Of a stretch of 42,094 bases of DNA, positions 1-42,094 are shown piece by piece; the first letter of the stretch is position 1, and every line of letters starts with the position of its first letter. The notes beneath the pieces were generated by a model. The model saw only the letters and a list, made by a program, of their open reading frames with translations. It was not told where the DNA came from and searched no databases. The translations under genes were made by a program, and so were the position numbers. Source of the stretch: Desulforhopalus sp. (GTDB taxonomy: Bacteria; Desulfobacterota; Desulfobulbia; Desulfobulbales; Desulfocapsaceae); NCBI GenBank assembly GCA_024710585.1, contig JANJUM010000084.1:1-42094 (forward strand). The letters run 5' to 3'.

Positions 1-173
1 TACACATAGCGAGGACCTATCTCGGCCAGAAAAATAACTTGTTGGGGATGAGCTTTTGGGCACGAGGCTACTTTGTGTCAACAGTTGGCACCGATAAAGA
101 GGTTGTGCGAGTATATATAAGAGAGCAGGAAAAAGAAGATCGTCGAGTTGAGCAATTGATGTTGTTTAAATAG
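1..173 (+). mobile_element. tnpA: IS200/IS605-family Y1 transposase TnpA, C-terminal part (5' truncated by window edge)
   Basis: Frame 3 from nt 3 to TAG 171-173 reads HIARTYLGQKNNLLGMSFWARGYFVSTVGTDKEVVRVYIREQEKEDRRVEQLMLFK*. Matches the IS200-like TnpA C-terminus (FWARGYFVSTVG...YIRxQ), with a Y-x3-Q catalytic tyrosine signature (Tyr codon 114-116). Confidence 0.88.
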
Positions 174-177
174 GCGC

Positions 178-257
178 CCACCGAAGGGTGGTCAGTGATT
201 CTTTTCCACATACCGCTTTGAGCGGTTCACATATTTAAAGCGACCGGCTTTGCCGGT
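178..257 (+). repeat. Cluster of three short perfect hairpins, probable right-end region of the IS200-type element
   Basis: CCACC-GAAG-GGTGG (178-191), ACCGCT-TTG-AGCGGT (212-226) and ACCGGC-TTT-GCCGGT (243-257), immediately downstream of the tnpA stop codon. Confidence 0.6.
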
Positions 258-444
258 GGATACTTACTTATTTGGCGAAGGATTGCTAATGTACGGCAAT
301 CAACTTACGGATTAATAATAGGTTGATTAAGGCAAGGTGGCGATCAGATAAAAATTATAAAAATTGTGAGTTGTGGCTGAGGTGAATCTTCGAGTTCATT
401 GAGAATTGTTTGTGAACAAAAAATTTGGTTTGATGGAGGTGTAT

Positions 445-813
445 ATGCGAATAATATTCCCTGCTGCACTATTAATTTCTATACTGCTTGTTGATTCGGT
501 AAATGGGTTCTCAGAAGAGAAATCGACGAATGTAATCGAGGCATTCAGATACTCAAATCAGGCTGCTAGAAATATTATATACAGTGTTGGGCACTCGGCA
601 GCAGCATCAGGACAAATCGTTTCAGCGGTTGCGTCGAAACCTTTTGCAGTTGTTGGAACAGTGAGCAGAGCTGTAGGTGAAGTTAGCACAAAAACAGGGA
701 CGATATTGATAAATATCGCAACACTCGAACCAGGACAATCATTAGAGATTTCAGATGAAACCATTACCAGCATTCGACCTGATGAAGCGTTAATGAAACA
801 AAATGGTAACTAA
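445..813 (+). CDS. Small secreted hypothetical protein (signal peptide, Ala/Ser/Val-rich segment)
   Basis: ATG 445 preceded by GGAGGT (435-440). N-terminus MRIIFPAALLISILLVDSVNG looks like a signal peptide. Lies about 60 bp upstream of the DUF2145 gene. The ORF track starts at 406. Confidence 0.65.
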   Translation: MRIIFPAALLISILLVDSVNGFSEEKSTNVIEAFRYSNQAARNIIYSVGHSAAASGQIVSAVASKPFAVVGTVSRAVGEVSTKTGTILINIATLEPGQSLEISDETITSIRPDEALMKQNGN

Positions 814-872
814 ACCATTTGTTCTTGAGAAGAGGTAATTAAGCTTTCAATCAAAAAAACGGAGAATGAAGT

Positions 873-1679
873 ATGCGGTATATTCAGATGCTCATGTTGT
901 TTGTGTTTCTGTTTCTCTATGCGTTATCTATTCAGGCTACAGATTTTAGTGTAGGTGCCAGCGTTCAAAATGAGTTGGCGAATTTTTCGCCTAAAGAGAT
1001 AGTGGAATTCTCGAAAAAAGTGGAAAGGACACTGGCCGCGAAAGGTGCACATGTGGCAATCCTAGCGCGCATGGGTCGTCCGGTGTCCGAGTTACCCAAG
1101 GGCATGCACTTCACACATGTTGGCTTTGCTGTCTATTCAGAAATTGTAACCAGTGACGGACGTAAGGTTCCAGGGTATGCGATTTATAATCTTTATCAAC
1201 GTGAAAAAAGTCCAGATGTCAGTGATTTGGTACAAGATTTTCCTGTAGATTTCTTTTCTGGGGTTTCTGTATTGGAGGCAGGCATTATTATCCCATCTAT
1301 TGAGTTGCAGAAACGCTTGTTAAGTGTTATCAATTCACCAACATATGTTGCTTTGCACAATCCAAATTATTCTGTTATTGCAAATCCATACAAGACGAGC
1401 AAACAAAATTGTACGGCATTTGTTCTTGATGTAATTAACTCAGCTATATACCAGACAAACGATATCAACATAATTAAGTCAAACGAACGAAAGTTTTTCA
1501 CTGCGCAAGAGGTAAATGTCAATCCTGTCAAATTGATGATGGGAGCGCTGTTTTCCAGTGAAGTTGCGATGTCTGACCAAGATGATACACCGGTTACCGC
1601 AACATTTGAAACAATTAGCAAGTACTTGGTGAAATTCGACAATGGAGCAGAGATATTGTCTGTTTTTCCAGATAGTTGA
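873..1679 (+). CDS. DUF2145 family secreted protein, putative permuted NlpC/P60-like cysteine hydrolase
   Basis: Signal peptide, then FSKKVERTLAAKGAHVAILARMGRPVSELPKGMHFTHVGFAVYS...GYAIYNLYQ...DLVQDFPVDFFSGV...AGIIIPS...YSVIANPYKTSKQNCTAFVLD, the recognisable DUF2145 pattern. Confidence 0.8.
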   Translation: MRYIQMLMLFVFLFLYALSIQATDFSVGASVQNELANFSPKEIVEFSKKVERTLAAKGAHVAILARMGRPVSELPKGMHFTHVGFAVYSEIVTSDGRKVPGYAIYNLYQREKSPDVSDLVQDFPVDFFSGVSVLEAGIIIPSIELQKRLLSVINSPTYVALHNPNYSVIANPYKTSKQNCTAFVLDVINSAIYQTNDINIIKSNERKFFTAQEVNVNPVKLMMGALFSSEVAMSDQDDTPVTATFETISKYLVKFDNGAEILSVFPDS

Positions 1680-1958
1680 TGTCGTCCCTGTGTGCGGATC
1701 TCTGATCCTCAGCCTACGGTTTTCTGCGTATCGAGTTTTATATCTAAGATCTATGGTCTCGATGAAACAAAATTTGCATTGGTTGGATGATGAATCAAGT
1801 ACGCTCAGCCAGACCAACCTTATCATTATTTTCATTATCTTGAACGATGTTTGTTCTTTTCTATTTAAGCAATTCATCGTTCAACTTTCATCCTTCTCTG
1901 AAAAATCATCAGATGATATAGAGTTGATTGATATGTTGTCGGGACAATATTTCTACAT

Positions 1959-2402
1959 ATGCCTAACGTCAAAAATCTAAAGAGAAAACTTCTTATTACC
2001 TGCGAAGGTTTCACCCTTATCGAACTCCTGGTGGTGGTGATCATTCTCGGGTTATTGGCGTCATTGGTGGCGCCGAAGTTTTTCGGCAAGCTCGATAAGA
2101 GCAAGCAGATGGTGGCCAAGGCGCAGATAGAGTTGTTCAGCAGCGCCCTGGACAGCTTCAGGCTTGATAACGACCGCTACCCCTCAACCTCGGAGGGCTT
2201 GGCTGCCTTGCGAAAAAACGTCAATACTCTGGCAAAATGGTCAGGTCCCTATCTCCCCAAGGAGATTCCCCAGGACCCATGGGGGAGGGGGTATACCTAC
2301 CGCAGCCCGGGGGAGCATGGCGACTATGACCTCTTTAGTCTTGGTGCTGATGGCGTTGAAGGGGGCGAGGGTGAAAACGGCGATGTGGTCAGCTGGAAGT
2401 AA
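1959..2402 (+). CDS. gspG: Type II secretion system major pseudopilin GspG
   Basis: Prepilin motif GFTLIELLVVVIILGLLASLVAP; C-terminal PKEIPQDPWGRGYTYRSPGEHGDYDLFSLGADG typical of GspG. Confidence 0.96.
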   Translation: MPNVKNLKRKLLITCEGFTLIELLVVVIILGLLASLVAPKFFGKLDKSKQMVAKAQIELFSSALDSFRLDNDRYPSTSEGLAALRKNVNTLAKWSGPYLPKEIPQDPWGRGYTYRSPGEHGDYDLFSLGADGVEGGEGENGDVVSWK

Positions 2403-2417
2403 CCTCTGCTCAAGGCA

Positions 2418-3977
2418 TTGTCGATGAACGGAAGCGAGGTGCGATTTGCCGACTTTCCCCAGCAGCCGCCGAAGGTTGAAGGGTTGACGCCCAAACTGAT
2501 GAAGCGCTGGAAAGTAGTGCCTTTTGGCTGTGATGACGATAAGGTATCTCTCGCCGTTGCCGAAATGCCAGACCTGTTTTTTCTCGATGTGCTCGTTTCT
2601 CTTTTGGGTAAAGAGGTTCAGTGCCGTCCGACACGCGTCGAGGACCTCAACCGTATTCTTTATCGCTGGTATGAAGAGGAAGACGAACTCACCTCCGAAG
2701 AGAACGGGACGAGCGCCGATCATCTCGATATCTGGGAGGATCCGCAACGGTTGCGAAACCAGGCCTCGGAGGAGCCGGTAATCAAGCTGGTTGACGAAAT
2801 CATCGTCAGCGCGCTCGAACGCTCTGCTTCTGACATTCACTTCGAGCCGTTTCGCGAGCAATTCACTATCCGCTATCGCATCGATGGCGTGCTGCACGAC
2901 ACGCAGCGCCAGATACCGGCGACATATCAGCCGGCGGTCATTTCTCGCCTCAAGTTGATGGCGCGCATGAAGATCGATGAACGGCGCCTACCCCAGGACG
3001 GCCGCATCCGCTTTCTCGGTCCGCATGGGCCGATCGATATCCGCGTCTCCAGCGTGCCGACCCAGTTTGGCGAGAGCATGGTCTTGCGTTTGCTCGGCCA
3101 CGAGGAGGTGAAGCTCGATTTTACCTCGCTCGGCATGCCATTGCTGGTGAAGAGTGCCTTTCGCAGGGCCATTTCCAGATCCTATGGGCTGGTGCTGGTA
3201 ACCGGGCCGACCGGCAGCGGCAAGACCACGACCCTGTACACCGCCATTAACAGTCTCAACGCCCCAGACAAAAAAATTCTCACCATCGAGGACCCTGTAG
3301 AATATCAACTGCAGGGGATCAACCAGATCCAGGTCAAACCGAAGATCGGTCTCAGCTTCGCCTCGGCATTGCGCTCCTTTCTGCGCCAGGATCCAGATGT
3401 CATTCTGGTCGGCGAGATACGCGACGCAGAAACCGCCGAGATCGCCATCCATGCGGCACTTACCGGGCATCTGGTGTTCTCCACTCTCCATACTAACGAT
3501 TCGGCCGGGGCAATCACACGACTTCAGGAAATGGGAGTCGAGCCGTATTTGCTGACCTCTTCCCTGTTGGGCGTCATGGCGCAGAGACTGGTGCGGCGAA
3601 TTTGCCCGCAATGCGCGCGGGCTCGACCTTTTTCGAGCGAGACCATCCAGTATCTGCAGGATATCGTCGGACAAGGCGGCGAGGTGCCGACCGAGGAGCG
3701 GCGTGGAGATGGATGCGAGTTGTGCGGGCGCCGAGGGTATCGTGGCCGCACCGGGCTCTATGAATGGATGGAGATGTCCGACGACATTCGACAATTCGTG
3801 CTCAAACGTGCGGATAGCATGTCCATAAGCCGCGTAGCACAGTCTCAAGGCATGATTACGCTGTTGCAGTCTGGTATTGCCAAGGTTGCCGAAGGGTTGA
3901 CGACGTTTGAGGAGGTCCTCAGGGTTGCCAATGTTGCCGGGCAAGGTGCAGTGACAATAGTGGAGCCCTGCGAGTGA
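2418..3977 (+). CDS. gspE: Type II secretion ATPase GspE
   Basis: Walker A GPTGSGKTTTLY, Asp/His boxes (ILTIEDPVEYQL, GEIRDAETAEIAIHAALTGHLVFSTLHTNDS), tetra-Cys zinc motif CPQC...CELCG. Confidence 0.97.
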   Translation: MSMNGSEVRFADFPQQPPKVEGLTPKLMKRWKVVPFGCDDDKVSLAVAEMPDLFFLDVLVSLLGKEVQCRPTRVEDLNRILYRWYEEEDELTSEENGTSADHLDIWEDPQRLRNQASEEPVIKLVDEIIVSALERSASDIHFEPFREQFTIRYRIDGVLHDTQRQIPATYQPAVISRLKLMARMKIDERRLPQDGRIRFLGPHGPIDIRVSSVPTQFGESMVLRLLGHEEVKLDFTSLGMPLLVKSAFRRAISRSYGLVLVTGPTGSGKTTTLYTAINSLNAPDKKILTIEDPVEYQLQGINQIQVKPKIGLSFASALRSFLRQDPDVILVGEIRDAETAEIAIHAALTGHLVFSTLHTNDSAGAITRLQEMGVEPYLLTSSLLGVMAQRLVRRICPQCARARPFSSETIQYLQDIVGQGGEVPTEERRGDGCELCGRRGYRGRTGLYEWMEMSDDIRQFVLKRADSMSISRVAQSQGMITLLQSGIAKVAEGLTTFEEVLRVANVAGQGAVTIVEPCE

Positions 3978-5179
3978 CACGATATTCCTATGAGGCGATC
4001 GATGACGCTGGGCAAAAGGTGCGTGGCAGTGAGGAGGCCCTCGGCCGGGAAGAACTGATCGATAGCCTGCGCGAACGAAAGATGTTCCCCCTGGTTATCC
4101 GCAAGGTCGAGGCGGGGCGATGGCGCTTCCGGTTTTCCCGGGAAAAACGCGTATCGCATGACGACCTGCTCTTTCTGACCAGAGAGTTGGCTACACTGCT
4201 AAGCAAGGAAGTCTCCCTGGAAAGGGCGGTGTCGATCGTTGCCAGCAGTTGCGGCCACGAGGGGGTCTCGCGGCTGATGGCCGACATCAACCGTGTCCTG
4301 CATGGCGGCAACACCTTCAGCCAAGCCCTCCATGGGCATGCCAGTCTGTTCTCGAGGTTCTATGTCAGCATGATCCAGGTTGGCGAGGAGGGTGGCGTGC
4401 TCTCCGTGGTCATGCATCGTCTTGCACTCTATCTCGAGCGTCATCGACAAGTACGCGACGCCATCGTCAAGGCCTCAATTTATCCTGCCTTTCTCGTCTT
4501 GTTCAGCGGTTTGTCAGTGTTGGCACTGGTGTTTTTCGTCGTTCCCAAATTCGCGCAGATTTTTCAGGATCTCAACCAGCCCTTGCCGTTGCCCACCCAG
4601 GTACTTGCTGACTGCAGTGCGTTTCTTGGCCAGTGGTGGTGGCTTGTCTTGGGCGTGCTTGCAGTTGTGTGGCTGGCGGGGGCTCGCTGGTGTCGTAGCG
4701 AGATAGGCAAGGTGACCTGGAGCCGATGGTCACTTCGCTTGCCCTTGCTTGGACGATTGTACCACCTCATGGAACTGGCCACGTTTGCCAGGGCGATGGG
4801 AACGCTCATGGAAAGTGGTGTGCCCATTCTGCGCGGACTGGCCCTGGCTGGAGAGATAAGCGATAATGCCGTCGTCCGCAGGTCGATAGATGGCCTGTAT
4901 CAGCAGGTGCGTAAGGGAAGGTCCTTGAGCCTGGCTATGCGCGACGATCCATTCTTCCCCCCTCAGGTGGTGCATCTGACGGCCATAGGCGAGGAGGTTG
5001 GCAGCAGTGGACAGATGCTGCTCCAGTTGGCCGACGATGTCGAGACCAAATTGGAGCACGAGATCAAAATGTTGCTGGCGCTGATCGAGCCAGTGACCAT
5101 CGTCCTCATGGGCTTGATGATCGGTGGGATCATTATCGCCATGCTGCTGGCCATTTTCAGTATCAATGACTTGCAGTAG
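3974..5179 (+). CDS. gspF: Type II secretion inner-membrane platform protein GspF
   Basis: Two T2SSF repeats and C-terminal IEPVTIVLMGLMIGGIIIAMLLAIFSIND. GTG start overlaps the gspE stop. Confidence 0.96.
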   Translation: MTRYSYEAIDDAGQKVRGSEEALGREELIDSLRERKMFPLVIRKVEAGRWRFRFSREKRVSHDDLLFLTRELATLLSKEVSLERAVSIVASSCGHEGVSRLMADINRVLHGGNTFSQALHGHASLFSRFYVSMIQVGEEGGVLSVVMHRLALYLERHRQVRDAIVKASIYPAFLVLFSGLSVLALVFFVVPKFAQIFQDLNQPLPLPTQVLADCSAFLGQWWWLVLGVLAVVWLAGARWCRSEIGKVTWSRWSLRLPLLGRLYHLMELATFARAMGTLMESGVPILRGLALAGEISDNAVVRRSIDGLYQQVRKGRSLSLAMRDDPFFPPQVVHLTAIGEEVGSSGQMLLQLADDVETKLEHEIKMLLALIEPVTIVLMGLMIGGIIIAMLLAIFSINDLQ

Positions 5180-5304
5180 ATCTGACTTTTTACTGAAGTA
5201 TCATATTGAATATCTAAATCTGAACAAAAGCCTTCCATTCCAACAAGTAAATCTGCTATTATGCCACCTGTAAATGGTCAGGTAGGTCAATTCTTTATGC
5301 CGGA

Positions 5305-7104
5305 TTGAGGCGTAACGTGATGCGGAATCTTGTTGGACTTCATTGTTCTGTATGTGGGTTGCTGCTCGCTGCTGCACTGGCCTTTTTGCCATCCTGGCTT
5401 TTGGCTGAGGCACTTAGCGAGGCCACTTCCGAGGTAGCAGTCAACGGGGAAGCGACTGACGCACAAGGGTCGTCCTGTACGCTGATCCGTAAGGGCCGCA
5501 AAATCGTCAGACCCATGCTGGTTCAAAGCTTGAGCCAGTTTGGCGCGGCGGTTGCCATCGATGGGCCCTTTGCAGCTATTGGTGCCAGAGGAGAGGATGG
5601 GGGAAGTGGCTCACTTTATGTTTTTCAGGAGGGCGATGGGCGGTGGCGACAAGAAGCCCGGCTCAAGGAAGGGCAAGAAGGACGCGACAACCTCCTCGGA
5701 GCGGCAATCGCAGTTTCTGGCAACCTGATGGTTGCCGGTGCTCCTCGAGCGACGGTGAACGGCCTTGTCGACGCCGGGACTGTCTCACTTTTCACGCTCG
5801 ATGCAGGCGGCCTGTGGCGACAAACCGCCCGATTGACAGCAGATGAGCCTGGTTCTTCCGACCATTTCGGCATGGCCGTGGGGGTGTGGAAAAACAGCGT
5901 CATCGTCGGGGCCTGGAACGATAATGAAAGGGGAGAGGCAGCTGGGTCGGCGCACATCTTTGTCCAGGATGGTCACGGATGGTGGAATCATGCGGCCAAA
6001 TTGGTTCCGGCACAGGTCAGTGAAGAAGGCGGACCTGAGCAGACTGCGCCGGTGACTGCTGCCGTCGAAGAAGGCGCGGTTCCGGTCTCGTCGGTTCCCC
6101 AGCAATTTGGTTTGGCAGTGGCCATTGGCAAGGACTTCGCTCTGGTGGGGGCGCCGCGGCTTTCTGGCACGGTCCAGCAGCAAGCTGTCGAAGCGGGGGC
6201 AGTCTATGTTTTTGATAAAACAGGCCAGACCTGGACGCAGTCACACATTCTCCAACCCTCAGAGAAATCGTCTGGAGATGGCTTCGGGGCGTCCATCGCT
6301 GTTTGGGACGGATTTGCCATTATCGGATCTCCAGGCGACGACAGCCTGGGCCGCGACTCCGGAGCAGCCTATATCTTCAAGAAGAGTGGAAATTCCTGGT
6401 CGCAGGTTGCGCGTCTCACCGCGGCCGATGCTTCTGCCGGCGATCGCTTTGGAGTTTCTGTAGCGATGTACGGCAGCCACGTGGCAGTTGGTGCTATCGG
6501 CCACGACGGCGTCGGCGTCAACGCTGGCATGACCTACATTTTCGAAGGACTTGGCTCTGCATGGGAACAAAAGCTGCGAGTCAGCCCGGGCTTCCCCTCC
6601 GATGGCCAGAAGATGGGCATTGCCGTGGCGCTCAGTTCGAGACAGTTGCTCACTGGGTCCGATCCTGACGATTTTCTTCACCTTCCCGAGCAAGTCTATG
6701 ATTTTCCCTTATCGCCGCTCATCCGAGCGGAAAAAACTCTCTATGATTTTGGCATGGTGCCACCGGAATCGGAATCCGAGGAAGTGGAAATATTCCTGGA
6801 TAACCCGGGGGAACAGGCCACGACTATCGCCGGTATTTCTCTTTCTTCGGGCGATATCGGCGCCTTTGCAATCGTCAAGGATCGGTGCTCCGAGAAAAAG
6901 CTCAAGCCGGGCAGGCAATGCCGCATTGTCGCTCGCTTTACTCCCGACGTCGTCGGCTACTATGAGGCTTTGCTGACGGTGACTTCAGACCAATGCCTTG
7001 CCCTCGACATACCCCTCCGAGGAGTTGGCGCGAGTCCGGGCTACAGTATGAGCGCGGGGGATGATGGTGCCGTCGAGGAATTGTCATGGCCTCCAGGGCG
7101 CTAG
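5305..7104 (+). CDS. FG-GAP repeat beta-propeller protein with C-terminal ASH-like Ig domain
   Basis: Signal peptide LLLAAALAFLPSWLLA, about seven FG-GAP-like units (FGAAVAIDGPFAAIGA..., FGASIAVWDGFAIIGSPGDD..., FGVSVAMYGSHVAVGA...), then YDFGMVPPESESEEVEIFLDNPG...RFTPDVVGYYEALLTVTSD. Confidence 0.85.
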   Translation: MRRNVMRNLVGLHCSVCGLLLAAALAFLPSWLLAEALSEATSEVAVNGEATDAQGSSCTLIRKGRKIVRPMLVQSLSQFGAAVAIDGPFAAIGARGEDGGSGSLYVFQEGDGRWRQEARLKEGQEGRDNLLGAAIAVSGNLMVAGAPRATVNGLVDAGTVSLFTLDAGGLWRQTARLTADEPGSSDHFGMAVGVWKNSVIVGAWNDNERGEAAGSAHIFVQDGHGWWNHAAKLVPAQVSEEGGPEQTAPVTAAVEEGAVPVSSVPQQFGLAVAIGKDFALVGAPRLSGTVQQQAVEAGAVYVFDKTGQTWTQSHILQPSEKSSGDGFGASIAVWDGFAIIGSPGDDSLGRDSGAAYIFKKSGNSWSQVARLTAADASAGDRFGVSVAMYGSHVAVGAIGHDGVGVNAGMTYIFEGLGSAWEQKLRVSPGFPSDGQKMGIAVALSSRQLLTGSDPDDFLHLPEQVYDFPLSPLIRAEKTLYDFGMVPPESESEEVEIFLDNPGEQATTIAGISLSSGDIGAFAIVKDRCSEKKLKPGRQCRIVARFTPDVVGYYEALLTVTSDQCLALDIPLRGVGASPGYSMSAGDDGAVEELSWPPGR

Positions 7105-7589
7105 ATGCGCCCATGCTTCCGTCAGGAAAGCGAGGGCAGGACCTGCCCGGGGGGCAACACGGTTTCACGCTGCTCGAACTGCTGGTGGTCGTTGCCCTTC
7201 TGGCGATGGCGGTGGGCCTGGTTGCAGTTGCAGTCTCCTCGGGAATCCATGGTGTTCGAGAGCGCAATGTGCAAACGCACATGTACAGCGCATTGCAGCA
7301 TGCACGTGTCAAGGCAATGAATTCACGCAGGAATATCCGCTTCGTCATTGACGGAAGAAAACGGGTGTTTTTCTTCGAAGGCGGGGAGGTTCATGGTATT
7401 CCGGAATCGGTACAGGTTGAAGGTGGAAGGCTTCAGGACTTTTCCCCATCATTGAGAGGGTTGACGTTTTATCCAGATGGTTCCTCCTCCGGAGGCATTC
7501 TTACGCTCAGTCCTCCGACCGGAGCAGTGTGCGAGTTGGAAATCGATCGAGTGTTCGGCCTCGTCGCTCTCACCACGGGGAACCGATGA
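7086..7589 (+). CDS. gspH: Type II secretion minor pseudopilin GspH
   Basis: GFTLLELLVVVALLAMAVGLVAVAVSSG prepilin motif. Overlaps the preceding gene by 19 nt and lies between gspF and gspI. Confidence 0.87.
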   Translation: MASRALDAPMLPSGKRGQDLPGGQHGFTLLELLVVVALLAMAVGLVAVAVSSGIHGVRERNVQTHMYSALQHARVKAMNSRRNIRFVIDGRKRVFFFEGGEVHGIPESVQVEGGRLQDFSPSLRGLTFYPDGSSSGGILTLSPPTGAVCELEIDRVFGLVALTTGNR

Positions 7590-8002
7590 CGGTGCCTTGG
7601 CGTCGGCGTTTTGGCTCCGAGGGTTTCACCCTTTTCGAGGTGCTGGCGGCAACCGCATTGGCGGGGGTGTTTCTCGCTCTTTGCTTTGTCGGTTTCAGCC
7701 AGGAAAAAAGAAGACTTTATCGGGCCGAGCAGACGCAAGCCACGACCAATGTATTGCGCTACGCTCTAAGAGTTTTGGATCAAAAAGATCTGCAAGGGCG
7801 GTTACCTACAGTCATCGAAATGCCTCGGGACTTGGCAACCTGGCGGGTTACGGTCGAGCATGGGCAGTGCCCAGTGTTTTTGGGAGAAGGTGCCGAGGGA
7901 GCGAGGTTGGTGCCACTTGCAGGTTATATGCAGAGAGCGGTGGTGATTCAATCCCCCGATGGGCGACGCTACCTCTTGCGCCGCCTTGTTGAGAACCAAT
8001 GA
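7586..8002 (+). CDS. gspI: Type II secretion minor pseudopilin GspI
   Basis: GFTLFEVLAATALAGVFLAL prepilin motif. ATG 7586 in ATGA overlap with the gspH stop. Confidence 0.82.
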   Translation: MTVPWRRRFGSEGFTLFEVLAATALAGVFLALCFVGFSQEKRRLYRAEQTQATTNVLRYALRVLDQKDLQGRLPTVIEMPRDLATWRVTVEHGQCPVFLGEGAEGARLVPLAGYMQRAVVIQSPDGRRYLLRRLVENQ

Positions 8003-8763
8003 AGATGGGGCGAAATATCGGCTTTACCCTGCTGGAACTGCTGGTTGCGTTGACTCTTGCGGAATTGTTGATTGTTTTGCTCAGCCTTTCTTTGCGTTCA
8101 GGCTTGGTTTCGTGGATGGAACTGCGCAAGAACAATCAGCGTGTCATGCCGCAGCGCGCCGTCGAGGCTTTGCTCAATCGACAATTGCGGGCGGCCGTGC
8201 TCCCCAATACCCAGCAGGTTGGAAGCCCTCAGGTTTTTGTCGGGAGCAAAGAGAGCCTGGTCTTTACCACGAGTCATGCTTCCATGGGCAGTGAAGCGGC
8301 AGGGGTGATTCTGGTCGTATACACGCAGGACAGAGCGGGGTCGGATCTGTTGTATGCACAGCGGGTGCTGACGCGCACCTCGCAATTGACTGAAGTATTG
8401 CCAGTCGAACTGACAGTGGAGAGTCTGCCGGCAATGCGCGCGAAAGGGTGGGAAACAGCACGGATCAGCTCTGCAGGCGAGGTGCGCTTCGCCTTTCAAG
8501 GGCCTGAAGAGGCCGGGGAAGGTTCTCCTGAACGATGGCAAGAGCTCTGGCAGGACAGAGGGGGCGCGCCGTTAGCGGTGGCGATGCGGTGGCGTGACAC
8601 GAGAAATGGCAGACAGAGTGAAGAGCCATGGCGGATATTCGCTGTGGCCCCATTCCAATATTCTCGCGAAGAGGTCGCAATGCCTACCAAGGCAGGCGCT
8701 TTTGATGGCTTGGTAGGGGAAATTGATGGCAAAAGCAACCAGGCTGGAGTGCCGGTGCAATAG
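7999..8763 (+). CDS. gspJ: Type II secretion minor pseudopilin GspJ
   Basis: GFTLLELLVALTLAELLIVLLSLSLRSG prepilin motif. ATGA overlap with gspI; size and position fit GspJ. Confidence 0.85.
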   Translation: MKMGRNIGFTLLELLVALTLAELLIVLLSLSLRSGLVSWMELRKNNQRVMPQRAVEALLNRQLRAAVLPNTQQVGSPQVFVGSKESLVFTTSHASMGSEAAGVILVVYTQDRAGSDLLYAQRVLTRTSQLTEVLPVELTVESLPAMRAKGWETARISSAGEVRFAFQGPEEAGEGSPERWQELWQDRGGAPLAVAMRWRDTRNGRQSEEPWRIFAVAPFQYSREEVAMPTKAGAFDGLVGEIDGKSNQAGVPVQ

Positions 8764-9863
8764 TGAGGTGTACCTGCAAGCACCTTGCCTTCTTCTGCCA
8801 AAAGGGACAGCAGCAGGGTACTGTCATGGTGTTGGTCCTCTGGGTCATCGCCATGCTCTCCTCAGTGGCGATGCTGTACGGTGTCGCAGTTCGTGGCCGC
8901 TATCATGCTGAGGTTTATGCCTTGAACGATATGGAGGATATGGAGGCCATCGCCTCGCTGGCACTCGTGGTGCACCGACAACTTACGTTTTCTTCTTTCG
9001 ATACAGCCCAGGAGGGATCTCGCCATGGCTTTCAACTGCGAACGCAAGCATACCTCGCTGACCGGCAAGTGGGGGCGGAGCGGCCCTTGTGGACGGAGAG
9101 CAGCGAGGAGATGATGGGTCGAATCATTCCGGATGGGCGTGTCTACAAGGTGAAGATCGCAGACCGTCAGTACAGGCTCTCCGTGGAAGCGGAACAGGGG
9201 AAAGTGGATCTCAACGCAGTTCAAGAGGCATTCCTTCACCAGTTGTTGCGATGGTTGCAAGGGCGAAACGCAAGAGAAGGCGATGCGTTGGCAGACTGCC
9301 TGCTGGATTGGCGTGACAGTGACAATCTGGTCCGCCTGTCTGGTGCCGAGGAAGAGGCATATAGGCGCGCCGGTCTGGTCCAAGTCCCCGCTGACGGGCC
9401 CTTTGCCAGCGTCGATGAAATGCGTCTGGTCCTGGGAATGACCCCGCAACTCTACTTCGGACCTCTCGGCCAGGGCAGGGGGAAAGAGGTCGTCGAGCGG
9501 TGGGATGGCGGTTTGCGGGATCTCTTTACAGTCTACAATGGCACTGCTGATGTACTGCTAGATTACGCTCCGCCACCTCTCAGGGCGTTTTATGAAGACT
9601 TGGCCGCTATCGGTGGGGCGGAAGGGTTGGCAGAGACCGAGAGGGGAAAATCGCCACCTTTCCCCCGGCCTCCTTTCGCAGAAAAATCCATGGGGCAGAC
9701 GACTGGAAACGGTGAGTCCGCGAGGGTAGTGCTGCTTAAGGTGGACACGGGCCATGCCGCGTACCGGGTGTGGTTGCGCGTCAATGAAGGGAGCGTCTCC
9801 CCGAAGATACTCAGGGTGGAGGAAGATATGCATGCGATGATGGCAAGGCATGTTCAGAAATGA
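8763..9863 (+). CDS. gspK: Type II secretion minor pseudopilin GspK
   Basis: QQGTVMVLVLWVIAMLSSVAMLYGV, EQGKVDLNAVQEAFLHQLL, DCLLDWRDSDNLVRLSGAEEEAY (GspK signature LxDWxDxD). GTG start. Confidence 0.9.
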   Translation: MRCTCKHLAFFCQKGQQQGTVMVLVLWVIAMLSSVAMLYGVAVRGRYHAEVYALNDMEDMEAIASLALVVHRQLTFSSFDTAQEGSRHGFQLRTQAYLADRQVGAERPLWTESSEEMMGRIIPDGRVYKVKIADRQYRLSVEAEQGKVDLNAVQEAFLHQLLRWLQGRNAREGDALADCLLDWRDSDNLVRLSGAEEEAYRRAGLVQVPADGPFASVDEMRLVLGMTPQLYFGPLGQGRGKEVVERWDGGLRDLFTVYNGTADVLLDYAPPPLRAFYEDLAAIGGAEGLAETERGKSPPFPRPPFAEKSMGQTTGNGESARVVLLKVDTGHAAYRVWLRVNEGSVSPKILRVEEDMHAMMARHVQK

Positions 9864-11217
9864 AATCCTCGGGCTTGCCTGCTTGGGAGACAGAATTGAA
9901 AGCTGTCTTCTGATAAAACAGGGGAAACGCGCTGATGGGCCCTCCTGGGGGGCCGATCAGCTCCGCTCGCAAACCCTGGAGGTGCATGAACACAGAGAGG
10001 AAGCCGAGGTCTTGCGGCAGATACTGTCGCCGCTTGCGCCTTCCCGTCGTCGAGCGATCTGCTTGGGAATTGGGCGACGTCACTACCTGATGCGTGAGAT
10101 TCCTTGCCCTGGTTGCACTATAGAAGAAGCCATCGCCAGTATTCGTTTGTCACTTGATTATTATCTGCCGCTCCCCTGTGATGATGTCTACTGCGACCTG
10201 CTTGCCAAGCAGTGTAATGGAGTGGCCAACGTTCAACTGTACTGGGTGGAAAGAAGATACGTCGATGCCTTGGTTGCGGCTCTTCAAACAACTGGACATA
10301 TTCGTTCGCTGGTGACCGTTGCCCCCCTCTGCTGTGGCCTTGACCTGTATCTTCGCAGTTGTGGCCAGGAACACCTGCCGGGGTCATTGGTGTCAATGCA
10401 GACGCAGCTTCCCGTGGTGACCTTTCATGCCACTACGGAGTTCGCTGGGTCACTGCCGTTACGACTCGATTCGCAACAACGGCCGAAATTGGACCTGCCG
10501 TCCCTGGGAATGAAAATGGCCGAGACCATTGCCTTGCCGTTACGGATTCTCGGTATGCGGGGGGGGAACACTCATTTGCCGGCTCCACTTCAGCAATCCC
10601 TGGAAGAGGCCTTTCCTGATCAGGCCCTTATGTCCAGTTGCCTTCTCAATGTTGAGAATTGGGGTCAATGTGCGGCGATGCTGGCCTTTTCGGGCTCCAC
10701 GATGCCGCATTTTCATCCTGGCAAGCGAAGGGTGTGGCGAGAGGCTGGCGGCAAATTGCTTTTGAGCCTGACCGTCGTTGTGTTGCTCGCTGTGCTGGCC
10801 ATGGCCGCCTGTAATGGCTGGGAGTCAAGAGCCTTGCGCGAAAAGGCCGAAGAGCTTGAGGTCGATGCAAAGAGAGCACAGCAGAGGTATGCGCTGCTGG
10901 CATCCTCCGAAAAGGAACTTTTGGATATAAAGAAGCTCTACGACGATGTCAGCGCTTTCCGCATCGATTGCGTGGAATTGCTCGAGGCCTTGAAAAGTCT
11001 TGCCGAACAGACCCCAGCAACCACCTGGGTGCAGGGTTTGCAACAGAACGAAAGGAACGTGACCGTCGAGGTGGTTGGGACGGGAGCAGCCGACATCCTC
11101 GAGATATGGGGTAAAAATCCATATGTTGCGGGGGTTCGATTGGCGTCTCAGGTTAACAAGGATCGAGATGGCAAGGAGCATTTCCGCGTTGAGTTCCAAC
11201 TCCAGCGTGGGGAGTGA
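9850..11217 (+). CDS. gspL: Type II secretion GspL-like (PilM/PilN-type) protein
   Basis: Position between gspK and gspM; N-terminal actin-like region; single TM LLLSLTVVVLLAVLAMAACN; C-terminal periplasmic PilN-like domain. Confidence 0.75.
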   Translation: MFRNEILGLACLGDRIESCLLIKQGKRADGPSWGADQLRSQTLEVHEHREEAEVLRQILSPLAPSRRRAICLGIGRRHYLMREIPCPGCTIEEAIASIRLSLDYYLPLPCDDVYCDLLAKQCNGVANVQLYWVERRYVDALVAALQTTGHIRSLVTVAPLCCGLDLYLRSCGQEHLPGSLVSMQTQLPVVTFHATTEFAGSLPLRLDSQQRPKLDLPSLGMKMAETIALPLRILGMRGGNTHLPAPLQQSLEEAFPDQALMSSCLLNVENWGQCAAMLAFSGSTMPHFHPGKRRVWREAGGKLLLSLTVVVLLAVLAMAACNGWESRALREKAEELEVDAKRAQQRYALLASSEKELLDIKKLYDDVSAFRIDCVELLEALKSLAEQTPATTWVQGLQQNERNVTVEVVGTGAADILEIWGKNPYVAGVRLASQVNKDRDGKEHFRVEFQLQRGE

Positions 11218-11223
11218 CGAGAG

Positions 11224-11805
11224 ATGATCGGCGCAGTTCGGTTGCTTGTCCAACGTTTGCAGCACGTGAGCAACAGCCCGGTGATTTTTTTTGGTATCCC
11301 CCTGGCTTGTGTGCTGATGACGGTCAGATATCTCTACCTGCCGTCTGCAGGCGTCAATGATGAGCTCGCCCAGGTCATAGCGGCGCGAGAATCGAATATC
11401 GCTAAACTCAATGAGAAAACGAGGGAGATCCATGCCCGACTCGAAGGCAGGGAGGAGTGGGAGCAAAAGATGGCGATGATGGCAGGCCGAGGTGTCGATG
11501 GTGAAAGCCGGGAATCAGCAAATAGCCAGCTGGCGCGCCTGGTCACCGAATCCTGCACAAGCGCTGGCATGTCTGTTGTGAGCTACAACGGAGTCACGCC
11601 AAAGCAGTGGGAGGGAAGAGACCTCCTCGGGGTCAGTGTATCCATGGAGGGAAAAACCGAGAATCTCGTCGCCTTGCTGACACAGATACGCGAAAAGCTG
11701 CCGGATAGTCGCCTGCAATCCTTGCAGATTCAGAACGTTGATGTAGAGGCCTCGCGCCTGACCATACAGTTGGAGTTACATGCACTCTATTTCCCTCGTC
11801 GTTGA
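11224..11805 (+). CDS. gspM: Type II secretion GspM/PilO-like protein
   Basis: N-terminal TM, coiled coil, C-terminal ferredoxin-like region; operon position just upstream of gspD. Confidence 0.72.
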   Translation: MIGAVRLLVQRLQHVSNSPVIFFGIPLACVLMTVRYLYLPSAGVNDELAQVIAARESNIAKLNEKTREIHARLEGREEWEQKMAMMAGRGVDGESRESANSQLARLVTESCTSAGMSVVSYNGVTPKQWEGRDLLGVSVSMEGKTENLVALLTQIREKLPDSRLQSLQIQNVDVEASRLTIQLELHALYFPRR

Positions 11806-11812
11806 GCACACA

Positions 11813-13882
11813 ATGAATCGTCTTCTTTCTCGTCTTTCCGTGTTCGTCTGTCCCTCGGTCATCAGTGCTTTGATTGTACTGTGGCCATTCTGCCCAGTTC
11901 TTGCCCAGGATGAACTCGAACCAAAGCCACTTGTCGTCAATCGCGGTCTGGTCATGCCAGCCGACAGGAATCAGGCGAAGCCGGTAAATTTCGTGCTCGA
12001 TGACATGGATATCGAACCCCTGCTCGCCCATATCATCGGTGAAGCGCTTGGCCGCAATTATGTTATCGAACCCGGTATTCAGGGATCCATGTCACTCAAT
12101 ATCAAGGGAAGTTATACCGACGAGCAGCTGATGGAACTGCTCAACGCGGTGTTTCAGCTGCACGGTATTGCCATTGTCGAAGGCGAGAACGGCATGATCA
12201 AAGTGGTCAAGAAAGGGGCAAGTGGTCGCTTTACCAGTGTTTTCGGTGAGGATGGCGGCGGGCGGAAGTCTGTGGGTGACCGAATCAGCGTTTTTCAACT
12301 GTCGTATCTCACTCCGAGCCATGTGGCGCAGATAATTGCCAACTTTGTGTCACCTGGTGCCGTCGTATTGCCCGAAGCAAAGACCAACAGCCTGATCGTT
12401 GTAGATTCACCGGAGGTGTTGCGGAAAATTCGGCAGATAATCAGTATGATGGACACAGATTTCTTCAAGGATCTCTACTGGAACATCTATACGCCTATTT
12501 ATGCCGATGTCGCCGAGTTGACCAAGGACCTCGAAAAGATCTTCAAGGCCAAAGGATTGTACAGTCTTCCTGGAACCGATTCAGGTGGCATTCAGATTAT
12601 GCCGCTTAAAACCATCGGGGGGCTTCTGGTCATCAGCAAATGGCAGAGCGCCCTCGATCTTGTAGGGCATTTCGTCAAGGAACTCGATCGTGGCAACGCC
12701 GGGAAAAGTAGCAAGCTGTATGTCTATACTGTGCAAAATAATAGTGCCGAAAATATCGCCAAGATGTTGACGGAGATCTTTGGCGACGAGAGTGCCAAGA
12801 CGCCTAAAGGGGAAGAACGAAAGGTGGTGGTCAAGAGAGCCGAGATGCCAGAAGCCCAATCTGAAGAGGAGACTGGGGATGTCGAGTTGAGTGGCGACGT
12901 CAGATTCATTCCCAATCAGGACTTGAATCTCTTGCTGGTAAAAGCATCTCCACGGGATTATGCCATAATCAACGATATTATCGAGAAACTCGATATCTTG
13001 CCGCGACAGGTGATGATCGATGTGATCATCGTCGATGTCAAACTGAATGACGGCATGGAATATGGCATTCAGTGGCTGCTCAAGCAGAAAAAAATAACTC
13101 TTAATGGGGACCGATATTCCTCCGATGTCGCGCTGTCTTTCCCCAGCGAGCTTGGGAATCTTGAAAAAGACACGCTTCTCGGCAAAGGTTTGTCGGGCTT
13201 GACCTATGGCCTGTTCGATTCTGCCGGAGATCTGGCAGGTCTGATTCGACTCATAGCGAGCAAGACGGACACCAATTTGCTGGCGTCCCCCAACATCCTC
13301 GCGGTGGACAACAAGGAGTCAACCATCGAGGCGGGGGAAGAGGTGCCCACCAAAACCGGCGAGACGACCACCGCCACTGGTTCGACGACGCAATCGATCC
13401 AGTACCGGCAAACCGGCTTTATCCTCAAGGTCAAGCCATCGATCAACGACAGTGGTGTCGTTCGCCTGGAAGTCACGCAAGAATACAGCGAAGTTTCCAG
13501 TCGGGATACCGGCGGCGCCGAGTCTCCGGCATTTATAAAGCGGAAGGCGGCAACCAATCTCGTCGCCCATGATGGCCAGACCGTGGTGATCGGCGGGCTG
13601 ATCAAACAGACACAAAACGCAGTCAGCGCAGGCATTCCGTACTTACAGGATATCCCTGTGCTTGGCTATCTCTTTGGCGGCAGTCAGGTCTCAAAGGATA
13701 AGAGCGAACTTCTCATCGCCATCACCCCCCATGTTATCCGCAGCAAGGAACAGGTCGATGATCTCACCGCTCAGTTCGTAGGCCGTGTCAAGGCGCTGAA
13801 GGATGTTATCGAAGAGGCCAAAGGCGCAAAAGCGTCACCATCGACAGATGGTGACGGGGCAGTGCCAAAGGAAGAACGATGA
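11813..13882 (+). CDS. gspD: Type II secretion outer-membrane secretin GspD
   Basis: N0/N1-N3 domains and secretin core (VRLEVTQEYSEVSS...NLVAHDGQTVVIGGLIKQTQNAVSAGIPYLQDIPVLGYLFGGSQVSKDKSELLIAITPHVI). ATG 11813 preferred over the ORF-track start at 11780. Confidence 0.95.
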   Translation: MNRLLSRLSVFVCPSVISALIVLWPFCPVLAQDELEPKPLVVNRGLVMPADRNQAKPVNFVLDDMDIEPLLAHIIGEALGRNYVIEPGIQGSMSLNIKGSYTDEQLMELLNAVFQLHGIAIVEGENGMIKVVKKGASGRFTSVFGEDGGGRKSVGDRISVFQLSYLTPSHVAQIIANFVSPGAVVLPEAKTNSLIVVDSPEVLRKIRQIISMMDTDFFKDLYWNIYTPIYADVAELTKDLEKIFKAKGLYSLPGTDSGGIQIMPLKTIGGLLVISKWQSALDLVGHFVKELDRGNAGKSSKLYVYTVQNNSAENIAKMLTEIFGDESAKTPKGEERKVVVKRAEMPEAQSEEETGDVELSGDVRFIPNQDLNLLLVKASPRDYAIINDIIEKLDILPRQVMIDVIIVDVKLNDGMEYGIQWLLKQKKITLNGDRYSSDVALSFPSELGNLEKDTLLGKGLSGLTYGLFDSAGDLAGLIRLIASKTDTNLLASPNILAVDNKESTIEAGEEVPTKTGETTTATGSTTQSIQYRQTGFILKVKPSINDSGVVRLEVTQEYSEVSSRDTGGAESPAFIKRKAATNLVAHDGQTVVIGGLIKQTQNAVSAGIPYLQDIPVLGYLFGGSQVSKDKSELLIAITPHVIRSKEQVDDLTAQFVGRVKALKDVIEEAKGAKASPSTDGDGAVPKEER

Positions 13883-13922
13883 AAGTGCGCCTGTTGTTTG
13901 CGGGGGTTTCCTTTTGGCAACA

Positions 13923-14741
13923 ATGAAAAAGCAATCATTTCTGGGGTGCTGGGAGATGCTGAAGGGGGCCTTGGCATGGCGCTTGGCATCTCGTGCGCTG
14001 GTCTTGCTGGTCTGTTCGATGTTCTGGCCGGAGCTCAACAAGTGTCTGGCCCAGGAAGATTTCAGCAGTATCTACAGTAAGGATCTGTTTTCCCCGCAAC
14101 GTCGCCAGGCTCCCGTTGCCCAGCCAGATGTACTTCCTGAGCCTTTTCCACCTCCGCAAGAAGCACAGAATACCATCGTGTTGCGCGGCATTGTCGAAAT
14201 CGGTGGGGTGCGACGTGCTTGTCTGACCTTGCAGGATGGGACTCGCTCTGCTCAGGCCTTGTCCCCGTCCGGAGAAAACACCACGGTGCTTGGAAGAGGC
14301 GAAACAACTGGGCGTTGGGTGGTCGAAAAGGTGCAAGAACGTTCGGTCGAACTCGTCGACAAGGGCGGGCAACGACTTCACCTGTCCATTTACGATGTCA
14401 AGACTCAGGGAACGAAGGCGAAGGGGAAAAAGCAGGCGGTGGGGCTGTTGACCAAACCGGATATGCCGCCACCTCCCCCCATCATACACTCCGCGCCAGC
14501 ACAGACTCAAGAAGGATCGAGTGTTCAAGTTGAAGGCGAGACTCCTGCTGCACCTGAGGCAACGACGCACAATCACTCTCGAGAAGAAGAAAGCCTGGCC
14601 GAGGAAATCAGCCGCCAGCAGGTGACGAAGGGAAGAAAGCTGCGCGGGGGGGATGGCAACAAACGACGTGAAGGGCTGTCCGGCTCGCCAGCACCACCCC
14701 CGATTCCCTCAGAACTCTATCGCACGACATCGAAGGAATAG
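13923..14741 (+). CDS. gspC: GspC-like type II secretion clamp protein (HR-type domain, no PDZ)
   Basis: N-terminal hydrophobic segment, DLFSPQR, then TIVLRGIVEIGGVRRACLTLQDG...RWVVEKVQERSVELVDKGGQRLHLSIYD (HR/PulP-like fold), then a proline- and charge-rich tail. Confidence 0.6.
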   Translation: MKKQSFLGCWEMLKGALAWRLASRALVLLVCSMFWPELNKCLAQEDFSSIYSKDLFSPQRRQAPVAQPDVLPEPFPPPQEAQNTIVLRGIVEIGGVRRACLTLQDGTRSAQALSPSGENTTVLGRGETTGRWVVEKVQERSVELVDKGGQRLHLSIYDVKTQGTKAKGKKQAVGLLTKPDMPPPPPIIHSAPAQTQEGSSVQVEGETPAAPEATTHNHSREEESLAEEISRQQVTKGRKLRGGDGNKRREGLSGSPAPPPIPSELYRTTSKE

Positions 14742-14942
14742 CCTGTGTAAGGCGAGGCAGTCACTCAACACGATATTCCACCAGGCAAAAGGGGCAGGCG
14801 CTTCAAGCGTTAAAAATTTTCAGACCGGTGCAGAGAGTGTCTGCCCGCGGAGATGTATCGGGCGCGAATCGAACATTGCTTCACTTCAGAGAAGGCTTCT
14901 GCTTTCTTCGTGGCAGACGGCATTGGAGTGTAATTCAGGGGT

Positions 14943-15287
14943 TTAGAATGCGGAACGCCTGCTGCCGAACACTACGTCCCTGATGTCAGTGCCAGGACGA
15001 AAGCTCAGGAAAAGCAGATAGGCACCAAGAAAGATCATGCCACCGAAAAAGGCGACCACGCCGAGAACAATCCCCACTGTCGAGAACCGGTTCCGCCAGG
15101 CAACCCATATTCCGGAAAGGCCGAGAAAAGTCATGAAATCGAGGTTGAACTGGCCAGGCCAGGACATTTCGGCGATATCGGCGAAGAAGACCGGCAGAAG
15201 GTGCCAACCGTGCTCGGCTCCAACCAACAGTGTGTAACCAGCCAGGATCACCCAGGCGACGGCGAGGTACAGACGAAAGAGAGTCAT
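14943..15287 (-). CDS. Small integral membrane hypothetical protein
   Basis: From MTLFRLYLAVAWVILAGYTLL onward, three or so hydrophobic helices. Last gene after the thioesterase on the same strand. Confidence 0.55.
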   Translation of the reverse strand: MTLFRLYLAVAWVILAGYTLLVGAEHGWHLLPVFFADIAEMSWPGQFNLDFMTFLGLSGIWVAWRNRFSTVGIVLGVVAFFGGMIFLGAYLLFLSFRPGTDIRDVVFGSRRSAF

Positions 15288-15350
15288 AGGCGTTTGCGGG
15301 ATGTTTGCAGCGGCAACCACTCCGGAAGGAGTCTCAGCCTCATGAAAAGT

Positions 15351-15806
15351 TTATTCGGGGAGAAATTTTCTTTCCCCAACATCGAGCCCCTTGCCTGGGA
15401 GGACCATCAGTGTCGAGGTGCCGTGGGCGAGAAGGGTGCCGAGGTCATCGAAAACTGTCGCCTCGGAATAACAGAGTGATTTGCCCTCTTTGATACTGCG
15501 ACCTTGTGCATGAAGTCTGCCATGGGTGGCCGGCCGGAGATAATTGAGCTTGAGGTCGACGTTCACCAGGCCTGCATCTTCGTCAAGGCTCATGAACACA
15601 GCCCAGAATGTCGCCGTGTCGATGAGGGTGGCGATGACCCCGCCATGTACCAACCCGAAGGGTTGTAAATGAACCGTGCTCAAGAGAAGTTCGATTTTCG
15701 CCAGTCCGACATCCATCTCGATCAGGTTCATGGACATGTGTTTTGGAAAAGGGGCTTTGCTGACGATATCCTGTATCTTGCGGATGTACTCTGGGTTCGG
15801 TTTCAT
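15351..15806 (-). CDS. PaaI-like hotdog-fold thioesterase
   Basis: QPFGLVHGGVIATLIDTATFWAVF hotdog motif; LNYLRPATHGRLHAQGRSIKEGKSLCYSEATVFDDLGTLLAHGTSTLMV. Confidence 0.88.
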   Translation of the reverse strand: MKPNPEYIRKIQDIVSKAPFPKHMSMNLIEMDVGLAKIELLLSTVHLQPFGLVHGGVIATLIDTATFWAVFMSLDEDAGLVNVDLKLNYLRPATHGRLHAQGRSIKEGKSLCYSEATVFDDLGTLLAHGTSTLMVLPGKGLDVGERKFLPE

Positions 15807-15828
15807 GCTGTGTTGCGGAGTCGCAATG

Positions 15829-16335
15829 CTATCGTTGAGGAACGAAGGAAAAGGTGATGACACAACGCGAATCACCGTTGACCAGGCTTTCCACTATGGA
15901 ATGCACCGGCTCGAGCCTGAGCGCTTTCATGACGCCGTTACGTATTGCCTGACAGCCGCAGGCATATCCCTTCGTCATATTGGCAATTTGCAGCGAATCA
16001 AAGGCGTTGCACTGTTGTCCGATCCAGGTCGCCTTGTCGCCGTCGATGGTTATCGGCTCATGAACGTACATGTCATCAAAGAAGCAGTTCGCCCAGATCT
16101 TTCTGAAGATGGCAACCAGGTCTTGGATGTTCTCCGGCTTCTGTATCTGGCCGGATTTCAGTAACATCAGGGTGTATTTTCTAAAAAAGAGCTCATTTGC
16201 CTGGATGTTCAGCCTGTTGGCGCGCTCTTCCCCCAGTTCTCTGACTGCGGTTGCATGCCAGTAGGAGTCATGCAGCCACCAGAGTTTCTTGAGAGTATTC
16301 ATCTCCTCGGTTGTTCCCACGTCGGCATCGCTCAT
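15829..16335 (-). CDS. DUF6125 / L-2-amino-thiazoline-4-carboxylic-acid-hydrolase-like protein
   Basis: NTLKKLWWLHDSYWHATAVRELGEERANRLNIQANE...CNAFDSLQIANMTKGYACGCQAIRNGVMKALRL. Start 16335 in ATGA overlap with the tetR stop. Confidence 0.65.
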   Translation of the reverse strand: MSDADVGTTEEMNTLKKLWWLHDSYWHATAVRELGEERANRLNIQANELFFRKYTLMLLKSGQIQKPENIQDLVAIFRKIWANCFFDDMYVHEPITIDGDKATWIGQQCNAFDSLQIANMTKGYACGCQAIRNGVMKALRLEPVHSIVESLVNGDSRCVITFSFVPQR

Positions 16336-16955
16336 ATCAATCTCCACTCGGCATCGTTATCGATCTTTTTCGGCAGTGTCATAAGAAGCGCTTCAACCTG
16401 GGACAAGGCCTGCTCCATATAGCCCTCATCGCCGGTTGCCCTGGTCATGGCGTATCCGCCTTCGACAAGACAAATCAGCACCCGGGCGGTATTTTCCGCA
16501 TTGCTGTTTCTTGCAAACTCGCCGCTCTCGATGCCTTCCTCAACCAGAGAAACGATGGCACGTTTCCACTCGTCGATCGCCGCACGCACCACTGCCTGCA
16601 GTTGGTCGTTGACATCGCCGCTATCGATGGCGGTGTTGACGATCGGGCAACCGCCGGATTGTATGACCTGCCGGTAAATGATCCGGAAGGTGTTTGGGTA
16701 GGCGAGGAGCTTTTCAAGATAGGTGCGTCCTGCAATGATATTTTCCTTCAGTCGATCTTTGATAAAGGAAAGGTTGTGTTCGAAGGCGAGGACGGCAAGC
16801 TCGTCTTTGTTCGCGAAATTGCCGTAAATGGCTCCTTTGCTCAACCCGGTGGTGTCGGTCAGGTCTTTCAGACTGGTGGCGGCATAGCCCTTGCGGTTGA
16901 AGACCGGGGCCACCTGCTGGATGATGAAGTCTTTGGTTCGTTCTGCTTTGCCCAT
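16332..16955 (-). CDS. TetR/AcrR family transcriptional regulator
   Basis: N-terminal HTH: AERTKDFIIQQVAPVFNRKGYAATSLKDLTDTTGLSKGAIYGNFANKDELAVLAF. Confidence 0.93.
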   Translation of the reverse strand: MGKAERTKDFIIQQVAPVFNRKGYAATSLKDLTDTTGLSKGAIYGNFANKDELAVLAFEHNLSFIKDRLKENIIAGRTYLEKLLAYPNTFRIIYRQVIQSGGCPIVNTAIDSGDVNDQLQAVVRAAIDEWKRAIVSLVEEGIESGEFARNSNAENTARVLICLVEGGYAMTRATGDEGYMEQALSQVEALLMTLPKKIDNDAEWRLI

Positions 16956-16963
16956 GGCTAAAA

Positions 16964-16979
16964 TATACCGAACGGTATA
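16964..16979. promoter_or_regulatory. Putative TetR operator palindrome
   Basis: TATACCG-AA-CGGTATA, a perfect 7-bp inverted repeat 8 bp upstream of the tetR ATG (16955). Confidence 0.75.
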
Positions 16980-17242
16980 ATATTAAGCAAGCTGCATTTT
17001 GCATATTGGCACAACGTTCCATTATGCCGAGCTTTTTCTGGCTGCCATTTCCAAAAAAACACCCGCAGGCCTCGACTTCGCTGGCCACGCACATCAAGTG
17101 ATATGCAGATGCCAGTCAAGTGCGTAATTCTGAAATCGCACGCGGCCTTGTCTGGGAGAGAACGAGGTATTCTGCAGACGAGGTGCAGTTTGCAGAACAA
17201 GGAGGAAGCAATGGAGGCGTCTCACCTATGCGGCTGGCTCTG

Positions 17243-17740
17243 TTAGAGCTCAGGTGCCAAAAAGCTGATGAGCAGGCTCTGCAGGGAGGTTTCGAGGCGC
17301 CGGTAGCTGATGCGCGGGCATTTGTCGAGCATGATCTTGGCCGCCTTGACCTGATCGGTGTCGCTGTATTTGTCGGAGAGGTAAATGATCTCTTTGATGC
17401 CGGCCTGGATGATCACCTTGGTGCACTCGTTGCACGGAAAGAGACCCACATAGATGCGGCAGTCGCGCAGGTCGGTGGAGATCGAGTTGAGCACCGCGTT
17501 CAGTTCCGCGTGGCAGACATAAGGGTATTTGGTGTCGAGGAACTTTCCCTGGCGTTCCCAGGGCAACTCGTCATCGGAACAGCCCCAGGGAAAGCCGTTG
17601 TAGCCGACACCGACGATCTTGTTCTGGTCGTTGGCGACGCAGGCCCCCACCTGAGTGTTGGGGTCCTTGCTGCGCTGGGCGGAAAGCAGGGCCACCGCCA
17701 TGAAGTACTCGTCCCAGGAGAGGTAGTTCTGTCGTTTCAT
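17243..17740 (-). CDS. Deoxycytidylate (dCMP) deaminase family protein
   Basis: [10 protein letters not shown] zinc-binding motif and [39 protein letters not shown]. Confidence 0.93.
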
Positions 17741-18585
17741 CGCGTCTCGTCGCCTTTCTGGGCCTGGAATTTTCGTCGCCGGTCGCGCCAGGTATTAAGG
17801 CCGCAGACAGTGTCGACAAAGCTGCGCACCGCCTTGTAGTAGAGCGCGCCGGCTGTCCTGGCGACATTGCCGTGCCGCGCTCCTGGAACCAGCAGGAACT
17901 GTTTGGTCTTGGCCGCCGATGAGGCCTGGAGCTTTTCTACCTCGGGGATGGGCACCAGTTCATCTTTCGATCCATGGAAGATGCTGGTAGCCAGCTTGAT
18001 CGTCCCCATCTTTTCGAGAACGCCAAAGCTGTCACCTTCGGCGACGGCCTGGGACGCCTCTTCCAGGCCAAGGGCCTGAAGCAGGGTTTTGCCTTGACAA
18101 TAGGCGCTCTCAAGGATCAGCCCCTTGAGTTTTTCCTGGTGGCCACTGGCGATGGAGACTGCGCATAATGAGCCGAGGGAGCGGCCGAAGACAAAGAGCG
18201 GCGCGGTGTGCCCCCGGGAGCCCAGCCACTCGATCGCCTGAAGAAATTGGCTGTCGGCGTCGCCAAGCAGGGTGGCAAGGGAGGGGTTGCCAGTGCTGCC
18301 GCCGAAACCGCGGTAAGAAAAAACGAGGACATTGAGGCCGGTGGCGCGGTAGCCTTCCGCCTCGTCGGTGAAGGTGTCACACGATTCTTCGCCGCCATGG
18401 AAGTAGAGCAATGTCGGATTCCCTTTAGCTGCTTCGTAGAAACGCGCCGTGAGAGTCGCTCCGTCTACTGCCAGGGTGATATCCTCGCTGTTTTCAGCTG
18501 GCGCGAGGGGCTCGGCGGCAGGAGGCGGTTGCAGCAGGCGGGCGGTGACGTCAGGGCGATCGAACGGCTGAAGCGTTGTCATCAT
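17737..18585 (-). CDS. Alpha/beta hydrolase
   Basis: LLYFHGGEE, nucleophile elbow [34 protein letters not shown] overlap with the dCMP deaminase gene. Confidence 0.88.
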
Positions 18586-18643
18586 CGTTTCTCAACAGGA
18601 GGGGAACCGGGGTTTGTCGGCTGAACGGGGTACAGTAGAAACA

Positions 18644-18674
18644 ACAAAAGGCGGCACAACATGCCGCCTTTTGT
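18644..18674 (-). terminator. Rho-independent terminator downstream of tRNA-His
   Basis: Perfect 13-bp inverted repeat ACAAAAGGCGGCA-CAACA-TGCCGCCTTTTGT; on the minus strand the 3' arm runs into TTTTGTTGTTT. Confidence 0.8.
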
Positions 18675-18684
18675 CGAATATCGG

Positions 18685-18762
18685 TGGGGTGAGCGATGGG
18701 ACTTGAACCCACGGCCTCCTGGGCCACAACCAGGTGCTCTAACCAATTGAGCTACGCCCACC
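18685..18762 (-). tRNA. tRNA-His(GTG)
   Basis: Minus strand GGTGGGCGTAGCTCAATTGGTTAGAGCACCTGGTTGTGGCCCAGGAGGCCGTGGGTTCAAGTCCCATCGCTCACCCCA. Anticodon GTG in a 7-nt loop, G-1:C73 pair, encoded CCA. Confidence 0.97.
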
Positions 18763-18836
18763 ACGCGAATTCGCGAACGTATTGAAAAACCCGTCCTATA
18801 TACCTGCTCGGCAACCATTTTGCAAGGGCAAAATCG

Positions 18837-19484
18837 TTAGAGCTCCTCTTTGCAGTGCATGCACTTTTTCGCCTGCAGCTTGATGATCTCCATGCAGTGC
18901 GGGCACTCCTTCTTGTAATTGGCTTTGAGAATTCTGTCGAGGCTCTGGCCGACGGCGAACTCCACGGAGGGGTCGCGGAACTTGTGATTGCGGAGCGGGT
19001 CGATGCAGGAGAGGTCATTCAGTTTCTCCAGTACTTCCAGCGCCAGCATGCGGTCGTCTTTCGCCACAGCATCGTCGAGTATCAGCGTCAGCGGTGGCTG
19101 AAGGTCATGCTTTTCGACGCAGGTGGCCAGTGCCTCCTTGGCCTCCTTCTCCTTGTAATAACGCTCGTTTTGCAGACGCAATGCATCTCGGTCGATGACG
19201 CAGGCCTTGAAGGCGTCGGCGTTGCCGACCATCATGACGTTGCCCTCCTTGCTCTTGGGCAGCTCCATGTAGCGGTACGAGGCGTGGTGGCCATACTTGC
19301 TCTCGATATGGTCCCAACCCTTGAGAAACAGGGGACAATAATCGTTGAGGCAAATGAACATGACCTCCGAGCCCCAGCCAAGGCCGTCGCCGATGTGGAT
19401 CGGTGGCGCCTCGCAGCAGGACATAGTGGTGTTGCAGTGCGGGCAGACCTTGACTTCATCGAGAAAACTGTAATCGCGAAACAT
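18837..19484 (-). CDS. Conserved hypothetical protein with zinc-ribbon-like ends and HEAT-like middle
   Basis: CPHCNTTMSCCE at N-term, CLNDYCPLF, and C-terminal ECPHCMEIIKLQAKKCMHCKEEL. Start 19484 (MFRDYSFLDEVKVCPHC) preferred, with an upstream RBS-like AAGGAG. Confidence 0.75.
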   Translation of the reverse strand: MFRDYSFLDEVKVCPHCNTTMSCCEAPPIHIGDGLGWGSEVMFICLNDYCPLFLKGWDHIESKYGHHASYRYMELPKSKEGNVMMVGNADAFKACVIDRDALRLQNERYYKEKEAKEALATCVEKHDLQPPLTLILDDAVAKDDRMLALEVLEKLNDLSCIDPLRNHKFRDPSVEFAVGQSLDRILKANYKKECPHCMEIIKLQAKKCMHCKEEL

Positions 19485-19617
19485 GAGGGGAAGACTCCTT
19501 GAAAATATGGGGACCCGTGGCCGCCCTCGCTTCCCTGTCTCGGGGCGATGGCGATATGGGGTGGTTGCGGGCACTTGGCCAACTATAAGACCCGGATGAC
19601 AAATTACAACGGCAATA

Positions 19618-21309
19618 TCAACCTTTCATGGCCGGGCTGTTGATCACCTCATCGACGGCCTTGGCCTGCTTCATGTGGCGGCTGAGAAAGGTGGGGGGGA
19701 GGAAGCTGCGGTTGTTGTCCATGACTCTCGCCAGTTCTGCGATGTCGCCTGCTTCGGCAAGATCGATGAGCTGCAGGAGGTTGTTGGCAAAGGCGCGCAC
19801 GATCTTGCGGCCCTCTCCGGCGGTGGCCATTATTTCCGCATAGGTGCGTGGATTCTGGTTGTGCACCCTGGCCATGGCGAGGATGCCATAGAGGGAGGTC
19901 AGGGTAGAATGGCTGCCGATGTCGTCGCAGTCGATGCTGAATTCGCGCAGCGTCTTGGCCAGGGCCACCGAGATGGTGGTCGGCAGTTTCTGGCCGATGC
20001 CCATGAGGAGGTCGTGCCTGACGGCACTGTCATGGCAGATGTCGGCGCCGTGCTTGTAGAGGAACGCCTCGAACTCGCTGGAGAAGGCGCCGCTGCGCGG
20101 TGTCCTCACCACCGAGACGTTCTTGTCCTTCATGGTCAGCGCCTGCGGGCCCCAGAGGTTATGCACGAACATCACCTCGACGCCTTCTCCGGTGGCCTCG
20201 AGGGCGGCGGCGATGGTGTTTTCCGACTCGCCGGCGAGAATGATCAGCGCTTGCCCGCTCCGCAGCAGGGGGCCGTAGTTGCGAATGGTGGCGGCGGTCA
20301 CCGAAATGGGCACGCACACCACCACCACATCAACCCGAGGGATCATCTCCGCCGGGGTGAGCGCGGTGCTGCGTCCGGTGATCAGGGTTTTGTAGCCCTC
20401 GTTGTTGAGGCGCTCGGCGAACCACTTGCTCATGTCCCCGCTGCCGATGAAGCCGAAGCTGCGGATCTGCTTGACGCGCATCTCGACGCGAGGAAAAGAA
20501 CCGAGAATGCGCAGTGCGCCAGGCTCGTGGATGACGCCTCGTTCGATGTTGCGCAAGGCCTGCTGCATCTGTTCGTCCTGCTGATGCCCCTCGACCTCGA
20601 CGTAGATCTGCAGTTTTTGGGTCTTGATATCGTTTTCCGACTGCAGGTCGAGGATGTTGATGCCGCGACGGGTGAACTCGCCGAGGATGTCGGCGAGCAG
20701 GCCGACGCGGTCACGCAATGGTCGGGTCATCAAGGCGGTGGCGTCGAAGCCGGTGGCGGCGCCGAGGGTGTCGCCGATCACCGCGAAGCGCGTCCGGTTA
20801 TGGGATACCACCTCGCGGGCCACCAAGGAAAAGCCGTGGCGCAGGAGCAGTTCCTCGGAGTCGATGACCCCGAAGCCCTTTCGTCCCTCGTGACGGATGG
20901 CGGCCATGGCCGCTTCGATGTCGTGCACCGCCATCAGGGTGGCTTCCGGGTAATTGCGCTCGATATATTCGTCACACTGGCGGAATACCGAGTTTCGTCC
21001 GACGATGGTGGCGATGGCTGAGCCGTCGACGGCGTCGTCGCTGGTGCCTAAGGAGAGGTTGATCGGCAGTACGACGTTGTCGCGCCAGTGGCCTTTGTCC
21101 ATTTTCGAGACAAGGCGGAAATAGTCCTTTACCTCTCCCTCGCGCGTGTTGTAGACAGGGATGAGCGCCAGATCGGCCCGGCCTTCTCCGTACGCGGCGA
21201 GTACGTCGGCGATACGGGAGAAGAGGATGATCTCCCCATCGGGGAGGTAGGTGCGCGCCGCGCGATAGCTGTCGGAGGCGATCGGGCCGAGGGTGGCAAG
21301 AGTTTTCAT
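19618..21309 (-). CDS. Fused prephenate dehydratase-like / ACT / prephenate dehydrogenase-like protein
   Basis: N-terminal PDT-like (MKTLATLGPIASDSYRAA...ALIPVYNTREGEVKDYF...NRTRFAVIGD), ACT (DRVGLLADILGEFTRRGINILDLQSEN), C-terminal NAD-binding PDH-like (SFGFIGSGDMSKWFAERL...VDVVVVCVPIS...MFVHNLWGPQ). ATG 21309 preferred over the ORF-track 21585. Confidence 0.8.
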   Translation of the reverse strand: MKTLATLGPIASDSYRAARTYLPDGEIILFSRIADVLAAYGEGRADLALIPVYNTREGEVKDYFRLVSKMDKGHWRDNVVLPINLSLGTSDDAVDGSAIATIVGRNSVFRQCDEYIERNYPEATLMAVHDIEAAMAAIRHEGRKGFGVIDSEELLLRHGFSLVAREVVSHNRTRFAVIGDTLGAATGFDATALMTRPLRDRVGLLADILGEFTRRGINILDLQSENDIKTQKLQIYVEVEGHQQDEQMQQALRNIERGVIHEPGALRILGSFPRVEMRVKQIRSFGFIGSGDMSKWFAERLNNEGYKTLITGRSTALTPAEMIPRVDVVVVCVPISVTAATIRNYGPLLRSGQALIILAGESENTIAAALEATGEGVEVMFVHNLWGPQALTMKDKNVSVVRTPRSGAFSSEFEAFLYKHGADICHDSAVRHDLLMGIGQKLPTTISVALAKTLREFSIDCDDIGSHSTLTSLYGILAMARVHNQNPRTYAEIMATAGEGRKIVRAFANNLLQLIDLAEAGDIAELARVMDNNRSFLPPTFLSRHMKQAKAVDEVINSPAMKG

Positions 21310-21464
21310 GATGGCTGCCCGCTGACAAAAATGGAATACCCCGGCCCGCCCGGCGGCTGCGGGCCGGAGGGTGGCTGGGCGATGGCCTGTGCAAAATATC
21401 CGTTCTCTCTCCTCCCGGCAAGAGCTATCCGCCTCCTCTGGCGGTCGCCACCTTTTCCGAAGCG

Positions 21465-24419
21465 ATGCCCGCCACCCTCGACGAATACCTCGACGCCCTG
21501 AAAAGCTCCCGTAAGTTCGGGCCGCAGGTAGTCTGTCAGCGCACCACGGCGGCGCTGCCGGCGGCCTTTGCCGGTTCCACGCCATCGCTCTCCCCGGTCT
21601 TGTGGCGTGCTCTTCAACAAGGGGGTATCGACCGACTCTATAGCCACCAGGCGGAGGCGATAGAGCTCATCTGCGCCGGCCATGACGTGGTGGTGGCAAC
21701 GCCCACCGCCTCGGGCAAGAGCCTCATCTACAACCTGCCGGTGGTCGATGACCTCCTCGGTGACTCCCCCGGCCACTCGCTCTACCTCTTCCCCCTCAAG
21801 GCCCTCGCCCAGGATCAATACCAGGGGCTGTGCACGCTCTTTGGGCGGCTGCCGGAGGGGGAGCGCAGCCGGCATCCACGCCTCGCCGCCCTTTTCGATG
21901 GCGACACCGGCAGCGCTCTGCGGCGACGCATCAAGGACGACCCGCCGCGGGTGCTGTTCACCAATCCCGAGATGCTCCATCTGTCCCTGCTCCCCTATCA
22001 TCAGGGCTGGCAGGAATTTTTCTCGCGCCTGCGCTACGTAGTGGTCGACGAGGTGCACAGCTACCGCGGCATTTTCGGCAGCCACATGGCCTGGGTGCTG
22101 CGCCGCCTGCAGCGCCTTGCCGAACATTACGGCAGTTCGCCGATCTTCGTGCTGCTCTCGGCCACCGTCGGCAACCCCGGCGAACTCGGCGGCAGGTTGC
22201 TGGGCAGGGAGGTGAAGGTGGTCACGACTTCGGGAGCCCCCGGTGCCGAGCGCCACATGCTCTTGCTCAACCCCTGGGACAGCGCCGCCCATGCCGCCAG
22301 CCAGCTGCTCGAGGCGGCGATAAAGCGGGGGCTGCGCACCATCGTTTACACCCAGTCGCGACGCATGACCGAGTTGATCAGCATGTGGACCGCGCCGCGC
22401 CTTGGCCCCCTGGCGGGGCGGCTGAGCGCCTACCGCGCCGGGTTCCTTCCCGAGGAACGGCGCGATATCGAGAGGTTGCTGTTCAGTGGCGAACTGCTCG
22501 GGGTGGTGGCGACTTCGGCGCTGGAACTGGGTATCGATATCGGCGACCTCGACCTCTGCCTGCTCGTCGGCTATCCCGGTTCGATCATGGCCACCAGGCA
22601 GCGGGGCGGCAGGGTGGGGCGGGGCATGCGCCCCTCGGCAACAGTCCTCATCGGCCAGGAGGATGCCCTCGATCAGCACTTCATGCGCATCCCCGAAGAT
22701 TTCTTCGCCCGCTCGCCGGAAGCGGCGGTGCTCAACCCCGGCAACCCGGCGGTGATGGCGCAGCATCTGCAATGTGCCGCCGCCGAGTTGCCCTTGCGGC
22801 GGGATGAGGTTCTCCTTGAAGACGAGGAACGGCGTCAGGCGGTGCAGCGGCTGGAAGAGGCGAAATTTCTCCTGCAGACCGCCGACGGCGAGCGCTGGAT
22901 TGCCTCGCGCACCTTGCCGCAGCGTGATGTCAGCCTGCGCGGGGCTGGCCGTCAGATGGTCATCATCGATGGTGAGAACGGCGAGATCATTGGCGAAATT
23001 GACAGCGGCCGGGCTATCAAGGAGTGTCACCAGGGAGCAGTCTACCTCCATCGCGCCACCACCTGGGTGGTGGAACGTTTCTCCCTCGACGATGGCGAGA
23101 TCGTCGCCAGACGTCACAGCCCGAGTTACTTCACCCGGCCAACCAGCGACAAACGAACGGAAATTCTTGCAACCCAGAGTTCCAAAGGGACTTTTGTCGC
23201 CGCGGTGCACTTCGGTCGCGTACGCGTCACCGAGCGGGTCACCGGCTACCAGAAACGCAACAATCATACCCAGAAGCTGGTAACCACAGTCCCCCTTGAC
23301 ATGCCCGAGCAGACCATGGAGAGCGAAGGGCTGTGGCTCGTCATCCCTGCCGAGATCGTTCTCCTCTGCGAAAAGGAGAAATACCATTTCATGGGGGCCA
23401 TCCACGCCCTGGAACACGCCATGATCGCCCTCTTTCCCCTGCTGGTGCTCTGCGACCGTAACGATATCGGCGGAATCTCCTGTCCGCTGCACGCGCAGAC
23501 GGAGGAGGCGACGATTTTTCTCTATGATGGCTACCCCGGAGGGGTCGGCCTGTGCGCCGAAGCCTACGCCAGGATCGACGAGCTTCTCCTGCAGACGAGG
23601 CAAACGGTGGCCACCTGCCCCTGCGAGAACGGGTGCCCCTCCTGTGTCCACTCGCCACGTTGTGGTTCGGGAAACCGGCCGATAGATAAAAAGGCCTGCC
23701 TCTATTTGCTCGAGTTGCTGCTGGTCAGGGAGTCGGTGCAGGCAAAGGCGGTGCCTGCCGTGCCTCCTGTGCCCCACGTCCTCGCCACGGCGCCGTCTCA
23801 AGCCCCGCTGCAAGTATCGCCTCGGGGCCTGGCGGCCCTGCCGGAGCATTTCGTCGTCTTCGATGTGGAGACCCAAAGGTCGGCGGAGGAGGCAGGCGGC
23901 TGGCACCGCGCCGACAATATGGGGCTAGCGCTGGCCGTGGTCTATGATTCGCGCTTGGGGGATTTTATCACCTATCTCGAAGACGAGGCCGAGCGGCTGG
24001 TCGAGCATCTTGCCGGCAGCGAACTCGTCGTCGGCTTCAACAACCGGCGCTTCGACAATCTGGTGCTCTCCGCCTACAGTTCCATCGACCTCAATTGCCT
24101 GCCGACGCTTGACCTGCTCGAGGAGGTCCACAATGCCCTTGGCTATCGCATCAGCTTGAACGGCCTCGCCGAACATACCCTGGGGGTAAAAAAGATGGCG
24201 GATGGTCTGCAGTCGCTGCGCTGGTACAAGGAAGGGCGCATCGATCTCATCCGTCATTATTGTCGTCAGGATGTGGAGATTACCCGCGACCTCTTCCTGC
24301 ATGCCCTCGAGCACGGCTACCTGCTGTTCGCCAACAAGAAAAAGGTCGAAGTGCGGCTGCCTCTGGCACTGGACAGGCGCATCGAGGCCCTGCTCGCCAT
24401 GGCTGCGAGAGATAAGTGA
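21465..24419 (+). CDS. MrfA-like DEAD/DEAH-box helicase with DUF1998 zinc site fused to MrfB-like DEDDy 3'-5' exonuclease domain
   Basis: Helicase motifs TPTASGKS, DEVH, SATVGN, QRGGRVGRG; Cys cluster CPCENGCPSCVHSPRCGSGN; C-terminal RNase H-like exonuclease FVVFDVETQ...VVGFNNRRFDNLVL...YCRQDVEITRDLFLHAL. Confidence 0.9.
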   Translation: MPATLDEYLDALKSSRKFGPQVVCQRTTAALPAAFAGSTPSLSPVLWRALQQGGIDRLYSHQAEAIELICAGHDVVVATPTASGKSLIYNLPVVDDLLGDSPGHSLYLFPLKALAQDQYQGLCTLFGRLPEGERSRHPRLAALFDGDTGSALRRRIKDDPPRVLFTNPEMLHLSLLPYHQGWQEFFSRLRYVVVDEVHSYRGIFGSHMAWVLRRLQRLAEHYGSSPIFVLLSATVGNPGELGGRLLGREVKVVTTSGAPGAERHMLLLNPWDSAAHAASQLLEAAIKRGLRTIVYTQSRRMTELISMWTAPRLGPLAGRLSAYRAGFLPEERRDIERLLFSGELLGVVATSALELGIDIGDLDLCLLVGYPGSIMATRQRGGRVGRGMRPSATVLIGQEDALDQHFMRIPEDFFARSPEAAVLNPGNPAVMAQHLQCAAAELPLRRDEVLLEDEERRQAVQRLEEAKFLLQTADGERWIASRTLPQRDVSLRGAGRQMVIIDGENGEIIGEIDSGRAIKECHQGAVYLHRATTWVVERFSLDDGEIVARRHSPSYFTRPTSDKRTEILATQSSKGTFVAAVHFGRVRVTERVTGYQKRNNHTQKLVTTVPLDMPEQTMESEGLWLVIPAEIVLLCEKEKYHFMGAIHALEHAMIALFPLLVLCDRNDIGGISCPLHAQTEEATIFLYDGYPGGVGLCAEAYARIDELLLQTRQTVATCPCENGCPSCVHSPRCGSGNRPIDKKACLYLLELLLVRESVQAKAVPAVPPVPHVLATAPSQAPLQVSPRGLAALPEHFVVFDVETQRSAEEAGGWHRADNMGLALAVVYDSRLGDFITYLEDEAERLVEHLAGSELVVGFNNRRFDNLVLSAYSSIDLNCLPTLDLLEEVHNALGYRISLNGLAEHTLGVKKMADGLQSLRWYKEGRIDLIRHYCRQDVEITRDLFLHALEHGYLLFANKKKVEVRLPLALDRRIEALLAMAARDK

Positions 24420-24537
24420 CGGTGTTCAAGGGACCCGGAGTCGAGGTCAAGCCTCTCGCTATCCGGCAGGGGAGAGGGGTTGGCTGCGGCCCGCCCAGGA
24501 CCTCATCTTACTGCTGTCGGGGCTGAAAATAGGATGT

Positions 24538-24987
24538 TTATGGCCACAGCAGCGGGCTGAAGATCCACCCGCTGGTTCCGCTACCATGGCGAACCTGCGT
24601 CCATTTTTCCTTGCTGCCCACCTTGGTAAGGACAACGCCCCGCTCGACATCGGCAACTACCGCTGCCGATGTGGAGGGTTCTGCACGCATGTTGACGCTG
24701 TTGTCGGAAATGACGATGACCGTGTCGCATTTCTTGACCAGGCTCTGGTGGATCCAGCCGGAATCCTGCTCGAAATCGCTGACCTTGTACCACTCGCCCT
24801 CCTTGTCGACGACCTTGAGGGGATAGCCTTGAAAAAGCTCCATGGAGGTGGGGTTGTTTTTGCCCGGCCCGGTTCTGACGGTGGCCTTGTCGGAGGTGAC
24901 GGTGAGATAATCGGCGGCCATGGCCGGTGCCAGCCAGAAAGAGCAGGCCAGGCCGAAGGTGGCGATGCGTATGGCGATAGTTTTCAT
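24538..24987 (-). CDS. Secreted tandem SH3b-domain protein
   Basis: Signal peptide MKTIAIRIATFGLACSFWLAPAMA; two SH3b units (ATVRTGPGKNNPTSMELFQGYPLKVVDKEGEWYKVSD; VNMRAEPSTSAAVVADVERGVVLTKVGSKEKWTQV). Confidence 0.87.
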   Translation of the reverse strand: MKTIAIRIATFGLACSFWLAPAMAADYLTVTSDKATVRTGPGKNNPTSMELFQGYPLKVVDKEGEWYKVSDFEQDSGWIHQSLVKKCDTVIVISDNSVNMRAEPSTSAAVVADVERGVVLTKVGSKEKWTQVRHGSGTSGWIFSPLLWP

Positions 24988-25110
24988 ATATCCTCTTTAT
25001 ATCATGATATTTCTTTTGGTACAGGGCAGGTGCGCACGGTGTTGCCTGTCGGTGTTCTTTAGCATGGATCGCCGGGCAAGTCAAATGGGTTGCCCGGGAA
25101 GTGCTGGCCT

Positions 25111-26034
25111 CTACGGGAAAAGAAGTCGAGGAATTTCCGGCTCGAGGAGCACGGTCGCTGCAAAGGGCAGGGTCTGGTTGTCGTGTCTATGGCCAGCGGG
25201 GATGTTGGCCCAGATGGGGTAGGTCTCCCCTGCGCAGAGCTCCGCCACCCGCCCCAGGACCATGTCGAGATATTGCCTGTTGCGCTGGTCTTCAGGAGCG
25301 TAGAGGCCTGAGAAATCTCCGAGCAGCAGCCCGGCCAGGCCACGGAACTTGCCGGCCAGAAAGAGCTGGGTGAGCAGGCGGTCAATACGGTAGGGGGGCT
25401 CGTTGACCTCCTCGAGGAAAATCACTTTGCCCTGCCAGGGAAAATCGAAGGGGGTGCCGATCAGGCTGACCAGGCTGGCCAGGTTGCCGCCAAACAGCGG
25501 GGCGGACACCCTATCCCCATGACGCAGCACCATGCGGCTGGTGATGTCGATGGGCTCGTGCCAGTGACCCTGCAGGCAGCGCTGCAGTCGTTGCCGTGCG
25601 GCGGGGGAGGCATCGCCGAGGCTGGTCAGCACCGGACCGTGCAGAGAGACCATGCCGAAATGGACGCCGAGATGGTTGAGCAGGATGGAGATATCGGAGA
25701 AACCCACCAGCAGCTTGGGGTGGGCGGCAAGGAGACTCGCGTCAAGAAAGGGGAGCAGGCGCAGGCAGCCGAAACCACCGCGCACGGCGATGATCGCTGC
25801 GACATTGGCGTCGGTGAACAGGGCATGAAGTTCGTCTGCCCGGCGCTGGTCGCTGCCGGCGAGATATTCTTGGCCGGGCCACAGCTCGGCGGGCAGGCGC
25901 ACGGCATAGCCCATCTCATTGAGGGCTCTCACCCCCGCGGCGAGACGCTCGGGATGTGCCGGCCGACCGGCGGGGGCGGCGACGCCGATGGTGTCGCCGG
26001 GCCGCAGGGGCCGTGGCATGAGCAATACTGTCAT
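25111..26034 (-). CDS. ldcA: L,D-carboxypeptidase (peptidase S66, LdcA-like)
   Basis: RPGDTIGVAAPAG, FTDANVAAIIAVRGGFGCLRLLPFLD, LLVGFSDISILLNHLG, GMVSLHGPV, LFGGNLASLVSLIGTPFDFPWQGKVIFLEEVNEPPYRIDRLLTQL. Confidence 0.92.
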   Translation of the reverse strand: MTVLLMPRPLRPGDTIGVAAPAGRPAHPERLAAGVRALNEMGYAVRLPAELWPGQEYLAGSDQRRADELHALFTDANVAAIIAVRGGFGCLRLLPFLDASLLAAHPKLLVGFSDISILLNHLGVHFGMVSLHGPVLTSLGDASPAARQRLQRCLQGHWHEPIDITSRMVLRHGDRVSAPLFGGNLASLVSLIGTPFDFPWQGKVIFLEEVNEPPYRIDRLLTQLFLAGKFRGLAGLLLGDFSGLYAPEDQRNRQYLDMVLGRVAELCAGETYPIWANIPAGHRHDNQTLPFAATVLLEPEIPRLLFP

Positions 26035-26831
26035 GAGAGGACGGTTTTGCGGTAGATGACCGACAGGCCGGTCAGGGTCAGCATGGGGTCGATAAGGTCG
26101 ATTGCCGAGGAGAAGGGGGCAATCAGGGTTGCCATGCCCCCGGTGGCCACGACCCGGAAGGCCTCTCCTGGGGCAGGCGCCATTTCTTTTCTTATGCCGC
26201 CCACCAGGCCGTCGATCATTGCCCCGTAGCCATAGAGAATGCCACTCTTCATGGCCTGGACCGTCGACTTGCCGATGATCCGTGGCGGGGCTTCGGAGAC
26301 GTCGATATGCGGCAGTTTGGCGGTCCTGCTCGCCAGGGCTTCGAGAGAGATGGCGATGCCCGGGAGGATGGTTCCACCGAGGTAGGTGCAGTCTTCGGTG
26401 ACGCAGTCGAAGGTGATGGCCGTGCCGAAGTCGATGACGATCTGCTTGCAGGGCTTGAGATGATGGGCGGCGATGGCGTTGACGAGGCGGTCGGCGCCAA
26501 CCTCCTGGGGGTTGTCGAGCGCCACGTTGATCAGGGGCTTGAGACGGTCGTAAGAGACGACGACGATATCGCGTTCAAGCTCGGTGGCGAAGTGACGGCG
26601 GCAGCAGGCCAGCCAGGCTGTCTCCAAGGTGGGGACGACACTGGCGATGACGATGCCGCGAATCTTCCCCTTGTCTATTCCGGCCATGGCGAATAAGCTG
26701 TGGTAGCGGATGGCCAGTTCGTCGGCGGTGCTCTTGGCATCGGATTTGAGCCGCCACTGGTCGACGAGCCGCTCACCATCATACATCCCCGTAACGGTGT
26801 GGGAGTTGCCGATATCGACGACGAGATACAT
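26031..26831 (-). CDS. coaX: Type III pantothenate kinase
   Basis: MYLVVDIGNSHTVTGMYD, VGADRLVNAIAAH, IVIDFGTAITFDCV, LGGTILPGIAIS, VVATGGMA. ATGA overlap with ldcA. Confidence 0.95.
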   Translation of the reverse strand: MYLVVDIGNSHTVTGMYDGERLVDQWRLKSDAKSTADELAIRYHSLFAMAGIDKGKIRGIVIASVVPTLETAWLACCRRHFATELERDIVVVSYDRLKPLINVALDNPQEVGADRLVNAIAAHHLKPCKQIVIDFGTAITFDCVTEDCTYLGGTILPGIAISLEALASRTAKLPHIDVSEAPPRIIGKSTVQAMKSGILYGYGAMIDGLVGGIRKEMAPAPGEAFRVVATGGMATLIAPFSSAIDLIDPMLTLTGLSVIYRKTVLS

Positions 26832-26957
26832 CGTTCACCTCATAGGATATGGGATCTGCCCCCTGGCCGGATAATCCCCGCCGTGCCCTGCCCGGGTCGG
26901 GGATGGCAGGGGGGTCGGAAAGTCCCTCTATACCATATTCAACCAGCAGAAGACACT

Positions 26958-27278
26958 ATGAATAAGACCGTTTTCGTCGTTACCACGACGGTCGAGCACA
27001 AGGAGGATGGCGAGCGGCTGGCCGCGCTGCTCCTCGAGCGTCGCCTCGTCGCCTGCGCCCAGATCTCAGGCCCGCTGACCAGCGTCTACCGCTGGCAGGG
27101 CGAGACCGTCACCGCTGCAGAGTACCTGCTCACCCTGAAGACCCGGCACAGCCTCTTTCGGCAGGTCGAGGAACTGTTGCGCGAGGAGCACCCCTATCAG
27201 GTCCCGGAGATCCTCGGTGACGAGGTGGCGGTTGCCAGTCAGGCCTATGCCGACTGGGTCGAGGGGGAGACGTCATGA
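26958..27278 (+). CDS. cutA: CutA family divalent-cation tolerance protein
   Basis: VVTTTVEHKEDGERLAALLLERRLVACAQISGPLTSVYRWQGETVTAAEYLLTLKTRHSLFRQVEELLREEHPYQVPEIL; start ATG 26958. Confidence 0.93.
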   Translation: MNKTVFVVTTTVEHKEDGERLAALLLERRLVACAQISGPLTSVYRWQGETVTAAEYLLTLKTRHSLFRQVEELLREEHPYQVPEILGDEVAVASQAYADWVEGETS

Positions 27279-27481
27279 ACGGCAAGCCCAATAGCGGCGG
27301 CTATCGCAAGCGCCGCAGCGGCAATTACGTCTGCCACTGCTGCAAGAAGGAACAGGTGTTCTGCTGGAGCTGTCCCTGTGGGTTTATGATCTGCAAGGAG
27401 TGCTTCGAGGAGAACAAATGGGGTATCAGCAACGGTCCGACCTGGATCTGCCCTGACTGCGAGCGCATCAGGATGATGTGA
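27275..27481 (+). CDS. Small Cys-rich zinc-ribbon-like hypothetical protein
   Basis: 68 aa, NYVCHCCKKEQVFCWSCPCGFMICKECFEENKWGISNGPTWICPDCERIRMM; ATGA overlap with cutA. Confidence 0.72.
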   Translation: MNGKPNSGGYRKRRSGNYVCHCCKKEQVFCWSCPCGFMICKECFEENKWGISNGPTWICPDCERIRMM

Positions 27482-27703
27482 TCGGACTTTCACACAAGGT
27501 CGGTGGGAGTATTTGTATATCGGAGAGTGGAAGCGCCACGGCTCGCCCTGAGGTGTGCCGGCAGTTCAGGCGAGTTGGCGAAGAACATATGCGGAGGTGG
27601 CTTTATCACAGGGTAGGGCACTGGTCGGGGAAGTTTGCCGAAGCTTGCGGTCGCTCGTCAAATGCAATAAGATGGCCGCGGCAATGGCATCCCGAGAATT
27701 ATT

Positions 27704-29548
27704 TTGCAAAATGAGATTATGGACGCTTCTACAGCAGTATACGACGAAAGCAAGATAAAAACCCTGAGCTCGCTGGATCATATCCGCAAGCGCCCGGGGA
27801 TGTATATCGGCAGGCTTGGAGACGGCTCCAATGCCGACGATGGCATCTATATCCTCCTCAAGGAGGTGGTTGACAACGCCATCGACGAGTTCATCATGGG
27901 TGCCGGCAAGCGTATCAATATCTCTATCAGCGCCAAGGGTCTGGTGACGGTACGCGACTTTGGACGTGGCATTCCGCTCGGCAAGATCGTCGATTGCGTC
28001 TCGACCATCAACACAGGAGCGAAATACAATACCGAAGTCTTCCAGTTCTCCGTCGGTTTGAATGGCGTTGGCACCAAGGCAGTTAATGCTCTTTCTGAAC
28101 ATTTTATTGTAACCGCTTATAGAGATGGGAAATTTGCGTCGGCAAGATTTGCCGATGGCAAACTGCTCGAAAAGAGTGAAGGCGATACCGAGGAGAAGAA
28201 CGGCACCTGCATCGAGTTTCTGCCTTCCGAGAAAATGTTCCCCGGCTTCGCCTTCGACCCCACCTTCGTCGAGAAGCGGCTGTGGCGCTACGCCTATCTC
28301 AACGCCGGACTGAAGATTCACTTCGACCGCAAGGTCTTCCATTCCGCCAACGGCCTGCTCGACCTGCTCGATAAGGAACTTGGCGGGGCGCAGCTCTACC
28401 GCCCCATCTACTACCGCGACGCCACTCTGGAGTTCGCCTTTTCCCACACCGATACCTTCAGCGACTGCTATTACACCTTCGTCAACGGCACGTACACCAG
28501 TGAGGGCGGCACGCACCTATCCGCCTTTCGCGAAGGAATTCTCAAGGGAATCAACGAGTTTTCTGGGAAAAAGTTCGTCAATACCGATGTTCGCGACGGC
28601 ATCGTCGGGACCCTGGCGATCAAGATCAAAGATCCGGTCTTCGAGTCGCAGACGAAAAACAAGCTCGGCAACACCGAGATCCGCTCGTGGATCGTCGGCA
28701 AAGTGCGCGATGCCGTGTCCAGCGCTCTCTACAAGGACACCGAGTCGGCGCAGATCCTCATCGAGAAGATCCTGCGCAACGAGGATGTGCGCAAGGAACT
28801 GCAGAGCGTTCGCTCCGAGGCCCGCGCCAACGCCAAGAAGGTGGCCTTCAAGATCGATCAGCTCAAGGATTGCAAGTATCACCCCAGCAAGGACAAGCCA
28901 TCGCAGCCCGGTCGGGAGAACATGGTCTTCATCACCGAGGGACAGTCGGCGGCCGGCTCCATCGTCTCCTCGCGCGACCCGATGGTCCAGGCGGTGTTTT
29001 CCCTCAAGGGAAAACCGTTCAATGTCTACGGGCAGAAGATGGCGGTCCTCTATAAGAACGAGGAGATGTACGCCCTGATGCGGGCGCTCAATATCGAGGA
29101 ATCGATCAGCGATTTACGTTACGACAAGGTCATCCTCGCCACCGATGCCGACGTCGACGGCCTGCATATCCGCAACTTGCTGCTGACCTTCTTTCTCCAT
29201 TACTTCGAGCCTCTGGTCAAACTAGGCCATATCCATATCCTCGAGACGCCGATCTTTCGCGTTCGCAACAAGGCGGAGACGGTCTACTGCTATTCGGAGC
29301 GCGAGAGGCAGCAGGCGACCGAGAGGCTGGCCGCCGGCAAGGCTGGCAACGTCGAGACCACGCGCTTCAAAGGTCTGGGGGAGATTTCGCCGAAAGAGTT
29401 CAAGCAGTTTATCGGACCGGACATTCGCCTGAAAAGCGTCACCCTCGATTCCCTCAGCGAAGTCAATCAGGTGCTGTCGTTCTACATGGGCAAGAATACG
29501 CCGGCACGACGCAAATATATCATGGACCACCTGATCCTCACCGACTGA
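27704..29548 (+). CDS. parE: DNA topoisomerase IV subunit B (GyrB/ParE family)
   Basis: HIRKRPGMYIG, VVDNAIDEF, GRGIPLGK, TEGQSAAGS, ATDADVDGLHIRNLLLTFF, FKGLGEISPKEFKQFIG. Start could be 27704 or 27719. Confidence 0.94.
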   Translation: MQNEIMDASTAVYDESKIKTLSSLDHIRKRPGMYIGRLGDGSNADDGIYILLKEVVDNAIDEFIMGAGKRINISISAKGLVTVRDFGRGIPLGKIVDCVSTINTGAKYNTEVFQFSVGLNGVGTKAVNALSEHFIVTAYRDGKFASARFADGKLLEKSEGDTEEKNGTCIEFLPSEKMFPGFAFDPTFVEKRLWRYAYLNAGLKIHFDRKVFHSANGLLDLLDKELGGAQLYRPIYYRDATLEFAFSHTDTFSDCYYTFVNGTYTSEGGTHLSAFREGILKGINEFSGKKFVNTDVRDGIVGTLAIKIKDPVFESQTKNKLGNTEIRSWIVGKVRDAVSSALYKDTESAQILIEKILRNEDVRKELQSVRSEARANAKKVAFKIDQLKDCKYHPSKDKPSQPGRENMVFITEGQSAAGSIVSSRDPMVQAVFSLKGKPFNVYGQKMAVLYKNEEMYALMRALNIEESISDLRYDKVILATDADVDGLHIRNLLLTFFLHYFEPLVKLGHIHILETPIFRVRNKAETVYCYSERERQQATERLAAGKAGNVETTRFKGLGEISPKEFKQFIGPDIRLKSVTLDSLSEVNQVLSFYMGKNTPARRKYIMDHLILTD

Positions 29549-29602
29549 CCCGGGCCCCGTCGCCGCCCGCAAACGAGTCTTACCTCCACGGCCAACTGAG
29601 TT

Positions 29603-31648
29603 ATGGAAGCGCATCCCGGAAAACTGCATCGACTGTTCGACAAGAATTTTCTCGAATACACCTCCTATGTCATCCGCGAGCGGGCCATCCCCGCGGTGGA
29701 GGACGGGCTCAAACCGGTGCAGCGCCGCATCCTGCAGACCCTGTTCAATATGGATGACGGCCGCTTCCATAAGGTGGCCAACGTCGTTGGCGAGACGATG
29801 AAGCTGCATCCCCATGGCGACCAGAGTATCTTTGCCGCCCTGGTCAATCTCGCCAACAAGGGCTATCTCATCGAACAGCAGGGGAATTTCGGCAATATCT
29901 ATACCGGCGACCGCGCTTCCGCCGCCCGCTATATCGAGTGCCGCCTCACGCCCCTGGCCAGGGAGATCCTCTTCAACAAGGATCTCACCACCTTCGTCGA
30001 TTCCTACGACGGGCGCATGAAGGAGCCGGTGACTCTCCCGGCGAAGATTCCCTTGTTGCTGATGATGGGCGCGGAGGGTATCGCCGTTGGCATGGCCACC
30101 AAGATCTTGCCGCACAACTTCTGCGAACTCCTCGAGGCGCAAAAGAACATCCTTCGCGGCGAGCCCTTCACCGTCTATCCCGATTTTCCTCAGGGCGGGC
30201 TGGTCGATGTTGGCAGCTACGAGGATGGCAACGGCAAGATCCGTTGTCGGGCGAAGATCGAGGAGCAGAACGAAAAGACCATTGTTATCAAGGAGATCCC
30301 CTATACCACCACCACCCAGTCGCTGACTGATTCCATCGAAAAGGCCGCCAAGGCTGGCAAGATCAAAATCGTCTCCATTAACGACTATACCGCCGAGAAC
30401 GTCGAGATCGAGATCAAGCTGGCGCGCGGCATCTATGCCCGCGACACCATCGAGGCGCTCTACGCTTTCACCGACTGTGAGGTGTCGATCGTCCCCAACC
30501 TCACCCTGATCAACGGCGCCACGCCGGAAACCTCGACGGTCAGCGAGGTGTTGCGCCTCAATACTGCAAGGCTCAAGGACGACCTGGAAAAAGAGCTGCA
30601 TATCGAGCAGGCGCGGCTCGAAGAGAAACTGCATGGCAAGATCCTCGAACAGATCTTCATCGAGGAACGGCTCTATAAAAATATCGAAGAACAGACCAGC
30701 TACGCGGCCGTCGTCGCCACCGTGGAGAAGTCCTTCGTCCCCTATGCCGAACGCCTGATGCGGCCGCTCTCCAAAGAGGACATCGAACACCTCCTCGAAA
30801 TCCGCATCAAGCGCATTTCCCGCTACGATATCAATCGCCAGGAGAGGGAGATCAAAGAGATCCGCAAGAGAATCAAGGAAATTGTCAAATCTTTGAAAGA
30901 TATGACGGGATTTACGATATCTTTCCTCGATGATCTCTTGCGCCGCTATGGTCACTTCTATCCACGGCGCTCGGAATTGACGACCTTTTCCGAGGTCACC
31001 GCACGGTCGGTGGCCATCTCCAACCTGCTCACCGTGTACAATCGCGAGAGCGGGTTTCTTGGCCATCAGATCAAGGAGGAACATCCCGGCGAAGACCTGG
31101 TGGTGCCCTGCTCAGAGTACGATAAGCTCTTCCTCCTCTTCAGCGACGGTCTCTATAAGGTCATTTCGGTAACCGAGAAGCTCTATGTCGGCAATGAACT
31201 CCTCTGGTTCGGGGTGGTGCAGAAGGATCTGGTGTTCAATATCATCTATCGTGACGGCGCGGAAAACCTCGCCTACGTCAAGCGGTTCGCCATGCCGAGT
31301 TTTATCCTCGAAAAGGAGTACCGCCTCTTCCCCGAGCACAAGCGCTCGAAAATTCTCTATCTCGATTTTGGCGACAACAGCTTTGTGAAGATTTCCCTGG
31401 TGCCCTCGTTGCGGGCAAAAACCAACAGCATGGAGATCGCCTTCAGCGAGTATCTCATCAAAAATGCCGCGGCCAAGGGGCGACGTGTCGCCAATCGCGG
31501 CATCCGCCGTATTGTCGCGGTTACCGGCAAGGTCGACCTTACCGAAAAACAGCTCCTGCCATTGCCGGGGATGGAATCAACGGCATTGCCGGAAGAGGGG
31601 GCGGGGGATACTGCTAAAACGGAGAGAGGCGAGGAGGAAAACTCCTGA
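29603..31648 (+). CDS. parC: DNA topoisomerase IV subunit A (GyrA/ParC family)
   Basis: YVIRERAIPAVEDGLKPVQRRILQTLF, HPHGDQSIFAALVNLAN, GNFGNIYTGDRASAARYIECRLTPLAREIL (active-site Tyr); directly follows parE. Confidence 0.94.
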   Translation: MEAHPGKLHRLFDKNFLEYTSYVIRERAIPAVEDGLKPVQRRILQTLFNMDDGRFHKVANVVGETMKLHPHGDQSIFAALVNLANKGYLIEQQGNFGNIYTGDRASAARYIECRLTPLAREILFNKDLTTFVDSYDGRMKEPVTLPAKIPLLLMMGAEGIAVGMATKILPHNFCELLEAQKNILRGEPFTVYPDFPQGGLVDVGSYEDGNGKIRCRAKIEEQNEKTIVIKEIPYTTTTQSLTDSIEKAAKAGKIKIVSINDYTAENVEIEIKLARGIYARDTIEALYAFTDCEVSIVPNLTLINGATPETSTVSEVLRLNTARLKDDLEKELHIEQARLEEKLHGKILEQIFIEERLYKNIEEQTSYAAVVATVEKSFVPYAERLMRPLSKEDIEHLLEIRIKRISRYDINRQEREIKEIRKRIKEIVKSLKDMTGFTISFLDDLLRRYGHFYPRRSELTTFSEVTARSVAISNLLTVYNRESGFLGHQIKEEHPGEDLVVPCSEYDKLFLLFSDGLYKVISVTEKLYVGNELLWFGVVQKDLVFNIIYRDGAENLAYVKRFAMPSFILEKEYRLFPEHKRSKILYLDFGDNSFVKISLVPSLRAKTNSMEIAFSEYLIKNAAAKGRRVANRGIRRIVAVTGKVDLTEKQLLPLPGMESTALPEEGAGDTAKTERGEEENS

Positions 31649-31690
31649 AAACAGTAAGGTGCTCTCAATTATCTAATGTAGTTTCGAGCT

Positions 31691-33064
31691 TTATTGTTCT
31701 TGTGTAATCCATTCCCCACTGAGCGAGTGCTGGCCAGCGTGGGTGATAGAGACGAGAGCGCTCGCTCCGGGAGCTGGCGGGGCAGGGCAATCCTTGACGT
31801 GGACGATGTGGTCGGTCACGGTTCGGCCACGAAGCTCCCCTCCCACGACTTCCTCAATGAGAATTTCCATTGTCGTTCCCACGTATTCGCGGTTTCTTTC
31901 CAGGCTGATCTCATCTTGCCGCCGCTGAAAACGAGTCAATCGTTCCCCCTTGACACGCTCGTCGAGCTTGTCCGTCAATCCGCTTGCCTTGGTTCCCTTG
32001 CGGTCGGAGTACTTGAAAGAAAAGGAGCCATGGTAGCGTACTGTGTCGAGTAGCTCCATGGTTTCCTGGAAGTCGGCCTCGGTTTCTCCAGGAAAACCAA
32101 CGATAATATCAGTAGTTAGTGTGATGTCAGGGCAGTACTGCCGCAACCGCTCCACCTTGTCGAGATATTCCCTGACGCTATAGCGCCGATTCATGAGCGT
32201 GAGTATCTTGTCCGAGCCCGATTGTACCGGAAGGTGCAGTTGCGGGCAGAGGTTGGGTAATTCGCCAAAACAGCGCATCAATTCTTCGCCGAAGTCCTTC
32301 GGATTGGACGTGGTGAAGCGCAGACGGCGCAGTCCTGCGATCGCCGACACTTCCCGCAAGAGGTCGGGGAAGGAATAGGCAGCGCTGCCTCTGCCTATGT
32401 CGTTGGTCCTGCCGTAGGAATTGACGTTCTGCCCAAGAAGGGTGATTTCCTGCGCCCCCTGTTTGACCAATGTCTCTATTTCTTCAAGTATCTCATTGAC
32501 CTGTCGTGAAACTTCGCGTCCCCGCGTATATGGCACCACACAATAGCTGCAGAAATTGTTGCAGCCTTGCATGATGGTGACGAAGCGGCTATGGCTTCCT
32601 CTGGGAGAGTGGGGGAGGGGGAGTTTTCCAGCCATTTCCCCGGTGGGAGGCAGCAGGGATGGGATCTGGTAATCGTCGTGCAGGGCGGTGACGATGCGCG
32701 GACCACCCTGTCGCGCTGCATCGAGCAGGGCAGGCAGTCCATAGATGTGCTGCGTGCCGATGACGAGGTCGACATGGGGCATCTTCTCAAGCAAGCGCAC
32801 CCCCTCCTGCTGGGCGACGCAGCCGGCGACCACCAGCGCCATTCCCGGCCTGGCCGATTTCGTCTTACGCAGGTAGCCAAGAAGGCTGAGAACCTTTTGT
32901 TCCGCTTTGGCGCGGATGGAGCAGGTGTTGAGGATGATCAGGTCGGCATCCTGGTAGCTCATGCTCTCCACATATCCTTGGCTGGAGAGGGTCTGGGCCA
33001 TGATCTCCGAATCCCTGAGGTTCATCTGGCAGCCAAAGGTCTTGATGAAAAATGCTTTCGCCAT
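31691..33064 (-). CDS. miaB: tRNA-2-methylthio-N6-dimethylallyladenosine synthase MiaB
   Basis: FFIKTFGCQMNLRDSEIM, MQGCNNFCSYCVVPYTRGRE (radical SAM CX3CX2C), DIIVGFPGETEADFQET, C-terminal TRAM. Confidence 0.95.
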   Translation of the reverse strand: MAKAFFIKTFGCQMNLRDSEIMAQTLSSQGYVESMSYQDADLIILNTCSIRAKAEQKVLSLLGYLRKTKSARPGMALVVAGCVAQQEGVRLLEKMPHVDLVIGTQHIYGLPALLDAARQGGPRIVTALHDDYQIPSLLPPTGEMAGKLPLPHSPRGSHSRFVTIMQGCNNFCSYCVVPYTRGREVSRQVNEILEEIETLVKQGAQEITLLGQNVNSYGRTNDIGRGSAAYSFPDLLREVSAIAGLRRLRFTTSNPKDFGEELMRCFGELPNLCPQLHLPVQSGSDKILTLMNRRYSVREYLDKVERLRQYCPDITLTTDIIVGFPGETEADFQETMELLDTVRYHGSFSFKYSDRKGTKASGLTDKLDERVKGERLTRFQRRQDEISLERNREYVGTTMEILIEEVVGGELRGRTVTDHIVHVKDCPAPPAPGASALVSITHAGQHSLSGEWITQEQ

Positions 33065-33099
33065 GTGTCTGTGATAGCAAATAAACTGAGTTTCCGTAT

Positions 33100-33300
33100 T
33101 CAGGCAAGCGTCACGGCGATGGACGCCAGCAAAGTGAACAGCTCTCGCCGCCTCTCCCTGGGGTGGCGGATGACGACCAACCCAGGAATGCCCTTTTGCG
33201 ACGAAAGTACGGCAAGATTATCGTAACCTTCGAGGATGAACTTGAGGAAATGAAAACGATCCGGCCTGATGCGTAAATAGAGGTGATCGAGACGGCTCAT
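33100..33300 (-). CDS. DUF4911 family small protein
   Basis: MSRLDHLYLRIRPDRFHFLKFILEGYDNLAVLSSQKGIPGLVVIRHPRERRRELFTLLASIAVTLA; start 33300, tightly between purB and miaB on the same strand. Confidence 0.7.
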   Translation of the reverse strand: MSRLDHLYLRIRPDRFHFLKFILEGYDNLAVLSSQKGIPGLVVIRHPRERRRELFTLLASIAVTLA

Positions 33301-33304
33301 GAGC

Positions 33305-34750
33305 TCAAACGGTAAGGGTTGCGTCGCTCTTGCCGATGCGTTCACGGTTCTCGGCGAGCAGGGGTAAGACGACCTCCTCGAGAAACTCTTCCGTTTGCTC
33401 TTTGGCGCGGCCCGCAAATTGCTCGCTGTTACGCACCATTTCTGTCAGCTCATCGAGGGTGAAGGGGATTTCACTGTCGGCGGCGAGGCGTCGCAGCAGA
33501 TCGTTTTCCCTGCCATCTTCTTTTACGGCGCTGCCGGCGGCAACGGAATGGACCTTGACGAGTTCATGCATCTCTTGCCGGCTTTTTCCTCTGGCGACGG
33601 CTTCCATGAGGATTTTTTCCGTGGCCATGAAAGGAAGTTCGGCTTCGAGATGTTTTCGTATTTGATTCGGATAAACAACCATATCCGATGTAATGTTGAC
33701 AAACAACTTTAAAATTGCATCAGCGAGAAGAAAGCTTTGCGGAAGATCCATTCTGCGGATGGCCGAATCGTCCAGGGTTCGCTCGAACCACTGATTGCTG
33801 TAGGTCGCAGCGAAATTTTGCGGCAACTGCATGAGCTTGCGCGCCAGACCGGTCATACGCTCGGAGCGCATCGGGTTGCGTTTATAGGCCATGGCGGAAG
33901 ATCCAGTCTGATTTTTTTCAAATGGCTCTTCCTGGACCTTGAGGTTGGAGAGCAGCCGCAGATCGACGGCGAATTTATGAGCTGTGGCGCCAATACCGGC
34001 GAGTGTCTCGCAGAGTTTCATGTCAAGCTTGCGCGTATAGGTCTGCCCGGTGACATGAAAGGTTGATGTAAAACCTAATTTTTCTGCAACCAACTGATCG
34101 AGTTGACGAACTTTTTTGTGATCTCCGGCAAAGAGCTCGAGAAAGGTCGCCTGGGTGCCAACCGTGCCCTTGGCGCCGCGGGCTTTAATCTGCCCGAGGA
34201 AAGTGTCGACATACTGCAGGTCCATGATGAGATCTTGCAGATAGAGGGTGTTGCGCTTACCGACGGTAGTCGGCTGGGCTGGTTGATAGTGGGTATAGCC
34301 GAGAGTCACCAGGCCCTTGTGGGTTTCGCAGAAGCGGGCGAGGTTGGCGATGACCTGCAACAGTGCCGCGCGGATGAGTTCCATGGCAGATTTCTGCACC
34401 AGGAGGTCGGTGTTGCAGACGACGAACTGCGAGGTGGCACCGAGGTGGATAATGCCTGCCGCCCGGGGGCACTTGAGGCCGAACTCATAGACATGCGCCA
34501 TGACATCGTGGCGAATCTCACGCTCTTTAGCGGCGGCTATGTCGTAGTCGATATTTTCGACATTGGCGCGCATTTCCTCAAGCATGGCTTCGTCGATGAG
34601 ATCGGTCAAACCGAGTTCGTACTGGGCCTCGGCAAGTGCCAGCCAGCAACGGCGCCAGGTGGTGAAGCGTGTCTTGTCGGAAAAAAGTCGCTGCATGGCG
34701 GGTGACGTGTAGCGGCTGACCAGCGGTTCCTGATAGATATCGCGTGACAT
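33305..34750 (-). CDS. purB: Adenylosuccinate lyase
   Basis: YTSPAMQRLFSDKTRFTTWRRCWLALAEAQ, LGYTHYQPAQPTTVGKR, GSSAMAYKRNPMRSERMTGLAR signature; start 34750. Confidence 0.95.
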   Translation of the reverse strand: MSRDIYQEPLVSRYTSPAMQRLFSDKTRFTTWRRCWLALAEAQYELGLTDLIDEAMLEEMRANVENIDYDIAAAKEREIRHDVMAHVYEFGLKCPRAAGIIHLGATSQFVVCNTDLLVQKSAMELIRAALLQVIANLARFCETHKGLVTLGYTHYQPAQPTTVGKRNTLYLQDLIMDLQYVDTFLGQIKARGAKGTVGTQATFLELFAGDHKKVRQLDQLVAEKLGFTSTFHVTGQTYTRKLDMKLCETLAGIGATAHKFAVDLRLLSNLKVQEEPFEKNQTGSSAMAYKRNPMRSERMTGLARKLMQLPQNFAATYSNQWFERTLDDSAIRRMDLPQSFLLADAILKLFVNITSDMVVYPNQIRKHLEAELPFMATEKILMEAVARGKSRQEMHELVKVHSVAAGSAVKEDGRENDLLRRLAADSEIPFTLDELTEMVRNSEQFAGRAKEQTEEFLEEVVLPLLAENRERIGKSDATLTV

Positions 34751-35921
34751 ATGTCCTCCAGAGATCACCTGTCCCGGGCAGATGAGGTGTTCCTTGCGGT
34801 CTCGGGTACTCTTGTCAAGAGTGCGCTCGGGTGGTGGTGATTTACGTTAAGAAACGATCTGTGGGAATACTGTTATAGACGTGTTTAGAGGTGGTTTTCG
34901 TAGTTTTTGCAAAAAACCTTTGTTCGGGGTGGCAGGCGAGGCTGAGAGCTCCGCGAATTGCCAAGCAGGGCCTTTTGGCGAGGATCTGCGCAAGGTGTTG
35001 CTTGACATGTGTCCTGGTAACGCGCCTTGTTCAGACCAAGAAGAGGCCCGCCTGGTTATTATATCCCGAACTATTGAGGCTTCTGGCAGATACAGGCGCT
35101 AAACGTAGTCTAATGAGGGGCATTGTTGTTTCAAGCCCGATTGCGTCACAAAGCGCCCTTTGTCGATCATGTAAATTCTCTTGCTGATGTTTGTCGGCGG
35201 GGCAGGGCACTCTCTTATAGCATTGTTGCGCGCAGAAGAAAACTGTTCGCTGCGCAGGGCTCGAGCCTTTTGGGAGAGAATTCTATTCGCCAATCAAAGA
35301 AATAACCTAATGTCGCATAATTTATATTATGTATAATATTATAAATATACGTCAAGACAGATTGATAGTGTCATTAATTTATGTAATTTCAAGCTATATG
35401 GCGTGTTTTTCGAGTCGCAACTACGCTGTGGTTTTTGAGAGGGGCAAAGGTCTTATGTCGGTGTCGAGAGATGCGCCATCTATCTCTGAACGGCAAGAAT
35501 ATCTCCATGCATTGAGATTTTGGTCAGAGATTACACATGAGGTACGATTTCTGCGGCTCGGCTGCACACATGACAATCTCCAGTCTTGTGGCCCATGATA
35601 TGTTGCAGATCCAACGATGCCTCTTTTGTTAATCCAGTTTCGAGCATTTCCGGAACCGATCGATGGCATTTCAAAGAGTCCAGCGAAGTTTCTGTGTTTC
35701 AAATTTTGAAAAACAAAAGGGAGTGTTTTGGGCAATATCAAAACGTCAGCAATTTTGGTCTCGTGCTATTTGGCTTATCACATCGTTCACAACGAAGAGT
35801 ACAGGCTCAGGTGGCCTACCCTTGGGAGATTTCTTTGTAGTTGCTTTGGGTAAATCAATCTAAAGCAAGACCATGCATGACCATCAATTTCGCTCCCCCC
35901 CCTGCCCTCCCTTGCCTCGAA

Positions 35922-37613
35922 TCAAAGATCTATAACTCGTACCTGCCAACTGACCGTTCCGCGAAAACGGTTTACTGTCGGACTATAGAGCAGAGAGCGC
36001 GTCGGGTTGCTCTGCACCTCAGAGATTTTCTTGCCAAGGCCGAATCCTATTCCTTTGTGATTTGCATATCTGCCACGAATACTCACCTGTAGATGTTCCA
36101 TCTCACGGCCAACTGTCCGCGCGTCGACAATTTTTGATTGTTGGTCGAAGAATACCGGCGCTTCGTTGCCGGGGCCAAAAGGATCGAGATACTTGAATAT
36201 ATTGAGATATCTTTCCGTCAGGAGCTCGTCCACCGCGCAGGAGATATCAAATCTGCGGCGTGTCTGCGGAGATCTGTCCTCATAGGCCCTTGCCGCTAAT
36301 TGCGAGAAGGCTCTTGAGAACGCCGGGAAGGCGTCTTCTCTTAGTGAAAGTCCTGCCGCCATCTTGTGGCCACCATATCTTTCGAGAAGCGGAGCGCACT
36401 GACGCAGCATGTCGACCATATCGATGCCTTCGACCGATCTTGCCGAGCCTACATAAAGAGGAGCAGCGTTTTGATTCTCTTTTCTTGCGAAAACAAGAGC
36501 TGGAAAGCCGAAAAGTTCAACCAGTTTCGAGGCTACGATGCCAGCAACTCCCTGATGGGAAACCTCTTTGACGATGATGCACCTGGCTTGCTGTATCTCG
36601 CCTTGAGAGAGTTTTGATATGGCTTTTTCTAGAATTTCAGCGCAAAGCGCCTTGCGTTGATCATTGAGCAAGGTGAGACGTGCAGCGAGTTTTTTGGCGT
36701 GGCTGGCATTCTCTTCGGTAAGAAGCGACACCGCCAGGTCACTGTCTCCCAGGCGTCCGGCAGCATTGATCTTGGGACCGAGGAAAAAGGCGATATCTTC
36801 AGAATAGAGGTCTGCGCCGGCAATGGAACAAGATGAAAGAAGTTCCCTTACCCCCTGAAATGGCGTACTTGTCAGAGCTTCCAAGCCTGCGCGAACGAGA
36901 ATGCGGTTGGTGGCTGTCATGGGGACGACGTCGGCCACCGTGCCCAAGGCGACAAAAGCCAGATATTGTTTGAGATTGATCTGTATATTTGGAAACCGCG
37001 GCGCAAGAATTGCCTTGATAGCTGCCGCGAGATAGAAAGCTACTCCTGCCCCGGAAAGCTGATGGCCGTGAAAGCCGCAGTGTGGCAGGGAAGGGTTGAC
37101 GATCAGGCACTGGGGGAGTCCTTCCGCTGGCAACTGGTGGTGGTCGGTGACGATAACCGTCGCCCCGAGTCGCTGGAGCTCCGCGACCTGCTCTCTGTTG
37201 GAGATGCCACAATCAACGGTAATGAGAAGAAAATCCCGATTGCGGGATGCCGAGGCCCGATCACGGAACCATTGGCTGTTGAGGCCATAACCTTCGGTGA
37301 AGCGGTTGGGAATATGCCAGCTCACCCTCGCGCCAAATTCCTTGAAAAAATTGACCAGTAACGCGGTGCCGGTGGTTCCGTCCACATCGTAGTCGCCCCA
37401 GATAATGATTTCCCGGTCTCGACGCAGCGCCTCGGCGACGAGTTCGGCGGCGGTCGTCAGGTTGGCCATCTGTTCCGGCCTGGGCAGATCGGCCAGACGG
37501 GGTAGCAGGAAACGGCGCAGTTGATCCTCCCCTTCCACTCCCCGCGACTTAAGGAATACTCTGAACTGTTCTGGGATATCCAGCTGAAATGTCGTTTCTT
37601 GATGCTTCGTCAT
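35922..37613 (-). CDS. recJ: Single-stranded-DNA-specific exonuclease RecJ
   Basis: IIWGDYDVDGTTGTALL, TVDCGISN, VIVTDHHQLP (DHH), GPKINAAGRLGDSDLAVSLL, YGGHKMAAGLSL. Confidence 0.94.
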   Translation of the reverse strand: MTKHQETTFQLDIPEQFRVFLKSRGVEGEDQLRRFLLPRLADLPRPEQMANLTTAAELVAEALRRDREIIIWGDYDVDGTTGTALLVNFFKEFGARVSWHIPNRFTEGYGLNSQWFRDRASASRNRDFLLITVDCGISNREQVAELQRLGATVIVTDHHQLPAEGLPQCLIVNPSLPHCGFHGHQLSGAGVAFYLAAAIKAILAPRFPNIQINLKQYLAFVALGTVADVVPMTATNRILVRAGLEALTSTPFQGVRELLSSCSIAGADLYSEDIAFFLGPKINAAGRLGDSDLAVSLLTEENASHAKKLAARLTLLNDQRKALCAEILEKAISKLSQGEIQQARCIIVKEVSHQGVAGIVASKLVELFGFPALVFARKENQNAAPLYVGSARSVEGIDMVDMLRQCAPLLERYGGHKMAAGLSLREDAFPAFSRAFSQLAARAYEDRSPQTRRRFDISCAVDELLTERYLNIFKYLDPFGPGNEAPVFFDQQSKIVDARTVGREMEHLQVSIRGRYANHKGIGFGLGKKISEVQSNPTRSLLYSPTVNRFRGTVSWQVRVIDL

Positions 37614-38566
37614 GGCGTTCCCAGATATTCCTTCTGCCAGCGATCAATTCGGGCGAGAATGTTCTTCGTGCCGTCGACGGCACACCACTCCACCTTTTCG
37701 TCCCTGGTGAACCACGTGTATTGCCGCTTGGCATAATGTCGCGTGTCGCGGCGCATCAGGTCCAGCATGGTCTGCTCGTCGCAAAGCCCATCGAGATAGT
37801 CCAGCATATGGCGGTAGCCGATGGCGCCCATCGGTTTCAGCTGACGGTGGTAGCCACGGGCAAGCAGAGAGCGCACCTCTTCCTCAAGTCCGGCTTCGAT
37901 CATGGCGGCGCAACGCTCGTCGATCCGCCGGTAGAGCTGACGGCGTTCGCAGGTCAGCCCGATGTGCAGAACATTGGCGAACCGCAATCCAGCCCCCTTT
38001 TCTTTGTGCAGTTCGAGGTGGCGGGACCAGGAAATCCCCGTGGCATCATAGACCTCCAAGGCACGAACAATGCGCTGCCGGTCGGTACGTGCGATGCGCT
38101 CGGCAGACTGCGGGTCGACCTGTGCAAGCTCCTGGTAAAGCGCTGACACTCCGTTCTTCTCCAAGCGTTCACGGAGGCGTTGGCGAACCTCTTCGGGTAT
38201 CGGCGGGGCTTCGAACAGCCCTTCAAGCAAGGCGCGCAGATAGAGACCGGTGCCACCGGCGAGTAGTGGCAAACGGCCCCTTTCATGGATGGCGGCGATA
38301 GCCTGGGCGCCATCACGGGCAAAGGCGGCGGCGTCGTAGGGCGTTTCGGGGGTGACGATATCGATGAGATGATGGGGGATCCCTCCCCTCTCTTCCAGAG
38401 TCGGTTTGGCGGTGCCGATATCCATATAGCGATAGATCTGCATGGAATCGACGCTGACGATCTCGGCGCCATACCGCTCAGCAATCTGCAGGGACAAGGA
38501 AGTCTTGCCCACCGCCGTCGGACCAACCAGGACCAGAACCGGTTTTTCGATCCGCATCTCGCTCAC
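37610..38566 (-). CDS. miaA: tRNA dimethylallyltransferase MiaA
   Basis: LVGPTAVGKTSLSLQIAERYGAEIVSVDSMQIYRYMDIGTAKPT, LLAGGTGLYLRALLEGL, AIGYRHMLDYLDG, DTRHYAKRQYTWF; overlaps recJ by ATGA. Confidence 0.96.
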   Translation of the reverse strand: MSEMRIEKPVLVLVGPTAVGKTSLSLQIAERYGAEIVSVDSMQIYRYMDIGTAKPTLEERGGIPHHLIDIVTPETPYDAAAFARDGAQAIAAIHERGRLPLLAGGTGLYLRALLEGLFEAPPIPEEVRQRLRERLEKNGVSALYQELAQVDPQSAERIARTDRQRIVRALEVYDATGISWSRHLELHKEKGAGLRFANVLHIGLTCERRQLYRRIDERCAAMIEAGLEEEVRSLLARGYHRQLKPMGAIGYRHMLDYLDGLCDEQTMLDLMRRDTRHYAKRQYTWFTRDEKVEWCAVDGTKNILARIDRWQKEYLGTP

Positions 38567-39018
38567 TGGCCGGCACCGAAATCAAGATAGGCTGCCAGGG
38601 AGGCGGCGCGTTTTTTTCCTATGCCAGGGATACGCGCCAGTTCGTCGGCGCTCTTCAGCGACCCATGTTCCTCTCGCCACTGGACGATCTTGGCTGCCAA
38701 TCCCGGACCTATGCCGGGCAGAGTCTGCAGCAGCTGAGAAGAAGCGCTGTTGGCTGGGATTTGACGGAAAAAAAATGGTTCCAGTCCCGGCGCTGGCGCC
38801 ATGCCCTCACCTGTTGGTTGCTCTGCAGAAATATAAAGCACGTTATCAGATGCTGATGACAAATATTTGCTATCACGTGAATATATCGAGGTTGGCTCTC
38901 TTCCTTCCCACGACCTCGTCAGCGCAAGGGCGAGGAGCAGAACCAACAACACCAGTGATGGCCGCTGGTCTGCTGTTTCGTCCTTGGCGCACGCCATCTG
39001 GATAGCTCTGTCGATCAT
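38563..39018 (-). CDS. Single-TM helix-hairpin-helix (ComEA-like) DNA-binding protein
   Basis: TM LVLLVLLLALALT; two HhH motifs LLQTLPGIGPGLAAKIVQWREEHGSLKSADELARIPGIGKKRAASLAAYL. Confidence 0.82.
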   Translation of the reverse strand: MIDRAIQMACAKDETADQRPSLVLLVLLLALALTRSWEGREPTSIYSRDSKYLSSASDNVLYISAEQPTGEGMAPAPGLEPFFFRQIPANSASSQLLQTLPGIGPGLAAKIVQWREEHGSLKSADELARIPGIGKKRAASLAAYLDFGAGQ

Positions 39019-39199
39019 CTCGCCCTTCCCCTCTCTTTTTCAGCCGTCACGCCGCCATGCGAATGCCGAAATCTAGTCGCTGAGAGGAAAAATGCAACGC
39101 TTTTAGGAAAAGCGCCCTCTCGGCCTTTTTTCATTGTTTCCCCGCAGCGCCGGAGGTATATAGCGTCTTCGACTTTCCCCCCGTTGCCGTCAGCCTGCC

Positions 39200-39697
39200 A
39201 TGATTTGCCACCAGCCTTATAATATCGTTCTCGTCGAGCCAGAGATCCCCCCCAATACCGGTTCGATAGCGAGACTCTGCGGAGCAACCGACTCGGTGCT
39301 CCATCTCGTCCATCCCCTGGGGTTTTCCCTGGATGACAAGCATCTCAAGCGAGCCGGACTCGACTATTGGCAACACGTCACCATCCGCCACTGGCCCGAT
39401 CTCGACACCTTTCTCGCCGCACAACGCGAACTGCAACTCTTCTTCTTTACCACCAAGGTGGCGCGCAGCTATGTCGAGGCCCCCTTCGAGCCGGGCAGCT
39501 TTCTCGTTTTTGGAAAGGAAACAAAGGGCTTGCCTGATGATATCCTGCAACTCTACAGGGATCGCTGCTACACCATCCCCATGCAAAATCCCCATATCCG
39601 CAGTTTGAATCTTGCCATGTGTGCCGGGATCGTCTTATATGATGCGTTGCGCCGTTCCCCGCCGAAAGAGTTCTCCACCCACCTCTTGACGGAGTGA
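39200..39697 (+). CDS. trmL: tRNA (cytidine/uridine-34-2'-O)-methyltransferase (SPOUT, TrmL)
   Basis: YNIVLVEPEIPPNTGSIARLCGATDSVLHLVHPLGFSLDDKHLKRAGLDYW, FGKETKGLPDDIL, IPMQNPHIRSLNLAMCAGIVLYDALRR. Confidence 0.95.
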   Translation: MICHQPYNIVLVEPEIPPNTGSIARLCGATDSVLHLVHPLGFSLDDKHLKRAGLDYWQHVTIRHWPDLDTFLAAQRELQLFFFTTKVARSYVEAPFEPGSFLVFGKETKGLPDDILQLYRDRCYTIPMQNPHIRSLNLAMCAGIVLYDALRRSPPKEFSTHLLTE

Positions 39698-39761
39698 ATG
39701 ACGTCGACCTGACACCACCTTTCCTATTCGTTCCATTCCCTTTGAGAGGAGACAAAAAGCA

Positions 39762-40850
39762 ATGGCTGACCGAGTGTTCAATTTCAATCCGGGACCGGCG
39801 ACGCTGCCTTATGAGGTCTTGCAGCAGGCCGGGCGAGATGTCGTCAACTTCAAAAACACGGGCATGGGGCTGATCGAGATCAGCCATCGTTCCAAGGAAT
39901 TCATCGCCGTTTGCCAGGAAACCGAGACCAACCTCCGCGAGCTGATGGGCATTCCGGCGAACTACAAGGTGCTCTTTCTCCAAGGCGGCGCCTCCAGCCA
40001 GTTCTTCATGGTGCCGATGAACCTCCTCGGCCCCGGTAAGAAGGCAGCCTATCTCAACACTGGTGTCTGGTCGAAAAAGGCCATCAAGGAAGCCAAGCTC
40101 TTCGGGGCAATCGACGTCGCCTACTCCAGCGAGGAACTGGGATTCCGCCGTGTCCCCAGGTCCGGGGAATACAAGGTGGCGGATGACGCCGAATACCTCT
40201 ATTACGTCTCTAACAACACCATCTACGGGACCCAGTTCCCCGATGTGCCGCAGAGCGACAAGATGCTCGTCAGCGACATGAGCTCGGACATCCTCTCCCG
40301 CCCCATCGACGTCAGCAAATTCGGCCTGATCTTTGCCGGGGCCCAGAAAAATCTCGGACCGGCGGGGGTGACGCTGGTCATCATCCGCGAGGACCTCCTC
40401 GAGCGTTCACCAGCCAACATCCCGACGATGCTGGCCTATAAGACCCATGCCGAAAAAGAGTCGATGTTCAATACCCCACCCTGTTTTGCCATCTACATCA
40501 TGGGCGAGGTCTTGAAGTGGCTCAAGAAGCTCGGTGGAGTAGATGCGGTGGCGAAGATGAATGCCGAGAAGGCCAGTCGCCTCTACGCCGCCATGGACGC
40601 CTCCGACTACTATCGTGGCCATGCCGACAAGGATTCGCGCTCGCTGATGAACGTGCCCTTCAATCTGCCGACCAAGGAACTCGAGGCCAAGTTCCTCGCC
40701 GAGGCCACCGCCCTCGGCCTGTGCGGCCTCAAGGGCCACCGCTCCCTCGGCGGCTGCCGCGCCTCCATCTATAACGCCTTCCCCCTCGAAGGCGTCGTCA
40801 AGCTCACGGAGTTCATGGCCGATTTCGCCGCCAAAAACCCCGCCCCCTGA
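39762..40850 (+). CDS. serC: Phosphoserine aminotransferase
   Basis: VFNFNPGPATLPYEVLQQA, FLQGGASSQFFMVPMNLL, LIFAGAQKNLGPAGVTLVIIREDLL, GHRSLGGCRASIYNAFPLEGV. Confidence 0.96.
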   Translation: MADRVFNFNPGPATLPYEVLQQAGRDVVNFKNTGMGLIEISHRSKEFIAVCQETETNLRELMGIPANYKVLFLQGGASSQFFMVPMNLLGPGKKAAYLNTGVWSKKAIKEAKLFGAIDVAYSSEELGFRRVPRSGEYKVADDAEYLYYVSNNTIYGTQFPDVPQSDKMLVSDMSSDILSRPIDVSKFGLIFAGAQKNLGPAGVTLVIIREDLLERSPANIPTMLAYKTHAEKESMFNTPPCFAIYIMGEVLKWLKKLGGVDAVAKMNAEKASRLYAAMDASDYYRGHADKDSRSLMNVPFNLPTKELEAKFLAEATALGLCGLKGHRSLGGCRASIYNAFPLEGVVKLTEFMADFAAKNPAP

Positions 40851-41719
40851 TGGAGTATGTCGGTACGGTCATCCGGCCGCCGAGCGAGGCTGATGCCATC
40901 ATCCTCCAGGTGGCGGTCGGATGTTCTTATAATGAATGCACCTTCTGCGGGGCGTACAAGGACGTCCCCTACTCCCTCAAGCGAGAAGAAGAGGTGGTCT
41001 CGGACCTCCTCTTCGCCGCTGCCCACTGTCGCCGGCTGCAGCGGGTCTTTCTCGCTGACGGCGACGTGCTCATTCTCTCGCAGCCGCGGCTGGTGCGCCT
41101 CTTTACGCTGATCCGCCACCACCTGCCATGGATCTCGCGCATCTCGCTGTATGGCAATGCCCGTGCTATCCGTGGCAAGAGCGTCGACAACCTCAGGGAA
41201 CTGCGCGCCCTCGGCCTCTCCCGTATCTATATGGGGCTGGAGAGCGGCTGTGCCGAAGTGCTCGACCAGGTTCGCAAGGGGGAGACGCCGGAGAGCATGA
41301 TTGCCGCCGCCGCCAAGGTAGCCGAGGCCGGGGTCTTTCTCTCCGTCACCGCGTTGCTCGGGCTCGGCGGAATCAGGCTGTGGGAGCGGCACGCCGAGGA
41401 GACCGCCCGGGTGCTGACCGCCATGGCGCCGCGTCATATCGCCTTGCTGACTCTGATGCCTCTTCGCAATACTGAACTGGGCCGGCAGGTGGCCAGCGGC
41501 GCCTTCACGCTGCCTGGCCCGCAGGATATCCTGAAAGAGCTGTATCTGCTCCTCTCACGGCTGGGCGAGGTGCGCTGCCAGTTTCATGCCAACCATGCCT
41601 CGAGCTACCTGCCCCTGGCCGGTCGTCTCCCTGCCGATCGCCAGGCCCTTCTCGCCACCGTCGCAGCGGCCCTGCAGGGCGACCTGGACCTGGTCCCGGA
41701 ATACCGGAGAGCACTATGA
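40850..41719 (+). CDS. Radical SAM protein (CX4CX2C motif family)
   Basis: VAVGCSYNECTFCGAYKDVPYSL, LSRIYMGLESGCAEVLDQVRKGETPESMI; GspA-free Elp3/MiaB-type radical SAM barrel; start overlaps the serC stop. Confidence 0.85.
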   Translation: MEYVGTVIRPPSEADAIILQVAVGCSYNECTFCGAYKDVPYSLKREEEVVSDLLFAAAHCRRLQRVFLADGDVLILSQPRLVRLFTLIRHHLPWISRISLYGNARAIRGKSVDNLRELRALGLSRIYMGLESGCAEVLDQVRKGETPESMIAAAAKVAEAGVFLSVTALLGLGGIRLWERHAEETARVLTAMAPRHIALLTLMPLRNTELGRQVASGAFTLPGPQDILKELYLLLSRLGEVRCQFHANHASSYLPLAGRLPADRQALLATVAAALQGDLDLVPEYRRAL

Positions 41720-42094
41720 TTTCATCCACCTCCATGATGCCGCACAAGACCGACCTGCGCAACCTGACTCAGGAGCAGCTGACCGCCTTCGTCCTCGGCC
41801 TGGGGCATCCCGCTTTTCGCTCCAGGCAGATCATGGCTTGGCTCTATCGCCCGGGAATCAGCGAGTTCGCGCAGATGACCGATCTGGCCAAGAGCTTTCG
41901 CCAGGTTCTCGAGGACAATGCCGTCATCTCCCGCTTCGAGAAGGTGGCGGTGGAGAAATCGACCGACGGCTGCGTCAAGTTCGCCTTCACCCTGGAGGAT
42001 GGGCATGTCGTCGAGGCGGTGCTCATTCCCGAACCGGACCGCAACACCCTGTGCATCTCCTCTCAGGTGGGCTGCGCCATGAACTGCGCCTTCT
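41716..42094 (+). CDS. rlmN: Dual-specificity RNA methyltransferase RlmN, 5' part (truncated by window end)
   Basis: MISSTSMMPHKTDLRNLTQEQLTAFVLGLGHPAFRSRQIMAWLYRPGISEFAQMTDLAKSFRQVL...DGHVVEAVLIPEPDRNTLCISSQVGCAMNCAF; ATGA overlap with the radical SAM gene. Confidence 0.93.
   Translation, partial: MISSTSMMPHKTDLRNLTQEQLTAFVLGLGHPAFRSRQIMAWLYRPGISEFAQMTDLAKSFRQVLEDNAVISRFEKVAVEKSTDGCVKFAFTLEDGHVVEAVLIPEPDRNTLCISSQVGCAMNCAF

Follow-up and report, generated by a model that had tools for sequence, protein, structure and literature searches.

A YprA-family helicase joined in one chain to a DEDDy exonuclease in Desulfobacterota, a possible functional counterpart of MrfAB

The window, meaning here the whole analyzed stretch of 42,094 nucleotides, comes from a Desulfobacterota bacterium whose named relatives are Desulfobulbaceae and other Desulfobacterota/Thermodesulfobacteriota. 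Its forward strand carries a stop-free frame at 21465–24419, the translation of which yields a protein of 984 amino acids with the following composition:

21465–24419, + strand: whole gene, YprA-family helicase plus DEDDy 3'-5' exonuclease, 984 aa
21642–22172, + strand: DEAD (RecA1), residues 60–236, with TPTASGKS and DEVH (Pfam PF00270, E 9e-29)
22305–22622, + strand: Helicase_C (RecA2), residues 281–386, with QRGGRVGR (Pfam PF00271, E 4e-10)
22734–22946, + strand: HRQ1-type winged helix (WHD_HRQ1), residues 424–494 (Pfam PF22982, E 9e-10)
23409–23663, + strand: MZB/DUF1998, residues 649–728, with the Cys cluster and the following C733 (PF09369, E 2e-23, and alignment)
23733–23813, + strand: disordered Pro/Ala-rich linker, residues 757–783 (pLDDT below 50)
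23844–24416, + strand: DEDDy exonuclease domain, residues 794–984 (alignment, profile matches, model and fold match)

Among the closest relatives of the window, the gene is flanked by a prephenate dehydratase-like gene on one side and by LdcA-like and CoaX-like genes on the other. These conserved chromosomal neighbors indicate a stable housekeeping locus, and a plasmid search for the gene under study gave no match. Just 5' of the gene, at 21397–21440, lies a stretch resembling CAAAATATACATTCTCnGCTCTTTAAGC that is common to most loci of the same genus and may be a candidate promoter or operator of either the fusion gene or its divergent neighbor. Elsewhere in the window, positions 1959–14741 hold a putative type II secretion/pseudopilin cluster, with pseudopilins, GspE, GspF, a GspD-like secretin and others, as read from sequence.

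An earlier note on this DNA had described a complete helicase followed by a nuclease, and its coordinates for the frame and the linker were correct. Every helicase motif that it quoted is indeed found, namely TPTASGKS (residues 79–86), DEVH (195–198), SATVGN (232–237), QRGGRVGRG (379–387) and CPCENGCPSC (718–727). The zinc-cluster cysteines C718, C720, C724 and C727 and the following C733 show no variation across 23 aligned relatives. The order of DEAD, Helicase_C, winged helix and MZB domains is that of MrfA, which places the protein in the YprA/MrfA (DUF1998) family. Its closest solved relative in sequence is Bacillus subtilis YprA/MrfA (6znp, E 6.5e-150), and the full-length structure model matches the same entry with 35% identity (E 9e-72) over the span of the helicase.

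In the predicted structure, well-folded domains flank the low-pLDDT residues 757–783 on both sides. The wider linker varies in length from 32 to 150 residues, with a median of 43.5 over 94 relatives. The C-terminal domain carries FDVET (799–803), FNNRRFD (858–864) and YCRQD (932–936), and the residues D800, E802, D864, D883, Y932 and D936 are identical in all 94 aligned relatives. Two Desulfoluna loci seemed to carry Val where the catalytic Tyr is expected, but this was a pattern artefact, as the alignment has Tyr in 94 of 94. The model of the domain (mean pLDDT 95) adopts the fold of DnaQ-type 3'-5' exonucleases, the nearest solved folds being the 3'-5' exonuclease domains of T7 and family-B DNA polymerases. 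The D-x-E, D and Y-x3-D residues on a DnaQ fold thus assign it to the DEDDy class of the DnaQ superfamily. A search of PDB sequences with the exonuclease profile returned chance matches and T7 polymerase only.

Among the Pfam domains that the earlier note expected, DEAD, Helicase_C and DUF1998 were recovered, but RNase_H_2 (PF13482) was not: at the Pfam cut-off, the exonuclease of the window copy receives no domain call. Relatives do match this profile, 21 of 22 at E<1 with a best value of 2e-12, and fused-family members score, e.g., 38.3 and 35.4 bits against a cut-off of 22, so that the label 'RNase_H_2 superfamily' is probably right. Motifs, Pfam matches, model and linker together uphold the view of a single polypeptide in a Gram-negative bacterium that combines a DUF1998/YprA-family helicase with a linker-borne, C-terminal DEDDy exonuclease. 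Both sets of motifs are intact in the chain, and both activities are predicted from sequence.

The fused frame is neither a chance product nor a misassembly, because near-complete matches to the whole fusion recur, with 52–67% identity, in 37 of the 57 genomes that belong to the same order or are more closely related. A survey of 297 genomes from across the phylum finds the fused-type nuclease in 86; in 80 of these positive genomes (about 80/297) it lies within a frame of at least 900 aa. Helicase, zinc and nuclease motifs share one frame in 67 of the 80 named loci; six of the remaining 13 are cut by a contig end. Pairwise distances of the helicase and exonuclease parts over 94 fused proteins correlate with r = 0.87, a value reached in none of 2000 permutations, which indicates that both halves have travelled together. 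The fusion is therefore old and has been inherited vertically as a unit in Desulfobacterota. A 320-residue N-terminal extension of one member (G293, L182) was considered as a domain and ruled out as a low-complexity, out-of-gene frame.

The fused-type exonuclease is also seen on its own. One genome that also has the fusion encodes a standalone copy of 188 aa (L167, 4367–4930, + strand, G156:C12), next to putative RmuC-like, NERD/UvrD-like helicase and WYL-type regulator genes, as read from sequence. Another standalone copy, of 219 aa (L166, 6612–7268, − strand, G279:C22), lies beside a dGTPase-like gene on a contig without a YprA helicase.

A rival interpretation, close to that of the earlier note, is a literal fusion in which the orthologues of Bacillus MrfA and MrfB themselves make up one chain. 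Helicase and nuclease do belong to the same superfamilies as MrfA and MrfB, fused-nuclease relatives reach PF13482, which is the Pfam family of MrfB, and YprA helicases 'fused to' MrfB/YprB homologs are mentioned in one clause of a 2025 preprint (PMC12458937). Nonetheless, the nuclease departs from MrfB on several points. In B. subtilis, MrfB is a DEDDh exonuclease with a C-terminal TPR domain, and its Leu113 helps to part the duplex (PMC11194089); the earlier note had described MrfB as DEDDy. The Exo III residue is Tyr (Tyr932) in 94 of 94 fused proteins versus His in all ten operon MrfBs and in the B. subtilis protein. The fused protein ends with its exonuclease domain and has no TPR, whereas operon MrfB has TPR matches. 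Where MrfB has its Leu wedge, six residues past the initial catalytic Asp, it carries Ser806 (Ser in 88 and Leu in 2 of 94 relatives). Profile comparison by hhalign relates the fused nuclease only remotely to MrfB (probability 40%, E 3e-4). A group of standalone DEDDy proteins is nearer to it (94%, E 2e-7) than MrfB is, and is itself closer to MrfB (99%, E 1e-17, for host-type members). The single standalone RNase_H_2 protein of the host belongs to this group, which is common in the phylum; it is encoded on another contig (L070, 1246–2085, + strand, G000:C171) and is a DEDDy protein with the motif DIETTGL and an HhH-like N-terminus.

Genuine MrfB, with a DEDDh site and TPR, does exist in other Desulfobacterota, where it adjoins a YprA helicase gene in the ten genomes examined. 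The representative at L069 matches the MrfB structure 8un9 (E 1e-28) and has TPR matches, and the Exo III residue is His in each of ten relatives. The host genome has no MrfB by the criterion of E < 1e-30. Frames of 1203–1247 aa around MrfB in three genomes (G076, G274 and G336) had pointed to true MrfA-MrfB fusions; in the two inspected, G076 and G336, the helicase occupies a different frame, which makes the long one a spurious overlap.

The helicase, too, proved not to be the orthologue closest to MrfA. In a tree of 73 helicases, obtained by a quick search with a midpoint root on a set without SftH or defense-branch rows, a branch that receives 100% SH-aLRT support separates 19 rows, namely B. 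subtilis YprA/MrfA and every one of the 18 operon MrfAs, from the fused, exonuclease-less and 'MrfB-first' helicases. The sole Bacillota row derives from a PDB alignment (residues 41–732). The AU test rejects a topology that unites B. subtilis YprA with the fused and exonuclease-less rows (p-AU 8e-6). Taken with the nuclease differences, tree and AU test make a literal MrfA-MrfB fusion unlikely. The NCBIfam profile TIGR03817 failed as a separator of fused from operon helicases (711 versus 620–762 bits). The 'MrfB-first' pairs are found at two loci (L183, 276–4057, − strand, G322; L184, 2–2670, + strand, G078), where a TPR-less DEDDh exonuclease of MrfB type lies upstream of, and overlaps, a YprA helicase whose place in the tree is with the fused clade and not with MrfA. 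Judged by sequence, these overlapping pairs possibly represent a third arrangement.

The distribution of both nucleases is mutually exclusive. Of the same 297 genomes, 86 carry the fused type and 41 carry MrfB (E below 1e-30); no genome has both, where 11.9 shared ones would be expected (hypergeometric p 2e-7, for genomes that are related and not independent). As the genomes are related, a count by family is fairer: 30 families have the fused type, 14 have MrfB and none has both against 3.9 expected, a modest p of about 0.007. Such exclusion is the pattern expected if either form meets the same need, and in part it may be a lineage effect, since lineage history could contribute. Given that the nuclease is not MrfB, that the helicase is not closest to MrfA and that no genome holds both, the fusion seems to be a functional counterpart of MrfAB that was assembled independently. 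What stands of the 'MrfA-MrfB fused' description is hence its outline, a helicase-nuclease fusion with a distribution that fits a counterpart of MrfAB; the identity of the nuclease as MrfB and of the helicase as the closest MrfA does not.

Eight helicase-only proteins were found, which require two state changes on the tree; exonuclease-less relatives occur in G026 and in families f57, f72 and f98. Since the helicase stands alone in several relatives, some of them can do without the nuclease. In G026, the orthologue of the window gene (L172, 3051–5375, − strand) has the same locus and neighbors and stops right after the zinc domain; no nuclease remnant could be recognized in the intergenic DNA that follows or in the rest of the genome. 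By its sequence, this gene is a natural deletion of the exonuclease domain.

Compared with known systems, the fused protein resembles B. subtilis MrfA/MrfB in pairing a DEAD/Helicase_C/winged helix/MZB helicase with a 3'-5' exonuclease of the DnaQ superfamily. Unlike this pair, it is one chain, DEDDy instead of DEDDh, without TPR and without the Leu wedge, and its helicase lies across a fully supported branch from MrfA. SftH of Mycobacterium smegmatis and other 'YprA only' proteins are YprA-family helicases without MrfB, exactly the architecture of the f57, f72 and f98 relatives, but they lack the exonuclease of the fused protein. Staphylococcus aureus DinG and human WRN likewise hold a helicase and a DnaQ-fold exonuclease in one chain, yet with the exonuclease at the N-terminus and helicases of other families; S. 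aureus DinG, moreover, is DEDDh with 5'-3' polarity (PMC12345164). A full-text literature search retrieved one paper mentioning fusions of the present kind, the aforementioned preprint (PMC12458937), so the fusion as such is not new. The proteins named there are repair-branch YprA-family helicases with a fused nuclease and very likely include the present ones; its text is silent on the class of the nuclease, the distinctness of the helicase clade and the mutual exclusion with MrfAB.

We consider a single-chain chromosomal DNA-repair helicase-exonuclease to be the probable and best explanation; it would be the functional counterpart of MrfAB, with a helicase from another YprA branch and a nuclease of another class (DEDDy). 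The broader proposal, that MrfAB-like helicase-exonuclease repair has originated two or more times, with a different YprA branch in Desulfobacterota capturing by fusion an exonuclease of an unrelated class (DEDDy) and replacing MrfAB so that each genome has one or the other, is in our judgement evenly balanced. One alternative is an RNA-processing helicase-exoribonuclease, in which a nuclease like RNase D or NrnC would be joined to a DExH helicase. Related DEDDy folds also act on RNA, which counts against a role in DNA repair; the fold is common to DEDDy exoribonucleases, and weak matches to PF01612 occur in all 22 members tested. Against this stand the whole-length match of the helicase to the DNA helicase MrfA and the best fold matches of the nuclease, which are DNA polymerase proofreading domains, making an RNA substrate quite improbable. 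The least plausible alternative is a stand-alone anti-phage protein from the YprA defense branch (of the Druantia, ARMADA or DISARM kind). Such systems are built around YprA-family helicases, of which some have a nuclease at the C-terminus (PMC12458937). However, the weak PADLOC matches cover the generic helicase core and no nuclease, the housekeeping neighborhood is conserved, inheritance is vertical, and the closest match is YprA itself.

For the favored repair helicase-exonuclease, a mechanism may be sketched by analogy. MrfA and SftH are reported to be 3'-5' helicases (PMC12458937), and the MrfA helicase and the 3'-5' exonuclease MrfB share one pathway (PMC11194089, PMC12458937). Like MrfA and SftH, the fused helicase would move 3'-5' on one strand, and it would open the duplex where there is a nick, a gap or a stalled end; the tethered exonuclease would digest the single-stranded 3' tail of the tracking strand behind the motor, removing damaged nucleotides. 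Because a 3'-5' motor leaves behind a 3' tail of its tracking strand that a tethered 3'-5' exonuclease can digest, both activities would work on one strand with one polarity. The Leu wedge with which MrfB parts the duplex is absent, so that the exonuclease probably needs the helicase to supply it with single strands. A likely role would be to excise adducted DNA starting at nicks or gaps, in parallel with UvrABC; the host genome encodes an intact uvrA, and the UvrABC independence suggested by the earlier note, like any specificity for mitomycin, is a hypothetical property of the fused protein.

In B. subtilis, MrfA and MrfB are epistatic; according to PMC11194089, the exonuclease works slowly on its own, with no demonstrated drive from the helicase. 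Complementation by MrfAB homologs is reported for close relatives only (PMC12458937). An ancient, natural enzyme that unites helicase and exonuclease in one chain, and whose nuclease has no wedge to open the duplex, suggests a direct hand-over from motor to nuclease, for which the fusion offers a one-protein test reagent. That two nuclease classes were taken up by two YprA branches, mutually exclusive across the phylum, points to selection for the coupling itself.
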